NCBI RefSeq assembly: GCF_023638055.1
Contig: NZ_JAKRVY010000009.1
Span: 1 to 64,000 of the forward strand
Direction: 5' to 3'
DNA length: 64,000 nt
Source: Natranaeroarchaeum aerophilus
GTDB taxonomy: Archaea > Halobacteriota > Halobacteria > Halobacteriales > Natronoarchaeaceae
In this document: in pieces, positions 1 through 64,000 of the stretch
Numbering within the stretch: the stretch's first letter is position 1
Layout: each line of letters begins with the position of its first letter
Position numbers and translations under genes: made by a program
Notes under the pieces: model-generated
Told to the model about the DNA's origin: nothing
The model's input: only the letters and a program-made list of their open reading frames with translations
Databases searched by the model: none

Positions 1-84
1 TGAATCACTTTGAAAACGCACCGCCTCACTTTTCAATCCTTATCTGAACACCGCCCGCCTCGTGGCTCTTGATGGCTGATCGGC

Positions 85-285
85 TCACACCGGTTGACTG
101 TACGCACTCGCCAGTGCCGACCTGAGCAGCACTGCCGCGGCGAGGAAGTACAGCACGACTGCGACCAGCGGTAACAGGTACGCGTCGCTCAGCGGACCGC
201 CGTACGCGACCGACGGCAAGACGACGCTGCTCGCGGCGAGCGCAGCCGTGCCCAGTACGATCAGACCGACGGCGAATTTGACCAT
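85..285 (-). CDS. Small two-helix membrane protein, 66 aa
   Basis: Function not recognised. The start at 285 (MVKFAVGL) is preferred to the longer frame reaching 426, because the upstream part is Arg/Cys-rich and unlike a membrane protein. From 285 the product is two hydrophobic helices (about residues 3-25 and 38-58) with a short polar link and tail. A TATA-like stretch, GAATATATC on the minus strand at about 293-303, lies just upstream. It is probably monocistronic. Its sequence shows no catalytic motif. Confidence 0.6.
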   Translation of the reverse strand: MVKFAVGLIVLGTAALAASSVVLPSVAYGGPLSDAYLLPLVAVVLYFLAAAVLLRSALASAYSQPV

Positions 286-548
286 GGCCAGTAGATATAT
301 TCGCCGCGATGGATCAAAAATATTGTGCTCTAACGTGCCAATACGGGTGATTTCGTCGGTACGCATGCACTGACGGGACCGGTGTCTGGCAGGAAACTCG
401 TATCCAGGGCCACAATTTCCACACATTCTACAAATTCCGGCAGCCTCTCCGGTAGTCCGAGCTGATCCGTTTACGACTACTCCACCCCCTCGAATCCACG
501 GAAAATGAAACGCTCCGCCGCTTACTCGGCCGCTACTCGCTGCCGACT

Positions 549-569
549 GCGGTTTCGAGACTCAACCGC
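549..569 (-). terminator. Possible hairpin terminator after the thermosome gene
   Basis: GCGGTT (549-554) pairs with AACCGC (564-569), directly after the thermosome stop codon. A pyrimidine-rich, T-containing stretch follows some 50 nt further on the minus strand. The stem is only 6 bp, so the call is weak. The rest of 286-548 shows no convincing gene. Confidence 0.35.
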
Positions 570-2156
570 TCACTCGGCCGCGATCACGTCGTCGATCCGC
601 GCGATCATCGTCGCGGCCTCGGTGGCGCTCTCGATGGCCTCGTGTTTGACGGCGGCGGGGTCGACCACGCCGTGCTCGACGGGGTCGCCGATCTCGCGGA
701 ACTGGCCGTCGATGATCAGTCCAGCGCGACCGGTCTCGTCGTGTTCGCCGCGCAGTTCGACCAGCGAGTCGATGGCGTCGACGCCGCCGTTCTCGGCGAG
801 CGTACGCGGGACAGTGTCGAGCGCGTCGGCGAAGGCCTCGACGGCGAGCTGTTTGCGGCCGGAGACCCCCGCGGCCTCCGAACGGATGTGTGCTGCCATG
901 GCGATCTCGGTTGCACCAGCGCCGGGGACGACGTTACCGGTGTCGGCGGCCGAAGAGACGACGTCCAGCGCGTCACGCAGCGCGCGTTCGAGTTCGTCGA
1001 CGACGTGTTCGGTCCCGCCGCGGACGAGAATGGTGACCGATTCGGCGGCTGCACCGCCCTCGATGAACACGAGGGAGTCCTCTGCGAAGTGTTCGGTCTT
1101 GATCGAGTCGGCGTGGCCGAACTCCTCGCTCTCGAAGTCTTCGAGCGCGCCGACGCGGCGCGCGCCCGTGGCGCTGGCGATGCCGCGGATGTCGCTGCTC
1201 GAAAGGCCATCGAAGGCGAGAACTCCCTCGTTGGCGAGCATCGAGGCGACACGGTCGTCGATATCCTCGCTGTTGAACAGGACGTCGACGCCGGAGTCGA
1301 CGATCGCCGTTGCGGTCTCTTTGAGCTCGGACTCCTCGGCGTCCATAGCGGCGTTGAGCTGGTCGATGCTATCGATATTGTACTCGGCATCGACATCGCC
1401 AGCCTTCACGCCGAGTTCGACATCGAGCAGGCCGATATCGGCGTCCTCGACTGCGTCGGGCATCCCGTCGTGAACCGGCTCCTCGTCCAGGGCGATCCCC
1501 TGGATGAGTTCGGTCTCGCCGGAGGAGCCGCCGACCTGCGTCTGCAGGGTGATGTTGTCGCGTTCGACGCCCTCCTCGCCGCTGACATGGGAGACGGCCT
1601 CGACGACAGTTTCGGCGAGCGAATCGGCGGTGACACCCCCCGTACCCTTGCCAGTCATACTGGATTCGGCGACCGATCGCAGGAGCTCCTCGTCGACTTC
1701 GTCGTCGAGCGTCATCTCATCGATGGCCTCGTGGGCGAGTTCGGCAGCCTCGTGATAGCCCTCGACGATGGTCGTCGCGTGGACGTCGTCCTCGAAGAGG
1801 CTTTCGGCCTGTGCGAGTAGCTGTCCGGCGATGATCGCTGCGGTGGTCGTCCCGTCGCCGATTTCGTCTTCCTGCGTCTGGGCGACGTCGACGATCATCT
1901 CCGCGGCGGGATGCTCGATATCCATCTCTTCGAGAATCGTCGCACCGTCGTTCGTGATGACGACGTCGCCGGAGTCCGACACCAGCATCTTGTCCATCCC
2001 GCGGGGGCCGAGTGTGGTGCGTACGGCTTCACTGATCGCCTTCCCGGCAGTGATGTTCGACTGCTGGGCGTCCTTCCCCGACGTCCGCTCGGAGTCCTCG
2101 CTCAGAATAAACAGTGGCTGTCCACCCATGCGTCGCTGACGGTTTGCGTTTGCCAT
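570..2156 (-). CDS. Thermosome subunit (group II chaperonin)
   Basis: Cytosolic ATP-dependent protein-folding chaperonin of the CCT/TCP-1 family. At 528 aa it is of normal length. The N-terminus has the family [10 protein letters not shown] block (residues 48-57), ITNDGATIL (67-75) and the ATP-binding GDGTTT (100-105). The protein ends in IDDVIAAE and lacks the Gly-Met-rich tail found on many haloarchaeal CCT subunits, so it is probably one of two or three paralogues of the hetero-oligomer. Which one cannot be decided here. A TATA box lies upstream on the minus strand. The long plus-strand frames across this gene are codon shadows. Confidence 0.97.
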
Positions 2157-2189
2157 GGTAATCTACGATTGATATGTACCTTGCAATTC

Positions 2190-2198
2190 TATATAAAT
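2190..2198 (-). promoter_or_regulatory. TATA box of the thermosome gene
   Basis: ATTTATATA on the minus strand, about 35-40 nt before the ATG at 2156, in an otherwise GC-rich 136-nt gap. The spacing implies a short leader of about 10-15 nt. It is the likely heat-responsive promoter. Confidence 0.6.
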
Positions 2199-2292
2199 CT
2201 TGCTGAAACGGTTGCTCCGGGCTCCGATGCGCTCCCACCGGTTACCCGCTCGAACCGATAACTAAAACAGGAGCGGCGCGAAAGGCCCGCGT

Positions 2293-3111
2293 ATGCTGGA
2301 GCTGGAACACCGGTTTCGCGTCGTCGACGTTCACGTCCGGCTCAACGCGGATCCCGGCGCGAGTATGGGTCCGTCGATCACACCGGATACGCTAGAGCGC
2401 GAGATGCACCAGGCGGGTGTCGTCCGGTCCGTGGTCTTTCCGGGCCAGCGATCGAACACCGATTATCTCCGCTCAAACAACGCAGTCGCCCGCCTGAGCG
2501 TCGACCGACCGTTCGTCGCGTTCGCCCGGATCAACGGGGTGCGCGATCCTGGCCGCGGTGCGACGTCACAGCTCCGAAACCTGACCGCCTCCCGTGAGGA
2601 GTACCATACGACCCCGGAGGACATCGAACAGTACGCCTACGACGATCGGTTCCACGGCTTCAAACTCGATCCAGTCCGTGACGGGATACCGGACGACGAA
2701 GTACTCGCGGTGCTCGAAGACGTCGGGTTGCCGGTACTCGTTCACGGCGGCGAGCGGGTCCCGCCCGAGACGATCGCCGACGAACTGCTCGGCCGTTCCT
2801 TCCCCGTGATCCTCGCTCACTTCGGGGGTCACCCCCTGAATCAGGACGCGATGGATCGAGGGATCGACCTCCTCGACGAGTACGACGACTACTATCTGGA
2901 TACGAGCTACGTCCGGTATCGGGATCAACTCGAACGGGCGTTGCTCGAATACCCGGATCGTATCCTGTTCGGGAGTGGTGGTCCGAAGACCCACCCGAAC
3001 GTCGCCGTGATGGAAATTCTCACGCTCGATGTCTCCGAGGACAAACTGCATCGGGTGTTCGATACCAACCCATCGCGGGTGATCGACGCACTCGCCCCCG
3101 ACGGCGGGTGA
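2293..3111 (+). CDS. Amidohydrolase-2-like TIM-barrel protein with degenerate metal site
   Basis: Resembles the amidohydrolase-related family: VVDVH near the N-terminus, LVHGGE and LAHFGG in the middle, and LFGSGGP near the C-terminus, in a 272-aa single barrel. Two hallmark ligands are changed. The usual HxH is HxR (His14, Arg16), and the catalytic Asp of the FGSDxP-type motif is Gly. The fold call is fairly safe but activity is doubtful, and it may be a binding protein or use altered chemistry. It stands alone, diverging from the thermosome. No substrate can be named. Confidence 0.7.
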   Translation: MLELEHRFRVVDVHVRLNADPGASMGPSITPDTLEREMHQAGVVRSVVFPGQRSNTDYLRSNNAVARLSVDRPFVAFARINGVRDPGRGATSQLRNLTASREEYHTTPEDIEQYAYDDRFHGFKLDPVRDGIPDDEVLAVLEDVGLPVLVHGGERVPPETIADELLGRSFPVILAHFGGHPLNQDAMDRGIDLLDEYDDYYLDTSYVRYRDQLERALLEYPDRILFGSGGPKTHPNVAVMEILTLDVSEDKLHRVFDTNPSRVIDALAPDGG

Positions 3112-3135
3112 TCGTGTGCCAGTGTGGGCAATAGC

Positions 3136-4041
3136 TCACCGGCGGTCGTACCGCTGCACTGCACGGTCGTGCCGACTCGAAACGCCGTTGGGATTCCGGC
3201 GATAGGATCGGTCGGCACGACGCGCCCGAAGACCGGCGTAGACGCCAGCGAGCAGCCCACCGATCACGTCCCGACCGCTCCGTAACCAGACCGTCGGCTG
3301 GAGGTCGCCACGCGTGACATCGCCCGCAGCGTCGATCGAATCGCGTAACGCCCGCCAGAGCGTTTTGACTCCTGTCTGTGGCCGGACCCCATAGTTCTTG
3401 ACGAGCCGATAGGCCCGTGAGCGGTAGCTGTAACCGATCTCCCCATCTAGCTCGCCCCCGTCGGCCTCGTACTCTCCCCTGACGCTCATTTCGCCACTCC
3501 ACGTAACCGAGTAGCTCATTCCAGCGAGACGGTGGGATGCGTCGCGTTCGCCATCGCTCGCGAGATACTCGTCGAAGCCATCGAGCGCACGGATGGTGTC
3601 GGCTGTGAACGCCACATTATCGCCGTTGAAAAACGTCACGCTCCGTCCGGCTACCTCCTCCGTCGTTTCCGTTTCGGTCGTCACTCCGGCTCGGAGACGC
3701 CGATGTGTTGGTCCAGTGACGACCTCGGCACCGGCGTCAAGCGCGGACACCACCGCGTCGTACCACGACGGCTCGACCGCGTACGTGCTGTCGACGATCG
3801 CGATCGCGTTACCAGTCGCCGTTTCGATTCCGGCGTTTCTGGCAACGTTTTTGTTCCGTTCTGACACCTCGACGAGAACATCGACATCGTCGCGATCCCG
3901 TACCATCCCGGTCGTCCCGTCGGAGGATGGGCCGTTGACGACGATCAGCTCTATCTCTCCGGCGTGCTCCGCAAGTGCATCGAGACAGCACCGTAGCTCC
4001 TCCCGGTTGTTTAGCGTAGGAACTACTACCGAGAGGTCCAT
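3136..4041 (-). CDS. Family 2 glycosyltransferase
   Basis: Starts with the GT-A signature MDLSVVVPTLNNREEL, followed by the conserved IELIVVNGPSSDGT, NKNVARNAGIETATG and IAIVDST blocks. It therefore transfers a sugar from a nucleotide- or dolichol-linked donor. At 301 aa it is a single catalytic domain with an Arg-rich tail containing one weakly hydrophobic stretch (about 258-272), perhaps a membrane contact. A TATA box (GATATTTATAG on the minus strand) sits about 25 nt before the start, and GGAGGT abuts the ATG, too close to act as a normal ribosome site. Acceptor unknown; S-layer or lipid glycosylation is possible. Confidence 0.85.
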   Translation of the reverse strand: MDLSVVVPTLNNREELRCCLDALAEHAGEIELIVVNGPSSDGTTGMVRDRDDVDVLVEVSERNKNVARNAGIETATGNAIAIVDSTYAVEPSWYDAVVSALDAGAEVVTGPTHRRLRAGVTTETETTEEVAGRSVTFFNGDNVAFTADTIRALDGFDEYLASDGERDASHRLAGMSYSVTWSGEMSVRGEYEADGGELDGEIGYSYRSRAYRLVKNYGVRPQTGVKTLWRALRDSIDAAGDVTRGDLQPTVWLRSGRDVIGGLLAGVYAGLRARRADRSYRRNPNGVSSRHDRAVQRYDRR

Positions 4042-4097
4042 ACCTCCCGGTTTCCCTGCCAGAGCTATAAATATCCCGAAAGTACGTGTAAAGACTC

Positions 4098-4178
4098 ATA
4101 GTGTTTCGTCTCGCCAATTACTGCCGACCGACGGTACCGGCTTGGCGATCGGCGGTAACCAGTGAGACGAAACACTAT
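4098..4178. repeat. 81-nt long hairpin (inverted repeat) at the methyltransferase stop
   Basis: A perfect 15-bp inverted repeat, ATAGTGTTTCGTCTC (4098-4112) with GAGACGAAACACTAT (4164-4178), encloses a second stem, TTACTGCCGACCG (4118-4130) against CGATCGGCGGTAA (4146-4158), with two mismatches. One is a G-U wobble in plus-strand RNA and the other in minus-strand RNA. The apex is about 15 nt. The element begins on the last base of the methyltransferase stop codon and lies before the glycosyltransferase gene. It could be a strong 3' stem, a structured RNA or a MITE-like relic; no clear target-site duplication is seen. Confidence 0.8.
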
Positions 4179-4882
4179 CAGACGGTGGCGTGCCAGTACG
4201 AGACCGACGCGATCGAATCGCCAATCGGGCTCTTTCCGATCGTCGTATCGATACGACGGAACACGTTCGCAAGCGAGTTCGGCAGCGACCGATAGAATCC
4301 GTAGGGAAGGACGAAGTCGTGAGAGTCTCCGACTAGCTCCAGTGCGGCACCCTTGATCAGAGAGCGGACCTCGGAGCGAGAGTACAGCCGTGAGCCCATC
4401 GGGAGCGCCCAGTTATAGATACTGCGCGTACTGGTGTTTTTGAAGGTATCGAACATTACGTCGCCGTTCGAGACGCGCTTGATCTCCGCGAGATACTCCG
4501 CGGGGGTATCCGCGAGGTGGAAAAATCGCATCGCGATGACGGCGTCGAACTCGTCGTCCTCGAACGGAAGCCGTCCCGCGTCCCCACGCATGAACTCGAC
4601 CGTCTCACCAACCCCAGCGGCATCGGCTTTCGTCCGGGCTTCGCCGAGCATCTCCGCCGAGATGTCCAGCCCGACGATATCGGCCCCGCGCTCTGCTAGC
4701 ATCGCGGTGAACCGGCCGGTCCCGCAGGCTATTTCGAGAATCTTCTTGTCCTCGACGGGCCCGATCGCATCGAGCACGGCTTCTTTCTCCCGTCGGTCGA
4801 TGAGACGGCCGCCCTGGGAGAACCGTTTGTCGTCGTATTCCTGGGCGATGTCGGTCGCCTGGTACCACTCCTGCCCTTTCAC
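4178..4882 (-). CDS. Class I SAM-dependent methyltransferase
   Basis: The GTG start at 4882 (VKGQEWYQATD) gives 234 aa. The frame is open further upstream, but that part is not methyltransferase-like and a TATA box (TTTTATCC on the minus strand, 4907-4914) sits about 26 nt before the GTG, as for a leaderless message. Motif I is ILEIACGTGRFT, then GLDISAEML (post I) and FDAVIAMRFFHL (motif IV region), typical of UbiE/Methyltransf_11 enzymes. The C-terminal third is specific and reaches WHATV at the hairpin. The substrate is not evident. The gene runs in the same direction as the GT2 gene downstream. Confidence 0.82.
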   Translation of the reverse strand: MKGQEWYQATDIAQEYDDKRFSQGGRLIDRREKEAVLDAIGPVEDKKILEIACGTGRFTAMLAERGADIVGLDISAEMLGEARTKADAAGVGETVEFMRGDAGRLPFEDDEFDAVIAMRFFHLADTPAEYLAEIKRVSNGDVMFDTFKNTSTRSIYNWALPMGSRLYSRSEVRSLIKGAALELVGDSHDFVLPYGFYRSLPNSLANVFRRIDTTIGKSPIGDSIASVSYWHATV

Positions 4883-4906
4883 GCTTACCGGGAGTATCTG
4901 TCCCGG

Positions 4907-4914
4907 GGATAAAA
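4907..4914 (-). promoter_or_regulatory. TATA box deciding the methyltransferase start
   Basis: TTTTATCC on the minus strand, 26 nt before GTG 4882. The adjoining interval to 5093 is unusually AT-rich around 5010-5050 and also holds the promoter of the divergent winged-helix gene. Confidence 0.55.
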
Positions 4915-5093
4915 CGATACTGGAAACGGATCGATATCTGGGCGTCGCAGGATCCGTGCTGTCCCGTAGTCCCGTGCAAGTATTGCAAAAAACCGTGAGA
5001 GTTGGGTATGGCATATATACTCTTAATATTATTCTATTTATTTGGACCTCCATATAGCCAAGTTTTACCATTCACGACAGCGGCTGATGCTGT

Positions 5094-5372
5094 ATGAGCA
5101 CGATCACGGGTGAACGCTCGGACAGCATCGAAGAACCCCTCTCGGATGCAGAGTACCGCGAACGCCTCCGCGAACTCCCACCGAGCGCGAAACTGATCGC
5201 AAAAGTACTCGAAACCGATGCACCGCTCTCGCAGGGCCAGCTTGCAGAAGAGTCGCTACTTCCGGACCGCACCGTCCGCTACGCGCTCAACCGACTCGAA
5301 GAGGTCGATCTAATCGGCTCCCGGTACAGCTTCCGTGATGCGCGCAAGCAGGTCTACTTCCTCCACAACTGA
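5094..5372 (+). CDS. Winged-helix DNA-binding protein (MarR/TrmB-like), 92 aa
   Basis: A single winged helix: LPPSAKLIAKVLETDAPLSQ (helices 1-2), GQLAEESLLPDRTVRYALNRLEEVDLI (helix-turn-helix with recognition helix), then a GSRYSFRDARKQVYFL wing. The Asp/Ser-rich first 20 residues are disordered. It is a probable transcription factor of a kind common in haloarchaea. It diverges from the methyltransferase gene across an AT-rich spacer of about 210 nt, so autoregulation or control of that neighbour is plausible but inferred. Another small upstream wing-domain regulator family cannot be excluded. Confidence 0.78.
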   Translation: MSTITGERSDSIEEPLSDAEYRERLRELPPSAKLIAKVLETDAPLSQGQLAEESLLPDRTVRYALNRLEEVDLIGSRYSFRDARKQVYFLHN

Positions 5373-5411
5373 GCGGTTCGTTTTTGTCCCCCCTCGCGGA
5401 ATATTGCGTGA

Positions 5412-6203
5412 ATGACCCCCGTTCGGCGTGTCCCGATCGACCTTGACGCCCGCATACCCACCGGATCGGCGAACGCCTACGTCGTCGGCCGCCATGATGG
5501 CGTCCTCGTCGATCCGGCCCGTCGCACCGACGCGCTCGACGAAGCCGTCGAGAACTGCACACCCGCCAAACTCCTTGTTACGCACACACACCCGGACCAC
5601 GTCGGCGCTGTCGCCGAATACGCGACCGAGTACGATCTGACCGTCCTCGCACGAGCGGGCTACGAGCGCCGATTCGAGCGGACAACCGGGATCGCTCCCG
5701 AGGAAACGGTTCGCGACGGGGCGCTCATCGATGCGGGGACTCACACACTTCGAGCGATCGCAACGCCCGGCCACGCCCCGGATCATCTCGCCCTCGACGT
5801 CCTCTGCGACTCCGGGAGGGGCCTGCTGGTCGGTGATCTCGCGGTCGCCGAGGGGAGCGTCTTCGTCGGCGGACAGGACGGCGATATGCGTGGCTATCTC
5901 ACCGCGCTCCGGCGGCTGCTGGCACGTGATCCCGACCGGCTCTATCCGGGCCACGGCCCCGTCATCGAGGAGCCAGATGAGATGCTGTCGCGGCTCATCG
6001 CCCACCGAATCGACCGGGAGCGCCGCGTCGAGCGAGCAGTGCAGGAGGGTGCAAGCACACCCCAAGAGATCGTCGAGCAGGTATACGAAAAATCGCTCGA
6101 CGGCGTCCGTGACCTCGCCCGAAAGACGGTGATCGCCCATCTCGGCAAACTTGCCGTCGAGGGGCGAGTGGAATGGGTGAACGGGACTGCTCGCCCGGCC
6201 TGA
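5412..6203 (+). CDS. Metallo-beta-lactamase fold hydrolase
   Basis: Contains the zinc-binding HTHPDH motif (His58, His60, Asp62, His63), then ATPGHAPDHL (third ligand His), LLVGDLAV (bridging Asp) and YPGHGPV (last His), all in order. At 263 aa it has a C-terminal helical extension (ERRVERAVQEGASTPQEIVEQVY and onward) resembling the winged-helix tail of LACTB2-type proteins. The usual reaction would be hydrolysis of a thioester, glyoxalase-type ester or nucleic acid; the substrate is unknown. It lies 39 nt after the winged-helix gene and may be co-transcribed. Confidence 0.88.
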   Translation: MTPVRRVPIDLDARIPTGSANAYVVGRHDGVLVDPARRTDALDEAVENCTPAKLLVTHTHPDHVGAVAEYATEYDLTVLARAGYERRFERTTGIAPEETVRDGALIDAGTHTLRAIATPGHAPDHLALDVLCDSGRGLLVGDLAVAEGSVFVGGQDGDMRGYLTALRRLLARDPDRLYPGHGPVIEEPDEMLSRLIAHRIDRERRVERAVQEGASTPQEIVEQVYEKSLDGVRDLARKTVIAHLGKLAVEGRVEWVNGTARPA

Positions 6204-6318
6204 GTGTCGAGGGGGCGTCGACGCTCGGGCCCGCCAGCCGCCGGTGGACGCGCCACTGCCCGGCTCCGCTGGCCGGCGGGAACGCGGGCCTTTTGCTCGT
6301 TCGCCCGCTCGCTATCGT

Positions 6319-6966
6319 ATGGAGAGCCTCGAAGCCGAACTGGAGCGTGCGCGGACGCTCGACGTCGACGAGCTGGCCGATGCCATCGAGACCATCGGCT
6401 TCGAGTGCACACGCTGTGGTGCCTGCTGCAAGGCCGACGAGGAGGACCCACACACGGCGACGATTTTCCCGGACGAGATCCGGGAGTTACAGAACCAGGA
6501 GTACGACTGGCGGGACGTTGCGCGACCGATGCCCTACGGCATCGAGGAGGGCGAAGACGGCCCCGAGGGCGAGACGTTCGAGTGGGCGCTTGGAACGGAC
6601 GCGTGTGGCGACTGCCAGTTTTACGAGGAGTCACCCGACGGAACCGGAGCCTGTACCGTCCACGAGGACCGACCGTTGATCTGTGAGACCTACCCATTTA
6701 GCGTCGCCCTCGGCGGCACCAGCCAGCCGATGGGCGAGGCGGTCGACGAATCGGGGATGGTCCGCGCACACGAGTGTGAGGGGCTCGGCCGCGAGATCGA
6801 CCGGGAGGACGCCGAAGCGCTTGCTGGCGCACTCAAAAAACGGGCAATACGGGAACTCCAGGAAGCGATCGGCGTCCGGGACAACTACGTCCCAACTGAC
6901 CGGGACGGCATCGTTGTCTACGACTCGGAAGGTCCAAAAGACCGAGACGGCGAGAAGATCCGCTAG
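6319..6966 (+). CDS. YkgJ-type cysteine-cluster protein
   Basis: From ATG 6319 (MESLEAELERART) the product is 215 aa; the in-frame extension to 6244 is Arg/Pro-rich non-coding-like sequence. The cluster FECTRCGACCK, a second CGDCQFY and CTVHEDRPLICETYPF match the YkgJ/CxxCxxCC family, thought to bind zinc or an iron-sulfur cluster; its biochemical role is poorly known. Its last codon overlaps the stop of the convergent TRAM gene by 4 nt (6963-6966). Confidence 0.85.
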   Translation: MESLEAELERARTLDVDELADAIETIGFECTRCGACCKADEEDPHTATIFPDEIRELQNQEYDWRDVARPMPYGIEEGEDGPEGETFEWALGTDACGDCQFYEESPDGTGACTVHEDRPLICETYPFSVALGGTSQPMGEAVDESGMVRAHECEGLGREIDREDAEALAGALKKRAIRELQEAIGVRDNYVPTDRDGIVVYDSEGPKDRDGEKIR

Positions 6967-7373
6967 AAGCTTTCTTCGACGATCTCGCCGACCGCAAAGT
7001 TCGATTTCACTTCGGTAATCTCGACTTTGACCCGTTCGCCGACCTCGGCGTCGGGGACGATGATCACGTAGCCCCGCTCGACGCGAGCGATGCCGTCGCC
7101 CTGCTTGCCGATATCCTCGATCTCAACGTAGCGTGTCTCGTTGATCTCGACCGGCGGCTGTGGCTCCGGCGGCGTCCCCGTCCCACCGCTCGATTCGCTG
7201 CCCTGACCGGTCTCCGTTTCGCGCTCGATGAGCGCAACCCGGTAGGTGTTTCCGGCTTCAATATCGCCGGTTTCGACTTCTCGCCGCGGGATCTCGACCA
7301 CGTAGTTGTCCTCCTCCGCTCGCACCTCAGCACTGAACAGACACCGCAGTTTATCAGATATCTCCAAGGTCAA
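6963..7373 (-). CDS. TRAM-domain RNA-binding protein
   Basis: 136 aa. The C-terminal half (about residues 76-136: YVEIEDIGKQGDGIARVERGYVIIVPDAEVGERVKVEITEV and onward, in part) is a canonical TRAM beta-barrel. Haloarchaea carry several such small TRAM proteins, suggested to act as RNA chaperones analogous to bacterial Csp. The N-terminal half is a second small beta-rich region joined by a Gly/Ser/Pro linker. Convergent with and overlapping the YkgJ gene by 4 nt. The 5' side faces the repeat-bearing gap before the radical SAM gene. Confidence 0.88.
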   Translation of the reverse strand: MTLEISDKLRCLFSAEVRAEEDNYVVEIPRREVETGDIEAGNTYRVALIERETETGQGSESSGGTGTPPEPQPPVEINETRYVEIEDIGKQGDGIARVERGYVIIVPDAEVGERVKVEITEVKSNFAVGEIVEESF

Positions 7374-7519
7374 ATACCTCCATCACAACCGTTGTAGTCG
7401 TCCGTAATAGTAGTGTCGGCGAAAAGACGTGCTGAATCAGTTCATCAGCGTTTCTGGCAGATATATTCGCCGCAAAATAGGCGGATCAATCCAGTCGTCC
7501 AGTCGGTGTCAGCCTCTGG

Positions 7520-7587
7520 ACTGTCCAGTCGGGACAGTATCAATCCGCACCGTCTGGCCGCCCTGCCATGGTGAACTCCGTCAGGTG
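7520..7587 (-). pseudogene. Decayed second copy of the radical SAM gene 3' end, with its own hairpin
   Basis: On the minus strand this stretch reads LTEFTMAGRPDGAD then stop, versus LTEFTMAGRPKGAD then stop at the end of the real gene 164 nt away (7704 onward). About 47 nt match with four differences. Two of these are silent changes (CCG/CCA, GAC/GAT), suggesting that both copies once were coding. Weaker likeness (a GAGGCGGA block) may extend towards 7620 with indels. A 7-bp stem (ACTGTCC 7520-7526, GGACAGT 7532-7538) follows its stop. It is probably the leftover end of a replaced or duplicated gene. Confidence 0.7.
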
Positions 7588-7639
7588 CGACGACCTTTTT
7601 CCGCCTCGGGATCGCCGCCGGCGACCACTCGGCGCAAAA

Positions 7640-7680
7640 ATCTCGGCCAAAAAGGCCGACGCGGCAGGCCGCGTCGGTGC
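7640..7680 (-). terminator. Strong hairpin plus T-run terminator of the radical SAM gene
   Basis: A perfect 10-bp stem, CCGACGCGGC (7656-7665) with GCCGCGTCGG (7668-7677), has a 2-nt loop. On the minus strand CCTTTTTGG follows, then ATTTTTGC. It begins about 26 nt after the stop at 7704 and separates the gene from the decayed tail copy. The remainder of 7374-7703 holds the TRAM gene's upstream region and no other gene. Confidence 0.75.
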
Positions 7681-7703
7681 AGTATTATTCCTTTCAGCAG
7701 CTA

Positions 7704-9425
7704 TCAGTCCGCACCTTTCGGCCGCCCTGCCATGGTGAACTCCGTCAAATCGACATCCGCCTCGATCTCCGCAGGACTCTCGTAGGGGCGGTTGACGACG
7801 ATATCGCCCGCTCGCTGTTTGCCGATCCCCGGGATGGCGGTGAGCTCGTCCATCGACGCCGCGTTGACGTCGAGTGGGTAGGGGACGCCTGTGACCGAGC
7901 GGTAGCCGTGATCGACGATCGCAATGTCGATCTTTCGGCCGAGTTCGAGTTCGCCCGGGATACCGACCAGCAGCGGGTAGGTCCCAAGCTGTCTGCCGAA
8001 CGTCTTCCCGTCCTGATGGTACTCCAGGTGGACGTCCGGCAGGCGCGTTCCGGGCGGAGCGAGCCGCTGGAGCATCGGGTTGTCGATCTCCTCGCGGACC
8101 TCGCGTTTGTACTGTTTGAACTGCTTTTTGTGATCGCGGGCGATCTCCGCGCCAGTCTCGGACATGTCGGTTCCGGCAAAGGCCATCACCTGCCGGATGT
8201 TGACCCGGCGGAGCATCAGCCCCTCGTCGTAGACGCGCTGGAGGAAGCGTTTGTTGTGTGCGAACGTCTCCTCGCGCTCGCCTTTGAGACCGTGGACGAG
8301 GTTGATGCCGGGGAGGAGTTTGGGGAGCCGATTCGGGACGTTGTTTCCTGTTGCTGGCCCATCGCCCGGCTCCTGGCCGGGCCGCCAGCCGCCTTCCTCG
8401 TTGACGATCCGCACCGCTTCGAGACACTCGTCGGCGGTGACGTTCAGATTGTTGTCGCTCATCACGTTCGGGTCGGCGGATTCGAGGCCGAACGCGGCGG
8501 TGTCGCCGGGCGTGTTGTGTTCGGCGATGATCCGGATCCCTTCTCGGGCTAGCTCCGGCCACTTTACCACCGTGATCGGGTTCATGTTGTCGAGATGCAG
8601 CGTCTCCAGATCGGGTGCGACCTCGCGGATGCCGCCGTACAGCTGGCGCAGGGCGTCGGGATTGGGCTTCTCGCCGTCGCCGCCGTACGCGAGAATGTCG
8701 GCCTGCCGTCCGAGCCGGAAGTGTTTCACGCCGTGGTCGGCGAGCAGATCGACCTCGGTGACGACCGACGGCGGGGGACGGAAGTCGGGATCGCCGTAGA
8801 GCGGCTCGGTACAAAAGGAACAGCGATACGGACAGCCCCGCGAGGTCTCCATCTCGCAGATGAGGTAGTCGGGATGGTTCGGGTGCTGTTCGACGATGAA
8901 GGTGCCGTCGGCCGCCCACTGGTCGATCTCCTCGTTCGAGCGCATCCGGTTGCCAAAGCCATCGAGGCCGCTGTCGACGAGATCGTAGGCCGCGGCCTCG
9001 ATGTCGCCTTTCGCCACGAAATCGTAGTCCAGATCGTCGCGTTCAGTCTCGATTCCACCTTCGTTTCCGTCGCCGACGCCGAACTTTACTGGCCCACCCA
9101 TCAGCGTGGTGCCCTTTGCCGTCCAGGCGAGTTCCTTCACTTCGTCGGGTTCGGCCGGTGTCCCCCCGACGTACTTGCCGGGGACCGTGATCCCGCCGAT
9201 GTAACAGAACAGGTCGGCGTTCGCCACGTCAGCCCACTTCGATCTGTCATCGCGTAGCTCGTCGATCGTGTGATACGTGATCTGGTCGCGTGGAACGCCG
9301 GCGTCGACCAGCGCTCCGGCTGTGTAGCGCGGGTACGTCGAGATGTACGGCGGAACCCCGAAGTGAGCGGGCTCGTCGACGTAGCCGTCGACGAGGGTCA
9401 CGTCGAGCGTCGCGGGGTCAGTCAT
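7704..9425 (-). CDS. Radical SAM protein with C-terminal helix-hairpin-helix
   Basis: ATG 9425 (MTDPATLDVTLVDGYVDEPAHFG) gives 573 aa. The N-terminal 180 residues look like the B12-binding-type Rossmann region common before radical SAM domains. The 4Fe-4S motif is TSRGCPYRCSFC (CxxxCxxC). The C-terminus has a DNA-type helix-hairpin-helix, VNAASMDELTAIPGIGKQRAG. It cleaves S-adenosylmethionine to a radical; the substrate is unknown, though the HhH suggests nucleic acid. It ends at a strong terminator and next to a decayed copy of its own tail. Confidence 0.88.
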   Translation of the reverse strand: MTDPATLDVTLVDGYVDEPAHFGVPPYISTYPRYTAGALVDAGVPRDQITYHTIDELRDDRSKWADVANADLFCYIGGITVPGKYVGGTPAEPDEVKELAWTAKGTTLMGGPVKFGVGDGNEGGIETERDDLDYDFVAKGDIEAAAYDLVDSGLDGFGNRMRSNEEIDQWAADGTFIVEQHPNHPDYLICEMETSRGCPYRCSFCTEPLYGDPDFRPPPSVVTEVDLLADHGVKHFRLGRQADILAYGGDGEKPNPDALRQLYGGIREVAPDLETLHLDNMNPITVVKWPELAREGIRIIAEHNTPGDTAAFGLESADPNVMSDNNLNVTADECLEAVRIVNEEGGWRPGQEPGDGPATGNNVPNRLPKLLPGINLVHGLKGEREETFAHNKRFLQRVYDEGLMLRRVNIRQVMAFAGTDMSETGAEIARDHKKQFKQYKREVREEIDNPMLQRLAPPGTRLPDVHLEYHQDGKTFGRQLGTYPLLVGIPGELELGRKIDIAIVDHGYRSVTGVPYPLDVNAASMDELTAIPGIGKQRAGDIVVNRPYESPAEIEADVDLTEFTMAGRPKGAD

Positions 9426-9533
9426 ACACCCACGTACCGTCTCGACGGTGAAAACCCATGCGAAAGCCGGGACGGTACTGGCCGGTTGCCAACAGTTATT
9501 TACCAACTCGGAGAATGTGATCCGGATATCCAG

Positions 9534-10553
9534 ATGTCCGATCAATCTACCCGGCGGTCCGGTATCTCCACGCGGCGCGACGTACTGCAGGCCGTGGGCG
9601 CGCTCTCCACGACTGGCGCGGTGGCAGGGCTGGCCGGCTGTCTCGGCGGCGACGACGCGAACGGCGACGAAGAACCGATCGATATTCCCGAGTTCGATCT
9701 CTCCTCGTGGGTCTCCGCGCCTGGTTCAGTCACCGGTGATGACCACTATCCGTTCGAGTTCTTCTCCTACGAGGCGTTTCTGGCGCTCGAAGACACGCTC
9801 GGCGAGGGACCGCTGTCCGAAGACGACTACGAGGAGATCGAGGCAGGCGTAAGCGGCGAGGGCTCCCAGCCACGGCCGCTCCCCTCGCTGACTGGCCGCC
9901 CAATCGACACGTTCGGCGAGTACCTCACCGTCGACAACAACAGCCAGCAGGTGCTGTACGGCGACCACGCACCCGACGCCATCGGCGACGGACTGGTCGA
10001 AGACGTCGGCTTCGAGCACGTCGGCAGTCACGGCGGGTTCGACCTCTATCTGAGTGAACTGCCGGGCCAGCCGGTCGATATCGCGGTCGGCCTGAGCGAG
10101 ACCGTCCTGCTATGGGTCGAGGACGAGTACCCCGCCGATGACGTCGAGGCACTCGCGGACACACAGACCGGCGAAACGGCGCTCTACGTCGACGAGAACG
10201 AGGATATGGCCGAACTACTCGACCACATTGGCGGGGGTGCCCGCACCCTGGGCGAGACGTCCGACCCGCTTTCCGAAACCGACCTCGAGTTCCCCGCCTT
10301 CGAGGGCCAGGTCGGGTACGGTTATGACGTCGCGCTGGACGGCGATCCGATCGACGAACGGTACGTCATCGTCTTCGAGGACGAGGATTCTGTTGCGCTC
10401 GACAACGTGGAGTCGTGGGTTGGCGGTGAGGGCGACGGCGAAGAGCGGTTCGAGCCCCATACCGAGGTTTCGACCGAGCAGGACGGTCGAAGCGTCGTGG
10501 TTTCAGGAACGCGGGAGACGGTCGATCCGTTCGTCGGGCTGTACAGCCCCTGA
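9534..10553 (+). CDS. Tat-exported lipoprotein of unknown function
   Basis: ATG 9534 gives 339 aa, with a twin-arginine signal (ISTRRDVLQAVGALS, Arg14-Arg15) and lipobox LAGC (Cys36), so it is exported folded and lipid-anchored outside the membrane. The mature part is Asp/Glu-rich, starting with a disordered GDDANGDEE stretch. It has no catalytic motif I recognise. A TATA-like TTATTTAC lies about 35 nt upstream. It stands between the divergent radical SAM gene and a convergent membrane protein gene. Confidence 0.85.
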   Translation: MSDQSTRRSGISTRRDVLQAVGALSTTGAVAGLAGCLGGDDANGDEEPIDIPEFDLSSWVSAPGSVTGDDHYPFEFFSYEAFLALEDTLGEGPLSEDDYEEIEAGVSGEGSQPRPLPSLTGRPIDTFGEYLTVDNNSQQVLYGDHAPDAIGDGLVEDVGFEHVGSHGGFDLYLSELPGQPVDIAVGLSETVLLWVEDEYPADDVEALADTQTGETALYVDENEDMAELLDHIGGGARTLGETSDPLSETDLEFPAFEGQVGYGYDVALDGDPIDERYVIVFEDEDSVALDNVESWVGGEGDGEERFEPHTEVSTEQDGRSVVVSGTRETVDPFVGLYSP

Positions 10554-10575
10554 AACACTACGACCTCACGAACCA

Positions 10576-10974
10576 CTACGTCTCCGAGTACGTACCGCGG
10601 TAGCCCGCCCGCGCTTCGAGCACCAGATAGATCAAGCCGACGAGCGCGGCGAGCGTTAGTCCTACTGACTGGACGGAGATTGAGCCGATGGTCTGACCGC
10701 CCGCCAGAGCGATGAGCACGCCCAGCGCGAGTACCGTCCCGAGCGCGCCGACGAAGCGCCAGCGGCTCTCGACCGGTACCATCCCGTCCTCGCCACGGAG
10801 GGCGAGATACAGGTGGGAACCGCCGAAGATTAGCCCGTAAAAGACGACGAAGAGAGCGAGGCTGGCCGGTTCAGTGAGTGACTCCGTTCCGATGTCCTGC
10901 GCGGTTGCGGCGAACAGCAACAGGAAGGCGACGACGACTGCGAAGACGTGGGCGATAGTATCGCGTGAGGGCAT
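10576..10974 (-). CDS. Four-helix membrane protein, 132 aa
   Basis: Function not recognised. Four hydrophobic helices: about residues 8-26, 38-60, 72-93 and 103-123, with a charged centre (ALRGEDGMVPVESRWR). A TTTTTTATTAC box lies about 25 nt before the ATG at 10974, consistent with a leaderless message. A palindrome at 11082-11096, shared with the nreA upstream region, lies further upstream and may be its operator. It converges on the lipoprotein gene with a 22-nt gap. Confidence 0.75.
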   Translation of the reverse strand: MPSRDTIAHVFAVVVAFLLLFAATAQDIGTESLTEPASLALFVVFYGLIFGGSHLYLALRGEDGMVPVESRWRFVGALGTVLALGVLIALAGGQTIGSISVQSVGLTLAALVGLIYLVLEARAGYRGTYSET

Positions 10975-11081
10975 AATACGTTGTTTTCAGGTAGTAATAA
11001 AAAACTCGTGGTGGAGGGTTATCGACGCTGCTACAGCGCGCCCCGCTCGTGACGGTACAGTAGGCGTGGCGCCACAATATC

Positions 11082-11100
11082 ACATTGTAACAATGTAACA
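11082..11100. promoter_or_regulatory. Palindromic operator candidate, shared with nreA
   Basis: ACATTGT-A-ACAATGT (11082-11096) is a perfect 7-bp inverted repeat in an AT-poor region. TTGTAACAATGTAACA (11085-11100) matches TTGTTACAATGTAACA at 33153-33168 in 15 of 16 positions. It sits about 108 nt before the 132-aa membrane gene and about 220 nt before ftsZ1, so the first is the more likely target. The binding protein is unknown. Confidence 0.55.
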
Positions 11101-11209
11101 CCCAAGACTGCGCAGGGGACCTGCATTCAGTTTCATTGGACCGCTTGCACTGCCAGCGAGTAACCCCGTCCAGTCGAATCGGTCCGGTGTCTCACCGTAC
11201 GCCTCGGTC

Positions 11210-11234
11210 GACTGGTAGGAGTTCCTTACCAGTC
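11210..11234. promoter_or_regulatory. Inverted repeat upstream of ftsZ1
   Basis: GACTGGTA (11210-11217) pairs with TACCAGTC (11227-11234), and GGA/TCC inside extends the stem to 11 bp with one bulge. It lies about 85 nt before the ftsZ1 ATG and upstream of a TATA-like GATAATTAA (11284-11292). It could be an operator for a cell-division regulator. The rest of 10975-11318 holds the two divergent promoters and no gene. Confidence 0.45.
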
Positions 11235-11318
11235 GCGGGCATTGAGACGAGTGTCTGACAGCCGTCTGACGGTTGAGGGGAAAGATAATTAACCTTCACT
11301 TAGTAAGACAGTCCAAGA

Positions 11319-12491
11319 ATGGACTCAATCGTGGACGATGCCATCGACGAGGCCGAGGAGGGGGAGGAGGGGGCGGAGCGAAGCACCGCGACGCAGGACG
11401 TGAACCCGTCGGGAACGATGACCGACGACGAACTCGAAGACGTCCTGCAGGACCTGCAGACGAACATTACGGTGGTCGGCTGTGGCGGTGCAGGCGGTAA
11501 CACGGTCGACCGGATGTTCGAGGAAGGGATCCACGGCGCGAAACTGGTCGCGGCCAACACCGACGTCCAGCATCTGGTGGAGATCGAAGCCGACACGAAG
11601 ATCCTGATGGGCGAACAGAAGACCCAGGGCCGTGGCGCTGGCTCGCTCCCGCAGGTCGGCGAGGAGGCCGCCATCGAGAGTCAGGAGGAGATCTACGACG
11701 CCGTCGACGGCTCCGATATGGTCTTCGTCACGGCTGGCCTCGGCGGCGGCACTGGCACTGGCAGTGCCCCGGTCGTCGCCAAGGCCGCCCGCGAGAGCGG
11801 CGCGCTGACCATCGCCATCGTCACGACGCCCTTTACCGCAGAGGGCGAGGTTCGGCGCACCAACGCCGAAGCCGGTCTCGAACGGCTCCGCGACGTCGCC
11901 GACACCGTCATCGTCGTCCCGAACGACCGTCTGCTCGACTCGGTCGGCAAGCTTCCCGTCCGACAGGCGTTCAAGGTTAGCGACGAGGTGCTGATGCGCT
12001 CGGTGAAAGGAATCACCGAACTGATCACCAAACCCGGCCTGGTCAACCTGGACTTCGCCGACGTCCGAACGGTCATGGAACGTGGCGGCGTCGCCATGAT
12101 CGGGCTCGGCGAGTCCGATTCGGACGCCAAGGCCCAGGACTCGGTCAAGACGGCGCTACGCTCGCCGCTGCTTGACGTCGATATTTCGGGTGCGAACTCC
12201 GCGCTGGTCAACGTCACCGGTGGCTCCGACATGTCCATCGAGGAAGCCGAGGGCGTCGTCGAGGAGATCTACGACCGGATCGATCCGGACGCCCGGATCA
12301 TCTGGGGCACCTCCGTCGACGAGGAACTCGAAGGCATGATGCGAACGATGATCGTCGTCACCGGCGTCGACTCCCCGCAGATCTACGGCGGCAGCGACGA
12401 GGACGAGTCCCAGCCCGAGCCGCAGGGTCGGACGCCCGAACCACAGGGCCAGCCTGCCGACGGCGTCGAGGATATCGACTTCGTCGAATAA
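11319..12491 (+). CDS. ftsZ1: Cell division protein FtsZ1
   Basis: Tubulin-superfamily GTPase that polymerises at midcell. It is 390 aa. [15 protein letters not shown] opens the nucleotide-binding fold, AANTDVQHL and the tubulin signature [12 protein letters not shown] follow, and NDRLLD and [11 protein letters not shown] mark the central and activation domains. An acidic N-terminal extension of about 45 residues (DEAEEGEEG) is typical of haloarchaeal FtsZ1. The C-tail ends EDIDFVE after a Gln/Pro linker. A TATA box at 11284-11292 and the ATG give a leaderless transcript. The ftsZ1-secE-spt5 order is conserved in Haloferax, from memory. Confidence 0.97.
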
Positions 12492-12809
12492 TCCTGCTCC
12501 CGTTTTCCTGACGAACGCTCGAAGACCCCAACCGAGTCGATCTGTACCGAGTATCCGCTGCGCGTCGAGCGATGCACACCCCGTCCAGATAGCGGATGCG
12601 AAGGACGGTCTAGCGGGGTATTGGGAACCGATCGACGACTCCGGAAACTCACGGAGCGACCGGACAGAAGTTTACCGATTGGGAACTGAAATGGACGAGA
12701 GCGACGACCAGATCCCGGAGCGCCCCGAAAACTGACCTGTCGAGCCCGAGACGCGTCATCCACGGGTAGAAAGATAGAAAAAGGCCCCTCTGTTAGATGC
12801 CCTATACAC
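12492..12809. other. 318-nt gap between ftsZ1 and secE
   Basis: No supported gene on either strand. A TATA-like AAAGATAGAAAAAGG (12771-12785) about 30 nt before secE is the likely promoter of secE-spt5. The centre resembles neither a tRNA, RNase P RNA nor SRP RNA. The long minus-strand open frame across it is a codon shadow that also covers the ftsZ1 and secE ends. Confidence 0.5.
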
Positions 12810-13019
12810 ATGGACGTCCCTCTAGATCTCACGTCGTACGTGCGGGTCCTCAAAATGGCCAGTACGCCGTCGTGGAACGAGTTCTCACAGGTCGCCAAGA
12901 TCGCCGGTGCTGGCATCCTCGTCGTCGGTTTCATCGGCTTCCTGATCGCCGCGTTTATGCTCCACCTGGTACCGCCCTACGAGGGCGGCTTCCTGCTCTG
13001 GGCAGCCCTTGGAGCGTGA
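12810..13019 (+). CDS. secE: Protein translocase subunit SecE (Sec61 gamma)
   Basis: 69 aa with the family layout: an amphipathic N-terminal helix ([23 protein letters not shown]) followed by one transmembrane helix ([21 protein letters not shown]). It clamps SecY in the membrane translocon. The gene is 6 nt before spt5, a conserved archaeal pairing. Confidence 0.95.
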
Positions 13020-13025
13020 GATAGC

Positions 13026-13463
13026 ATGTCGATCTACGCAGTCAAAACGACCGCGAGTCAGGAACGCACCGTCGCCGACATGATCATGACTCGCGAGGAA
13101 GACGACATCCACGCGGCGCTCGCGCCCGACTCGCTTACTAGCTACGTCATGGTTGAAGCCGAAGACGATGCGATCCTCTCTCGTGTCCTCGAGGAGATTC
13201 CCCACGCCCGGAGCATCGTCCCCGGCGAGAGCGGCATCGGAGAGGTCGAACACTTCCTCTCCCCGACGCCGGACGTCGAGGGGATCGCGGAAGGCGATAT
13301 CGTCGAACTCGTCGCCGGACCGTTCAAAGGCGAGAAGGCACAGGTCCAGCGCATCGACGAGGGCAAAGATCAGGTAACCGTCGAACTCTACGAGGCGACC
13401 GTTCCGATTCCCGTAACCGTCAGGGGCGACCAGATCCGCGTGCTCGACAGCGACGAACGGTAA
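13026..13463 (+). CDS. spt5: Transcription elongation factor Spt5 (NusG-like)
   Basis: 145 aa with an N-terminal NGN domain ([41 protein letters not shown]) and a C-terminal KOW domain ([22 protein letters not shown]). It binds the RNA polymerase clamp together with Spt4 to raise processivity. Co-transcribed with secE across a 6-nt gap. Annotated as nusG in some haloarchaeal genomes. Confidence 0.95.
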
Positions 13464-13763
13464 CTATAACGAACCGCTGTCGTTCAACCGCTCGACAACC
13501 TGCTGGAGATCGGCTGTCGCTTCGACTTCGTCCTTTACTTCTTCGCGCTCGCGGACGTCGTCGGAGTTCGCATCGTACGCGCGCACGTACTCGGCGCGAG
13601 TGTGTTCGTTAAACGCGTGTCTGAGCGCCAGATAGCCGTCGGGGACGACAACGCCACAGACCTTGCACTCGCGGCGCTGGTGCTCGCTCGTCTGATGGAT
13701 GATCGCGTCCTCGATCTCCTCGAACACCTCGCCACAGCCGTCAATCCCGCATGCCCAGGTCAT
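13464..13763 (-). CDS. Small zinc-finger protein, 99 aa
   Basis: ATG 13763 (MTWACGIDGCGEVF) is preferred to the frame's longest start because the first Cys pair follows at once. It has two finger-like units, CGIDGCGEVFEEIEDAIIHQTSEH and CKVCGVVVPDGYLALRHAFNEH, each CxxC or CxxxxC plus His-x(3-4)-His, like C2H2 fingers. A charged, possibly coiled-coil tail follows. Nucleic-acid or protein binding is likely; the target is unknown. It converges on spt5 with no gap. Confidence 0.78.
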   Translation of the reverse strand: MTWACGIDGCGEVFEEIEDAIIHQTSEHQRRECKVCGVVVPDGYLALRHAFNEHTRAEYVRAYDANSDDVREREEVKDEVEATADLQQVVERLNDSGSL

Positions 13764-13805
13764 TACTGCACGCGTCTCCCGGCAGGGGCTAAAACCCTTC
13801 GGCAC

Positions 13806-14594
13806 TCAGACTCGCTCGCGGTCGAGTGCCTGTGCCCGCTCGCTGATCCAGCCGACCCCGGCGAGTTCGTAGGGGCGGTCGAGCAGCCACATATAGAGGA
13901 CGATCCCCTGGACAAGGAAGACGTTTGTCAGGAGGAAAAACAGCGCCTCCTCGATCGGGAGGCCAAGGATCGAGAGGCCGATCGTGTGTGTCTCCGAAAT
14001 CGACCAGATACCCAGCTCGATCGCGATCCGATCGGCGATCCAGAGGTATAGCGTCGGGACCGCAAGCGCCACCGCGACGAGTCGTGGGACTTCTTTTATC
14101 AGATACGTGATTCCGAACGCCCACTGGATGGCGAGGATCGGTCCCGCCCAAAACAGTAGCGACCCGAGATAGAACGTCGACGTGGTTGCCATGAGGAAAT
14201 AGCCGAGAATACAGATCGAGAGACCACCAGCCGCTCCCGCGAGCCGATGTGACAGTGGAATCAGTAGCGACCGGTCTTCGACAGTCAGGAACTGGAACAG
14301 CCAGAACGCAGTCAGGATCGGCTGCAGGATGAAAAACAGGTACTCCTCGATCGGCGTGTACCAGATCGTTCCGAGTACCGCGCCGTCGCCGTACCACCAG
14401 ACGCCTCTGGGAATCATAACGTTCGTCCACGGTGTCGTGTAGACGACGGCGAGAAACAGCATAATGGCGAGCCCGGAGAGCGGGGCACGTCCCCAGCTCG
14501 CAGTCTCCCGGCGTGCAGCAAGCCAGCCGAGCACGAGCAGTGGGGGGATAATAAACACCAGATGAAAACCCATGTAGGTGAGTGGGACGCTCAT
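13806..14594 (-). CDS. crtY: Lycopene beta-cyclase, membrane type
   Basis: 262 aa from ATG 14594, seven predicted transmembrane helices. The repeated lycopene cyclase signatures are WYTPIEEYLFF (about residues 83-93) and LPIEEALFFLLTN (near the C-terminus), showing the fused CrtYc-CrtYd arrangement of archaeal and fungal enzymes. It turns lycopene into beta-carotene, the precursor of retinal. The start codon overlaps the stop of a 37-codon leader ORF (ATGA). The promoter with the ACTAGTAAGG element lies upstream at the bat 3' end, tying crtY to the Bat regulon. Confidence 0.93.
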   Translation of the reverse strand: MSVPLTYMGFHLVFIIPPLLVLGWLAARRETASWGRAPLSGLAIMLFLAVVYTTPWTNVMIPRGVWWYGDGAVLGTIWYTPIEEYLFFILQPILTAFWLFQFLTVEDRSLLIPLSHRLAGAAGGLSICILGYFLMATTSTFYLGSLLFWAGPILAIQWAFGITYLIKEVPRLVAVALAVPTLYLWIADRIAIELGIWSISETHTIGLSILGLPIEEALFFLLTNVFLVQGIVLYMWLLDRPYELAGVGWISERAQALDRERV

Positions 14595-14704
14595 CGCCAA
14601 TCACCGGCCTGCGGTCGCGAGCGCAACGGTGGCGAACCGATGCCAGTGCTCGGACGACACGCGCCCAGACTTGGGCAGGGGCTCTGCCGGTGATTGACAC
14701 TCAT
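14591..14704 (-). CDS. Candidate 37-aa leader peptide coupled to crtY
   Basis: An ORF from ATG 14704 (MSVNHRQSPCPSLG and onward, ending AGDWR) stops with a TGA that overlaps the crtY ATG as ATGA. The ATG lies about 26 nt after a TATA-like TTTTCACTATTTG (14724-14736 on the minus strand), as in a leaderless message, so ribosomes would enter here and re-initiate at crtY. The peptide is Pro/Arg/Ser-rich and not recognisable. It may be regulatory or only a ribosome-delivery device. Confidence 0.45.
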   Translation of the reverse strand: MSVNHRQSPCPSLGACRPSTGIGSPPLRSRPQAGDWR

Positions 14705-14721
14705 CGTCGGTATGTCTGTTT

Positions 14722-14753
14722 TCAAATAGTGAAAAGCACTGATCCTTACTAGT
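14722..14753 (-). promoter_or_regulatory. crtY promoter with Bat-type upstream element
   Basis: On the minus strand ACTAGTAAGG (14744-14753) is followed 12 nt after ACTAGT by a TATA-like TTTTCACTATTTG. The same ACTAGTAAGG with the same 12-nt spacing precedes hop. The element overlaps the bat stop codon. It resembles the ACTAGTT-containing upstream activating sequence of the Halobacterium bop regulon. Confidence 0.65.
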
Positions 14754-16737
14754 TAGGTTCTATGATCAGTTCGACCAGCTTCTGTTCTGCCGCACGCAGG
14801 TGCTGGTGAAAGGTCTGACGCGTGATTCCCATCGTCTCGGCGACTTCTTCACCATCGACTTCGCGTGGCCATTCGAAGTAGCCGTTCATATGGGCAGCTT
14901 TCAGTGCTGTCATCTGTCGGTTCGTGAGCCGATTCTCGATGTCCGTACTGCACTCGTTGAAACTCTCTTTGCGTCCCTCGCGTTCGTGTTTCGATCTGAG
15001 TTCGATCCGGTCGTACTCGGATTCCAGCAGTTCGAGGATCGACCTGACGTCGTATTCCGGTGGAACCTCGAGCGAGATGGTTGCTCGGGAGGGTTCAGCG
15101 CGTATTTTCAGCACGGATGCACCGTAGTCGGCCAGTGTGTCGAACGGTTCCGTGGAGCTGACTCCGATCGCAAACTGATGACCGTCGTCTGTCTCGGAGA
15201 TCCTCCGGACGCTCTCGACATCCGGTAGAGAGAGCAGTTCCTCGACCTCTCCTCCGATCTGTGGCACCTGTATATATATTTCAGAGCCCTTCTCACCGAC
15301 CAGACCGATATACTCTATCTCGGAATCGATCGCACCGGCGAATGCGGAGAGCAAAAACGTCTCGTCGTACAGCTCCAGTTCGAGTTCGATGACGCTGGAA
15401 GTAGTCAGTATTCGCGCTGTTTCGACGGTGTTGAGTCCGCTAGCGATCATCTGTCCGATCGACTCGAACAGCTGCGCTTCGCGGCTGTCGAGGGCGTTAT
15501 CCCCTTCGGCGTAGACCCCGAGCGCACCGTACTGTTTCTGCTGGTATATCAACGGGACGACCGTAAGCCGCCGTGCGCCGACTGATTCTGGCGCAAGCAC
15601 AGCGTCCGTTTCGGAGCCGATCGTACAGGTTTCGACAGTTCCTGACTCGATTGCATCTCCAACGGCAGCCGGCATCGAGTCGAGCTCGATCTTCGACTCG
15701 ATGCCCTCGACCGTCCCCGAGTACGAAGAGAGCTCGAACTGCGTGTCGGTCGGGTTCGTTCTTCCGATCCAGCTGGCGACGTAGTTCTCCGAATCGACGA
15801 CCTCGTCACAGACCGACTGAACGATCACTTCTCGGTCGTTTTCCTCGACGAGGATGCGTGAAATATCGCTGAGCAATCCGTTGACCCGCATGATGATCCG
15901 CTGGAGTACTGTCCGTTCGGCAGCCAGCTTCTCAGCGCGCTGCTCTGCGAGCTGTTTGGTCCTCTTGCGGTCCGTGACGTCGTTCTGGAACCCGACGTAA
16001 TGAGCGAGATTGCCGTCATTATCGTAGATTGGTGCCACCGTTAGTTCGTTCCAGAACGGTGTACCGTCGCTCCGGTAGTTGCGTATTTCCACCGTGACCT
16101 GCTCTTCGTCCTCGATTGCGTCAGCGAGTTCGCCGACGACTTCCGGGTCCGTCCCCGGACCCTGTAGGAGTCGAGGGTTGCGACCGAGCATCTGCTCTTC
16201 GTCGTAGCCGGTCAGCTCTGACCAGGCCTCGTTGACGAATACGAGCGGGTTGCCGGGCAGCGAGGGATCGCTCATCGTCACTCCGATCGGCGATTCCTGT
16301 ACTGCTCGCGAAATCTCCTCTACCGTCGGTCGGTTCGCTTCGATTTCTTCCCTGTTAACCGGCTTTGCTCCCCTGGTGGTCACCTCATTGACTTCGATAC
16401 GCAGCTGTTCGAGCGACGCCGACCCATTCTTCCGGAGAAACCGGCTCACGCCGTTCTCGAACGCGCGAGTCGTAATCTCCTGTTGCTCCGAATTGGTAAA
16501 GAGGATCACCGGCAGCTCCGGGTGTGTCTCCCTGACTGCTGACAACAGCGACAGTCCGTCGTCGCCCGGCAGGTCGTGCTCGCTGACGAGACAGTCGAAC
16601 TGCCGTGCGGATAGTTTGGCGAGAGCTGCTGTAGCTTGTTCGACATGTTCGACCTGACAGCCAGCGTCCTCCAGGGTGGCTACTACTCGTTGGGCACCAC
16701 CCTCCGGATGGACCAGCAGCGTTTGGGCGGTAGACAT
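14749..16737 (-). CDS. bat: Bacterio-opsin activator Bat with degenerate receiver and LOV-like PAS
   Basis: 662 aa from ATG 16737. Order: receiver-like domain (about 5-118), PAS domain of LOV type (about 140-258), GAF (about 285-445), Bat-specific beta-rich region (about 450-590) and C-terminal HTH_10 (LTNRQMTALKAAHMNGYFEWPRE and onward, about 600-660). The receiver has Glu53 where Asp is phosphorylated and lacks the acidic pair, though Thr81 and Lys103 remain. The LOV core GRNPRLLQG has Pro188 in place of the photoactive Cys but keeps the flavin-contacting NYRSDGTPFWN and GFQNDVT. It probably activates hop and crtY, senses oxygen/redox or light, and diverges from hop. Confidence 0.92.
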   Translation of the reverse strand: MSTAQTLLVHPEGGAQRVVATLEDAGCQVEHVEQATAALAKLSARQFDCLVSEHDLPGDDGLSLLSAVRETHPELPVILFTNSEQQEITTRAFENGVSRFLRKNGSASLEQLRIEVNEVTTRGAKPVNREEIEANRPTVEEISRAVQESPIGVTMSDPSLPGNPLVFVNEAWSELTGYDEEQMLGRNPRLLQGPGTDPEVVGELADAIEDEEQVTVEIRNYRSDGTPFWNELTVAPIYDNDGNLAHYVGFQNDVTDRKRTKQLAEQRAEKLAAERTVLQRIIMRVNGLLSDISRILVEENDREVIVQSVCDEVVDSENYVASWIGRTNPTDTQFELSSYSGTVEGIESKIELDSMPAAVGDAIESGTVETCTIGSETDAVLAPESVGARRLTVVPLIYQQKQYGALGVYAEGDNALDSREAQLFESIGQMIASGLNTVETARILTTSSVIELELELYDETFLLSAFAGAIDSEIEYIGLVGEKGSEIYIQVPQIGGEVEELLSLPDVESVRRISETDDGHQFAIGVSSTEPFDTLADYGASVLKIRAEPSRATISLEVPPEYDVRSILELLESEYDRIELRSKHEREGRKESFNECSTDIENRLTNRQMTALKAAHMNGYFEWPREVDGEEVAETMGITRQTFHQHLRAAEQKLVELIIEPN

Positions 16738-16879
16738 AGTTATACGTTGGTTCGCATCGGGTAATACCTTCCGGCAGTTTTTGCTACCCACGAACCGAAC
16801 TCCGTTGTCGAGTAGCTGCTGGTCGCTGTTTTGCTCTGCACGGTGGGCAGCCGCATCCCCCAGTGCAAACTGAAATCAT

Positions 16880-16904
16880 ACTAGTAAGGTCATGTTGTTA
16901 TTAT
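16880..16904 (+). promoter_or_regulatory. hop promoter with Bat-type upstream element
   Basis: ACTAGTAAGG (16880-16889) followed by TTGTTATTATG (16894-16904) as TATA box, about 28 nt before ATG 16932. The upstream element next to a weak TATA is the layout described for bop in Halobacterium. The rest of 16738-16931 contains the bat promoter (GGTATTACC on the minus strand near 16762-16770). Confidence 0.7.
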
Positions 16905-16931
16905 GTCCAACTCCCCCATTCCCAACGTATT

Positions 16932-17795
16932 ATGTTAGAGGCGATAGCCGGTGATGCGGCCGCGATAGCACAGTTCGGGACGTTCCTCGAGATGACCCAG
17001 CCAGAAATCTTCGAGGCAGTGCAGGATGACGCGTTGCTTAGCGCCTCGTTCTGGGTAAACATCGCGCTTGCCGGGCTGTCAATCCTGCTGTTCGTGTATA
17101 TGGGGCGTAACGTCGAAGATCCACGATCCCAGCTGATCTTCGTCGCGACGCTGATGGTTCCGCTCGTCTCCATCTCCAGCTACACCGGACTTGTGTCCGG
17201 TCTGACGATCAGTTTCCTGGAGATGCCGGCGAATCACGCACTCGGGGGCGAAGAAGTACTAACCATGTGGGGCCGCTACCTCACCTGGGCACTGTCGACA
17301 CCGATGATCCTGCTCGCACTCGGCTTGCTTGCAGGCTCTAACGTAACCGATCTGTTCACGGCGATTGTCGCTGACATCGGGATGTGTGTGACCGGGCTCG
17401 CCGCCGCGCTGACCGTGTCCTCTCACGGTCTGCGCTGGTTCTGGTACTTCATCAGCTGCATGTTCTTCCTGGTCGTCCTCTACGTCCTGTTGGTCAAGTG
17501 GCCGGAGGACGCCAAGGCGAACGGAACGGATGAAATCTTCAACACGCTGAAGATTCTCACCGTCGCGATGTGGCTCGGCTACCCGATCTTCTGGGCACTC
17601 GGTGCCGAGGGGATCGCGATCATCGAGAGCGTTGCAATTACGTCGTGGGCCTACAGTGGCCTCGACATCGTCGCGAAGTACATCTTCGCGTTCCTGCTAC
17701 TGAACTGGGTCGTCAACAACGAGTCGATTATCGCCGACATGCCGACGCTCGGCTCCGGCTCCGCCGCATCGGGCGCGGCCCCTGCTGACGACTGA
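16932..17795 (+). CDS. hop: Halorhodopsin, light-driven inward chloride pump
   Basis: 287 aa from ATG 16932, seven transmembrane helices. Helix C is RYLTWALSTPMILLA with Thr118, Ser122 and Ala129, the TSA triplet of Natronomonas-type halorhodopsin rather than the DTD of proton pumps. Retinal Schiff-base Lys249 and counter-ion Asp245 lie in SGLDIVAKYIFAF. The WFWYFISC and FNTLKILTVAMWLGYP blocks and ADD end also match. The loop between helices B and C (MPANHALGGEEVLTMWG) is about ten residues shorter than in NpHR. It needs retinal made by the neighbouring crtY and brp products and is probably Bat-controlled. Confidence 0.96.
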   Translation: MLEAIAGDAAAIAQFGTFLEMTQPEIFEAVQDDALLSASFWVNIALAGLSILLFVYMGRNVEDPRSQLIFVATLMVPLVSISSYTGLVSGLTISFLEMPANHALGGEEVLTMWGRYLTWALSTPMILLALGLLAGSNVTDLFTAIVADIGMCVTGLAAALTVSSHGLRWFWYFISCMFFLVVLYVLLVKWPEDAKANGTDEIFNTLKILTVAMWLGYPIFWALGAEGIAIIESVAITSWAYSGLDIVAKYIFAFLLLNWVVNNESIIADMPTLGSGSAASGAAPADD

Positions 17796-17852
17796 TCGGA
17801 CCCGGATTCGACGAGTCGCCTTTTTTATTGTCGCGCTCCAGAGTACCTACTG

Positions 17853-18917
17853 ATGAGTGACACTTCCAGCCCTACTGCAGAGCGACTCGTGGCAGCGCTT
17901 GCTGGGCGGCGGTTAGAGGGGGCCGCTAGGCTGGCACTTCTTCCGGGCTGGATCACGCTCCTTGCGACCTCGGTCCTTGTCACGATCGTCGGGACGGAGA
18001 TTCCGCTTTCGATACAGTTGGCCCCACTATTCTTGAGCGTCCTCCTGCTGGGACTTCCCCACGGTGCGGTCGACCATCTCGTCACTCCCCGTGCGAGAGG
18101 AACGGCTCTGACGATTCGGTCGATGGCCGAGGTCGGTGTGGTCTACGCCGTCCTCGGCAGTGGCTACGCTGTCGTCTGGTTTCTCTCGCCTGCCGCCGCG
18201 TTCGTTTTCTTTATCCTGCTCACCTGGTTCCACTGGGGGCAAGGGGACATCCACCCGGTTCGCGAACTCGTCGGCGGCAACCACGTCCGGGGTCCCGGTG
18301 GGACGGCACTGACCGCTCTCGTCCGCGGCGGCGCACCGATGCTAGTGCCGCTGGTCGCGTTCCCGGGTGAGTACCGACGCGTCGCCGAGTGGATCGTCGG
18401 CGTCGTCGACCCGGGCGCTGTCGGCGCTCTGGATCCGTTCTTTACTGCCGAGGCACGGCTCCTGGTGGCCGCGCTGTACGGGGCACTCGTCGTCGGTGCG
18501 CTCTCGCTCGGGTGGGTCCGCAGGACGGATTCTCGTCCGTGGCGGATCGATGCTGTCGAAACCGGATTACTGGTCGGGTTTTTTGCTACCGTCCCACCAC
18601 TGCTTGCGATCGGCCTGTACTTCTGTTTCTGGCACTCGCTTCGACACATCGTCCGGTTCCTGTTGCTGGACGAGCACGTGGAGAGCGAGATTGCCGATGG
18701 GGCCGTCGTCACTCCACTGTCCCGGTTTGCCCGCGACGCTGCCCCGCTGACGGCGCTTTCGCTCGTGTTCGGTGTCGCGCTCTACCTGTTGCTGCCGGGA
18801 GCCGCAACCGATCCCGGGAGCCTGATGGGGGTCTATCTGGTCTTTATCGCCGTGCTAACGCTCCCACACGTTGCCTTCGTTTCCGTCCTCGATTACTACG
18901 ATGGGTTCTGGCGATGA
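17853..18917 (+). CDS. brp: Brp/Blh-family beta-carotene 15,15'-dioxygenase
   Basis: 354 aa, with about eight transmembrane helices. Iron-binding His motifs of the Brp/Blh family are present: LPHGAVDHL, TWFHWGQGD and FWHSLRHIVRF, in order, plus LPHVAFV near the end. It cleaves beta-carotene into two retinals in the membrane. It lies 57 nt after hop, across a T-rich stretch (TTTTTTATT at 17822-17830) that could be the hop terminator or its own TATA box. No ACTAGTAAGG element precedes it, so read-through from hop is likely. Confidence 0.93.
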   Translation: MSDTSSPTAERLVAALAGRRLEGAARLALLPGWITLLATSVLVTIVGTEIPLSIQLAPLFLSVLLLGLPHGAVDHLVTPRARGTALTIRSMAEVGVVYAVLGSGYAVVWFLSPAAAFVFFILLTWFHWGQGDIHPVRELVGGNHVRGPGGTALTALVRGGAPMLVPLVAFPGEYRRVAEWIVGVVDPGAVGALDPFFTAEARLLVAALYGALVVGALSLGWVRRTDSRPWRIDAVETGLLVGFFATVPPLLAIGLYFCFWHSLRHIVRFLLLDEHVESEIADGAVVTPLSRFARDAAPLTALSLVFGVALYLLLPGAATDPGSLMGVYLVFIAVLTLPHVAFVSVLDYYDGFWR

Positions 18918-18962
18918 CCGGATACCGGAACCGCTAATTCGGGACGACCGAAATTCGGGACT

Positions 18963-19727
18963 GTGACCGAACGCGATGGGACCCGGGTCGATTGCCACGT
19001 GAAAATACTCGACGACGGCGTCGCCGAGCGGGCAAAGGCACGCGGGATTGACGTACTCGTGTACGCTCCTCATTTCATGCCCTTGCCCGAGATAGAGCGC
19101 CGAGCGGATCGCTTTTCGGACGACGAACTGCTCGTGGTTCCCGCCCGCGAGGTGTTCACCGGCTCGTGGCGCGATCGCAAACACGTCCTCGCGATGGGAC
19201 TGTCCGAGCCGATTCCCGACTTCATCTCGCTCGATGGTGCGATGACAGAACTCGCTCGGCAGGACGCCACTGTGATCGTGCCCCATCCCGAGTTTCTCAC
19301 GGTTGGACTATCCGCAGACGACGTCGTGGCCCACCGTGAGCGGATCGACGCCGTCGAGGTATGCAATCTGAAACACTGGCCACGACACACCACCCGGGCC
19401 CGCGAGATTGCGCGTGCCGTTGACGCTCCGGTTACCGCGTCCTCGTATGCTCACCTCCCTGGCTCTGTCGGCCTGGCGTGGACGACGTTCGACCACGAAA
19501 TCGGAACTCAGGACGAACTGTGTGCTGCACTGCAGGACGGCGTTTCACGCCAGGCCTGTCGTCGTCAAGGGTGGAGCTCCCGGCTCCAGTCGGTCGCGGA
19601 GTTCGCACATCTCGGCTGGGAGAACACCGGCAAGAAGTTCGATCGGATCGTTCTCTCGGGGACGGAAGCGACACATCCAGACCGACCACTGTACGAGGGA
19701 CGATTTGACGACGTTTCGGTGTACTAG
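18963..19727 (+). CDS. PHP-like (PHP-associated) protein
   Basis: 254 aa from a GTG start 45 nt after brp. The order of motifs suggests a PHP-domain phosphoesterase relative: VDCHVK (in place of DxHxH), LVVPAREVFT, VIVPHPEFLT, IDAVEVCNLKH and SSYAHLPGSVG. The first HxH is HxK and several other ligands differ from PHP consensus, so catalysis is uncertain. PHP-associated proteins of this size are common in haloarchaea. A link to phototrophy is only positional. Its end overlaps the convergent gene at 19724 by 4 nt. Confidence 0.7.
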   Translation: MTERDGTRVDCHVKILDDGVAERAKARGIDVLVYAPHFMPLPEIERRADRFSDDELLVVPAREVFTGSWRDRKHVLAMGLSEPIPDFISLDGAMTELARQDATVIVPHPEFLTVGLSADDVVAHRERIDAVEVCNLKHWPRHTTRAREIARAVDAPVTASSYAHLPGSVGLAWTTFDHEIGTQDELCAALQDGVSRQACRRQGWSSRLQSVAEFAHLGWENTGKKFDRIVLSGTEATHPDRPLYEGRFDDVSVY

Positions 19728-20212
19728 ACGCCGATTGATGACCGCGCAGCGTCGAGCGCCATCAGCGGGACATCGTAGATGATCACTGCCGCGACGACGA
19801 GCTCGGCCAGCGTAACCACGACCGTCATCAGCGTCGAACGATTGCTGCTCACCGCGACGCCGACCGGGAGACCGAACTCCTTCTTCCAGATCGGGTAAAA
19901 CAGCGCAATGCCACGCTTGCTCCCCGCTATATCGAGCACATAATGTGTCAACACGCCGATCCAGACGTACTGGAGGTTCCCGTCGAAAAAGTACGGGAAC
20001 GCAACGAACAGTGCCAGAATCGGGAGGTTGTGCAGCGTTTTCCGGTGCTTCCCGAAGTCCGTATCGACGTCGGGGAACAGCGCGCCGAGCGTGACGGGAA
20101 TGCCGACTGCGACCATCGTAATAAACGTGGTCTCGTCACCGGCGGGCTCGAGCAGGTACGCGAGACCGATGCTCAGGAAGACGGCGTTGAGCACGTGTCC
20201 TTTTTTGTTCAT
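19724..20212 (-). CDS. YdjM/DUF457-type membrane-bound metal-dependent hydrolase
   Basis: 162 aa from ATG 20212 (MNKKGHVLNAVFLS). Four transmembrane helices with the family motifs LFPDVDTDFGKHRKTLHNL and LTHYVLDIAGSKRGIALFYPIWKKEF, which supply conserved His/Asp residues thought to bind metal. The biological role is not known; a relative in E. coli is LexA-regulated. The in-frame extension to 20347 is basic and not credible. Monocistronic, convergent with the PHP-like gene. Confidence 0.85.
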   Translation of the reverse strand: MNKKGHVLNAVFLSIGLAYLLEPAGDETTFITMVAVGIPVTLGALFPDVDTDFGKHRKTLHNLPILALFVAFPYFFDGNLQYVWIGVLTHYVLDIAGSKRGIALFYPIWKKEFGLPVGVAVSSNRSTLMTVVVTLAELVVAAVIIYDVPLMALDAARSSIGV

Positions 20213-20285
20213 TTGGGTGTACTCGGTGTCTCCGGCCGCCCGCCGAATGATACTTTCCCTTCGTGTCGTACTACTGGCTGGATAC

Positions 20286-20819
20286 TTACGGTTGGTTTCG
20301 GAGTTCCGTGAGAACATCGTCAAGCGCCTGTCTGACGGTCGCGGCACGAACCGTCGACCGGTCGCCCTCGAATTCGTAGCGTGAGACCGTTGTGTACGAC
20401 TCGTTCGTGTCCCACGGCCCGGCGTACGCGACGGCGATATACACCGTCCCGACAGGAGTCTCCTCGGTTCCGCCGCCCGGCCCCGCGACGCCGGTTATAC
20501 CCACGCCCCAGGTCACGTCAGCAGTATCCCGAACGCCGCTGGCCATCTGTCGGGCGACCGGTTCGCTGACCGCGCCGTAGTCGTCGAGATCCTCACGGTT
20601 GACCCCCAGTAGTTGCCGCTTTGCGTCGTACGCGTAGGTGACAAGCGAGCGGTCGAAGTAGTCACTGGAACCGGGGACTGCCGTCAGCGCTGCGCCCATG
20701 AGTCCGCCGGTACATGACTCTGCGGTGGCAATGGTGGCGTCTCGGTCACGGAGCTCGTCACCGAGTTCGGCGGCGAGATCAGTCCCGGGTGGTTTCGTGC
20801 TGTCGTCCGGTTCGTTCAT
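20286..20819 (-). CDS. pncC: CinA C-terminal domain / nicotinamide-nucleotide amidase
   Basis: 177 aa; the whole protein is a CinA_C domain. The signature TIATAESCTGGLMGAALTAVPGSSDYF, then VTYAYDAKRQLLGV and GITGVAGPGGGTEETPVGTVYIAV are characteristic. It would deamidate NMN to nicotinic acid mononucleotide in pyridine-nucleotide recycling. The N-terminal 20 residues are polar and disordered. Divergent from the aminotransferase gene. Confidence 0.9.
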   Translation of the reverse strand: MNEPDDSTKPPGTDLAAELGDELRDRDATIATAESCTGGLMGAALTAVPGSSDYFDRSLVTYAYDAKRQLLGVNREDLDDYGAVSEPVARQMASGVRDTADVTWGVGITGVAGPGGGTEETPVGTVYIAVAYAGPWDTNESYTTVSRYEFEGDRSTVRAATVRQALDDVLTELRNQP

Positions 20820-20896
20820 ACCGGCGAATCGGTCGGCACCGTCTTGAATCCACGTCGTCTCGAAAGAGACTCCTGTCGCCGCTCGAACGGGTTGGC

Positions 20897-21994
20897 ATGA
20901 GCAACGACCGCCCGCTGTTCTTTCAGGTCATGCAGTACGCCGACCGAGCCGACGGTGACGTGATCAATATGGTAAGTGGCAGCCCCGACTGGGAACCCCC
21001 TGCCGCGCTTCGCGAGGGGCTCGTCGAGTACGCTGGGGGTAAGCCCGAAACATTCCAGTACCAGCCCAGCGAGGGGTTGACGAAACTACGCGCCGAGATT
21101 GCCGACCGCCGAGGGGTCGACCTCGAACAGGTCGTCGTCACGAACGGCGGCGCGGAGGCGAACTACCTCGCGATGGCCGCAGCGCTGGAGCGTTCGAGAG
21201 GTAGTGAGGTACTGCTCACCGATCCGGTGTACCCGTACTATCCCCAGAAAGCGGAGATACTGGGCGGTGTTCCGGAGTACGTCGCCACCGATGCGGACGG
21301 CTCGCTCGACCCCGCACAGGTCCGTGACGCCGCCACCCAGGAGACCGCGGCGATCGTCGTCACCACACCGAACAACCCCAGCGGCGCGGTCTACGACGAG
21401 GCGACGATGCGCGAGCTCGTGGCGATTGCGGAGGACGTCGACGCTATACTTGTCAGCGACGAGGTATACGACCACTTCGACTACTCCGGCACCTTTGCGA
21501 GCGCGCTGGCGGTCGACTCCGAACATCGCATCGTCACCAACTCCTTCTCGAAGTCGCTGGCGATCACAGGGTTCCGAGTCGGCTATGCAGTGGTTCCCGA
21601 CGCGCTGGTCGACCCGGTGAAGACGCGGCACATGCTGGTCAACGTGGCTGGAAGTCGTCCTGCACAGTATGCCGTTCTGCAGGCGCTACAGGGAACCGAG
21701 ACGGAGTACTACCGGGAGAACCGCGAACGGATGCACGCGCGAATCGAGGCGTTCACCGACGGTCTCGAACGGGCGGGAGCCGAATACACGATCCCTGATG
21801 GCGGCTTCTACGTGCTCGCGCGCTTCCCCGATTTCCCGGGGACACTTGCGAACGTCGAGCAGTTGATCGACGACACCGGGGTCGCAGGAATGCCCGGTGA
21901 GGCGTTTGGGAGCGCCCGCGACGAGTGGCTTCGATTCGCCTTGCTCTCGCCGCGCGTCGAGGAGGCCGCGGATCGGCTCGCGGAGTATTTTTAG
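20897..21994 (+). CDS. PLP-dependent aminotransferase, class I/II
   Basis: 365 aa from ATG 20897 (MSNDRPLFFQVMQYA); the upstream in-frame extension overlaps the divergent cinA gene and is rejected. Family blocks: GSPDWEPP, YQPSEGLTKLRAEIA, VVTNGGAEANYL, TTPNNPSGAVY, ILVSDEVYDHFDY and the PLP-lysine loop TNSFSKSLAITGFRVGYAVVP. It resembles aspartate/alanine aminotransferases; the amino acid specificity cannot be told. A 7-bp hairpin (GGGTCGG 22023-22029, CCGACCC 22039-22045) follows its stop. Confidence 0.92.
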   Translation: MSNDRPLFFQVMQYADRADGDVINMVSGSPDWEPPAALREGLVEYAGGKPETFQYQPSEGLTKLRAEIADRRGVDLEQVVVTNGGAEANYLAMAAALERSRGSEVLLTDPVYPYYPQKAEILGGVPEYVATDADGSLDPAQVRDAATQETAAIVVTTPNNPSGAVYDEATMRELVAIAEDVDAILVSDEVYDHFDYSGTFASALAVDSEHRIVTNSFSKSLAITGFRVGYAVVPDALVDPVKTRHMLVNVAGSRPAQYAVLQALQGTETEYYRENRERMHARIEAFTDGLERAGAEYTIPDGGFYVLARFPDFPGTLANVEQLIDDTGVAGMPGEAFGSARDEWLRFALLSPRVEEAADRLAEYF

Positions 21995-22121
21995 CGCAGC
22001 CCTTTCGGGGTAGTCGGACTATGGGTCGGCCCTGCCCACCGACCCCGGGCGTCCATGCACTCTGGCCGCCCGATCCCGTATAAACCGACGGGTACACAAG
22101 CCCGCGAGCGGTAGCGCGGGT

Positions 22122-23315
22122 ATGAGCAGCATCGACGTCGAGGCGGTCGACGAGGTCGAGGAGGGGTCGACGGAGCCGGATGATGGGTCTGTCGATCCGA
22201 CCGATGAGAGTGATGACGACGGGGTCGAGGTTGACGTCGAACCGGGTATCGAAATCACGTCCGATACGCCCGAGTACGTCCTCTACGGCGGGAAAGGCGG
22301 TGTTGGGAAGACCACGATGGCCGCGGCGACCGCTCTGGCCAGTGCCGAGTCGGGGACGAAAACGCTGGTCGTCTCGACCGATCCGGCCCACTCGCTGTCG
22401 GACACCTTCGAGGCCGACATCTCGCCGCGTCCGGAACGGATTCGTGAGGACGTCCCGCTGTACGCCGCGGAGATCGATCCGGATGATGCGATGGAGGAGA
22501 ACGCAGCGATGTTCGGCGGTGGCGCTGGGGCCGAACCCGGGTCTGCAGGCGGCCCGGAGATGAGTGCGGAGGCCGGGGCGGGTACTGACCCACAGGGCGG
22601 TCTGGGTGGTCTTGGCGACCTGCTCGGCGGTGATGGACCCATGGATATGCTGATGGGCGGATCGATGCCCGGATCGGATGAGGCGGTGGCGATCCAGAAA
22701 CTCATCGAGTACATGGATGATCCGCGTTTTGATCGGGTGGTAGTCGATACTGCGCCGACGGGTCATACCCTGCGGCTGCTCGAACTCCCCGAGATCATGG
22801 ATACCATGGTCGGTCGGGTCCTCGCGATGCGCGAGCGTTTCAGCGGCATGCTCGACGGCGTCAAGGGGATGTTCGGCGGCGAGGACGTCCCTGACGAGGG
22901 GGGCGTCGACGAGCTACGAGAGCTCAGCGAGCGGATCGAACGCCTCCGTGAGACGCTTCGCGATCCGGCACAGACGGACTTTCGCGTCGTGATGGTGCCC
23001 GAGGAGATGAGCGTCTTCGAGAGCCAGCGGCTCGTCGACCAGTTGCGTGAGTTCGAGATTCCGGTTGGGACGGTGGTAGTGAACAAGGTGATGGAGGACC
23101 TAGCGGACGTGACCGACGATGTCGACGCCGACCAGTTCGTCACGCCGAACCTCGACAGTTGCGAGTTCTGTCAGCGTCGCTGGGACGTCCAGCAGGAGGC
23201 GTTGCAGTCGGCTCACGAACTGTTCCGCGGCCACGATATTAAACGCGTTCCGCTCTTTGCCGACGAAGTGCGAGGCGAGCGAATGCTCCGGACTGTTGCT
23301 CGGTGTCTCAAGTGA
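22122..23315 (+). CDS. ArsA/GET3-family ATPase
   Basis: 397 aa. An acidic, disordered N-terminus (residues 1-50) precedes the deviant Walker A GGKGGVGKTTMA (56-67), then STDPAHSLSD (switch I), VVDTAPTGHTLRLLELP (switch II) and VVVNKV. A Gly/Met-rich insert (about 130-185) is where Get3 holds tail-anchored helices. A CxxC (CEFCQ) near residue 350 matches the Get3 zinc dimer motif. It may be a tail-anchored protein targeting factor; an arsenite role is unlikely without ars neighbours. TATA-like GTATAAACC at 22077-22085 precedes it. Confidence 0.9.
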   Translation: MSSIDVEAVDEVEEGSTEPDDGSVDPTDESDDDGVEVDVEPGIEITSDTPEYVLYGGKGGVGKTTMAAATALASAESGTKTLVVSTDPAHSLSDTFEADISPRPERIREDVPLYAAEIDPDDAMEENAAMFGGGAGAEPGSAGGPEMSAEAGAGTDPQGGLGGLGDLLGGDGPMDMLMGGSMPGSDEAVAIQKLIEYMDDPRFDRVVVDTAPTGHTLRLLELPEIMDTMVGRVLAMRERFSGMLDGVKGMFGGEDVPDEGGVDELRELSERIERLRETLRDPAQTDFRVVMVPEEMSVFESQRLVDQLREFEIPVGTVVVNKVMEDLADVTDDVDADQFVTPNLDSCEFCQRRWDVQQEALQSAHELFRGHDIKRVPLFADEVRGERMLRTVARCLK

Positions 23316-23352
23316 AAAATATTAGTTGAGGCCGCCGGAAAGTCTCGCTATA

Positions 23353-23667
23353 ATGACCGATACCGTTCTGTCCATGCTCGTGGCGACTGCCGTCCTTACG
23401 CTGATTGGGGTACTTATCAAATACTTCGGCGTCGTCGAGTTGATCGCGGGCTACGATCCGGACAAAATCGAGGATGAGGACGGACTCGCTACCTTCATCG
23501 GGACGCAAACCCTGTACGTGGCGGCGCTCACTGCCATCGTTGCCGGGTTCGAGTATACACAACCGTTCGATGGCTATCAGGGAATCTGGATCGTCTTTGT
23601 CGTCGGGACCCTGGCGGTAACCGTTCGGATGGTCCGTGGTGCACGCCGGTACGAGAAACCTGTATAG
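23353..23667 (+). CDS. Three-helix membrane protein, 104 aa
   Basis: ATG 23353 (MTDTVLSMLVATAV). Three transmembrane helices (about 5-27, 52-72 and 77-98), with a short soluble loop GYDPDKIEDEDGLATFIG. It resembles DUF3784-type proteins but is not firmly assigned. It lies 37 nt after the Get3-like gene and may share its transcript. Convergent with the SDR gene with no gap. Confidence 0.7.
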   Translation: MTDTVLSMLVATAVLTLIGVLIKYFGVVELIAGYDPDKIEDEDGLATFIGTQTLYVAALTAIVAGFEYTQPFDGYQGIWIVFVVGTLAVTVRMVRGARRYEKPV

Positions 23668-24543
23668 TCAGACGAACCGCCGAACGATCCCGAACAGCGC
23701 GTCACGGATGGGGTCGGGTGTAAGCCGACCTAGCGAACTCAGCTTGCCGAACTGTCCGACTGGATAGCGCGACCTGGGATCCGGGCTGTTCGCGGCTTCG
23801 AGGATCGTCTCTGCGACTTCTTTTGCCTCGACGGAGCCAAAGCCACCACCGCCGATGATTTTGGTATCCTCGATCATCGAATAGAACCAGTCGTACGCGC
23901 CCGATCGCTCCAGGGCGTCGGTCTTGGATCGCATCTCGTCGCCAAAGGAGGTGTTCACTGGTCCCGGTTCTACCAGCGCGACGTTGACGTCGAACGGCTC
24001 GACCTCCGAGCGGAGCGCATCGCTCATCGCTTCGAGCGCGAACTTCGAGCTGCAGTAGACGCCGCCGCCCGGATGGGAAACGCGTCCCGCGACGCTTGAG
24101 ATATTGACGATCGTCCCGCGCTCGCGGTCTCGCATGTGTGGTAGGACGGCTCTGGTGAGCCGGTGTGGTCCGTAGACGTTGACGTCGAACTGTTCGTGGA
24201 CGACTTCGGTTGGGACTTCCTCGGCTGGTCCCATCTGGGCGTAGCCGGCGTTGTTGACCAGTGCGTCGATCCGTCCGGTCTCGCTAATCACACGCTCGAC
24301 GACCTGTCGGACATGGTTTTCGTCGGTGACATCGAGTTCAGCCGTCTCACAGCCGGCCTCGCCGAGATCGGCGATGTCGTCGGTATCGCGTGCGGTCGCG
24401 TAGACCGTCCAACCGTCGTCGTCGAGAAATGCCTTCGCCGCCTCGCGTCCGATCCCCGACGAACAGCCGGTGATCAGCACCGTCTTCAGTTTCCCCTCAC
24501 GGGGCGGCGTCTCGCCCGTCTCGTCGTCTCGCGTATCGGCCAT
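23668..24543 (-). CDS. Short-chain dehydrogenase/reductase
   Basis: 291 aa from ATG 24543; a second ATG at 24549 is also possible, but a TATA box (GCTTAATTAC on the minus strand, 24564-24573) places the leaderless start at 24543. Classical SDR: TGCSSGIGREA (cofactor loop), ELDVTDE, NNAGYAQMG, catalytic Ser in VNISSVAGRVSHPGGG and YCSSKFALE (Tyr-x3-Lys). NADP use is suggested by the basic/Asp pattern ATARDTDD. The substrate is unknown. Confidence 0.9.
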   Translation of the reverse strand: MADTRDDETGETPPREGKLKTVLITGCSSGIGREAAKAFLDDDGWTVYATARDTDDIADLGEAGCETAELDVTDENHVRQVVERVISETGRIDALVNNAGYAQMGPAEEVPTEVVHEQFDVNVYGPHRLTRAVLPHMRDRERGTIVNISSVAGRVSHPGGGVYCSSKFALEAMSDALRSEVEPFDVNVALVEPGPVNTSFGDEMRSKTDALERSGAYDWFYSMIEDTKIIGGGGFGSVEAKEVAETILEAANSPDPRSRYPVGQFGKLSSLGRLTPDPIRDALFGIVRRFV

Positions 24544-24608
24544 ACCCATCAATTAGCCGCCAAGTAATTAAGCATAGGAGAAGTCCCGGTGGGATCCCCC
24601 TAGCGGCG

Positions 24609-25391
24609 TCAATCGTCGACGAGGGATTTTGCCTCGTCGGCGTACGCGTCGGCCCGCCGTGTCGGCTCGGGCAGTTTGTAGCCGTCGGCAAGTGCAAGCA
24701 CTAGATCGGCGGCCGTTGCCGCCCCGACTCGGTGGCCTGGGCTGACGTACAGCGGGTTGATGTGACGATTCGGCGAGTCGTACTGGCGCGTCTGGACGGC
24801 GTAGCCGATCCGTTCACCCGCCGTCGCGGTGACGTCCTCGTCGCTTTCGATCGGAACGCGCTCGCCCGCCGCGAGCCCCTCGACTGACCGGGTGGGCGTC
24901 CCACACAGCAGGCTCTTGGCGACGCCGACACTCGGCACGTCGAGCACGACTCCCATGTGGGTCGCGATCCCAGCTTCACGAAAGTGGATCCGGCCGCTCC
25001 CGTCGAAGACGAACAGGTCGGGTGTGCTCGTCAGCTCAGCGACGGCGTCGAGGATCGGGCCGCCCTCACGGAACGCCAGCAGGCCGGGGATGTAGGGGAT
25101 CGAGAGATCGGTGACGGCGTAGACGCGCTCGACGACCTCGCCTCCGCGTGAGACGACGATCGCGCTGATCACCCGGTCGTCGAGAAACGCCTGATCGATG
25201 CCAGCGACGAGCGGGGGGTCCTCGTCCGGCGTCGCAAGCGGGCCATCAATGATCGTTGCCGGATCGAACTCGAAGTCGTCCGCGAACCTCGCCTCGCTGG
25301 CAATATCGCGCTGCTGGGCTTCCATCGTCTCGCGTCCCCTGTCGGGATCGGGCACGAGATCGGGACGTGCCAGCTTTGGCGGGCCGTTCAT
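24609..25391 (-). CDS. nfi: Endonuclease V
   Basis: 260 aa. Motifs of the Nfi family: VAGIDQAF (catalytic Asp), PYIPGLLAFREGGPILDA, DLFVFDGSGRIHFREAGIATHMGV and VGVAKSLLCG. It nicks DNA (or RNA) one base 3' to deoxyinosine to start repair of deaminated purines. Typical length plus a charged N-terminal 35 residues. It lies 3 nt after the rhomboid gene on the same strand, so the two are probably co-transcribed. Confidence 0.93.
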   Translation of the reverse strand: MNGPPKLARPDLVPDPDRGRETMEAQQRDIASEARFADDFEFDPATIIDGPLATPDEDPPLVAGIDQAFLDDRVISAIVVSRGGEVVERVYAVTDLSIPYIPGLLAFREGGPILDAVAELTSTPDLFVFDGSGRIHFREAGIATHMGVVLDVPSVGVAKSLLCGTPTRSVEGLAAGERVPIESDEDVTATAGERIGYAVQTRQYDSPNRHINPLYVSPGHRVGAATAADLVLALADGYKLPEPTRRADAYADEAKSLVDD

Positions 25392-25394
25392 CGT

Positions 25395-26342
25395 TCAGAA
25401 TCGGCCGCGACCCGGACCCCCAGGGCCGCCCGGACCGCCCGGACCACCGGGGCCACGACCGCCGCCCAGCTGGACCTGATTCGGCGTCCGGATCTGGCCC
25501 TTGACGTAGTTCCCGTAGATCAGTCCGATACCGAGACCGATGAGGTGGGCGATATGAGCGACGCCTGCCCCAACCCCCGGGGCGCTGGCTGCAAACACCG
25601 AATAGCCCGCGAACAGCACGGTCAGCAGCCAGATCGGCATCGGGAGGATGAAGTAGACGTACACTTTGAGTCCCGGGTTCAGGATCGTCAGGACGCCCAT
25701 GATCGCCAGGGCTGCGCCGCTGGCTCCGAGTACAGGCACTGCATCGCCCATGAGAATACCGATGCCGATCTGTCCGAGCCCCGCAAGGATCCCACTCACG
25801 ATGAACAGTATGGCGAACTCCCGCGAGCCGATGTAGTCCTCGACCAGTCGGCCGAAGAAGTAGATCACGATACTGTTGACCGCAATGTGGAACAGTCCGC
25901 CGTGTGCGAAGATCGACGTGACCCACGTCCAGAGGTATAGCGGGTTCTGCGGATCGAGCGTGAAGAGGGCTCTGAACACTGTCGGATCGTAGAAGCTTGG
26001 GTTTCCGACAACCCCGGTGAACGTCTGAACGGCTAGCTGGGCGGCAAACGTGATCCACATCAACACGAGGAACACGAACGTCATGTTGCCACGGAAGTAA
26101 CCCAGCGGCCCGCCGGGTCCGGTGTCGATGCCGATCCGGTCGAGCAGGCTCCGCGAGCCGTCGGGGTCGTCGACGCTATCATCGAACCCGCTGTCGAAGA
26201 CGCCGCTCGGGTCGTTCCACTGGGCGAGTCCCGGACAGTCGTGGTTCTCCGGCAGGCGATGCTCCGGACAGAAGGTACCGCCGCACTGGCTACAGTTGTA
26301 CGGCATATTCTCTTCGCGCCCACACACGTCGCATTTCGCCAT
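25395..26342 (-). CDS. Rhomboid intramembrane protease with AN1-type zinc finger
   Basis: 315 aa. The N-terminal zinc finger (residues 4-37: CDVCGREE, CSQCGGTFCPEHRLPENHDC) is followed by six or seven transmembrane helices. Rhomboid features are Asn156 in HGGLFHIAVN, catalytic Ser208 in GASGA and His266 in AHIAHLIGL. The C-terminus is a GGP repeat (about 293-312). It cleaves membrane proteins within their helices. The zinc-finger fusion may recruit ubiquitin-like (SAMP) or other cytosolic partners; that is inference. First gene of a pair with endonuclease V. Confidence 0.93.
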   Translation of the reverse strand: MAKCDVCGREENMPYNCSQCGGTFCPEHRLPENHDCPGLAQWNDPSGVFDSGFDDSVDDPDGSRSLLDRIGIDTGPGGPLGYFRGNMTFVFLVLMWITFAAQLAVQTFTGVVGNPSFYDPTVFRALFTLDPQNPLYLWTWVTSIFAHGGLFHIAVNSIVIYFFGRLVEDYIGSREFAILFIVSGILAGLGQIGIGILMGDAVPVLGASGAALAIMGVLTILNPGLKVYVYFILPMPIWLLTVLFAGYSVFAASAPGVGAGVAHIAHLIGLGIGLIYGNYVKGQIRTPNQVQLGGGRGPGGPGGPGGPGGPGRGRF

Positions 26343-26428
26343 TTGCTACTCCTTCGGGCGGCCGTCAAAAGGGGTTTGCGGTCCGATTTCGCCGTGGCTT
26401 TTTGCCCGTCGACACCCCACTGGAGAGT

Positions 26429-26884
26429 ATGCAGGAGTACCAGCGCAAACAGCTCCTCGAACGCGTCGACCGCGAGGGCGCGACGGTCGGCACGGAGATC
26501 CCCGAACGGATCGCCGTCCAGGGTGAGGAGATCGAGCTGCAGGAGTTCGTCTTCGAGATCAAGCGACGCGAGACCTATCCGGCGAGCGAACGCGAACGGG
26601 TCGACCGGGCGAAAAAGAACCTGCGTCGCGAACGGCTCCAGCGCCGCCAGCGCATCGAGGACGGCGAGATCAGCTTCGAGGAGGGTGAGCGACTCGCCCG
26701 ATCGATCGTCGGTATCGATCGTGCGCTCAACGCTCTGGAGAACCTCCAGCCCACTGACCTCGAACGAGAGACGATGGCACAGGAGACCGCCGACAAGAAA
26801 CGCTGGATGTCCTTCCTCAGACAGGCGCTTGGCCACGAGGACACGAGCTCGAGACGTCTCGGCGGGACGGGGAGGGGCCGATGA
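26429..26884 (+). CDS. DUF5788-like alpha-helical protein, 151 aa
   Basis: ATG 26429 (MQEYQRKQLLERVDREGATVG). Strongly charged and helical, with DRAKKNLRRERLQRRQRIEDGEISFEEGERLARSIVGIDRALNALE resembling a coiled coil. I associate it tentatively with DUF5788 of haloarchaea. The stop overlaps the polX start (ATGA, 26881-26884), so the two are translationally coupled and a role in DNA repair is a fair guess. Confidence 0.72.
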   Translation: MQEYQRKQLLERVDREGATVGTEIPERIAVQGEEIELQEFVFEIKRRETYPASERERVDRAKKNLRRERLQRRQRIEDGEISFEEGERLARSIVGIDRALNALENLQPTDLERETMAQETADKKRWMSFLRQALGHEDTSSRRLGGTGRGR

Positions 26885-28632
26885 CGACCGACGACGAGAT
26901 CGTCGCCGAGCTCGAAGCGATGGCCGATCTGCTCGAAGCGAAAGACGTCGAATACAAGCCCCGCGCCTACCGGCGCGCCGCCGAGAACATTCAGGAACAT
27001 CCGGGGTCGGTCGCCTCGCTCGCTGCGGAGGGCACCGACGCGCTCGACGAGATCGACGGGGTCGGCGACGCCATCGCCGCCAAGATCGTCGAATACGTCG
27101 AGACGGGCACGATCGAGGAGCTAGAGGAGCTTCGCGGTGAGCTTCCGGTCGAGATGGACGCCCTCACGCGCGTCGAGGGGGTCGGCCCGAAGACCGTCGG
27201 GACGCTCTATCGCGAACTCGGCGTCCGGACGCTCGCGGATCTGGACCGGGCCGCCCGCGAGGAGAATATCCGCGAGATCCACGGCTTCGGACCCAAAACC
27301 GAACAGAACATTCTGGAGAACATCGAGTTCGCCCGGAGCGCTCGCGAGCGCGAGTTGCTGGGTGACGGTCGCCCACTCGCGGACGCGCTCGTAACGTATC
27401 TTGCCGACAGCGACCCGGTCGAGCGCGTGGAGGTGGCTGGATCGATCCGCCGCTGGCGCGCGACGATCGGCGATGTCGATGTGCTGGTCGGGGCCGAGGA
27501 TCACGCCGCCGTCCTCGAGGCCTTCACCGACTGGGAGCGCGTCGAATCGGTGATCGAGTCCGGCGAGAACAAGGCAAGCGTCCGGGCGGGTGGCGGCGTC
27601 CGGGTCGATATCCGGGTCGTCGTCGACGCGGAGTTCGGGAGCGCGTTGCAGTACTTTACGGGAAGCAAAGAGCACAACGTCGACCTGCGTAACTACGCGC
27701 TCGATCGGGACATCAAACTCAACGAGTACGGGGCCTTTGATATCAGCGACGTGGCGGCTCCCGAGAGCGACCAGCGCGTCGGCGAGCGGATCGGTGGGCA
27801 TACCGAAGCGAGCATGTACGACGCCCTCGATCTGCCGACGATCCCGCCGGAGCTTCGCGAGGGGCGCGGCGAGATCGAGGCCGCGGCCGCGGGCGAGCTT
27901 CCCGACCTCGTCACCGAGGCCGACGTTCGGGGGGACATCCACGCGCACACGGACTGGTCGGACGGCGGCTTCACGATCGAGGAGATGGTCGAACAGGCCG
28001 CCGCGTTCGGCCACGAGTATCTCGCAGTGACCGACCACGCGAGCGGCCCCGGTATCTTCGGGAATACGGGTCTGGACGACGACGAACTGATCGAACAGAT
28101 CGAGGCCGTCGAGGACGTTGCCGCCGATGCCGGGATCGACGTGCTGACCGGCGTCGAGGCGAATATCGACGCCGATGGTGGGCTCTCGGTCGGCGACGAC
28201 GCGCTCGACGCGCTCGACGTGATCGTCGCCTCGCCACACAGCGCGCTCGACGCCGACATGGAGTCGGCAACTGACCGGCTCACGACGGCGATGACGCACC
28301 CGGCGGTCGATGTGCTGGGGCATCCACATGGTCGCCTGCTGAACCAGCGGTCCGGGCTCGAACTGGACATCACCGAGCTCGCCGCCGTGGCAGCCGAGCA
28401 GGACGTCGCCCTCGAAGTCAATAGCAACCCTGCGCGGCTGGACCTGTGGGGGCGTCCGGTCCAGGTCGCCGTCGACGCCGGTGCGCCGATCGCCGTCAAC
28501 ACGGACGCCCACAGCCCCGGCGAGTTCGCCAATGTCCGCTACGGCGTCCACACCGCACGTCGCGGCTGGGCCGAGCCGGGCGACGTCATCAACACGTGGC
28601 CGATCGACGATCTGCGGGAGTTCCTGCACTGA
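26881..28632 (+). CDS. polX: Family X DNA polymerase with PHP domain
   Basis: 583 aa. N-terminal helix-hairpin-helix repeats (IDGVGDAIAAKI, VEGVGPKTVGTL, IHGFGPKTEQNI), then a Pol beta nucleotidyltransferase core with AGSIRRWRATIGDVDVLV (two catalytic Asp) and VRVDIRVV (third Asp). From about residue 345 a complete PHP domain: GDIHAHTDWSDGG, LAVTDHASG, GVEANID, ASPHS, HPHGR, VNSNP and NTDAHS. It fills gaps and edits 3' ends in base-excision repair. Coupled to the preceding gene by ATGA overlap; the following gene starts 1 nt after its stop. Confidence 0.96.
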   Translation: MTTDDEIVAELEAMADLLEAKDVEYKPRAYRRAAENIQEHPGSVASLAAEGTDALDEIDGVGDAIAAKIVEYVETGTIEELEELRGELPVEMDALTRVEGVGPKTVGTLYRELGVRTLADLDRAAREENIREIHGFGPKTEQNILENIEFARSARERELLGDGRPLADALVTYLADSDPVERVEVAGSIRRWRATIGDVDVLVGAEDHAAVLEAFTDWERVESVIESGENKASVRAGGGVRVDIRVVVDAEFGSALQYFTGSKEHNVDLRNYALDRDIKLNEYGAFDISDVAAPESDQRVGERIGGHTEASMYDALDLPTIPPELREGRGEIEAAAAGELPDLVTEADVRGDIHAHTDWSDGGFTIEEMVEQAAAFGHEYLAVTDHASGPGIFGNTGLDDDELIEQIEAVEDVAADAGIDVLTGVEANIDADGGLSVGDDALDALDVIVASPHSALDADMESATDRLTTAMTHPAVDVLGHPHGRLLNQRSGLELDITELAAVAAEQDVALEVNSNPARLDLWGRPVQVAVDAGAPIAVNTDAHSPGEFANVRYGVHTARRGWAEPGDVINTWPIDDLREFLH

Positions 28633-28633
28633 G

Positions 28634-29101
28634 ATGGCGCGCCTGCTCGTCGACGCGATGTGTGGCCGACTGCCGCCGTATCTTCGGCTCTGCGGGCACG
28701 ATACGGTCTACGCCCCGGATCGCGGGATCGAGGACGATGACGCCGTGCTCGCGGTCGCGGACGCCGAAGACAGGACGATTCTGACACGGGACCGGGAGCT
28801 GTCGGACCGGGCCGAGCGAGCCGTACTGCTGCGGAGCCGTGGAACCGACGCCCAGCTCGCCGAACTCGCGGCTGCCGGGATCGAGCTGAGCCCGACCGAG
28901 ACGCCCCAGCAGTGCGGTCGGTGTAACGGGCCTGTCGAAGCGGTTTCCGGAGCCGAGCCGGGGCTTCCCCAGTACGTGCCGGACGAACTGCCACGCGACG
29001 AAGAAGGGGCAACGCTGTGGCGCTGTCGCTCCTGCGGACAGTACTTCTGGAAAGGGGGTCACTGGGAGCGGATGACCGAAACGCTCGACGGTGTCCGGTG
29101 A
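28634..29101 (+). CDS. Mut7-C type RNase (PIN-like) with zinc ribbon
   Basis: 155 aa. The N-terminal half (LLVDAMCGRLPPYLRLCGHDTVYAPD, DDDAVLAVADAEDRTILTRDREL) matches the Mut7-C/DUF82 PIN-like nuclease with conserved Asp residues. The C-terminal half has a zinc ribbon, CGRCNG and CRSCGQYFWKGGHW. It probably cleaves RNA. Third gene of the polX operon. It is convergent with the 325-aa membrane protein gene at the next base. Confidence 0.88.
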   Translation: MARLLVDAMCGRLPPYLRLCGHDTVYAPDRGIEDDDAVLAVADAEDRTILTRDRELSDRAERAVLLRSRGTDAQLAELAAAGIELSPTETPQQCGRCNGPVEAVSGAEPGLPQYVPDELPRDEEGATLWRCRSCGQYFWKGGHWERMTETLDGVR

Positions 29102-30079
29102 TCAGCGGTTCGGCTCCCACTCTTCGCAGGCGTCCATATCCTCCATAACCTCGCCGTCGTAGCCACAGTACGGCTGCATTCCGGCCGAGGAGTTGACATA
29201 GCGGAAATGCTCGCAGTTGCCGCAGTATCGATCGCCGACGTCCTTTGCGGTCGAGGACGAGCCCGGCGAGTCCTCCAGTGGTGAACTGATATCGCTCGTG
29301 CTCGCCCCGCCGTCACTGGCCGTGCCCGAGGGGCCAAGTCCGCCTGCGCTTCCGCCGCTCGACCGGGTCGCTCCGCCGGTCGATGTGCCGTAGGTACCCG
29401 GTTCCCGGTTCGACTGGGTCGACCTCTGGGAGGCACCGGCGTCGCTCTGCGCGGCGCTTCCTGACGTTCCGGGCCGATTCGTCTGCGTTTCAACCTCGCC
29501 ATCCGGCGTCCCGCCGAGCATCCCGATCCCGCCGAGACTGCCCGACTGGACCTCCGAGCGGTCGACCTCGACGACGCGGGTTTCCCCGGACTCGGTGCGG
29601 ACCTCAAGCGAGACTGTGCCGCCCGGATCATTGCGCTCTTTGAAGTTCGCGATGCCGACGAACAGGCAGCCAAGCGTGATCATGACCCCGAGGAAGTAGA
29701 CGCCGAGGACGTACGGCGTCAGGTTCTGGTTGTAGCCCGCCCAGTCGCTGGGATAGGCGTGCCAGAACAATGCAACGCCGAGGACGGCGATACTCGCGCC
29801 GATTACCGAGGCGGCGCGGAGGCGTTCGCTAGCAGGAAGGATCGTGGAGACGCCCAGCAGCGTCGCTGGAACGCCGAGTCCGGCCAGGATACCGCCGATC
29901 AGGTTCGGTGTGAACTCGCCGTCGATCCCGACGAGGCCGGGCAGCCCGGTCGTCGCGACGAGCATCGCGAGGATGGTCAGCACCGCTCCCGCGACGAACA
30001 GTCCGCTGCCGACGTAGAGCCGCCGGACGTCTTTGACCTCCCCGACGTGGCCCTCGTAAACGTCCGCGAGGCTAGTCAT
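29102..30079 (-). CDS. Multi-helix membrane protein with Ser/Gly linker and Cys motif, 325 aa
   Basis: ATG 30079 (MTSLADVYEGHVGEVKDVRRLYVGSG). Four transmembrane helices within about residues 20-160, a short beta-type soluble stretch (GTVSLEVRTESGETRVVEVDRSE), then a 110-residue Ser/Gly/Thr-rich linker and a terminal CGNCEHFRYVNSSAGMQPYCGYDGE with a likely zinc site. Similar haloarchaeal proteins are labelled as permease-like or DUF7139; this is from memory and not certain. Function unknown. Divergent from the small gene at 30263. Confidence 0.75.
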   Translation of the reverse strand: MTSLADVYEGHVGEVKDVRRLYVGSGLFVAGAVLTILAMLVATTGLPGLVGIDGEFTPNLIGGILAGLGVPATLLGVSTILPASERLRAASVIGASIAVLGVALFWHAYPSDWAGYNQNLTPYVLGVYFLGVMITLGCLFVGIANFKERNDPGGTVSLEVRTESGETRVVEVDRSEVQSGSLGGIGMLGGTPDGEVETQTNRPGTSGSAAQSDAGASQRSTQSNREPGTYGTSTGGATRSSGGSAGGLGPSGTASDGGASTSDISSPLEDSPGSSSTAKDVGDRYCGNCEHFRYVNSSAGMQPYCGYDGEVMEDMDACEEWEPNR

Positions 30080-30262
30080 ACTTGCCGTGTTGTACCCCCT
30101 CATACATAACAGTATGTCAGACATCGCCGCTCAGGGATCGCCGCGCCGTCAAGTATTGCCGTTCTCCGCCCAGCGTGAAACAAAGTTGGCTACACCGGCG
30201 GGTAGAGTCGGGCGACGCCGTGAAGCGAAACACATAATCGCCGGGGCCCTGAACGTCGATAT

Positions 30263-30547
30263 ATGTCAGACGACGACGCGGAAGCAGAGGAGCCTGCCGT
30301 CGAGTTAGGCGACGGAACGCCCGTGGAAGGCGCACCGCTCGCGCGTCCGGCGTCCCGGCTCACGTGGCCGGTCGAGCGAAGCGAGGTCGTTCGTCGCGAG
30401 GGTGAGACGACGATCCGGACGCCCGACGGTCCGCAAACGCTCGAATCGCTGCTGGACGACGTCGAGACGACGTACTTCCAGAGCCGTCAGGAGTTCGTCG
30501 ACGACGTCGAAGCCGTCATCGGTGACGGTCCAGTCGCGACCAGCTGA
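30263..30547 (+). CDS. DUF5789-like small protein, 94 aa
   Basis: Acidic N-terminus, then PVEGAPLARPASRLTWPVERSEVVRREGETTIRTPDGPQTL and a helical VETTYFQSRQEFVDDVEAVIG. The pattern matches the haloarchaeal DUF5789 family (tentative). No catalytic residues are evident. The gene is 6 nt before the CPBP-family protease gene and forms a pair with it. The ATG follows a TATA-like CACATAATCG at 30230-30239. Confidence 0.72.
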   Translation: MSDDDAEAEEPAVELGDGTPVEGAPLARPASRLTWPVERSEVVRREGETTIRTPDGPQTLESLLDDVETTYFQSRQEFVDDVEAVIGDGPVATS

Positions 30548-30553
30548 TACGGT

Positions 30554-31237
30554 GTGACCGAACTCGCGAGCACTGCGCGCCGGAGGCTTTCGTCGCTTAC
30601 CTGGATACAGCGCTCACTCATTGTAGCCGCGGGACTGTTGGTCCTCTACCAGTACTGGTCGACGAGCGGACTGACCGAGCGCGTCGTCCGCGACATGCTC
30701 GTGTTCGTGGTCGGCCCGCTCGCGCTCGGTCTCGCTCACGGTCGCCGGATCGGCTGGCAGGTCGACCGGGTTGCGGTCCGAAACACCATCCTCCTGTCGG
30801 CCTTTGTCCTGCCCTTCTATATCGTCGGCTCGACGCTTCCGAGCATCCGATCGTTCTACCCGATGTGGTCGACGACGCTGGCGCTGGGCGAGTTCGTCCC
30901 CCACGCCATCCAGCTGTTCTTGCTCGCGCTGGCGACCGAGACGTACTTTCGGGGGCTACTCTGTGTCGGCGTCCGTGATCTGGGTCTCAAATGCGTGCTC
31001 ATCAGCCCCGTGGTCTATGCTCTGTTGCACGTCGGGAAGCCCCCGATCGAGTTTCTGCTGTCGGGGCCGACCGACGTCCTATTTGGAACCGTGGATTACT
31101 ACAGCAACTCGATCCTGCCCTCGGTCGTTGCCCATGGCGCTGGCCTCGTGCTGCTCGACTGGTTGGTGCTGCGCGATCCGGTTATTTCTCCGGAACTCAC
31201 CCTCCGGGCACTCCGGTGCCTACCGGTACCACTCTAG
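30554..31237 (+). CDS. CPBP-family intramembrane metalloprotease-like protein
   Basis: 227 aa from a GTG start 6 nt after the DUF5789-like gene. Six to seven helices. The family motif 1 normally EExxxR appears as ETYFRGLL, motif 2 as ALLHVGKPP and motif 3 as VVAHGAGLVLLDW, so zinc-ligand His residues and Arg remain but the second Glu is Thr. CPBP proteins process or bind prenylated and other membrane proteins. Activity is likely but not assured. Confidence 0.8.
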   Translation: MTELASTARRRLSSLTWIQRSLIVAAGLLVLYQYWSTSGLTERVVRDMLVFVVGPLALGLAHGRRIGWQVDRVAVRNTILLSAFVLPFYIVGSTLPSIRSFYPMWSTTLALGEFVPHAIQLFLLALATETYFRGLLCVGVRDLGLKCVLISPVVYALLHVGKPPIEFLLSGPTDVLFGTVDYYSNSILPSVVAHGAGLVLLDWLVLRDPVISPELTLRALRCLPVPL

Positions 31238-31275
31238 CGCCGCAGGTTTTTGCCCATCGGGGCCGAACCGCGTGT

Positions 31276-31728
31276 ATGTCGCTGCCATACGATCCGGCCG
31301 AGCTGACCGACGAAGATATCGGCGAGAAACGCGCCACGCTGGAGATGGGCCACGAGGAAGCGATCGAACACGTCCGTGAGGTCTGTGCCGAGGTCGGCTT
31401 CGGCATCCCCGTCGAGTTCTCTCCCTCCGAGTTGCTCAACGAGAAAGTCGATGCCGACCGGGATCCCTACTACGTGCTGGGCGCGTGCAACCCGAAGATC
31501 GCGAACCGTGCCCTCGACGTCACGAAGTCTATCGGCGGCCTCTTTCCCTGCAACATGATCGTCTGGGAGGAAGCGCCGGGCAGGCAGGTCGTCTACCACG
31601 TCTCGATCATGAAACTCGCACACATGTCGGGGATGGTTCCACCGGACAGCGAGGAGTGGGACGCGATCCTCGACGAGACCGGCGAGATGACCGAGGAAGC
31701 CTTCGAGAAGATCGAAGCGCAGGCCTGA
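31276..31728 (+). CDS. DUF302-domain protein
   Basis: 150 aa from ATG 31276 (MSLPYDPAELTDEDIGEKRATLEMG). The DUF302 core is seen in AIEHVREVCAEVGFGIPVEFSP, YVLGACNPKIANRALDVTKSIGGLFPCNMIVWEE and VSIMKLAHM. These small alpha/beta proteins may bind metals or small molecules; their role is unknown. Convergent with nreA with a 6-nt gap. Confidence 0.88.
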   Translation: MSLPYDPAELTDEDIGEKRATLEMGHEEAIEHVREVCAEVGFGIPVEFSPSELLNEKVDADRDPYYVLGACNPKIANRALDVTKSIGGLFPCNMIVWEEAPGRQVVYHVSIMKLAHMSGMVPPDSEEWDAILDETGEMTEEAFEKIEAQA

Positions 31729-31734
31729 GCGGTT

Positions 31735-33075
31735 TCAGAAATCGCTCAACTGCGACTGGATCCCCGCGACCATATCGGACTTTCGCCGGAGCTCGCCAAT
31801 CGAGATCGGGAGCTGTGATTCCAGCCCCGTGATCGCGTCCCGGAACGTCTCCGCGGTGGCGTGTTTCCCGGCGAGCGTCGGCGGGATCTCGGCACCGGGA
31901 ACGTCCCGACCGCCGTCGGGGTCGAACGCGTTCCTGACACTCTCGCGGATCTGCCAGACGCCGACGGGAGCCCAGTACTCGTCGGTGACCTCACGCAGGA
32001 CGAGACACTTGGCCTGACGACCCTCCTCCGCGAGATGTTCGAGGACGCCCAGACGGCTGGCGTAATACGCGCCCGCGGTCTCCTCGACGTAGCCCGTGCG
32101 GCCCTCGTAGCCCTCCGAGGCGCTGGCGAGCCAGTAGCCCGAGTCGACGGTCGGGTTCCAGACGCTGCCCGGCGCTTTCATCTCGACGAGCTCGAACTCC
32201 CACTGGCCCGGCGTGAGCACGATCCAGAAGCGGTTCCCCATGAACTCGTTGTACCAGACCTGCGTCTCGTCGATGCTCGTTGCGTTTCGCAGGGTCCCAC
32301 GCAGGTACTCGCCGATGGTGTCGTCGACTGCGGTGATCGACCAGCGGGTCGGAACGAGCCGTCGGTTCTCGCCCTGCCCGAGCGCGCCCGCCGAGAGGAT
32401 CTCGCGGATGTCGTAGACGTCGAAGCCGCGCCGGTAGAGATACGTCATCGCGCCCTCGGCCTGCCAGTCGTCGTCTTCGAGGGTCTTTTTGACGGGCCGG
32501 GGAACGTAGGGGTTCTCGGTGAGGTCGACCGACTCGGCGGCGACGTTCGGGCCGGTCGGCGCGGCGATATCGTCGACGTCGACGCCGAGGTCCGGGCGGC
32601 CGTCCAGTCCGATCTCGACGTCGACCGGGGTCCCGGCGATCGCGACCTCACGCTGTGCGCCGAGCATCCCGTCCCACGCGTCGGCCACTGCTGGCGTCGT
32701 TTGCCCGGCACGGCGTCCCGGCGCGTCCACGTCGACGCGCTGCTGGGAGTTCATCAGTCCCGTGCGGCGCTGAAAGACGTCGTCGATGGAGTAGCCCTGC
32801 CGGTACCAGCTATCGTCGGTTACATAGTCGCCAGCCCGATCCTCATCGCCGACCGGGGAGAGGATACCGGTCGAGACTGCGGGGTAGTTCGAAGTGCCGA
32901 CAAACACCGACGGCGACGTCGATCCGACCATCGTGTCGTCCTGAATCGCGTCCTCGAACCGGTCGGCAACGCGGTCGATATACTCCGTGATCTCGTAGGA
33001 CTTCTCCTCGGCGAGGCGGCGACGCTCTGCCGCTTCGTCCCGCTCTAACCCGTCGACGAACTCGTCGAGGCGCAT
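31735..33075 (-). CDS. nreA: NreA DNA repair protein with C-terminal PIP motif
   Basis: 446 aa from ATG 33075 (MRLDEFVDGLERDEAAERRR). The frame is open to 33186, but that part would run through the operator repeats, so the shorter start is chosen. Nre-family blocks include MVGSTSPSVFVGTSNYPAVSTGILSP in the N-terminal half and FWIVLTPGQWEFELVEMKAPGSVWNP in the C-terminal half. The last residues, IQSQLSDF, are a PCNA-interacting (PIP) motif, a known trait of archaeal Nre proteins that act in interstrand crosslink repair. A palindromic operator at 33153-33181 lies upstream. Confidence 0.9.
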   Translation of the reverse strand: MRLDEFVDGLERDEAAERRRLAEEKSYEITEYIDRVADRFEDAIQDDTMVGSTSPSVFVGTSNYPAVSTGILSPVGDEDRAGDYVTDDSWYRQGYSIDDVFQRRTGLMNSQQRVDVDAPGRRAGQTTPAVADAWDGMLGAQREVAIAGTPVDVEIGLDGRPDLGVDVDDIAAPTGPNVAAESVDLTENPYVPRPVKKTLEDDDWQAEGAMTYLYRRGFDVYDIREILSAGALGQGENRRLVPTRWSITAVDDTIGEYLRGTLRNATSIDETQVWYNEFMGNRFWIVLTPGQWEFELVEMKAPGSVWNPTVDSGYWLASASEGYEGRTGYVEETAGAYYASRLGVLEHLAEEGRQAKCLVLREVTDEYWAPVGVWQIRESVRNAFDPDGGRDVPGAEIPPTLAGKHATAETFRDAITGLESQLPISIGELRRKSDMVAGIQSQLSDF

Positions 33076-33152
33076 TCGATCGTAGTTGGTCGTTCCGGGT
33101 GAAGAATCTTCGTTTCGTGGAGCCGATTTCTCGGCGTCGTGGATCCTCCGTG

Positions 33153-33181
33153 TTGTTACAATGTAACATTGTTTACAATGT
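33153..33181. promoter_or_regulatory. Triple half-site operator upstream of nreA
   Basis: ACAATGT (33158-33164), ACATTGT (33166-33172) and ACAATGT (33175-33181) alternate in orientation with 1- and 2-nt spacers. TTGTTACAATGTAACA (33153-33168) matches the site at 11085-11100 in 15 of 16 positions. It lies 80-105 nt before the nreA ATG. No TATA box is obvious between. The rest of 33076-33290 holds no gene. Confidence 0.6.
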
Positions 33182-33290
33182 GACACCAGTTACCTGAACG
33201 GGTCCACTGGGGGTCGGCCACGGAGCGCGAAGCAACCGAGTATCACGACGCAGTCGCTGGGGAGGAAAAGCGTCGAAAACGACCGCCGAC

Positions 33291-34256
33291 TCAGCTATGG
33301 ATGCCCATCGCTTCGATCTGCTCTTGATACCGGTTCCGGATTGTCACTTCCGTCACCTGTGCGACATCGGCGACCTCGCGCTGGGTCTTTTTCTCGTTAC
33401 AGAGCAGGGATGCGGCGTAAATGGCGGCAGCAGCGTAGCCGGTCGGTGATTTTCCGGAGAGCAGTCCTTTCTCGGCGGTCGTTTCGATAATCTCGTTGGC
33501 TTTCGTCTGTACTTCCTCGGACAGTTCGAGTTCGGAGCAAAAACGGGGAACGTACTTCTTCGGATCGACGGGTTTCATTTCGAGACCGAGTTCCTGGGAG
33601 ATATATCGATACGTTCGACCGATCTCCTTGCGCTCGACCCGAGAGACCTCGGAAATCTCTTCGAGGCTGCGCGGGATGCCTTCCTTGCGACAGGCCGCAT
33701 ACAGCGCGCTCGTCGCAACGCCCTCGATCGATCGCCCGCGGATGAGATCCTCTTTGAGCGCTCGCCGATAGATTACCGAGGCGACCTCACGTACAGAGCG
33801 GGGGACGCCGAGTGCGCTCGCCATCCGGTCGATCTCGCTGAGTGCGAACTGCAGGTTCCGCTCGCCCGCGTCCTTCGTCCGAATCCGTTCTTGCCACTTC
33901 CGCAATCGGTGCATCTGGCTGCGTTTCTTCGAGGAGATGGAGCGACCGTAGGCGTCCTTGTCCTTCCAGTCGATCGTCGTCGTCAGCCCCTTGTCGTGCA
34001 TCGTCTGGGTGGTTGGGGCTCCGACGCGGGATTTCTCCTGGCGTTCCTGATGGTTGAACGCCCGCCACTCCGGACCGGGGTCGATCTTCTCTTCCTCGAC
34101 GACGAGTCCGCAGTCTTGACAGACCAGTTCTCCGCGATCAGAGCTCTTGACGAGGTTATCAGAGCTACACTCCGGACATTCCCGGACGCCCTCGCTCTCC
34201 TCCTCCCCTTGCTCCGTCGTTTGTTCGCGCTCCCGCTGGCGAGTGGACCGTGTCAT
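33291..34256 (-). CDS. tfb: Transcription initiation factor TFB
   Basis: 321 aa. N-terminal zinc ribbon [28 protein letters not shown]-finger region [28 protein letters not shown], then two cyclin repeats ([27 protein letters not shown] and the [13 protein letters not shown] repeat) and a C-terminal helix-turn-helix ([19 protein letters not shown]) that reads the BRE. It recruits RNA polymerase to TBP-bound promoters. Haloarchaea have many TFBs; the paralogue number cannot be set. TATA-like GGTTTAAGTG on the minus strand at 34283-34292 fits a start at 34256. Confidence 0.96.
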
Positions 34257-34398
34257 CGCATTTTTATAGTAGTACTACCGACACACTTAAACCCTCGGTA
34301 AGTATTTTGTGGTCTACTGCAGGTCAGTTAATTCGTGGTTTATTCATCGTATCGCAGTACGTCGAATACCGATGGTAACGCCCGGCGGAAACGGAAAC

Positions 34399-34407
34399 AC
34401 ATATAAC
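34399..34407 (+). promoter_or_regulatory. TATA box of rnhA
   Basis: ACATATAAC, centred 27 nt before ATG 34431, indicates a leaderless rnhA transcript. The divergent 174-nt gap to tfb also holds the tfb promoter and nothing else recognisable. Confidence 0.6.
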
Positions 34408-34430
34408 CCGAATAGGCTGACCTTGCGTCA

Positions 34431-35024
34431 ATGCCAGTTCACGAGTGTGATGTCGACGAGGCGCGAAACCGGCTCCGAGAGGGGGGTGTCGAGATCGCCG
34501 ACGGCAACACAGACCACGAGCAGTGGCGGGCGTCGACCGATGGTGCGACCGCAGTTGCCTACGACGAGAAGGTCGTCGTACAGGGTGCGCGCCCGCAGGA
34601 GATCGAGGCACATCTCAGAGACGAGGGGGGTCGCACGCACGTTTACTTCGACGGGGCATGCCGGGGGAATCCGGGCCCCAGTGCAGTCGGCTGGGTGCTT
34701 GTCAATAGCGACGGAATCGTCGCCGACGGCGGCGAGGTGATCGGCGAGGCGACCAACAATCAGGCGGAGTACGAGGCATTGATCCGCGCGCTGGAAGCCG
34801 CTCGCGACTTCGGCTTCGACCGTGCCGACGTCCGCGGTGATTCGGAGTTGATCGTCAAGCAGGTCCGGGGTGAATGGGATACGAACAACCCCGAACTACG
34901 CGAACTGCGCGTTACGACCCGGGAACTGCTGGACGGGTTCGACTCGTGGTCGCTCGAACACGTTCCCCGAGAGATCAACGACCGGGCCGATGAACTGGCA
35001 AACGAGGCGCTGGACGATGCCTGA
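34431..35024 (+). CDS. rnhA: Ribonuclease HI
   Basis: 197 aa. The N-terminal 65 residues are a haloarchaeal extension (MPVHECDVDEARNRLREGGVEIADG). The RNase H fold follows: TYFDGACRGNPGPS-like VYFDGACRGNPGPSAVGWVL (first catalytic Asp), TNNQAEYEALIRALE (Glu), VRGDSELIVKQVRGEW (Asp) and EINDRADELANEA (last Asp). It degrades RNA of RNA-DNA hybrids. The downstream gene starts inside its 3' end (8-nt overlap), forming a coupled pair. Confidence 0.94.
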   Translation: MPVHECDVDEARNRLREGGVEIADGNTDHEQWRASTDGATAVAYDEKVVVQGARPQEIEAHLRDEGGRTHVYFDGACRGNPGPSAVGWVLVNSDGIVADGGEVIGEATNNQAEYEALIRALEAARDFGFDRADVRGDSELIVKQVRGEWDTNNPELRELRVTTRELLDGFDSWSLEHVPREINDRADELANEALDDA

Positions 35025-35571
35025 ACTTCCAACTGACGTCATCGAGGAAGCCGAACGGCTCACCAGACTGGCCCGAGAAGTGAGCGACGGGAGCGAGTGC
35101 GACGCCTATCTCTCCAGACGGGACGACCTACTCGACGACGAGGCGTTCGAGGCACGGATCCGGTCGGAGGACTCACGGGAGGTGCTGGTGTTACATCCCG
35201 CGGAGTGGCTCGACGATGGGACGATCCGCCCCGATCGAATCGAGGATACCGACCGTGCCGTCGAGATACCGCTGACTGGTCCCGGCGACCCTGACGACTG
35301 GCAGACGGTGAAAAAACATAACAGGGACGTCGTCGAGCGGGTTCGTGAGAACCACGGGGATCTCCACGGGGACAACGCGAGGGCCCTGGCCGAGTTCATA
35401 GGGAACCACTACGCGCGGCCGATCGAGTCGGCGACGGCGGCCGAACTCCAGGAGTTCCGGACGGAGTACTACCCGCGCAACGTCTGGCCGACAGAAGAAC
35501 AGAGGGACGTCGTTGACCGATCGATCGAGGTCGTCTTCGAGACGGTCGATCGGAGAGTACCGGAATACTAG
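35017..35571 (+). CDS. rnhA-operon protein, DUF7108-like, 184 aa
   Basis: ATG 35017 (MPELPTDVIEEAERLTRLAREV) lies 8 nt inside rnhA. The charged, helical protein has LVLHPAEWLDDGTIRPDRIEDTDRAVEIPL and a C-terminal FIGNHYARPIESATAAELQEFRTEYYPRNVWPTEEQRDVV block. It matches the conserved haloarchaeal family found beside rnhA (DUF7108, from memory). The constant linkage and overlap suggest a partner in RNA-DNA hybrid or repair work. Its end overlaps the convergent PadR gene by 4 nt. Confidence 0.78.
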   Translation: MPELPTDVIEEAERLTRLAREVSDGSECDAYLSRRDDLLDDEAFEARIRSEDSREVLVLHPAEWLDDGTIRPDRIEDTDRAVEIPLTGPGDPDDWQTVKKHNRDVVERVRENHGDLHGDNARALAEFIGNHYARPIESATAAELQEFRTEYYPRNVWPTEEQRDVVDRSIEVVFETVDRRVPEY

Positions 35572-35924
35572 GCCGACCCGTCGACGAGTGTCCGGAGCCT
35601 GGCACCACGCTGTTTGTCGGCACTGAGTTTCGAAATCGACCACTGGAGTTGCTCGAAGAGCGCGCTCTCACCGTCCGACGTGAGCTCGTACTGGTTCGTT
35701 CGTTTGTCCAGTTCACTCTTTTCGACCAGTCCGAGTTCGACCAGTTCGTCGAGGTTCGGATAGAGTCGACCGTGGTTGACCTCGTCGTCGTAATACGATT
35801 CGAGCTCCCGTTTGATCGCGAGGCCGTACATCGGTTCTTCGGACAGGATTATCAAAATATTCCGCTGAAACGCGGTCAAATCACGTACAATACCCACTTC
35901 GGCGGCTGTCTGTGCCTCTGACAT
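35568..35924 (-). CDS. PadR-family transcriptional regulator
   Basis: 118 aa from ATG 35924 (MSEAQTAAEVGIVRDLTAFQRN). The PadR winged helix is clear: FQRNILIILSEEPMYGLAIKRELESYYDDEVNHGRLYPNLDELVELGLVEK, then a wing KRTNQYELTSDGESALFEQ, and a short C-terminal dimer helix. An inverted repeat TAACC-N10-GGTTA at 35972-35991, 48 nt upstream, is a plausible autoregulatory operator. The inducer and other targets are unknown. Confidence 0.9.
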   Translation of the reverse strand: MSEAQTAAEVGIVRDLTAFQRNILIILSEEPMYGLAIKRELESYYDDEVNHGRLYPNLDELVELGLVEKSELDKRTNQYELTSDGESALFEQLQWSISKLSADKQRGARLRTLVDGSA

Positions 35925-35971
35925 GGCTAAACGAGTAAAAGAAGGCTGGATATTTAACACTTCTTAACCAT

Positions 35972-35991
35972 TAACCGATATTATTAGGTTA
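35972..35991. promoter_or_regulatory. Inverted repeat in the padR-ppa gap, possible PadR operator
   Basis: TAACC (35972-35976) and GGTTA (35987-35991) flank the AT-rich 10-nt centre GATATTATTA. An additional TTAACAC/TTAACC repeat lies alongside (35955-35976). The 209-nt gap also contains the ppa promoter. Confidence 0.4.
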
Positions 35992-36133
35992 TATTGGCGG
36001 AAAATTACGGAGATGCAGCTTCGAATGTTTGCAAAAGAGGGCGCGCAATCCGGACGATTCGGACAGTCTTCACTCCTGAATAACGTCCGGATCCCGAAAG
36101 TACTTTTTGGCCGCCCGCAGGAGAGTAGGCTGC

Positions 36134-36679
36134 ATGACGAACCTCTGGGAAGACCTCGAAACCGGGCCAGACGCGCCCGACGAGATCTACGCTGTCGTGG
36201 AATGTCTGAAAGGCGAGCGCAACAAGTACGAGTACGACAAGGACGTTCCGGGCGTCGTTCTGGACCGTGTGCTCCACAGCAACGTTCACTATCCGAGCGA
36301 CTACGGCTTTCTACCGCGCTCGTACTACGACGACGAGGACCCCTTTGACGTCCTCGTGCTCGTCGAGGATCAGACGTTTCCCGGCTGCGTGATCGAGGCT
36401 CGCCCTGTTGCCCTGATGAAGATGGACGACGACGGCGAGCAAGACGACAAGGTGATCGCCGTCCCGACCGAGGATCCCCGCTACGACCACATCGAGGATC
36501 TACAGGATCTTCCCGACCAGCTCATCGACGAGATCGACGAGTTCTTCCAGACCTACAAGAACCTCGAAGCTGGCAAGGAAGTCGAAACACTGGGCTGGGA
36601 AGACAAAGCAGCCGCCAAAGACGCTATCGAGCACTCGATGGAGCTCTACGACGAGAACTTCGACAGTCCGCGTAACTGA
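36134..36679 (+). CDS. ppa: Inorganic pyrophosphatase, family I
   Basis: 181 aa from ATG 36134 (MTNLWEDLETGPDAPDEIYAVVECLKG). Conserved soluble PPase blocks are NKYEYDK, VPGVVLDRVLHSNVHYPSDYGFLPRSYYDDEDPFDVLVLVE (metal-binding Asp residues, signature DxDPxD-like) and DDKVIAVPTEDPRYD. It hydrolyses pyrophosphate to drive biosynthesis. Monocistronic. The 5' extension to 36107 would put the start inside the presumed leader. Confidence 0.95.
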   Translation: MTNLWEDLETGPDAPDEIYAVVECLKGERNKYEYDKDVPGVVLDRVLHSNVHYPSDYGFLPRSYYDDEDPFDVLVLVEDQTFPGCVIEARPVALMKMDDDGEQDDKVIAVPTEDPRYDHIEDLQDLPDQLIDEIDEFFQTYKNLEAGKEVETLGWEDKAAAKDAIEHSMELYDENFDSPRN

Positions 36680-36780
36680 GGGCGCTTCTTTGCGATACTC
36701 TCGAGTTATTCTCTCCCCGAGACGCATACGTTATGAGCATGGGTAATTTTTTACCCCTACAACGGCTACCTGTATACACA

Positions 36781-36936
36781 ATGGCAACCAGTGACACTGC
36801 TCGCGGCCCTCTCGACGACCGGCTCGACGGCGACCGATCGGTCGACGGTCGCCGAGAGGAGAGTCGTATCGGGATCGATCATCTGACGGTTGTCCCCGAG
36901 AACTTCGATCCGGAGACCGGTGGGATCGACCGGTGA
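36781..36936 (+). CDS. Small acidic protein, 51 aa
   Basis: ATG 36781 (MATSDTARGPLDDRLDGDRSVDGRREESRIG). A TAATTTTTTA box at 36747-36756 lies about 28 nt upstream, giving a credible leaderless promoter. No Cys pairs or membrane helix; mostly Asp/Arg/Gly, with a more ordered end (IDHLTVVPENFDPETGG). Not recognised. Composition matches the neighbours, so a genuine micro-protein is plausible. Confidence 0.5.
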   Translation: MATSDTARGPLDDRLDGDRSVDGRREESRIGIDHLTVVPENFDPETGGIDR

Positions 36937-37047
36937 CGTGACTCGATTCTCGACCGGGACGACTGCAAGGATTGACGCGACCCGCGACGAGCGGATGATC
37001 TCACAGTGAAAAGAACCTTCTTGTAGCAGTCCCCTCTATCTTGTCAC

Positions 37048-38391
37048 ATGGGTCTATTCGATCGGCTACGCGGCGACGACGTTCCGCGAGTCGCCTTCTT
37101 CGGCATTGACGGGGTGCCGTACAGTCTGCTCGCGGACCGGTTCGACGAGTTCGAGAATCTGGCAGCGATCGCAGAGGACGGTGGGGCCGGGCCGATCGAC
37201 AGTATCGTTCCCCCCGAGTCGAGCGCCTGCTGGCCGAGCCTGACGACCGGAAAGAATCCCGGGAAAACGGGTGTCTACGGCTTTCAGGACCGGGAAGTCG
37301 GGAGCTACGACACGTACGTCCCAATGGGGCGTGACGTGCAGACCGAACGGGTCTGGGATGTCGCACAGGACAATGACCGAACGGCCACAGTTATGAACGT
37401 TCCCGTCACGTTCCCGCCCCAGCGAAACGTCCAGCGGATGGTCTCGGGCTTTCTCTCTCCCGGTATCGACAAGGCAGCCTATCCGGACGAGCTCGCCGAG
37501 TATCTACAGGGGATCGATTACAAGATCGACGCGAACGCCAAACTCGGCCACAGCGAGGATAAATCGGAGTTCATCGAGAACGCTCACGAGACGCTCGACC
37601 GTCGGTTCGAGGCCTTCTCTCACTACATCGAACAGGGGGACTGGGACCTCTTTTTCGGCGTCTTCATGACGACGGACCGGGTCAACCACTTTCTGTTCGA
37701 GGACTACGAACGTGACGGCGAGTACAAAGAGGAGTTCCTCGACTTTTACAGAAAACTGGATGACTACCTCGGCCAGCTCCGGGAGATGCTCGGTGACGAC
37801 GTCACGATGGCTGTCGCCAGCGATCACGGCTTCACGACGCTGGACTACGAGGTCCATCTCAACGCCTGGCTCCAGCAGGAGGGGTGGCTTTCCTTCGAGA
37901 ATGACGAGCACGACGAACTGGGTGATATCGACGACGATACCCGGGCATACTCGCTGATCCCGGGCCGGATCTACCTCAACCTCGAGGGACGGGAACCGCG
38001 CGGGAGCGTCCCGGAAGACGAGTACGAGGCAGTCCGGGGGGAGCTCAAAGCCGAACTCGAAGCCCTGGAAGGGCCCGATGGCAACCCGGTAGCCGAGCGC
38101 GTCGTCGAGAAGGAGGACGCGTTCCGGGGCGACCACGACGACATCGCACCCGATCTCGTCGTGATCCCGAACCATGGCTACGATCTGAAAGCGGGATTCA
38201 GGGGCCACGACGAGGTCTTCGGTACCGGACCACGAAATGGGATGCACACGTTCGAGAACGCGTCGCTGTTTATCGACCACCCCGAAGCCGAAATCAAGGA
38301 TGCCGATCTGCTCGATATCACGCCGACGATTCTGGATCTGCTCGACATCGAGTACGACCGTCCGGAGTACGACGGTGCGAGTCTGGTGTAG
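37048..38391 (+). CDS. Alkaline phosphatase superfamily (type I phosphodiesterase-like) enzyme
   Basis: 447 aa. VAFFGIDGVPY supplies the first metal Asp, PESSACWPSLTTGKNPGKTGVYGF the nucleophile Ser/Thr region, FMTTDRVNHF and VASDHGFTT later metal ligands, and VVIPNHGYDLK / GPRNGMHTFENASLF the final His. The pattern matches nucleotide pyrophosphatase/phosphodiesterase relatives abundant in haloarchaea. The substrate (nucleotide sugar, phospholipid head group or similar) is unknown. Soluble, no signal peptide. Confidence 0.9.
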   Translation: MGLFDRLRGDDVPRVAFFGIDGVPYSLLADRFDEFENLAAIAEDGGAGPIDSIVPPESSACWPSLTTGKNPGKTGVYGFQDREVGSYDTYVPMGRDVQTERVWDVAQDNDRTATVMNVPVTFPPQRNVQRMVSGFLSPGIDKAAYPDELAEYLQGIDYKIDANAKLGHSEDKSEFIENAHETLDRRFEAFSHYIEQGDWDLFFGVFMTTDRVNHFLFEDYERDGEYKEEFLDFYRKLDDYLGQLREMLGDDVTMAVASDHGFTTLDYEVHLNAWLQQEGWLSFENDEHDELGDIDDDTRAYSLIPGRIYLNLEGREPRGSVPEDEYEAVRGELKAELEALEGPDGNPVAERVVEKEDAFRGDHDDIAPDLVVIPNHGYDLKAGFRGHDEVFGTGPRNGMHTFENASLFIDHPEAEIKDADLLDITPTILDLLDIEYDRPEYDGASLV

Positions 38392-38403
38392 CGGCGATTA
38401 GCC

Positions 38404-38626
38404 GTGTCTCAAGACGTGTCAGAGTTCGATATCGATCGTCGGTGGAACGTACAGTGCAATCGCGGGGACGCTCTGGTTCGCGTTCACGCTACTGATCATC
38501 GCCCTGCTACGAGTCGATCAGGGTCTGCCACTCGCCGTCGCTGTGACTGGGAGTTTCTTGAGTGGCCTCTCAATTGTCGTCTACTTTGTATACATCTACG
38601 ACGGTTCGGACCGGACCTCAGAATAG
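38404..38626 (+). pseudogene. Frameshifted small two-helix membrane protein
   Basis: A GTG at 38404 opens MSQDVSEFDIDR. In the next frame, from about 38441, the sequence continues as a clear two-helix protein: TYSAIAGTLWFAFTLLIIALL, a short loop, AVAVTGSFLSGLSIVVYFVYIY and DGSDRTSE, stopping at 38626. That frame has a stop at 38399 and no start codon. Removing one base near 38438-38440 would join both parts into a protein of about 73 aa. It is either a true frameshift mutation or a sequencing error. It overlaps the convergent CetZ stop by 9 nt. Confidence 0.65.
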
Positions 38627-39697
38627 ATCGTTTAGCTCGTCGTTCTGGAACTGTGCTGCTGGATCGGCGTCGCTCTCGGCCTGTTGCTCGTTTGCTTCCC
38701 TGGCACGTTTCATGAACTCCTCCATTCGATCGGACCGCTCGACGCCCGAGAGCAACACCAGCGCCGCCAGCCGATCGGAATCGAGCGGGAAGTCTCCCCC
38801 GCGGACCTGCAAACTGCCGGTCTCGTCCTCGACCATCCGCCGCGCGCGCTCGACGCCCTTGCGTGGGATCGATTCTGGCCTCCCGGCGACGACCAGCAGC
38901 GCTGCGTCGGCCGTCCGTGCGTCGGGCAGGCTCGTCCCGGTAAACAGCGCCTGACGGGCCGTGCTCATCGCCGTGTTGATATTCTCTGCGCTGTCCTCGC
39001 TTGCCGTTGCGCTTGCGTACCCCAGTGCGGAGATCTCGCCCTCCCGGAACGTGTTGATCACTTCGCTGGAGTCGACGACGCTTTCCCCGACCCCCTCGAT
39101 CGCCTCGCCCGAGGCCAACAGGAGCCCGACACGCTGTGCGATCGCCTGGTTGATCGCATCGAACGCGTCGCCCACGCTGTCGCCGGAGCTGTGCCACGCG
39201 TCGTTATCCACGAGTAGTGTCGAGTCCGCCTCGCGGACGAGCGTTTTGAGGGATCGACCGGCGTTGGCCTGATACATCGCCCCCTCGTCGCGACCGGGCA
39301 GGACGCCAAGTGCGTAAACAGGGATGTCGTAGACACGGGCAAGCTCACGGACCAGTACGGGCGCGCCGCCACTTCCCGTGCCGCCACCGAGTCCGGCGAC
39401 GACGAAGATCCCCTCGGCCTCCGCGGTGATCCGTCCGTCGAGTTGGCCCATCACCTCGCCAGTGTCTTCCTGCATGATCTCTGCGCCGAGTTCGTTATCG
39501 CCGCCAACGCCGTGGCCGTTCACTCTCGCCTGTCCGATAAGGCAGGTATCGATCGAAAGCGACTGTAGATCGGCCTTCGCACTGTTGACCGCGAGCGCGC
39601 CACGGACCGCATCGAATCCCATTCGGTTATCGAACTCGGCCAGCGCCTGGGTCACCTTTCCCCCGGCCTGTCCGACTCCGATCAGTACGACCTTCAT
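38618..39697 (-). CDS. CetZ-family tubulin-like protein
   Basis: 359 aa. MKVVLIGVGQAGGKVTQALAEFD starts the GTPase fold, AVNSAKADLQSL and NGHGVGGDNELGAEIM follow, and the T-loop is GLGGGTGSGGAPVL. It keeps the haloarchaeal CetZ length and the C-terminal NDELNDLF, like the DELEPLF end of the other copy at 56428. CetZ proteins control cell shape and motility. This one diverges clearly from the CetZ1-like copy, for example ALGVLPGRDEGAMYQANAGRS. Divergent from the pilus operon. Confidence 0.95.
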   Translation of the reverse strand: MKVVLIGVGQAGGKVTQALAEFDNRMGFDAVRGALAVNSAKADLQSLSIDTCLIGQARVNGHGVGGDNELGAEIMQEDTGEVMGQLDGRITAEAEGIFVVAGLGGGTGSGGAPVLVRELARVYDIPVYALGVLPGRDEGAMYQANAGRSLKTLVREADSTLLVDNDAWHSSGDSVGDAFDAINQAIAQRVGLLLASGEAIEGVGESVVDSSEVINTFREGEISALGYASATASEDSAENINTAMSTARQALFTGTSLPDARTADAALLVVAGRPESIPRKGVERARRMVEDETGSLQVRGGDFPLDSDRLAALVLLSGVERSDRMEEFMKRAREANEQQAESDADPAAQFQNDELNDLF

Positions 39698-39780
39698 GAC
39701 ACCAGAGTATCACTGGACAGTGATCAACCTTCCCCCGGCGCTGGAGCACTCGCTCTCGAAACGCGCCCGAGCTGCCGCAG

Positions 39781-39790
39781 GTTTATATCA
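39781..39790 (+). promoter_or_regulatory. TATA box of the pilus-like operon
   Basis: GTTTATATCA, centred about 26 nt before the GTG start at 39812. This supports a leaderless transcript and that GTG start. Confidence 0.65.
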
Positions 39791-39811
39791 TAGCGGGCGG
39801 CCAGAGGCCTC

Positions 39812-40456
39812 GTGACCGATCTCGATACCGTCGACGAGCGGCTTCGTGCCGTCGAGCGGGCGATTTCCGACGGCGACGCCGACAACGTCGCGCTGACCGA
39901 TCCGGACGGCGAACTGACAGAGAGAATCGAGACCATCGAGGCGAATGTCGCCGAACTCGACGCCGCAGTTCAGGCGATCAGAGGCTACGTTGGCCATATT
40001 CGCTCGCTCGACGAATCCGTCGAGCAGGAGGCGGACTCGGCGCTTGCAGCCGTCGATGACCTTCGTGAGCGCGTCGACCGGCTGGAAGCCGACGGACCTA
40101 CCGAGGACAGGTCGTCCGTCCCTTCCAGTGACCCGCCCTCCGGTGCCGCATCGTATCCTGGCCGAGAGCACGACCGACCGACTACTCCGCGGGGGCGCAC
40201 ATCGACCGATGGTGGCACCACAAGTCAGGAATACGAAGCGCGACGCACACCGCGGCGAGAGCCACACTCTCCTTCAACAACTGAGTGCCCCTGCTGTGGC
40301 TCCGCCCGACAGAGAGCACCGGCAAGAGAACAGGCGAAGGGATCAGGATCCGCCCGTGACCGCCCGGATCGCGGGGAGCGGCCGAGCACCGATACACCGC
40401 CGGTTGAGGGCGTCGACGAGGATGGGCTGGTCGACCGAATCCGGGGGAAGCTCTGA
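39812..40456 (+). CDS. Coiled-coil protein with Cys motif, first gene of the pilus operon
   Basis: 214 aa from GTG 39812, supported by a TATA box 26 nt upstream. Residues about 1-95 are a heptad-like coiled coil (VDERLRAVERAISDG, TERIETIEANVAELDAAVQAI, VDDLRERVDRLEAD). A long Arg/Ser/Pro disordered region follows, with CPCCGS in it, and the protein ends in a short helix, DGLVDRIRGKL. Similar haloarchaeal proteins precede pil ATPases (DUF7310-like, from memory). It may scaffold the ATPase. Spacing to the next gene is 6 nt. Confidence 0.78.
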   Translation: MTDLDTVDERLRAVERAISDGDADNVALTDPDGELTERIETIEANVAELDAAVQAIRGYVGHIRSLDESVEQEADSALAAVDDLRERVDRLEADGPTEDRSSVPSSDPPSGAASYPGREHDRPTTPRGRTSTDGGTTSQEYEARRTPRREPHSPSTTECPCCGSARQRAPAREQAKGSGSARDRPDRGERPSTDTPPVEGVDEDGLVDRIRGKL

Positions 40457-40462
40457 GAACAG

Positions 40463-42406
40463 ATGAATCTCGGATCGGCCGCTTCGGGGGTACTCGACCG
40501 GTTTCGAGACGACGAGCGAGCCGAGCGACACGGCGGCTGTCAGTGTCGGCCATCGTTTGAGGGTGATCGACTCGTGCTCGACGCCACTGACTGTCCGGAG
40601 AACGGGCAGCTCGGCGAGAGCGGCGGCTGCCGGAGTGTGGCGATCGATGCGCTCACCGAGCGGGACGTCGAGACGGTCGTGGCTCGCGCCGATGGTCTCG
40701 ACCGGATCTACGACGATCGTGCCGCTGCACTGCTGGTGGCTGCTGGCCGATTCGTCGAGCAGGTCGCTGTCCACGATGCCGAACTCGCCGATAGCGCGCG
40801 ATCGGATCCGATCGACGCCTGTCGGTGCGCGACGGCGCGCACGCCGCCTGTCTCCCGAATTGCGGCCGAAACCGGACTCGAGAGCGTCGTCGAGTCCGTT
40901 GCAGGGTACGAGACGGCGCTTCGGCCGGCGCTTCGATCGACGGTCGCCCGTGCGCGCGTGTCGGCGCGACCACCAGCGAATACAGCACTCGTCGAAACGA
41001 GATCGCTCGGCACCGAAAGCACGGCCCGGATCTACCGCGACCGATCGACCGGCAGCCGGACGTACCAGCTGGAACCGGCGATCACCGAGTTATCCGCGGC
41101 CGGAAATCGTCAGCTTGCGGCAGCATACGACCGGCTGGCCTCGGGAGCGATCGAGGGGGGTGACAGAGCACCGGGCCGTGCGGTTCGGGCCGTCTGCGAT
41201 AGCGACGACGACATCGCACTCCTCGCCCGGCTCCTCGCCAAACACACCCGCGAGTTCGGCGTGGTGACCGACCTACTATCCGATCCTGCGGTCTCGGACG
41301 TGTTCGTCACGACGCCAGTCGAATCGACGCCGGTGCGAGTGCTGTACGACGGTGACCGGCTGGCGACGAACGTCCGCCTCACCGAAGCGGGGGCTGCCGC
41401 CTTCGCCTCACGATTCCGCCGGTCGAGCGGCCGCGCCTTCTCTCGCGCCAGTCCGACGCTCGCGGCGACGACCTCCGCCGGAGAGTCGGCTGGAAGCGTC
41501 CGTGTTGCGGGTGTTACGGATCCCGTCAGCGACGGCACGGGCTTTGTCTTCCGGGATCACGGCGACGAGGCGCTGACGCTCCCCGCGCTCGTCGAGAACG
41601 GAACGCTCCCTGCGGACGCGGCCGCCCTGCTCTCGGTCGCCGTCCGACGCTCCAGTGCGGGACTCATTGCCGGAACTCGTGGGGCTGGCAAGACGACGAC
41701 GCTCGGCGCGCTACTGTGGGAACTGCCCGCTGGCACTCGAACCGTGGTCATCGAAGACACCCCCGAGCTACCGGTCGAGCAGTTACAGGAGACCGGCCGG
41801 GACGTCCAGGCGCTCGAAACCGCGGTTGACGTCGAAGATGGGCCAGGAATATCGCCGAGCGAGGCGCTCAGAACCGCCCTGCGGCTCGGCGAGGGGGCAC
41901 TCGTTCTGGGTGAAGTCCGTGGTGAGGAAGCCCGCGTCCTCTACGAGGCGATGCGGGTTGGCGCGAGCGGCAGCGCCGTCCTCGGAACGATCCACGGCGA
42001 CGGCGGCCAGTCCGTCCGAGAGCGGGTCGTCTCCGATCTGGACGTCCCCGAGTCGTCGTTTGCCGTCACCGAGTTCGTCGTAACGCTCGAACCGTATCAG
42101 GGCCCGGACGGCCGGGCGCGACGAGTCCGATCGATCGAGGAACTCCTCGTCACCGACGAGGGGGTGACGTTCGCGCCACTGTACGAACTCAGTGGCGGTG
42201 AACTGGTTCCGAGCGGTCGGATCGGACGCGGGGAGAGTCGACTGGTCGACAGCCTCGCGCGATCCGACGAGTCCTACGCCGATGTCCGGGAGTTGCTCGA
42301 CCACTGGCAACGTGTTTTCGATCGCCTCGCCGACAGCGGCCGGACGCGACCGCAGGCCGTCGCCGATGCCTACGCCCGACAGTCCCGATCACGTGAGGGA
42401 GCGTGA
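40463..42406 (+). CDS. Type II/IV secretion (pilus assembly) ATPase, PilB/TadA-like
   Basis: 647 aa. A Cys-containing N-terminal domain (CQCRPSFEGDR, CPENGQL, CRSVA, CRCATA) leads to the secretion ATPase core: Walker A GTRGAGKTT (residues 404-412), Asp box VVIEDTPELPVEQ, Walker B LVLGEVRGEEARVLYEAMRVGAS and His box GTIHGDGG. It would hydrolyse ATP to drive pilin assembly at the membrane. The stop overlaps the next start (TGATG), so the ATPase and its membrane partner are translationally coupled. Confidence 0.92.
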   Translation: MNLGSAASGVLDRFRDDERAERHGGCQCRPSFEGDRLVLDATDCPENGQLGESGGCRSVAIDALTERDVETVVARADGLDRIYDDRAAALLVAAGRFVEQVAVHDAELADSARSDPIDACRCATARTPPVSRIAAETGLESVVESVAGYETALRPALRSTVARARVSARPPANTALVETRSLGTESTARIYRDRSTGSRTYQLEPAITELSAAGNRQLAAAYDRLASGAIEGGDRAPGRAVRAVCDSDDDIALLARLLAKHTREFGVVTDLLSDPAVSDVFVTTPVESTPVRVLYDGDRLATNVRLTEAGAAAFASRFRRSSGRAFSRASPTLAATTSAGESAGSVRVAGVTDPVSDGTGFVFRDHGDEALTLPALVENGTLPADAAALLSVAVRRSSAGLIAGTRGAGKTTTLGALLWELPAGTRTVVIEDTPELPVEQLQETGRDVQALETAVDVEDGPGISPSEALRTALRLGEGALVLGEVRGEEARVLYEAMRVGASGSAVLGTIHGDGGQSVRERVVSDLDVPESSFAVTEFVVTLEPYQGPDGRARRVRSIEELLVTDEGVTFAPLYELSGGELVPSGRIGRGESRLVDSLARSDESYADVRELLDHWQRVFDRLADSGRTRPQAVADAYARQSRSREGA

Positions 42407-44112
42407 TGCTGGCTCGACTTGTCGAGGGGCTCGCGCGGCTGTATCCGGCACCCGTCTCGACGAGCGAGGAGCTGCGGCGCTCGCTGTCGTTTCTTGACGA
42501 GCCGGTTGCACCTGAGGCTGTTGTCAGGGCGGGTTTTGGCGCTGCCCTGCTCCTCGCCTGTCTTCTGATGCCGGTCGGTATCGTGTTTACAGACGTGCCC
42601 GTGCCGGTGGTAGTGTTCGGTTCCGCCACGGTAGCGCTCGCCTGTACACACCTGATTCACAGCGGTCCGGAGCTACTGGCCTCGGCGCGACGGTCGCTCG
42701 CGCTCGGTGCCGCGCCGGGGATCGTGGGCCGCGCGGTGCTCCGGATGCGAATCACGCCAACCACGGAGTCCGCTGCGAGCTTCGCTGCGTCGACGGGCGA
42801 TGGGCCGCTAGCCGAGAGCCTGGCCGAACACGTGCGGCGTGCGCGAGGGCAGCCCGATTCGGGATTCGAATCGTTCGCCGCCGAGTGGGATGACTGGTTC
42901 CCGGAACTCGGGCGGGCGGTGACCCTGGTTGGGACGGCGGCGGACGCCCAGCCCGAAGAGCGGCCGCGCTCGCTTGATCGGGCGCTCAGAACGGTGCTCG
43001 ACGGAACGCGCGATCGGATGGCCGCGTTCGCAAACGAGATTCAGGGGCCAGCAACCGGACTGTACGCTTTCGGCGTGCTCTTACCGCTCGCGCTGATCGC
43101 CGTGCTCCCGGCAGCGGCGACCGCGGGCGTCCCCGTTACGCAGACCTTGCTCGTGGTCGTCTACTGTCTTGTCCTGCCGGGCGTCGTCCTGCTCGGCTCG
43201 GTATGGCTTCTGTTGCGTCGGCCCGTCGCGTTTCCGCCCCCGACCGTCGATCGGTCACATCCAGACATCAATGGAGAGTGGTGGCAGCCGGTGCTGGCAG
43301 GAACCGGGACCGCCATTCTGGTCGCTCTCGTCGGAACTGCCGTGCTTCCATCGTGGTCGGTGCCGTTAGTTGCCGTTGCCTCCGGCATCGGAGTCGGTCT
43401 CCTTGCCTGGTTTCGGCCGATCGTCCGCGTGCGAAACCACGCTCGCGCGGTCGAGGCTGGCCTCGTCGACGCGCTGTACCTGATCGGCCGCGAGGTAGGA
43501 ACGGGAACGGCAGTCGAGACCGCCATTGCCCGGACAGGGGAACGACTTGACGACGAGACTGGGGACGTGCTCTCCGAGGCGGTTCGACGCCAGCGGCACC
43601 TACGGGTCGGCGTCCGGACGGCATTTCTCGGCGAGCACGGCGCGGTTGCTGAGATACCGAGTCCACGCGTTCAGAGTACGGCGACATTGCTTGCGCTGGC
43701 CGCACGAGAGGGCCGTCCAACAGGGAGTGCGATCGTCTCGATGGCCTCTCATCTGGAGGAGCTTCGGACCGTCGAGAAGGACGCGAAACGACAGCTCGGG
43801 CGGATTACCGGGACGCTCCGCAGCACGGCGACGATCTTCGGGCCGCTCGTTGCCGGGATCACCGTTTCCCTCGCGGGTGAGATGGGTGGCCTGGATGCGA
43901 CGAGTACCGAAACGGCGGCCGTTCCAGCCACCGTACTGGGGCCGATTGTCGGAACCTACGTGATTCTTCTGACGCTGATCCTGACCACGCTTGCGGTCGG
44001 TCTGGAGAACGGTCTCGATCGGCCGCTGGTCGGCTATCGCGCTGGCGGGGCGCTGGTATGTTCGGTCTGGGTGTTCATGGCTGCGTATATCGCAGGCGGA
44101 TTGTTCGTCTGA
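42406..44112 (+). CDS. Pilus assembly membrane protein, TadC/PilC type (T2SSF)
   Basis: 568 aa from ATG 42406; GTG 42403 adds one residue. It has a pair of N-terminal helices, then two T2SSF cytoplasmic domains (about 150-200 and 360-450) separated and followed by helix groups, the usual platform-protein layout. The second domain contains VDALYLIGREVGTGTAVETAIARTGERL. It anchors the ATPase and guides pilin extrusion. No pilin with a class III signal lies nearby, so the substrates are encoded elsewhere. Confidence 0.9.
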   Translation: MLARLVEGLARLYPAPVSTSEELRRSLSFLDEPVAPEAVVRAGFGAALLLACLLMPVGIVFTDVPVPVVVFGSATVALACTHLIHSGPELLASARRSLALGAAPGIVGRAVLRMRITPTTESAASFAASTGDGPLAESLAEHVRRARGQPDSGFESFAAEWDDWFPELGRAVTLVGTAADAQPEERPRSLDRALRTVLDGTRDRMAAFANEIQGPATGLYAFGVLLPLALIAVLPAAATAGVPVTQTLLVVVYCLVLPGVVLLGSVWLLLRRPVAFPPPTVDRSHPDINGEWWQPVLAGTGTAILVALVGTAVLPSWSVPLVAVASGIGVGLLAWFRPIVRVRNHARAVEAGLVDALYLIGREVGTGTAVETAIARTGERLDDETGDVLSEAVRRQRHLRVGVRTAFLGEHGAVAEIPSPRVQSTATLLALAAREGRPTGSAIVSMASHLEELRTVEKDAKRQLGRITGTLRSTATIFGPLVAGITVSLAGEMGGLDATSTETAAVPATVLGPIVGTYVILLTLILTTLAVGLENGLDRPLVGYRAGGALVCSVWVFMAAYIAGGLFV

Positions 44113-44153
44113 GCGTCCACGAGTTTATACACGAATGGGCGGCGACAGGAGGT

Positions 44154-44579
44154 ATGGTCGAACTCATTGGGCTCCGGAGCGACACAGCATCACAGTTGAG
44201 CGGAGGTCGAACTGCGAGCGTGGGTGGCGTCGCTGCTGCTGTCGATGTGGTCGCTGCGAGCCCACAGGTGTCCGAGGGGTCGTATACGGTATCCGCCGAT
44301 GCGATCCGAATCGACTCCGACGCGGTGGCACTCAGACGCGAGGGAACGGTAACGAACGAACGCTTCGCTGACCACGTTACGCCCGTGTGTCATGGCACGC
44401 TCCTCTGGGAGCTACTGCGTGGTGCACGGCCGGATCACCTGTTCGAGACGGTGGATGGATTCGAGCGTTCGATCAACGCGGCGCAAAGCCGGAAGCGTGA
44501 GTGGCGCACCGACGTGGAAACGATCCGTATTCGACCGGTTCGGTGGCGGGGTGTCGAGGCGACGCTTGTCGGCACCTGA
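44154..44579 (+). CDS. Unknown soluble protein beside the pilus operon, 141 aa
   Basis: ATG 44154 (MVELIGLRSDTASQLSGGRTASVGG). TATA-like GTTTATACA at 44123-44131 fits a leaderless start, and AGGAGGT directly abuts the ATG. Mixed alpha/beta; a CHGTLLWELLRGARPDHLFETVDGFE block is probably an ordered core. No motif recognised. Its own promoter 42 nt after the TadC-like gene weakens the case for co-transcription. Confidence 0.65.
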   Translation: MVELIGLRSDTASQLSGGRTASVGGVAAAVDVVAASPQVSEGSYTVSADAIRIDSDAVALRREGTVTNERFADHVTPVCHGTLLWELLRGARPDHLFETVDGFERSINAAQSRKREWRTDVETIRIRPVRWRGVEATLVGT

Positions 44580-44627
44580 TCGGGACAAGGGGTAACCGCT
44601 ATGTACGCCGCGCCGCACGAGTTCGGT

Positions 44628-45056
44628 ATGCTTCAGGATCAGCGCGTGGACGTAGATGGCCTCTCGGTCGACGGGCTACGGGCAGAGTACGACGGGGAGC
44701 TCCGGGCCGTGATCGACGGGTCCGACCCCGAGAGCGTCGCCGCCGAGTCGGACGTCGATGTCGGGACAGTTTCAGCGATTGCAGACGGCGAGTCCCCGTC
44801 GCTCTCGCTTTCGGACGCGGCGGCGATCCTCGCACTCGGCGAGGAGTATCCAGACGCCGAAACCATCGAGACGATGGCGTGTGAGCATCTGCTGCTCGGC
44901 ATGTCGATGGCCGTGCTGGACGTCGACGCGCTGGCGAGCGAGGTAGTCCTCGATCTCTCGGCAAAGGAGATCCAGCAGAAACTCGAACGACGCGCACCGA
45001 TGGATCTGGCGGAGTTCGTCGCCATCGAGTACGCGATTGCTGACCGCCAGCGCTGA
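44628..45056 (+). CDS. DUF5791-like helix-turn-helix protein, 142 aa
   Basis: ATG 44628 (MLQDQRVDVDGLSVDGLRAEYDGELRAVIDG) is preferred to 44601 by family pattern. The first half contains a cryptic HTH (ESVAAESDVDVGTVSAIADGES, then LSLSDAAAILAL), and the second MACEHLLLGMSMAVLDVDALASEV and KEIQQKLERRAPMDLAEFVAIEYAI. This matches the haloarchaeal DUF5791 family as I remember it. Function unknown; nucleic acid or protein binding is suggested. Confidence 0.75.
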   Translation: MLQDQRVDVDGLSVDGLRAEYDGELRAVIDGSDPESVAAESDVDVGTVSAIADGESPSLSLSDAAAILALGEEYPDAETIETMACEHLLLGMSMAVLDVDALASEVVLDLSAKEIQQKLERRAPMDLAEFVAIEYAIADRQR

Positions 45057-45121
45057 GGTCGGTCCACTGCAACACTTGTGCGGATCTACGCAGTTAACAC
45101 GGTGGCAAGCAAACGAATGGT

Positions 45122-46009
45122 ATGCGCGCTGGGATTCTCGGATGTGGCTACGTCGGGATCGAACTCGGTCGACAGTTGACGGAGTCTGGTCACGAGGTGA
45201 TCGGTGTCAGGCGCTCCGACGAGGGTATCAAGACGATCGAATCGGCGGGCTTCGACGCCGTACAGGCGGATATTACCGACGCAGACGAACTGAGTGTGGT
45301 TCCCGATGTCGACGCCATCGTCTTTGCGGCGAGTTCCGGGGGCAGAGGAGCGGACGCCGCTCGTGAGATCTACGTCGACGGACTTCGGGGGGCAATCGAG
45401 TCCTTCGGAACGCGCGAAAACCCACCGGACAGGCTGGTCTACACGTCGAGTACCGGTGTCTACGGCGACCACGGCGGCGACTGGGTGGACGAGACGACGC
45501 CGCTGGACCCGACCACTGAAAAGACACAGGTGCTCGCAGAGGCCGAGCGCATCGCGACGGAGGTCGCGGCCGAGTACGGTATCGACGGAACGGTAGCTCG
45601 GTACGCCGGGCTGTACGGGCCGGATCGCTACCGTCTCGACCGATACATCGAGGGACCAGTCACGGAAGGGTATCTGAACATGGTCCATCGTGAGGACGCT
45701 GCCGGAGCTGTCGCACACATTCTCGAGACGCAACTGTCCATGGACACCGTCGTGGTCGTCGACGACGAACCAGTATCGAAGTGGGAGTTTGCGGACTGGC
45801 TGGCTGCCGAGTGTGGGCGAGCGGAACCGCCAAAACGGACGAAAGCGGAGCGACTCGACGATCCAGGGCTATCCGAGGCTGCGCGGCGACGTATCCTGAC
45901 AAGCAAGCGGTGCTCGAACGAGCGGCTTCAGGCGTCGGGCTACGAGTTCGCGTACCCGACCTATCGTGAGGGATATCGTGCTGCGATCGAGGCGTATCGG
46001 TCCGACTGA
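45122..46009 (+). CDS. NAD(P)-dependent epimerase/dehydratase (extended SDR)
   Basis: 295 aa. MRAGILGCGYVGIELGRQL is the nucleotide-binding loop (GxGxxG), then VVPDVDAIVFAASSGG, RLVYTSSTGVYGDHGG and ARYAGLYGPDRYRLD. The catalytic Tyr-x3-Lys is not as clear as in UDP-glucose epimerases. It resembles YeeZ-type proteins. The substrate is unknown. The C-terminus includes RRILTSKRCSNERLQASGYEFAYPTYREG, seen in YeeZ-like proteins. Confidence 0.85.
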   Translation: MRAGILGCGYVGIELGRQLTESGHEVIGVRRSDEGIKTIESAGFDAVQADITDADELSVVPDVDAIVFAASSGGRGADAAREIYVDGLRGAIESFGTRENPPDRLVYTSSTGVYGDHGGDWVDETTPLDPTTEKTQVLAEAERIATEVAAEYGIDGTVARYAGLYGPDRYRLDRYIEGPVTEGYLNMVHREDAAGAVAHILETQLSMDTVVVVDDEPVSKWEFADWLAAECGRAEPPKRTKAERLDDPGLSEAARRRILTSKRCSNERLQASGYEFAYPTYREGYRAAIEAYRSD

Positions 46010-46105
46010 TCCGGGCTGTAGCGCCGCTGGACTTGCCACCTGAAACGTCCCCGTACATATACGCTTTGGCGAAGTTTCATAGCCGGTGGGGGTCTCACAA
46101 CGAGT

Positions 46106-47263
46106 ATGCGGTACGCTGTCGTCAGCCGTGGGGTCGTCGACGACGCACTCCGCGCCGTCGACACCGACGGGACGCTTCTTGTTGGCGGTGCCATCGTAGT
46201 GGCACTGCTGGGCGGGCTCTGGCTGGCGATCCGCTGGCTTCGCCGGACGCCCGGCCTCCGGTTCCAGCGATTACTGGGTCAGTACGATACTGTCGACGTA
46301 CTGATGCATCCGAATCCGGATCCCGATGCGATGTCGGCCGCACTGGCGGTCTCGTTTCTCGCTGATACTGTCGACACCGACGCGCGATTGTTGTTTGCAG
46401 GGCAGATCAGACATCAGGAGAACCGGGCGTTTCGGACCGTCCTCGACGTTGAAATGACACGGATTGACTCTGCGGCTGACGTAGACGGGGACGGACTCGT
46501 ACTCGTCGATCACAACCGCCCACGTGGGTTTTCAGGCGCGGAGGGGCTCTCCCCGGACGCGCTGATCGACCATCATCCCGGCGGAGGGGAGGCCGAGTCG
46601 TTCACCGATGCCCGGACGAACTACGGGGCCTGCGCGACGATTCTGGCCGAGTATCTCGAGGCAATCGACGCGCGACCGGTGGCCGACGAGGAGGATATCG
46701 ATCTACGGATCCCCTGGGAAGTGTCGACCGGACTACTGTACGGGATTCAGTCGGACACGAACCATCTCACCAAAGGCTGTTCTTCGGCGGAGTTTCAGGC
46801 GGCATCGTTCCTGTACCCCGGCATCGATGAGGATGCGCTTGACCGGATCGCCAACCCGGAGGTGAGCGCGGAGACGCTGGATATCAAGGCACGGGCGATC
46901 CGGGAACGGCGGATCGACGGCTCGTTCGCCGTCGCGGACGTGGGCGAGGTGTCGAACGTCGATGCGATCCCACAGGCCGCCGACGAACTGCTCACACTGG
47001 AGGGTGTGACAGCGGTCGTCGTCTACGGCAGGCGGGAGGGGGAGCTCAGCCTGTCAGGGCGCTCCCGCGACGACCGCGTTCACATGGGTGACGTGCTCTC
47101 GGCGGTCACCGAGGATATCCCGATGGCGAGTGCTGGCGGGCATGCACGCATGGGCGGGGGACAGATCTCGATAGCTCACATGGAGGGAATCGGTCCATCG
47201 GATGGCCTGACGGAAGAGCAGTTCACCGACCGCCTGTTCGGTGCAATGTCGGGCGACATCTAG
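46106..47263 (+). CDS. Membrane-anchored DHH-family phosphoesterase
   Basis: 385 aa. One transmembrane helix (about residues 24-44) precedes a DHH domain: VLMHPNPDPDAMSAALAVSF (His68, Asp72, Asp74), LVDHNRP and DALIDHHPGGG (DHH), with DTNHLTKG. A C-terminal DHHA1 domain ends in SAGGHARMGGGQIS. This resembles haloarchaeal RecJ/GdpP-like nucleotide phosphoesterases. Membrane anchoring plus DHH-DHHA1 recalls c-di-AMP phosphodiesterase GdpP; a nanoRNase/pAp phosphatase role is the alternative. Start as in the annotated frame. Confidence 0.9.
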   Translation: MRYAVVSRGVVDDALRAVDTDGTLLVGGAIVVALLGGLWLAIRWLRRTPGLRFQRLLGQYDTVDVLMHPNPDPDAMSAALAVSFLADTVDTDARLLFAGQIRHQENRAFRTVLDVEMTRIDSAADVDGDGLVLVDHNRPRGFSGAEGLSPDALIDHHPGGGEAESFTDARTNYGACATILAEYLEAIDARPVADEEDIDLRIPWEVSTGLLYGIQSDTNHLTKGCSSAEFQAASFLYPGIDEDALDRIANPEVSAETLDIKARAIRERRIDGSFAVADVGEVSNVDAIPQAADELLTLEGVTAVVVYGRREGELSLSGRSRDDRVHMGDVLSAVTEDIPMASAGGHARMGGGQISIAHMEGIGPSDGLTEEQFTDRLFGAMSGDI

Positions 47264-47297
47264 ACGCCTTTTTTGATCCGAAGTCCGAACGTACCCT

Positions 47298-48386
47298 ATG
47301 GCAACCAGTACTGGCACGTGGTCCTACCGCGACCGGTTTCACGAGGAGTTCGGGCGGACCTACTTCCGGCGTTACGGCGATGGACTCGTGTCGTCAATCG
47401 GGATCGGCACCTACCTCGGGGACCCGACCGACGCCGTCGACGAGCGGTACTACGATGCGATCCGCGCGGCACTGGAGGGTGGTATCAACGTCGTCGATAC
47501 AGCGATCAACTACCGCTGCCAGCGCAGCGAGCGCGTTGTTGGCCGGGCGCTTGCGGACGCCGACGTGGGCCGCGAGGAGGTCGTCGTCGCGACGAAAGGC
47601 GGCTTTATCGCCTTCGACGAGGATCGTCCCGAGGACCCCGGACAGTACGTCCTCGACGAGTACGTCGAGACCGATATCGTCCCACGGGACTCGCTGGTTG
47701 GCGGGCACCACTCTATCCATCCCGATTTCCTCGACGACCAGCTAGACCGGTCGCTGTCGAATCTAGACGTCGAGACGATCGACCTGTACTACGTCCACAA
47801 CCCAGAAACGCAGTTGGCGGAGCGATCGAGGGGAGCCGTCTACGATCAGCTAGAAGCCGCCTTCGAGCGGCTGGAAGAACGCGCCGCGGCGGGAGATATC
47901 GCTCACTACGGCGTCGCGTCGTGGGAGTGTTTTCGGGTGCCGGCCGACCACGATCGCTACCTGTCGTTGCCCGAGGTGATCTCTCGGGCGCGGTCGGCCG
48001 CGGCGACGGTCGGCAACGCGGCGACGCATCTCCGTGCGATCCAGCTCCCGTTCAACGTGGTGATGGCTGACGCATTCACCGTCAAGGCCCACGAGTCACA
48101 GGACGGTCCGCAGAGCGCTCTCTGGTTCGCCCACGAGGCCGGACTGAATGTCTTTACGAGCGCAAGTATCGGCCAGGGTGAGTTGGCAGGCGAGCTCCCG
48201 GCAGAAGTCGCTGCACGCCTGGAGGGAGAGACGACGGCCCAGCGTGCGATCAACTTCGCCCGAAGTGCCCCCGGCGTAACCGCCTCGCTCGTCGGAACGA
48301 GTTCCGTCGAACACGTCGAGGAGAACCTCATCGCGGGCGAGTACGATCCGCTCGGGGCCGACGCGTTCGACGCAGTCTTCGAGTAG
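47298..48386 (+). CDS. Aldo/keto reductase
   Basis: 362 aa. Catalytic tetrad context is present: VVDTAINYR (Asp, Tyr), VVVATKGGF (Lys) and DLYYVHNPETQ (His). It has the TIM-barrel order of the family and a C-terminal FARSAPGVTASLVGTSSVEHVEEN typical of AKR cofactor binding. It reduces a carbonyl with NADPH; the substrate is unknown. Convergent with the zinc micro-protein gene at the next base. Confidence 0.92.
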   Translation: MATSTGTWSYRDRFHEEFGRTYFRRYGDGLVSSIGIGTYLGDPTDAVDERYYDAIRAALEGGINVVDTAINYRCQRSERVVGRALADADVGREEVVVATKGGFIAFDEDRPEDPGQYVLDEYVETDIVPRDSLVGGHHSIHPDFLDDQLDRSLSNLDVETIDLYYVHNPETQLAERSRGAVYDQLEAAFERLEERAAAGDIAHYGVASWECFRVPADHDRYLSLPEVISRARSAAATVGNAATHLRAIQLPFNVVMADAFTVKAHESQDGPQSALWFAHEAGLNVFTSASIGQGELAGELPAEVAARLEGETTAQRAINFARSAPGVTASLVGTSSVEHVEENLIAGEYDPLGADAFDAVFE

Positions 48387-48557
48387 TTATCGCAGCTCCT
48401 TCCACCGACCACCACAGTCGGGACAGACCCGAACGGAGCCGATCTGGTCGGGATCGTTCTCCGTTTTGAGATTCTCCTCGCAGTCCCCGCAGACGATTCG
48501 CTCGTACGTATCCTTCTCCAGGGTTCCGTCGCGTAACGCCTTGCGGACTGATTTCAT
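48387..48557 (-). CDS. Zinc-finger micro-protein of the HVO_0758 type, 56 aa
   Basis: ATG 48557 (MKSVRKALRDGTLEKDTYERIVCGDC). Two CxxC pairs, VCGDCEENLKT and RVCPDCGGRWKEL, form a single zinc ribbon. The sequence fits the Haloferax HVO_0758 family (from memory), a zinc micro-protein. The longer frame to 48665 is not credible. Short but with clear family pattern and sensible codon use. Confidence 0.85.
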   Translation of the reverse strand: MKSVRKALRDGTLEKDTYERIVCGDCEENLKTENDPDQIGSVRVCPDCGGRWKELR

Positions 48558-48675
48558 ACTACATGTAGATACAACCAACCGGCAAAAGTACTGGGGCCAC
48601 TCCTGTGGAACGGCCGGTCCGGAAACGACGGCCGGAAGCGCCGAGGTTTTGAGCGTGCGGACCAACTAGGCTATG

Positions 48676-49788
48676 ATGGAGTACGTTCAGGAGCGGATCG
48701 CCACGGTGCACGATTTTACCGACCCCGTTCCGTCGGCACCGACGGACAGCACCGCGGTTGTCGTTCCGATGACCCACCGGGAGCACGGTGCACCTGCTGC
48801 AGAACGGACCCTCTCGACGCTGTCGAGAGTCGACCCGGCGACGGTCGTGGTGCCGCTCAGAGCACCACCCGAACGCGTCGACCCGTTCCGGGAGTGGCTC
48901 GACGGTTTTGCGGTCGACACCGAACTGCTCTGGTGCAACAGCGAACCGGTCGAATCCCTGCTCGCACGGAGCGGCGTCCCCACCAATCGGGGAAAGGGGC
49001 GTGACGTCTGGCTCGCGCTGGGGGCGGCCGCAGCGGACCACGAGTATATCGTCGTCCACGACGCCGACGCGACGACCTACTCGGCGGCACACGTGCCGCG
49101 CCTGCTTGCGCCACTGGGCCACGACTACTCGTTCTCGAAGGGCTACTACGCGCGAATCGAGGACGAGCGCCTGTATGGCCGGCTGTTTCGGCTGTTTGTC
49201 GCGCCGCTTATCCGGGCCCTCAGTGATCGACACCATGCCCCAGTATTGCGCTATCTGGATAGTTTCAGATACGCACTGGCTGGCGAGTTCGCCATGACGG
49301 CGGAGCTCGCACAGTCGATTCGTGCCCAGCCGAGCTGGGGCCTGGAGATCGGTACGCTGGGGGAAGCTTTCGATCACTGTGGGTTCGAGGGCACTGCACA
49401 GGTCGACCTTGGATTCCACGAGCACGACCACCGGGCGGTCCGTGGCGAGACCGGGCTGGCGGACATGGCCGAGCACGTCGGTGATGCGCTGTTTCGCGTG
49501 CTCGACGATCACGGTCTTGATGTGGCGTATGGGACGCTTCCTGCTGACTACCGACGGACGGCGAACCGACTGGTCGAGCAGTACGCGCTCGACGCCTCGA
49601 TGAACGGGCTGGCGTTCGACGCCCCGGCAGAGCGCGAACAGGTAGCGGCCTACAGCGCCGCCGTGACGCCACCAGGGGAGGATGAGCGACTGCCCGCCTG
49701 GAAGGAGGTCTCGCTGTCGCCTGTCTCTCTCGAACGGGCGGCCGTCCGCGCACTCGACGGCCCATCCCTGACGTCGAGCGAGGACTGA
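48676..49788 (+). CDS. Glucosyl-3-phosphoglycerate synthase-like glycosyltransferase
   Basis: 370 aa from ATG 48676 (MEYVQERIATVHDF); ATG 48673 is an alternative adding one Met. GT-A fold: STAVVVPMTHREHG, RGKGRDVWLALGAAAADHEYIVVHDADATTY (metal-binding DAD) and FSKGYYARIEDERLYGRLFRLFVAPLIRAL, typical of GpgS/MpgS-like family 81 enzymes. It would make glucosyl- or mannosyl-3-phosphoglycerate, perhaps a compatible solute precursor. The acceptor and sugar are not proven. The C-terminal part is family-specific. Confidence 0.85.
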   Translation: MEYVQERIATVHDFTDPVPSAPTDSTAVVVPMTHREHGAPAAERTLSTLSRVDPATVVVPLRAPPERVDPFREWLDGFAVDTELLWCNSEPVESLLARSGVPTNRGKGRDVWLALGAAAADHEYIVVHDADATTYSAAHVPRLLAPLGHDYSFSKGYYARIEDERLYGRLFRLFVAPLIRALSDRHHAPVLRYLDSFRYALAGEFAMTAELAQSIRAQPSWGLEIGTLGEAFDHCGFEGTAQVDLGFHEHDHRAVRGETGLADMAEHVGDALFRVLDDHGLDVAYGTLPADYRRTANRLVEQYALDASMNGLAFDAPAEREQVAAYSAAVTPPGEDERLPAWKEVSLSPVSLERAAVRALDGPSLTSSED

Positions 49789-49827
49789 CGCTGTCGGCAC
49801 CGAACGTCTGCGAACGCACGGAAACGA

Positions 49828-49837
49828 CTATTTATAT
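49828..49837 (+). promoter_or_regulatory. TATA box deciding the start at 49857
   Basis: CTATTTATAT, about 25 nt before ATG 49857, supports that start over the upstream in-frame ATG at 49836, which would overlap the box. Confidence 0.6.
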
Positions 49838-49856
49838 GGGGGACAGGTCATCGACT

Positions 49857-50330
49857 ATGACCGCAACACTCGACGATCTCGCCGGCGTCGTCGACCTTTT
49901 CGACGGGCTGACACGCGCAGAACTGGCACAGGCACTCGTCGAACTCGGCGCACGACGCGGGGACACACCTGATGATGACGCGATCGACGCCGCGATCCAG
50001 CAGGCCCTCGACGAGTACTATCTGATACGCTACGAGACCGCAGATCCCAGCTTGCTCGTTGCCGGTCCCGCGGCGTTTCCGACGCTCCCCGAGCACGCGG
50101 AGGATCTGCCCCACATCATGGACGTTCCGAATCGCTCGCCGGATCGTGACGACCTCGGAACCGTCGCCGCGGAACGGGTCCGATCGGATGCCGATGCGGC
50201 GATCGAGGCCAGCGACACGGAGCGCATCGAGACGCTGATCGACGTCAGCTACGACATCGAGGCGTGGGCCCCTGTCGACCTTGACGATGTCCGGGAACGG
50301 CTCGACGAGCACGCGACGACGGGCGAGTAG
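49857..50330 (+). CDS. DUF7109-like helical protein, 157 aa
   Basis: ATG 49857 (MTATLDDLAGVVDLFDGLTRAELAQALVELGARRG). Predominantly helical and acidic, with an HTH-like first third (LTRAELAQALVELGARRGDTPDDDAIDAAIQQALDEYYLI) and a less ordered second half. I relate it tentatively to DUF7109. It is followed by the Nudix gene after a 55-nt gap and may be co-transcribed. Function unknown. Confidence 0.7.
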   Translation: MTATLDDLAGVVDLFDGLTRAELAQALVELGARRGDTPDDDAIDAAIQQALDEYYLIRYETADPSLLVAGPAAFPTLPEHAEDLPHIMDVPNRSPDRDDLGTVAAERVRSDADAAIEASDTERIETLIDVSYDIEAWAPVDLDDVRERLDEHATTGE

Positions 50331-50385
50331 CGATCGGATTCTGAAACGCTATACATCCGGAGGTCGTAGCGGGGCGTACCGACCG

Positions 50386-50970
50386 ATGGATCTCGATCTG
50401 GAACGCGTCGCGGCGTACGACCCGCGCGCGATTACCGACGAGCGCCACGATGCCGCGGTCCTCGTCCCGGTGATCGACCGGAACGGCGAGAGCCATCTCC
50501 TGTTTACGAAACGTGCCGACCATCTCGGCGAGCACCCCGGTCAGATGAGCTTTCCCGGTGGCGGGTGCGAACCGATGGACGCCGACAGCCACGAGACCGC
50601 ACTCCGGGAGGCAAACGAGGAGATCGCACTGGAGCCCGCGGATGCAAGAATCGTCGGCCGTCTCGACGACATCCGGACGATCACCGAGTACGCGGTCACG
50701 CCGGTCGTCGCCCGCGTCCCCGACCGCCAGTACGTCCCGGACGAATCAGAAGTCGCCGAGATCGTGGTGCTGCCAGTCTCGGGGCTCGTCGATCCGGACA
50801 ACTACGAGTTCGAGGAGCGTGACCACCCCCACTACGGCGAGATCGTGATCCATTACTTCCATGTCGACGGCTACACAGTCTGGGGCGCAACCGGCCGGAT
50901 CGTCGTCGACTTTCTCGAGCGGACGACCGACTGGCGCGCGCCGGAGCGGATCGACCGGGATATTGCCTGA
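50386..50970 (+). CDS. Nudix hydrolase, coenzyme A pyrophosphatase type
   Basis: 194 aa from ATG 50386 (MDLDLERVAAYDPRAITDERH). The Nudix box GGGCEPMDADSHETALREANEEI fits Gx5Ex7REUxEE. The LLFTKRADHLGEHPGQMSFPGG stretch just before is the UPF0035 signature of CoA diphosphatases. It would cleave CoA to phosphopantetheine and 3',5'-ADP. Typical length. Confidence 0.9.
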   Translation: MDLDLERVAAYDPRAITDERHDAAVLVPVIDRNGESHLLFTKRADHLGEHPGQMSFPGGGCEPMDADSHETALREANEEIALEPADARIVGRLDDIRTITEYAVTPVVARVPDRQYVPDESEVAEIVVLPVSGLVDPDNYEFEERDHPHYGEIVIHYFHVDGYTVWGATGRIVVDFLERTTDWRAPERIDRDIA

Positions 50971-50973
50971 TCC

Positions 50974-51693
50974 TTACGCCTCGTCTGGTTTTTCCAACAG
51001 CCCATCCCGTTCGTCGAGTTCGCCGCGATAAATCGCGTACGCGATCACGCGCTCGCACTCGGCGGGTGAGACGTCGTACGCCGAACTCGCCAGCGTCTCG
51101 AACTCCGTACGGTCGACCGGGAACTCACGGTTCTGGAGCAGACGGACCACCTGGTTGTACGTCTCCGTCTCTGGTCGTTCGGGAGCGTCGGGATCGGCGT
51201 CGTCAGTATCGCGTGCGTTCGCTTCCGCAGCGGCGGACGCGTTCGCACTGGGGGAAGTGGACTGCTCATCTCGCTGTTCGCCCGAGTGCTCGGCCTGTTC
51301 GTCGTCGTGTGTCCCGTCGGCTGGCTCTACTTCAATCCCATCGTCGAATGAGCCGGTTCCGGGAGCTGGCTCGTCGTCCGCTGCTCCGTTCCGCCCGTCC
51401 GGCGTATCGTCGATTGTCGGCGTCGGGGTGGCGCTCCGACTGTCGGATCTCGATTTCTCCTGTGCGTCGTCCTCGTCAGTGATCGGTTCGAGCGTCACCG
51501 CCGCGTTTTCCCCGGTCGCACCAAGACGTCGGACGGTCGGTTCGAGCACCTTTTCGAGCTTCCTCTTGCACGATGGACACAACGATGCGATCGGCCCCTC
51601 TTCGTCGTCCACCGCGGCCGGGACCACGTCGTAATCGGCAACCGGAGCGTCGACGGCGACACCGCAGAAGTAACACGCATCAAACTCGGGCAT
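50974..51693 (-). CDS. Zinc-ribbon protein with long acidic linker, 239 aa
   Basis: N-terminal CYFCGVAVDAPVADYDVVP and SLCPSCKRKLEKVLEP give a two-pair zinc site. Residues about 70-175 are a disordered Asp/Glu/Ser/Ala linker, and the C-terminal about 60 residues are helical (YNQVVRLLQNREFPVDRTEFETLASSAYDVSPAECERVIAYAIYRGEL). It is an architecture without a known name to me. Convergent with the Nudix gene (3-nt gap) and downstream of the sensor kinase gene. Confidence 0.75.
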   Translation of the reverse strand: MPEFDACYFCGVAVDAPVADYDVVPAAVDDEEGPIASLCPSCKRKLEKVLEPTVRRLGATGENAAVTLEPITDEDDAQEKSRSDSRSATPTPTIDDTPDGRNGAADDEPAPGTGSFDDGIEVEPADGTHDDEQAEHSGEQRDEQSTSPSANASAAAEANARDTDDADPDAPERPETETYNQVVRLLQNREFPVDRTEFETLASSAYDVSPAECERVIAYAIYRGELDERDGLLEKPDEA

Positions 51694-51735
51694 ACCCGGA
51701 CGTGGTGTGAGAGCATCAAGAAACCCCCGGTCGCT

Positions 51736-52806
51736 TCACTCCTCGTCGATCCCAGTGAACTCGAACCGCGCGCCACCGTCAGTACTCGTCCCGACGGCTA
51801 TCTCCCAGCCATGCCCCTCGGCGACGCTCTTGACGATGTAGAGGCCGAGGCCTGTTCCGAGTTCTTCCGTCGACATTCCCGGACTGAAAATCTCCTCAGT
51901 GAGGTCAGCATCGATGCCGGGGCCCGAGTCCTCGACGTACCATCCCCCCTCGATCCGTCCGACCCGGACAGTGACGTCCTCGCCGCCGTGCTGGATCGCA
52001 TTCCGGAACAGGTTTTCGAGTAACTGCATCAGTCGGTCGTAGTCAGCACGGATCCAGCCGGTTGAGTCGACCACGAGCGTTGCGTCGGCAGTCTCCGTCG
52101 TCTCCCAGGCGTCTTCGACGACCGCGGCGAGATCGAGTAGCTCCTGCTCGCCGACCTGATTCCCGGTGCGGGCGAGCCACAGCAGGTCGTCGATGATCCG
52201 CTCCATCCGATCGAGGGAGCGTTCGACCTCCACGAGCTCGTCGACTGCCTCGGTATCGGTCTCCTGAGCGATCTCTACATAGGCGCTGGCGACGCCGAGC
52301 GGGTTGCGAAGGTCATGAGAGACGACCGACGCGAAGCTTTCCAGGCGTTCGTTCTTTTCCTGTAGCCGTTGTTCGCGCTCCCTGCGTTCCGTTACGTCGG
52401 TGAAAATGCCGGTGAAAAACCGCTCTCCGTTGTATTCGTGTTCGCGGAGACTGATCGAGACGACGAGCTCGTGGCCAGCCCTGTGCTGTGCCGGTAGTTC
52501 GACGCCGTCCCAGTCGATATGTCGCTTGCCGGTTCGTAGATACGCTTCTAACCCCGCCCGATGGTCGTCGCGGTGCCGTTCGGGAATGATCGTCATCTTC
52601 GAGCTTCCGACCAGTTCGTCAGGGGAATAGCCAAGAATCTCTTCGATAGCCGGGTTTGCGAACACGATATTGCTGTCCTCGTCGATCGTGAGGATCCCTT
52701 CTGACGTGTTCGCAAGCAGGGTTCGGTAGAACTCGATATCGTCATCGGCGATCGAGGAATCGACGACGAGCTCGTCCGCTTCTCCGTCCCCTACTGTATC
52801 TGTCAC
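51736..52806 (-). CDS. PAS-domain sensor histidine kinase
   Basis: 356 aa from GTG 52806; the frame is open to 52866, but a TATA box (AGATTATTTTACG on the minus strand) lies about 25 nt before the GTG. A PAS domain (DIEFYRTLLANTSEGILTIDEDSNIVFANPAIEEILGYS) is followed by HisKA with the phospho-acceptor SHDLRNPLGVAS and a HATPase with NLFRNAIQHGG (N box), DSGPGID (G1) and GTGLGLYIVKS (G2). No transmembrane helix, so it senses a cytosolic signal. No response regulator lies adjacent. Confidence 0.92.
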   Translation of the reverse strand: MTDTVGDGEADELVVDSSIADDDIEFYRTLLANTSEGILTIDEDSNIVFANPAIEEILGYSPDELVGSSKMTIIPERHRDDHRAGLEAYLRTGKRHIDWDGVELPAQHRAGHELVVSISLREHEYNGERFFTGIFTDVTERREREQRLQEKNERLESFASVVSHDLRNPLGVASAYVEIAQETDTEAVDELVEVERSLDRMERIIDDLLWLARTGNQVGEQELLDLAAVVEDAWETTETADATLVVDSTGWIRADYDRLMQLLENLFRNAIQHGGEDVTVRVGRIEGGWYVEDSGPGIDADLTEEIFSPGMSTEELGTGLGLYIVKSVAEGHGWEIAVGTSTDGGARFEFTGIDEE

Positions 52807-52877
52807 AGTATCGAGTTCGACCCACGCGTAAAATAATCTTCGGGGTCGGGATGTGACCGCCACCAAACAGGTTGGCG

Positions 52878-54929
52878 CTAGAACTGATCCTGCAATTCAA
52901 TCTCGGCCACGATATCGTAGGGATCCTTGCCCTTGCGGATCGCATCGAGCATGACGAAGGCGTCGCTCGGCGAGAGGAAGTGTGTCGTCACTGCCCGCCC
53001 CAGCGGTGTCGGCTCGAAGCCGTCGATGAACTCGTACTGGAGCAGTTTACCGACGGCGTGTTTGGTCGGGACGTCGCCAAGCATCCGGCCGTTGAGCCGT
53101 TTGGTGGCCTTGCCCGCGACGGTGATGTTCGCCAGCGTCTCCTCGACGGCCGCGCGTTCGTCGTAGACTGTCCGAACCGATTCCATCTCGCCTTTCAGAA
53201 GCTTGAATGCGACCTCGTCCTCGCTCATCTCCATGCTGGAATGGTAGCTCGTGTCGGGTTCGACCAGCACGTAGACAGTGCCCTTGTCGTGGTAGTCAGG
53301 GCGTCCGGCCCGGCCGAGCATCTGGTGGAACTCCTGAACCGAGAGCCACTCGATACCCATCGCGAGCGTATCGAAAATGACCTGTGAAGCGGGGAAGTCC
53401 ACACCGGCGGCAAGTGCGGCCGTGGTCACGACGGCGGCGAGGTCCTGATCGCCGAACTTCCGCTCGACGGATTTACGCTGCCCGTAATCGAGCCCGGCGT
53501 GGTAGGCCGCCGAGTCGTACTCCAGTTTGCGACTGATCTCGTGACAGCGCCGTCGCGAATTGGTGAAGATGATCGTCTGTCCCCGATACCCCTTCGAGGA
53601 TTTCGAGTCGAACTCCCGTTTGACCAGCTTGTTCTCCAGTCTGGTCTTCTCGCGCTGGTCGGCAAAGGTGACGTGACGCTCGATCGGAACGGGGCGTTCC
53701 TCGAACTCGACGAGGTTCGCCCGCAGTCCCTGTGCGAGTTCGCGGGGATTCCCGACTGTCGCCGAGAGGTAGATCCACTGAGCGCCGCTGTACCCCGAAC
53801 GGGACGTTGCCCGCTCCTCACAGTAGTACTTGAGCCGCGAGATCATCCCGTCCAGCCGGTGGCCCCGTTCGTCCTCTTTGAGCGTGTGCACCTCGTCGAT
53901 GACGACGGTACCGATATCGCCCAGATCCCGTCCGGTCCGGAGCGCGTGGTCGATCCCCTCGTAGGTCCCGACGATGACGTCGGCGCTGGGATCGAACCGA
54001 CTGCCGTTATCCCGGACCCGGCTCGCCCCGACGCGGATCGTCACGTCGACGAGATCGCCGTACTCGTCCTCGAAGTCCTCGTGTTTCTGATTTGCCAGCG
54101 CGACCAGCGGCACGAGAAAGAGCATCTTGCCCTTGCCGTTGAGGACGCGGTCGAGCCCCGTCATTTCGCCGACGAGCGTCTTTCCGGTCGCCGTCGCGCT
54201 CACGACGAGCTGGTCGTCGCCTTCCAGCAGGCCGTTCTCGATTGCGAGGCTCTGGACTGGCAGGAGCGTATCGAAGCGGTCCTCAAGGAGTCCCTGCACA
54301 CCGGGATGGAGATTCAGCGAGTCAACACGAACCCGATCGATCTCGTCGGTCGTCGCGCTGATCTCGTCGAACTTGGTCAGATCCGGATCGAGATGGCCCT
54401 TGAGCAGGTTCGTGATCCGTTCGAGATCCTGTACGTCAAGCAGTAGCTCTTCGAGTCGCTCCTGTGCGGCACTCGTAACCTCGCCCTGATAGGAGAGTTC
54501 ACGTTCGAGTTCGACTTTGGCGCAGTCCGGACAGACGAACTCGTCGTCTTTCTTGATCGCCGTCTCGCTCGTCAGCGGCGAGTACCGTCCGTCAGAGGCA
54601 CAGAGCCGACACGTCCGGACGACCTTGGCCGAGAGCTGGTAGCCGTCGAGCGCCTCGCGTAACCGGTCACGATGCTCCGGTGCGGTCTGTTCTGAAATAC
54701 GGATGCGGTTCGCCCGACGTGCGATATCGACGAACTCGTCGGGACTGCGTGGCTCCTCGCTGGAGCCGTCCTTGATACGAAAGCGGCCGGGGCGGGGACC
54801 CGCGGAGGTCTCCTTGAGGTCGAGTCGGGCGCGAAACAGTCGCTCGCCGTCGCGTCGAACGGTGACGAAGTAGTCGTCGTTCGACTCGTGGAGGAACAGC
54901 GTGTCGACCTGCGGGACCTGCCGTGACAC
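52878..54929 (-). CDS. SKI2/Hel308-type DEAD-box helicase with N-terminal zinc domain (DUF5814)
   Basis: 683 aa. N-terminal about 200 residues carry a zinc site (CRLCASDGRYSPL and FVCPDCAKVE), matching DUF5814 as I remember it. The helicase core has SATATGKT (Walker A), VVIDEVHTL (DEVH), YLSATVGNP, TIIFTNSRRRCHEI and QMLGRAGRPDY (motif VI). A C-terminal helical region follows, as in Ski2-like enzymes. It would unwind RNA or DNA; haloarchaeal homologues are poorly characterised. The cofC gene is 21 nt downstream in transcription order reversed, on the same strand. Confidence 0.92.
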   Translation of the reverse strand: MSRQVPQVDTLFLHESNDDYFVTVRRDGERLFRARLDLKETSAGPRPGRFRIKDGSSEEPRSPDEFVDIARRANRIRISEQTAPEHRDRLREALDGYQLSAKVVRTCRLCASDGRYSPLTSETAIKKDDEFVCPDCAKVELERELSYQGEVTSAAQERLEELLLDVQDLERITNLLKGHLDPDLTKFDEISATTDEIDRVRVDSLNLHPGVQGLLEDRFDTLLPVQSLAIENGLLEGDDQLVVSATATGKTLVGEMTGLDRVLNGKGKMLFLVPLVALANQKHEDFEDEYGDLVDVTIRVGASRVRDNGSRFDPSADVIVGTYEGIDHALRTGRDLGDIGTVVIDEVHTLKEDERGHRLDGMISRLKYYCEERATSRSGYSGAQWIYLSATVGNPRELAQGLRANLVEFEERPVPIERHVTFADQREKTRLENKLVKREFDSKSSKGYRGQTIIFTNSRRRCHEISRKLEYDSAAYHAGLDYGQRKSVERKFGDQDLAAVVTTAALAAGVDFPASQVIFDTLAMGIEWLSVQEFHQMLGRAGRPDYHDKGTVYVLVEPDTSYHSSMEMSEDEVAFKLLKGEMESVRTVYDERAAVEETLANITVAGKATKRLNGRMLGDVPTKHAVGKLLQYEFIDGFEPTPLGRAVTTHFLSPSDAFVMLDAIRKGKDPYDIVAEIELQDQF

Positions 54930-54950
54930 ACGCCACAGTACCCATCCCGC

Positions 54951-55601
54951 CTATTTGAGACGTTCGGAATCCGAGTCGTCGGTGCGCTGGACGGTGACCC
55001 GTCCCCCGGTCTCCGCGAGGCGGAATCCGGCTGCGTCGAGCCAGTCGGCGGCATGCCCCGCACCGTGCAGGAGTAGTTCGACCAAGTCGCTTCGCTCGTC
55101 GATGTCCGTGGCGAGACGGTGCGAGTCGAACACGGAGAACGCAGCACCGATCCGGGCAGCGACCTTGCGGTGGTCACGAAAGGAAACGCCGTGGTAGTCG
55201 ACCCGGAACTCGGGATGACGGACCACAAGGGCATTCGTCCCGCCGCCCCGCCCCGGGACTGCAACGACCTCTCCATCGGCGTCGAACAGCCGGTGGAGAT
55301 CGGCTGGACGCGCTAGCGCGAGATCGGCCATCACGACGGCGACCGGTTCGTCAGCGCCTGCAAGCACGTCGTTGATCGCGGGCGAGAGTGGGCGGTCGTC
55401 GACGGTGACCGGGACAGTGACATCCCGCTCGTCCGCCAGCGGTGCCGTCGCCAGTAGCTCCGGCTCTTCACCGCTTTCCCGAACCGCCGACAGCACGTCC
55501 TCGAGCATCGCGTACGCGAACTCGGCCCGTTCTCGCCGGTCGAGCACGTCCGAAAGGCGCGTTTTGGGCTCGCTCGCGTCGAACGGGACGAGTACACGCA
55601 T
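54951..55601 (-). CDS. cofC: 2-phospho-L-lactate guanylyltransferase CofC
   Basis: 216 aa. MRVLVPFDASEPKTRLSDVLDRRERAEFAYAML is the CofC nucleotide-binding start, with PAINDVL, VAVVMADLALARPADL and VVAVPGRGGGTNALVVRHPEFRVDYHGVSF as later family blocks. It activates 2-phospholactate (or phosphoenolpyruvate) with GTP in coenzyme F420 synthesis. In Haloferax it lies near cetZ1, as here. It follows the CetZ1-coupled membrane protein gene on the same strand with a 45-nt gap. Confidence 0.93.
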   Translation of the reverse strand: MRVLVPFDASEPKTRLSDVLDRRERAEFAYAMLEDVLSAVRESGEEPELLATAPLADERDVTVPVTVDDRPLSPAINDVLAGADEPVAVVMADLALARPADLHRLFDADGEVVAVPGRGGGTNALVVRHPEFRVDYHGVSFRDHRKVAARIGAAFSVFDSHRLATDIDERSDLVELLLHGAGHAADWLDAAGFRLAETGGRVTVQRTDDSDSERLK

Positions 55602-55646
55602 GGCTATGGATCGACGTCGAGTGAAAAAGGACGTTGCGAATTCGGA

Positions 55647-56450
55647 CTAGCCGAGTTTGTCGTAGTCGTCGCCCTGCTGGCGCCTGTAGAGCAGGAATCC
55701 GAGTCCGGCGACGACCAGCAGCCCGACGAGACCGACTCCACCGTAGAGGAGCAAGTCGCGCTGTTCGGCACTCGATTGTGCGTCCTCGGCTTCGGACTGT
55801 GCCTGCTCGGCGTTGCTGATCGCGCTCTCGAAGTTCCCATCGTTGTAGAAGTCGATGGCGTTCTGGAGGTCACTCTCGGCACGGTCGACATCAGCACCGC
55901 TGTCGCGAGCCTCCTCAACTGCAGCGCTCGCGTCGTCGATCGCCGTTCGCGCGTCGGAGCTGTTGGCCGTGTAGTGATGGGTCGACCACGAGCCGATATC
56001 TTCGGTTGCGCCGTCGTCGCTACGGACCTGCGTGATGTTCATCGCGGTGAACTCCTGGCGTGGCTCGTAGCTGTACTGTTCGACTTCGGGAACCTCACCG
56101 GTCAGGCTCACTTCGACCTGGCGTGGCTCTTCGTCGAGGCTCCGGTCGATACCGTCCTGTCGGATCTCCTGTCCATCGATCTGGTGTTCGTCGATCTGGG
56201 TGTCACCGTCGTAGTACGTGACCGTCCAGGTGACGTTGTTCAACTCGGTCTCGCCGTCGATCGCCCACTCGTCGTAGTCGTCGTAGAGGTCATCGATCTC
56301 GACAGTCGCGCTCATATCCGACTCGACCTCCGCCTCGTCGGGGACGTCCTCACTGGTGACAGTGACGGCTCCTGCGAGACCGACCGTGGCAAGCAGGAGA
56401 CAGCCGACGACGAGCAGGGTAGTAAGCTTAGAATAACGGTTCAAGTTCAT
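55647..56450 (-). CDS. Secreted/anchored protein coupled to cetZ1, with coiled coil and C-terminal membrane helix
   Basis: ATG 56450 (MNLNRYSKLTTLLVVGCLLLAT) lies 23 nt inside the cetZ1 3' end. 267 aa: a signal peptide or N-terminal helix (about 8-29), a beta-rich exterior domain, a helical stretch (ARTAIDDASAAVEEARDSGADVDRAESDLQNAIDFYNDGNFESAISNAEQAQSEAEDAQ, in part) predicted coiled coil, then a C-terminal transmembrane helix (LLLYGGVGLVGLLVVAGLGFLLY) and a short basic tail. The overlap implies translational coupling with CetZ1. Function unknown; a cell-surface partner of the CetZ1 machinery is a hypothesis. Confidence 0.8.
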   Translation of the reverse strand: MNLNRYSKLTTLLVVGCLLLATVGLAGAVTVTSEDVPDEAEVESDMSATVEIDDLYDDYDEWAIDGETELNNVTWTVTYYDGDTQIDEHQIDGQEIRQDGIDRSLDEEPRQVEVSLTGEVPEVEQYSYEPRQEFTAMNITQVRSDDGATEDIGSWSTHHYTANSSDARTAIDDASAAVEEARDSGADVDRAESDLQNAIDFYNDGNFESAISNAEQAQSEAEDAQSSAEQRDLLLYGGVGLVGLLVVAGLGFLLYRRQQGDDYDKLG

Positions 56451-57606
56451 CTTCGTCATCTTCGACAAGGCTTTCTAAGTTCTCTTCGCTTTCCGATCGG
56501 ATGTCCTCGATGTTGTCCTGTGCCTCGATGGCGACCTGCTGGAGCTCCTTGATCCGGGGGACGTTCGAGACGCCCGCGAGCAGGATAACACTGGCGACGA
56601 AGTTCGATTCGGGTACGGGGTAGTCGCCACCGCGCACTTCCATGCTACCGGTCTGCTCCTCGAGCCACTTGCGCCCGCGCTCTATCCCTTTCCGGTTGAG
56701 ATGCTGCGGTGGGCCACTCAATACGAGTAACGCGCGTTCGGTGCCGTCGATCTCACAGGGGAGCGTAAGCCGCCCAAGTGCAGCTTTGCGGACGAGGCTC
56801 GTGATCCGGTTGGTCGTGTGTGCGGTGTCGACCTGCGGTTCGTCGCCGCCGGTAAAGCGTGAAAGAAGACCGCTGTCATCGTCACCCTTTTCGACTTCCT
56901 CGCGCGCATAGCCGATCGTCGAGACACCGCCGCCCGAAAGCGTGTTGATGATCTCGCTGGAGTCGACGACGCTTTCGGCGACTTCATCGCCCTGATTGAT
57001 CTCGCCAGCTCCGAAGAGAATCCCGAAGCGTTTGACGATCTCGTCGTTGATCTCGGCGTAGCCGCTCTCGACTGACTCGCCGGACTGACGCCACGAGTCG
57101 TTGTCAAAGACCATCAGGTTGTCCACTTCGCGAACGAATGTCTGGAACGATCGTGCGGCGTTGAGCGTGTAAATTCCGCCTTCGTCGCTACCCGGCAGCA
57201 CACCCAGTCCGTAAACGGGCTCGGTGTAGATTCGCTTGAGATGCTTTGCAAGTACGGGCGCACCGCCGCTTCCCGTACCGCCACCCATCCCGGCGACGAT
57301 CAGGAACGCGTCGACCTCGTGGACGGGGATTGCGTCGATTGCACCCTGCACCTCGTCGATATCCTCCTCCGCGATCTCGGCCCCGAGTTCGTTGTCCGCG
57401 CCGACGCCGTGGCCCTTTACGCGAGACTGGCCGATCAGTACGCGGTTCTCCTGGGGAATCCGATCTAGCCCCATCAGATCCGCCTTGGCGGTGTTTACCG
57501 CCACTGCGGATCGAACGATCCCGCTGCCGGTCCGATCGTCGTATTCGAGGAATTTATCGACGATCTTCCCGCCTGCCTGTCCAAAACCGATCATCGCCAG
57601 TTTCAT
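56428..57606 (-). CDS. cetZ1: Tubulin-like protein CetZ1
   Basis: 392 aa from ATG 57606 (MKLAMIGFGQAGGKIVDKFLEYD). Very close in pattern to Haloferax CetZ1: GQSRVKGHGVGADNELGAEIAEEDIDEVQG, GMGGGTGSGGAPVLAKHLKRIYTEPVYGLGVLPGSDEGGIYTLNAARSFQTF (T-loop and loops) and the conserved end DDEDELEPLF. CetZ1 drives shape change to rods and motility. Upstream TATA-like GGCTTATATT (57650-57659, minus strand) lies about 45 nt before the start. The next gene begins inside its 3' end. Confidence 0.95.
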   Translation of the reverse strand: MKLAMIGFGQAGGKIVDKFLEYDDRTGSGIVRSAVAVNTAKADLMGLDRIPQENRVLIGQSRVKGHGVGADNELGAEIAEEDIDEVQGAIDAIPVHEVDAFLIVAGMGGGTGSGGAPVLAKHLKRIYTEPVYGLGVLPGSDEGGIYTLNAARSFQTFVREVDNLMVFDNDSWRQSGESVESGYAEINDEIVKRFGILFGAGEINQGDEVAESVVDSSEIINTLSGGGVSTIGYAREEVEKGDDDSGLLSRFTGGDEPQVDTAHTTNRITSLVRKAALGRLTLPCEIDGTERALLVLSGPPQHLNRKGIERGRKWLEEQTGSMEVRGGDYPVPESNFVASVILLAGVSNVPRIKELQQVAIEAQDNIEDIRSESEENLESLVEDDEDELEPLF

Positions 57607-57649
57607 AATTCGTATCCGGGTCTCCGTTGGCATGAGAACAGAGGTAATA

Positions 57650-57659
57650 GGAATATAAG
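57650..57659 (-). promoter_or_regulatory. Probable TATA box of cetZ1
   Basis: GCTTATATTC on the minus strand, about 45 nt before ATG 57606, would give a leader of about 20 nt. The rest of the 217-nt gap to 57823 is AT-rich and contains no gene I can support. Confidence 0.5.
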
Positions 57660-57823
57660 CCTTGTGATGGTGTGAGTAAGGGCCGTCTATTCAATAGCAA
57701 AAAACCGCAAGACGGGGGGAGATCCTATCGGTAATTGTTGATGGACTGGAAGAAACATTCTACGGGACCGTAGCGGGTGTTTAAGATCTGTTATTCTGTC
57801 GGAGTAAAAAACAAGTGCTGGCG

Positions 57824-58711
57824 TTAGGACAGTCCTAAATACTGCTGAAGCGTTGTGAGGGAGTCGGGATCGGCCCCGAAAGCGGTGACACCGTTGTCCG
57901 TCGTAGTGTTATCCAGTCGGAGTGAGCGCGCCTGATCTGGCCCCATCGGTATGAACGGGACCGGACCCGCGAAAGTCAGCCCGATTTTTGCAAGCGTCAT
58001 CGGTAGTGGAACGATTTTGGCTGACTTCCCTTCTGCCTCGTACGCAAGACGGGTCACCTCCGCGAGGGTCAGCACATCCGGGCCCCCGATCTCGTAGATT
58101 TCTCCCGTATGGGCGTCATCTTCGACTGCATCGGCGAGCATCGGCACCAGGTCGTCAACGTGAATCGGCTGGAACCGGGTCTTGCCGCCGCCGGGAAGGA
58201 CTTTGAACAGCGGTCCGGGCGTGAGTTTGCGTGCGAACGGAACGAACTCCCCGCCGTCGCCGAACACGACGGAGGGCTGGAAGATCACCGAATCGACATC
58301 CGCCTCCCGAACTGCCTCCTCGGCGAGCCCCTTCGCACGGATGTATTCGGTGAGTCCGTCAGGGTCCGCACCCAGTGCACTCATGTGGACCAGTCGGTCG
58401 ACACCGTGTTCGTCCATCGCCTGTAGCACGTTTTCGGTCCCACCGTAGTGGACCGTCATGTGCGTGACTCCTTTCGGCGGCTTGAACAGCGGGGAGAGCG
58501 CAACGAGATTGACCACGACATCCTGGCCCTCGAACGCGCCCTCGATCGAGTCATAGGCCGAGAGATCGCCGACAGCTGTCTCGACGCCTTCGGGCAACTC
58601 ACTCGGATCGGGATCGCGTGAGAGCGCCGTGACGTCGTGCCCACGGTCGACGAGTTCCGTACATAGGTTTCGACCGATAAATCCGGTTCCGCCCGCGACA
58701 AGGACATTCAT
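57824..58711 (-). CDS. NDUFA9-like NAD-dependent epimerase
   Basis: 295 aa from ATG 58711 (MNVLVAGGTGFIGRNLCTELVDRGHDVTALSRD). The Rossmann GGTGFIG, AVGDLSAYDSIEGAFEGQDVVVNLVAL, LVHMSALGADPDGLTEYIRAKGLAEEAV and QPSVVFGDGGEFV match the complex I NDUFA9 / atypical SDR group. The sequence retains MSALGADP and YIRAKGLAE but not the canonical Tyr-x3-Lys as clear active site. It binds NAD(P); quinone or lipid-related function is suspected. Haloarchaea usually have one such gene. Confidence 0.88.
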   Translation of the reverse strand: MNVLVAGGTGFIGRNLCTELVDRGHDVTALSRDPDPSELPEGVETAVGDLSAYDSIEGAFEGQDVVVNLVALSPLFKPPKGVTHMTVHYGGTENVLQAMDEHGVDRLVHMSALGADPDGLTEYIRAKGLAEEAVREADVDSVIFQPSVVFGDGGEFVPFARKLTPGPLFKVLPGGGKTRFQPIHVDDLVPMLADAVEDDAHTGEIYEIGGPDVLTLAEVTRLAYEAEGKSAKIVPLPMTLAKIGLTFAGPVPFIPMGPDQARSLRLDNTTTDNGVTAFGADPDSLTTLQQYLGLS

Positions 58712-58769
58712 GCTACGAGAGTGGGGTTGATCGCCGATAAATGTACCGCGAAACTGAGGGGTCCGGTTC

Positions 58770-59159
58770 TTACTCTCTGCTGTCTCCGTCCCCACGTGCG
58801 AGGAATGCCAGCACGACACACATTCCCATCACGCGTGTCGCGGGAACGACCCACGGCTTCCACTCGCACCGATCGGGGTCGGCGTAGGCCAGTCGCGCGC
58901 CGACATCGACGTATCGTCGAGGAAAGAGTACGGCCGGTCCACACACGAATGCGAACAGTTTGCGGACCCGACCGTGGGGATCACCGCGGCGTGCGAGCAG
59001 TAGCCAGACCAGGGCTTCGAGTCGAGCCATCGGGATCGTCCACGCGCGCAGTTCGCAGTCGTCCGGGTTTTCGAGGGCGATCCGCTCGGCGGCGTTGATA
59101 ACCCGGCCGGGGACGAGCAGTTCGATGAGACCAGCAAGGATCAGGAGTCTTCGGGCCAT
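58770..59159 (-). CDS. Membrane protein, 129 aa, with hydrophobic and amphipathic segments
   Basis: MARRLLILAGLIELLVPGRVINAAERIALENPDDCELRAWTIPMARLEALVWLLLARRGD, then a second similar-looking half: FVCGPAVLFPRRYVDVGARLAYADPDRCEWKPWVVPATRVMGMCVVLAFLARGD. The halves resemble each other (PGRVINAAERIALENPDDCELRAW versus PRRYVDVGARLAYADPDRCEWKPW), suggesting an internal duplication. No known motif. It is probably membrane-associated. Divergent from the thymidylate kinase gene. Confidence 0.75.
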   Translation of the reverse strand: MARRLLILAGLIELLVPGRVINAAERIALENPDDCELRAWTIPMARLEALVWLLLARRGDPHGRVRKLFAFVCGPAVLFPRRYVDVGARLAYADPDRCEWKPWVVPATRVMGMCVVLAFLARGDGDSRE

Positions 59160-59248
59160 ACTCCAGCTAACAACAGCAGCTAAGAAAAATGGGGTCCCTA
59201 CAGGCGGACTCCGACAGACAATTGATCAGTCAGGGCGAACCCGGTGGT

Positions 59249-59848
59249 ATGCTGGTGACGCTCGAAGGGATCGACGGGAGCGGAAAGACGACCGTCTGGG
59301 AAGCGCTACACGAGGAGTTCCCGGATGCCGTATTCACCCGCGAGCCGACGGAGACGTGGTACGGCGAGGCGGTGAACCGCTCAATCGGGGACGACGACGC
59401 CGATCCGCTCGCCGAGCTGTTCCTCTACACGGCCGACCATGCGGCTCATCTCGCGGAGACCGTCCAGCCTGCTCTGGATCGTGGCGACCTCGTGATCTCC
59501 GATCGCTACTCCGACTCGCGGTACGCCTATCAGGGCGCGACACTGGCGGATGTCCTCGACGAGCCGATGCAGTACGTCCGGGATGTCCACGAGCCGTTTA
59601 CGGTCCGACCAGACCTGACGATCTACTTCGACATCGATCCCGAGACCGCTGCCAGGCGAAGCGGCAAGACCAACAAGTTCGAACAGCACGCCTACCTCTC
59701 GCGAGTCCGGGAGAACTACGAACGACTAATCGAGGACGATCCCGGTCGGTTCGTCCGGATCGATGCCTCGGACTCACAGAGTGCAGTGCTGAAACAGGTC
59801 GTCGACGCCCTCGACCAGGTCGTCGACCCCGAACCAGGCGGTGCGTGA
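59249..59848 (+). CDS. tmk: Thymidylate kinase
   Basis: 199 aa from ATG 59249 ([24 protein letters not shown]); 59189 is rejected because the first 20 residues are not kinase-like. P-loop [21 protein letters not shown] (dTMP-binding), [12 protein letters not shown] and [10 protein letters not shown] fit archaeal Tmk. It phosphorylates dTMP to dTDP. Confidence 0.93.
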
Positions 59849-59907
59849 CCCCTTTGTTCCGTCCTCGTGTCTCGACGTTCCTTCTGCTCGCGTCGAAATA
59901 TATATGT

Positions 59908-59923
59908 GATGTTAAATTACATC
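59908..59923. promoter_or_regulatory. AT-rich palindrome and promoter of the pseudokinase gene
   Basis: GATGT (59908-59912) and ACATC (59919-59923) flank TTAAAT. The region ATATATATGTGATGTTAAAT is strikingly AT-rich and sits 15-45 nt before ATG 59938. It probably holds the TATA box and perhaps a regulator site. Confidence 0.45.
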
Positions 59924-59937
59924 TATATTAGACAATA

Positions 59938-61635
59938 ATGGCGGGGACAGAGGACGGACTGCTCGAAGCGGTGCCGGACGCTCGGTCGGTCGACCACAGG
60001 GCCGAGTCGAAGTATATCCACCTGTACGACGCCGTTCTCGAGGACGGCGAGCGCTGGCGGCTGCTCACTATCGCCCCGGAGATCACCGATCGCGCGGTAC
60101 GGACGGCGTTCACGCAGGTCGCCGGTCAGTGGGAGAAACACGGAAGTCACGACAACTGTGTTACGGTCCATGCCACAGGGACGCGACCACGGCCGTGGAT
60201 CGCCGTCGAGCACCTCGACGGGGAGCCAGTCACCGCGGATCTCACTCACGAGGAGATCGGAACGGTTCTCGAAGATGTCGCGGATGTTCTCCAGCACGCT
60301 GGACTGTTCTACGGCTCGTTCCATCTGGCGCTTGATCCCGAGCAGATCTGGGTGACGCGCAACGACGAGGGCGCGATTGACGCGGTCGTCGACAACTGGG
60401 GGCTGGAGCGAGCCTGTCGAGTCGCTGCCGGGGAGACGCCGATCACGCCGTACACTCCGCCGGAGCTGCTCGACGAACCGGACGAGAAATCGTCCAGCGC
60501 CGACGTGTATGGGCTCGGTGGCGTCGTGTATTACGCCCTGACCGGACAGCCACCGATCGATCCGGACGACAATCTCGCGGCGGCGATCCGGGCTGGGTCG
60601 ATCACGCCGCCCTCGGAGATCGATCCGTCCCTGCCACCCGAACTCGACGATGCCCTCGCCACTGCTCTTGCGACCGACCCCGAGGACCGCTACGAGTCAC
60701 TGCCAGCACTGCAGCGCGGTATCAGCGATGGCTTGACTGCAGCGAGCGAAGCCGAACCGGCCGATGCTGACGGCGACAAACAGCCGTCGGCGTCCGGGAG
60801 CAACACCCCAGCCGACTCCGACGACGAACAGGTTGGCGATTCCGACCAGACCGACGAAGTCGCTGCTGATAGCACCGTGGATGCGGCCTCTAACAAGGAC
60901 GAGCAGGACACCGAGCCGACCCCCGATACTGTCTCCACAGAGTCCGACGATGGTGCTGCAGGGGGTGAACACGACGACGGATCTCCGGATGACGAGGATG
61001 TCGATGGATCTACCGGGGATACAGGCGACGGGGTCGATGTAGGAGGCAACAGTAAGGCTACGGACGAAAGTGACAGTAAGGCTACGGACGAAACAGTCAC
61101 TGACCCGGACTCGCAATCCGGGGGCGATGACGCAGCCATCTCCCGGCGGAGTCTCGTTGCAGGGGTGGGCATCGGGGCACTCGGTGTTGGCGGACTGTTA
61201 GTACTGGGAACCTCGATCCTCGGCGGTGGCGACGAGGACGAAAACGGTGAGGAAGCCGCGAACGGCGACGAAAACGGCCAAGAGGCCGCAAACGGGGATG
61301 AGCAAGCGACCCTGGAGCCCGCCGTCACGTTCCCGGACCAGGCTCTAGACGGCGGCGATGTGACGATCGAAGTCACTGCCCCCGAAGACTACTTTGTCCT
61401 GATCAGCTACCCGGACGGCGGTGAGGAGATCGTCGCTGGGTCGGACGACGTAAGCGGTCTCGATAACGAGGAGTTCCCCGTCGAAATCGAGGATCGGGGC
61501 GGTCTCCCCGGGGAGCATACCGCACACATCATCGCTAACGACGATGGAAGCGGGATTTACGGCCCGGGCGGCGAAGTGTCGGGATCGACTGCAGCCGCTG
61601 CTGGGGCGACCGACGATGCAGAGGTTACCGAGTAA
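59938..61635 (+). CDS. Membrane-spanning pseudokinase with internal Tat-like helix and exterior domain
   Basis: 565 aa. Residues 1-260 are a Ser/Thr-kinase-like lobe: IAVEHLDGEPV, HLALDPEQIWV (129-139, in place of HRDLKPEN), DNWGLER (for DFG), TPYTPPELLDE (APE-like) and SADVYGLGGVVYYALTGQPP. The catalytic Asp, Lys and P-loop are lost. A 130-residue acidic linker follows. SRRSLVAGVGIGALGVGGLL (402-421) looks like a Tat signal placed internally, then a transmembrane helix, and an exterior beta domain like DUF7282 (TFPDQALDGGDVTIEVTAPE, then YFVLISYPDGGEEIVAG). Probably a sensor or anchored signalling protein. An AT-rich palindromic promoter lies upstream. Confidence 0.82.
   Translation: MAGTEDGLLEAVPDARSVDHRAESKYIHLYDAVLEDGERWRLLTIAPEITDRAVRTAFTQVAGQWEKHGSHDNCVTVHATGTRPRPWIAVEHLDGEPVTADLTHEEIGTVLEDVADVLQHAGLFYGSFHLALDPEQIWVTRNDEGAIDAVVDNWGLERACRVAAGETPITPYTPPELLDEPDEKSSSADVYGLGGVVYYALTGQPPIDPDDNLAAAIRAGSITPPSEIDPSLPPELDDALATALATDPEDRYESLPALQRGISDGLTAASEAEPADADGDKQPSASGSNTPADSDDEQVGDSDQTDEVAADSTVDAASNKDEQDTEPTPDTVSTESDDGAAGGEHDDGSPDDEDVDGSTGDTGDGVDVGGNSKATDESDSKATDETVTDPDSQSGGDDAAISRRSLVAGVGIGALGVGGLLVLGTSILGGGDEDENGEEAANGDENGQEAANGDEQATLEPAVTFPDQALDGGDVTIEVTAPEDYFVLISYPDGGEEIVAGSDDVSGLDNEEFPVEIEDRGGLPGEHTAHIIANDDGSGIYGPGGEVSGSTAAAAGATDDAEVTE
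61049..61093 (+). repeat. 21-nt tandem direct repeat inside the pseudokinase linker
   Basis: Two copies of a 21-nt unit (61049-61069 and 61073-61093, period 24), encoding SKATDE twice, make the acidic linker length variable. Likely slippage-prone. Confidence 0.75.
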
Positions 61636-61665
61636 TCACTCACTGCCCTGGCATCTACGTGGGCA

Positions 61666-61830
61666 TCACGAGGGATGCTGGTTTTTGATCCGCTCGGCGA
61701 TCTGTCCCGGCACCGGCGTCCCGCAGTCCTTGCACTTCCAGGTTGGGTAAACGTCACCGTCCTCTTTCCTGAGGTCCTGCCTGTACTGCACTGTCGCGCC
61801 GCAGACACACCTGTGGGTCGCGGGGCCCAT
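61666..61830 (-). CDS. Zinc-finger micro-protein, 54 aa
   Basis: ATG 61830 reads MGPATHRCVCGATVQYRQDL, with a second pair in WKCKDCGTPVPGQIAERIKN, and ends HPS at TGA 61668-61666. Four Cys (CxC and CxxC) indicate one zinc. A TATA box (GTTTATTCG on the minus strand) sits 24 nt upstream of the ATG, as for a leaderless gene. Convergent with the pseudokinase gene. Below the size most gene callers accept, but strongly supported by the pattern. Confidence 0.8.
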   Translation of the reverse strand: MGPATHRCVCGATVQYRQDLRKEDGDVYPTWKCKDCGTPVPGQIAERIKNQHPS

Positions 61831-61922
61831 AGCCGTACGAACAATGTACAGCCGAATAAACGCCTCGCCGCCGGATCCCGGAGTCGCAAGATTCGTTGTG
61901 ACCGCGCACTGAACGGGAGCAA

Positions 61923-63191
61923 ATGACGGTCATCGGGCTCGACGACACCGACTCGCGCGAGCAGGGAATGTGTACGACGTATGCCGCGAGTCGGATCGCC
62001 GACGAAATCAGTGCGGCGGGCAGCGCGGTCACCCGCGTCCTGCTGATTCGCCTCAATCCCGCGGTCGAGCACAAGACCCGTGGGAACGCCGCACTCGCGA
62101 TTCATACGGATCTCACACCCGATCGGGCGTTCGGGATCGCCCGCGAGTTCGTCGCGGACTCGGCAGTGACTGATGATCCTCGCACGAGCCCGGGCGTCGT
62201 CGTCGCCAGCGGCTCCCCGGAGGCGGTCCCCGACGATGTCGCTGCCTTCGCAGGGGACGCAACGTCTCGACACCACGATCTCGCCGACGCCAGGGCGCTG
62301 ATCGACGCCCACGGCTACCGGAGCGCCGGCTGGGATGGCGGACGGGGACGAATCGGCGCGCTCGCGGCGATCGGGGCGTGGCGAGCACACGACGACTGGA
62401 CCTACGAATATATTTCCTACCGCGAAGACGAACGCCGCGGAACGCCACGGGATATCGACCTCGATACCGTCTTCGCTGCTGCAGACGACTACTACCCCGA
62501 GGCGTGGGATACCGTCGACCGTGTCGAGGGACAGGCGGTCTGTGTCCCGCACACGCCGGGGCCGATCCTCCACGGGATCCGCGGCGACAACGCGGACGTA
62601 GTTCGGACACTCGCCCAGCGAATCGAGAGTGAGCCTGTCGAGTCAGCGCGGCTCTTTCACACCAATCAGGGCACCGACAGCCACCTGATCGACGGCGAAC
62701 CTGGTGACATCGAGGACGGACACGCCTACCGCGTCGACGGGACGGTCGTCGACCCGCCCGAAACCCGTGAGGGCGGTCACGTCTTCCTGACGGTTGAGGA
62801 TGGGGACGCCAGCCGACAGTGTGCGGCCTTCGAGCCGACGAAACGGTTCCGCGACCGCGTCCGGACGCTCCGGGTCGGCGATCGAGTGACGGTCTGTGGC
62901 GAGGTGAGCGACGGAACGCTCAAACTGGAGAAGTTCGCGGTACGCACGCTTGACGAGACGGAGCTCGTGACGCCAACCTGTCCCGACTGCGAGCGTCGAA
63001 TGGAGAGCGCGGGTGCGGGACAGGGGTATCGCTGTCGGGACTGCAAGACCAGCTCGGATGGGAAAGTCGAGCGCCGGATCGAACGCGATCTCGAACCGGG
63101 CTGGTACGAGGTGCCGCCGTGCGCGCGCCGACACATTGCGAAGCCGCTCGTGCGAGGCGGGTTCGACGCGCCGACACATCCTGAACGGTGA
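61923..63191 (+). CDS. tiaS: tRNA(Ile2) 2-agmatinylcytidine synthetase TiaS
   Basis: 422 aa. MTVIGLDDTDSREQGMCTTY is the DUF1743/TiaS start with the ATP/metal DDTDS, then the family core to about residue 240, an OB-fold (HAYRVDGTVVDPPETREGGHVFLTVEDG) and a zinc ribbon (PTCPDCERRMESAGAGQGYRCRDCKTSS). It attaches agmatine to C34 of tRNA(Ile) so that the CAU anticodon reads AUA. Essential and archaeal. Standard length. Confidence 0.95.
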   Translation: MTVIGLDDTDSREQGMCTTYAASRIADEISAAGSAVTRVLLIRLNPAVEHKTRGNAALAIHTDLTPDRAFGIAREFVADSAVTDDPRTSPGVVVASGSPEAVPDDVAAFAGDATSRHHDLADARALIDAHGYRSAGWDGGRGRIGALAAIGAWRAHDDWTYEYISYREDERRGTPRDIDLDTVFAAADDYYPEAWDTVDRVEGQAVCVPHTPGPILHGIRGDNADVVRTLAQRIESEPVESARLFHTNQGTDSHLIDGEPGDIEDGHAYRVDGTVVDPPETREGGHVFLTVEDGDASRQCAAFEPTKRFRDRVRTLRVGDRVTVCGEVSDGTLKLEKFAVRTLDETELVTPTCPDCERRMESAGAGQGYRCRDCKTSSDGKVERRIERDLEPGWYEVPPCARRHIAKPLVRGGFDAPTHPER

Positions 63192-63203
63192 CGGGCGGCC
63201 CTG

Positions 63204-64000
63204 CTATCCGAGCACGATCGCGGGCACGTTGAACGCCAGCAGACCGAGTACGACCTGCGCGGCGATCACACTCCCGAACGTCGCTTTGAGGGCCGTGGGT
63301 GACACCCGGCGGGACCTGATGGCGGGCAGTGTCCAGCGATTACGCACCACGACGATCCACCAGCCAAGAACGGTCAGGGCGGCAGTCACCACGATCACGT
63401 CTTTGGGGTTCACCGGGTTGACCAGCAGGTTCGCACACAGGTTGACGACCGCGAGACAGACGCCGATCACGATAGCGATCAGCGCCCGCCGGTCGGGATA
63501 TCGGGCGAGGAGACGTCCGGCAGCCACGATCAGAAGTTGTGCGAGCGCTGCGCCGGCGATCACGTCCACGAGGTAGTGGACGCCGAGCGTGATCCGTGTT
63601 GCGCCGACGAGTGCGACGATCCCAATCGCAACGGTATAGCGTCGCCGCCGCGTGCTGACGGGGAGGTACTCCGCGAGCAGGAAGTAGACGACCGTGCCGG
63701 TCATCGCGTGCCCACTCGGGAATCCCGGCCCGGTATTGACGACCGCATACTGGAACGCGGGCTGGAGGAGGGTCGGGAGCGACTCGACGGCAACCATCGG
63801 CCTGTCGGGTCGTGGGATCGGATACACTTCCTTGATCGCACGCCACGTCGAAGTGCTGGCGAGCAAGAGCCCGCCGATCACTACCGCATCCTCTCGATCG
63901 TGAAACAGATAGACGCCCGCCAGAACGAATCCGACGAACCAGAGGGCACCGAGCTGCGTGAGGAGGGCGATCACCATGGCGAGGGAATCAGGGACAAACG
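63204..64000 (-). CDS. PAP2-family phosphatase, 5' end outside the window
   Basis: At least 265 aa visible. Phosphatase signature: KEVYPIPRP (KxxxxxxRP), GFPSGHAMTGTV (PSGH) and ATRITLGVHYLVDV (SRxxxxxHxxxD-like with His and Asp). Six or more helices. ATG 63977 is a possible start, but the frame is open to the window edge and the residues before it (FVPDSLAM) look like coding sequence of this family, so I treat the gene as continuing beyond 64000. It would dephosphorylate a lipid or undecaprenyl/dolichyl pyrophosphate. Confidence 0.85.
   Translation of the reverse strand, partial: FVPDSLAMVIALLTQLGALWFVGFVLAGVYLFHDREDAVVIGGLLLASTSTWRAIKEVYPIPRPDRPMVAVESLPTLLQPAFQYAVVNTGPGFPSGHAMTGTVVYFLLAEYLPVSTRRRRYTVAIGIVALVGATRITLGVHYLVDVIAGAALAQLLIVAAGRLLARYPDRRALIAIVIGVCLAVVNLCANLLVNPVNPKDVIVVTAALTVLGWWIVVVRNRWTLPAIRSRRVSPTALKATFGSVIAAQVVLGLLAFNVPAIVLG

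Follow-up and report, generated by a model that had tools for sequence, protein, structure and literature searches.

The bat gene of Natranaeroarchaeum aerophilus lies next to a halorhodopsin gene and encodes a protein whose LOV domain has proline at the site of the adduct-forming cysteine. This raises the question of what such an activator senses and how it came to lose the cysteine. We addressed it using the window, that is, the whole stretch of 64,000 nucleotides that was analyzed, together with comparisons across haloarchaeal genomes. The Cys-less LOV domain of Bat is not new in itself, because Yee et al. 2015 (PMC4682037) already published the central idea. What is new here is the evolutionary part: the paired, single, and derived exchange at Cys188/Trp172 and its persistence. 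No earlier report of Trp172 conservation in Cys-less Bats was found in the open-access literature.

Architecture of Bat and fold of its LOV domain

The initial annotation had described the minus-strand open reading frame as a Bat with a Cys-less LOV domain, and this was confirmed: a receiver, a LOV/PAS domain, GAF, BAT, and HTH_10 lie within one protein, and the motif GRNPRLLQG places Pro188 at the adduct site. The features of the gene are as follows.

14749..16737, minus strand: bat gene, 662 aa, receiver-LOV-GAF-BAT-HTH, ATG at 16737
16384..16728, minus strand: N-terminal receiver-like domain, residues 4-118, with a degenerate phosphorylation site (Pfam Response_reg and beta/alpha pattern)
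16579..16581, minus strand: Glu53 codon, at the site of the phospho-acceptor Asp
15952..16311, minus strand: LOV domain, residues 143-262 (Pfam, closest chains, structure overlay)
16222..16224, minus strand: Trp172 codon, flavin-quenching Trp, invariant in Cys-less Bats (alignment and PMC4682037)
16174..16176, minus strand: Pro188 codon, at the site of the adduct-forming Cys (alignment)
15433..15840, minus strand: GAF domain, residues 300-435 (Pfam GAF_2)
14959..15396, minus strand: BAT domain, residues 448-593 (Pfam PF15915)
14770..14928, minus strand: HTH_10 DNA-binding domain, residues 604-656 (Pfam PF04967)

The Pfam spans were Response_reg 17-105, PAS_9 163-256, GAF_2 300-435, BAT 448-593, and HTH_10 604-656. 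The closest solved chains by sequence to residues 139-282 were YtvA (first) and the Mrub_1259 LOV domain, which share 42-44% identity with Bat in the LOV region and its fold at about 1 Å. An AlphaFold2 model built from 40 Bats gave a pLDDT of about 90-95 in the LOV part, which overlays LOV crystal structures at 0.7-1.3 Å; the N-terminus of the model is receiver-like, with residue 53 ending strand 3. Judged from sequence and model together, the LOV fold is real. Bat keeps G185, N187, R189, L191, Q192, N220, N230, and Q251, and the flavin-contact motifs noted earlier are present (NYRSDGTPFWN from 220, GFQNDVT from 249). The domain differs from a canonical LOV photoreceptor in having Pro188 in place of the adduct Cys of GxNCRFLQ. 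YtvA and Mrub_1259 have Cys where Bat has Pro, and YtvA has Phe where Bat has Trp172. Residue 190, Phe in YtvA, is Leu in Bat; in other Cys-less Bats it is mostly Phe or Leu.

The nearest studied domain is a halobacterial BAT-LOV* with Pro188 in matching numbering, which binds flavin (PMC4682037). It has the same architecture as the N. aerophilus protein, Trp172, Pro188, Tyr247, and Asn252 coincide in number, and the conserved LOV residues other than Cys are kept; residue 163 is Tyr in BAT-LOV* and Asn in N. aerophilus Bat. The biochemistry was performed on the isolated domain produced in E. coli, not on the full activator, and the recombinant domain carried flavin at modest occupancy (PMC4682037). 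Trp172, whose geometry relative to the flavin comes from the homology model of that study, quenches the excited flavin, and because of it photoreduction of the wild-type domain is slower than that of the Vivid reference by nearly two orders of magnitude (PMC4682037). A triple variant including W172F regains photoreduction, and in SEC a variant with W172F shifts with light, whereas the wild type does not. Chemical reduction to the hydroquinone changes the conformation, and P188C forms no canonical adduct (PMC4682037).

Residues 172 and 188 across the Bat family

A search of 391 Halobacteria-class genomes at E <= 1e-120, with one genome per species, found Bat in 52 genomes; residue 188 was Pro in 46, Cys in 5, and Ala in 1. 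Pro188 is therefore not sequencing noise. The surveyed Bats were aligned with 76 named loci and the genus of G366, giving 92 rows after near-copies were removed. Counts and trees draw on 90 of these (Bat and Bat-like), and Halorubrum predominates among the Cys-less rows. The initial annotation had proposed aligning haloarchaeal Bats at positions 53 and 188. In this alignment Pro188 proved ordinary for the Cys-less clade, and Glu53 proved variable.

Trp172 was present in all 59 Cys-less rows (residue 188 being Pro in 57, Ala in 1, and Leu in 1) and absent from all 31 Cys rows, which have Tyr or Phe there. Of all columns in residues 130-289, just 172 and 188 share no residue between the Cys-less (59) and Cys (31) rows, and the two rows in which Pro188 has relaxed to Ala and Leu keep Trp172. 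The flavin contacts N169, N187, R189, Q192, N220, N230, and Q251 were invariant in 59/59 Cys-less Bats. Columns conserved at 95% or more in these Bats numbered 37/120 in LOV, 31/53 in HTH, 7/115 in the receiver, 14/158 in GAF, and 12/146 in BAT. The invariant flavin contacts and the contrast between LOV and receiver argue that the flavin is in use and that the receiver is degenerate.

Trp172 had been termed unconserved, with Phe in most homologues (PMC4682037). On our alignment this remark is now refined: the residue is invariant within the Cys-less Bat clade. A pattern scan of the same genomes found many other Cys-less LOV domains outside Bat. Among 75 distinct non-Bat Cys-less sequence contexts, counted with the Bat locus L219 left out, residue 172 was Phe in 68, Leu in 4, and Ala, Val, and Trp (L252) in 1 each; 23 distinct Cys-containing non-Bat contexts have Phe or Tyr. 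Because nearly all non-Bat Cys-less LOVs have Phe172, Trp172 is essentially a Bat feature. The idea that Cys loss requires Trp was ruled out, since 68/75 of the other Cys-less haloarchaeal contexts keep Phe172. PMC4682037 compared all Cys-less LOVs, and the Bat-specific nature of Trp172 may explain its mostly-Phe result.

The non-Bat Cys-less groups (L193-L282) carry His (GANHRFLQG), Leu (GENLRLLQG), or Pro (GRNPRFLQG) at the Cys site, and LOV domains with Pro have been reported from Lake Diamante (PMC12202551). The N. aerophilus genome itself holds two further LOV proteins that have the adduct Cys, L004 (C1:793311) and L006 (C1:239901), which by their sequences are candidates for true blue-light sensing.

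Direction of change

Trees built without columns 172 and 188 recovered one Cys-less clade (UFBoot 100, SH-aLRT 98). To exclude domain swapping, a LOV-free tree was built from GAF-BAT-HTH only, with three same-genome paralogues serving as root. The Cys-less clade appeared again at 100/98, nested inside Cys188 Bats; it was sister to two Cys188/Phe172 Bats, with Cys188/Tyr172 Bats further out and receiver-less Cys188 proteins beyond them. This nested placement in a rooted tree means that the loss of Cys in Bat is derived and happened once. Trp172 was gained on the branch on which Cys188 was lost. The co-variation of W172 with P, A, or L188 was accordingly not taken as independent evidence; the tree shows one event, which is counted once, with no independent replicates within Bat. 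A swap of a foreign LOV domain into Bat was also rejected, as in the LOV-only tree the Cys-less Bat LOVs fall together (SH-aLRT 95) and separate from other Cys-less groups, in agreement with the LOV-free tree. The LOV-only tree is poorly resolved; it suggests about ten switches between the Cys and the Cys-less state.

We give about even credence to the following account. On one branch of the Bat lineage, a Cys-adduct LOV photoreceptor would have become a light-protected flavin redox sensor through loss of Cys188 and gain of the quenching Trp172. Bat would still have controlled hop promoters with the same DNA site, while sister Bats, some in the same genus, keep the photo-competent residues. 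The Cys188 Bats (Halovenus type, G317/G359) resemble the N. aerophilus protein in their full-length architecture at hop loci, in Glu (or Ala) at 53, and, in the Halovenus type, in having a CCNNACTAGTNNGG site before hop; they differ in that the adduct Cys is kept and residue 172 is Tyr or Phe, and the Halovenus type also retains part of the receiver acidic pocket (Asp10).

Both types of Bat occur in genus code g48 (Halovenus and relatives). Cys-less Trp172 Bats are found in some genomes (L138, L119, L125, L128, L172), with hop divergent where seen, and Cys188/Tyr172 Bats in others (L140, L143-L146, L149, L186), with hop co-directional. This mix suggests replacement of the whole regulator locus.

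The receiver domain

The receiver does not have a phosphorylatable site. Glu53 lies in SEHDLPG, and, as the initial annotation had described, the acidic pocket is gone; LLVHPE stands where receivers have LLVDD. Its further proposal, that Glu53 keeps Bat constitutively on, was not supported: residue 53 is Glu in 46/59 Cys-less Bats and Gly, Ser, Thr, Ala, or Val in 13/59. Asp was absent at 53 from every aligned Bat. The ten full-length Cys188 Bats have Glu (9) or Ala (1) at 53, so loss of the acceptor Asp preceded that of the LOV Cys. Of the acidic pocket, Asp10 is present in 8/10 of these Bats versus 1/59 Cys-less Bats, and the receiver has no invariant column. The drift of residue 53 within the Cys-less clade makes a required phosphomimic unlikely.

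The locus and candidate Bat sites

The locus is linked to rhodopsin and retinal-synthesis genes, with hop, blh, and a lycopene-cyclase gene adjoining.

16932..17795, plus strand: halorhodopsin gene hop, RYLTWALSTP motif, divergent from bat (PDB matches and Pfam Bac_rhodopsin)
17853..18917, plus strand: Brp/Blh beta-carotene 15,15'-dioxygenase, retinal synthesis, after hop (TIGR03753)
13806..14600, minus strand: lycopene cyclase-domain protein, CrtY type (TIGR03462, Pfam Lycopene_cyc)
16876..16889, unstranded: predicted Bat site TCATACTAGTAAGG, 9/10 match, 43-56 bp before the hop ATG at 16932
14744..14757, unstranded: predicted Bat site CCTTACTAGTTAGG, 10/10 match, overlapping the bat stop codon, upstream of the lycopene-cyclase gene

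The best PDB matches of hop were halorhodopsins (E 2e-109), and its helix C motif, RYLTWALSTPMILL, is of the chloride-pump Thr-Ser-Ala type. Like Halobacterium salinarum Bat, the protein is a Bat family activator beside rhodopsin and retinal-synthesis genes; here, however, the adjoining pump is a halorhodopsin, not bacteriorhodopsin, and the lycopene-cyclase gene also adjoins. Where flanks are long enough, most full-length Bats, Cys or Cys-less, have hop, bop, blh, or crtY nearby, unlike the receiver-less relatives in Natrialbaceae. A DUF7565 protein of 113 aa with Cys/His zinc-finger-like motifs (13464-13805, minus strand; 96% in the congener) adjoins the lycopene-cyclase gene, and on the far side of that gene lie ftsZ (11319-12491, plus strand; TIGR00065) and, by eye, a NusG/Spt5-like open reading frame (13026-13463, plus strand).

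UAS-like matches with up to 3 mismatches were not above chance across the 64-kb window (13 found versus 9.9 expected), and the CCNNACTAGTNNGG sites are credible only because of their stricter core, their positions, and their conservation in relatives. The 3.29-Mb genome has three copies of ACTAGTWAGG. One precedes hop, one lies in the bat/lycopene-cyclase interval, and the third precedes an amino-acid permease gene on contig 8. In the congener, the palindrome overlapping the bat stop codon is conserved and is the sole match. Of 25 halorhodopsin genes scored, 19 had a match of at least 9/10 to CCNNACTAGTNNGG upstream, mostly no more than 60 bp from the start, in a scan that missed the hop site at 16876-16889, which was seen by separate inspection; the overall rate is about 0.017 per 320 bp, a rate that itself includes these sites. 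Such matches stand before hop in genomes with either type of Bat, Cys or Cys-less. The UAS consensus of H. salinarum, reportedly ACCcnactagTTnGG in the work of Baliga and DasSarma, has the same core as CCNNACTAGTNNGG. The two near-unique CCNNACTAGTNNGG sites, before hop and before the lycopene-cyclase gene, are the likely Bat targets as predicted from sequence. The contig 8 site (152081-152094, L303) is a palindromic CCNNACTAGTNNGG just upstream of an AA_permease_2 open reading frame, and the permease is a possible further target.

What Bat may sense

We consider it probable that Bat is an activator of the halorhodopsin and retinal genes and that its LOV domain is a flavin redox (low-oxygen) sensor with damped photochemistry, since a Trp-quenched flavin favors redox or oxygen sensing over light. 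When oxygen falls, the reduced flavin would alter the LOV conformation, and the signal would pass through the helix and the GAF/BAT domains to the HTH, so that Bat would activate hop and the lycopene-cyclase gene from the CCNNACTAGTNNGG sites, with the receiver acting without phosphorylation. Flavin redox sensing is proposed for Bat by analogy with the PAS redox sensors Aer and NifL, from which it differs in being nearer in sequence to LOV photoreceptors (PMC4682037). Low-oxygen induction through Bat is cited in PMC3184054. In H. salinarum, bop induction is light-responsive, and the light effect on a reporter needed Bat with Brz and Brb (PMC3184054); under the redox reading, this light control would enter mostly by another route or through the cell redox state, and an indirect or weak direct light input to Bat is possible. 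The initial annotation had suggested redox or blue-light sensing through the Cys-less LOV domain. Flavin binding and a response to reduction, both known from BAT-LOV*, support the redox part, but light as the main input does not fit the slow photoreduction caused by a Trp172 that is invariant in the Cys-less clade.

For the same reason, we think it unlikely that Bat is a direct blue-light sensor in which the flavin goes to the neutral semiquinone and signals through Gln251 with no Cys. Cys-less Vivid and YF1 do signal in this way, Gln251 is kept, and bop is light-inducible together with Bat, Brz, and Brb (PMC3184054), but wild-type BAT-LOV* shows neither fast photoreduction nor a light shift in SEC (PMC4682037). 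Somewhat less likely still is a LOV domain that serves only as a structural or dimerization module and no longer uses flavin; the reactive Cys is gone and occupancy of the recombinant domain is modest (PMC4682037), yet the flavin contacts do not vary among the 59 diverged Cys-less Bats, in which conservation of the LOV domain far exceeds that of the receiver, GAF, or BAT domains. That Glu53 mimics phospho-Asp and holds Bat on is very improbable. Glu is the commonest residue at 53 in both types of full-length Bat, but the genus's only other genome has Gly there, and further Bats at intact loci have Gly, Ser, Thr, Ala, or Val, in a receiver that has lost its acidic pocket and has no invariant column. 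Hardly any weight falls on the view, raised on general grounds in PMC4682037, that light-sensing LOV domains arose from an ancestral flavoprotein state represented by Cys-less Bat, as the Cys-less Bats form a derived clade within Cys188 proteins in trees that are LOV-free and rooted on paralogues.

On the input of Bat (light, oxygen, or both), the paired Cys/Trp exchange offers a sharp, testable answer. Cys188 and Trp172/Pro188 Bats at halorhodopsin loci, sometimes both within Halovenus, form a natural experiment. The history of the exchange argues that Bat represents a secondary loss of light chemistry rather than a relic of an ancestral redox LOV domain.
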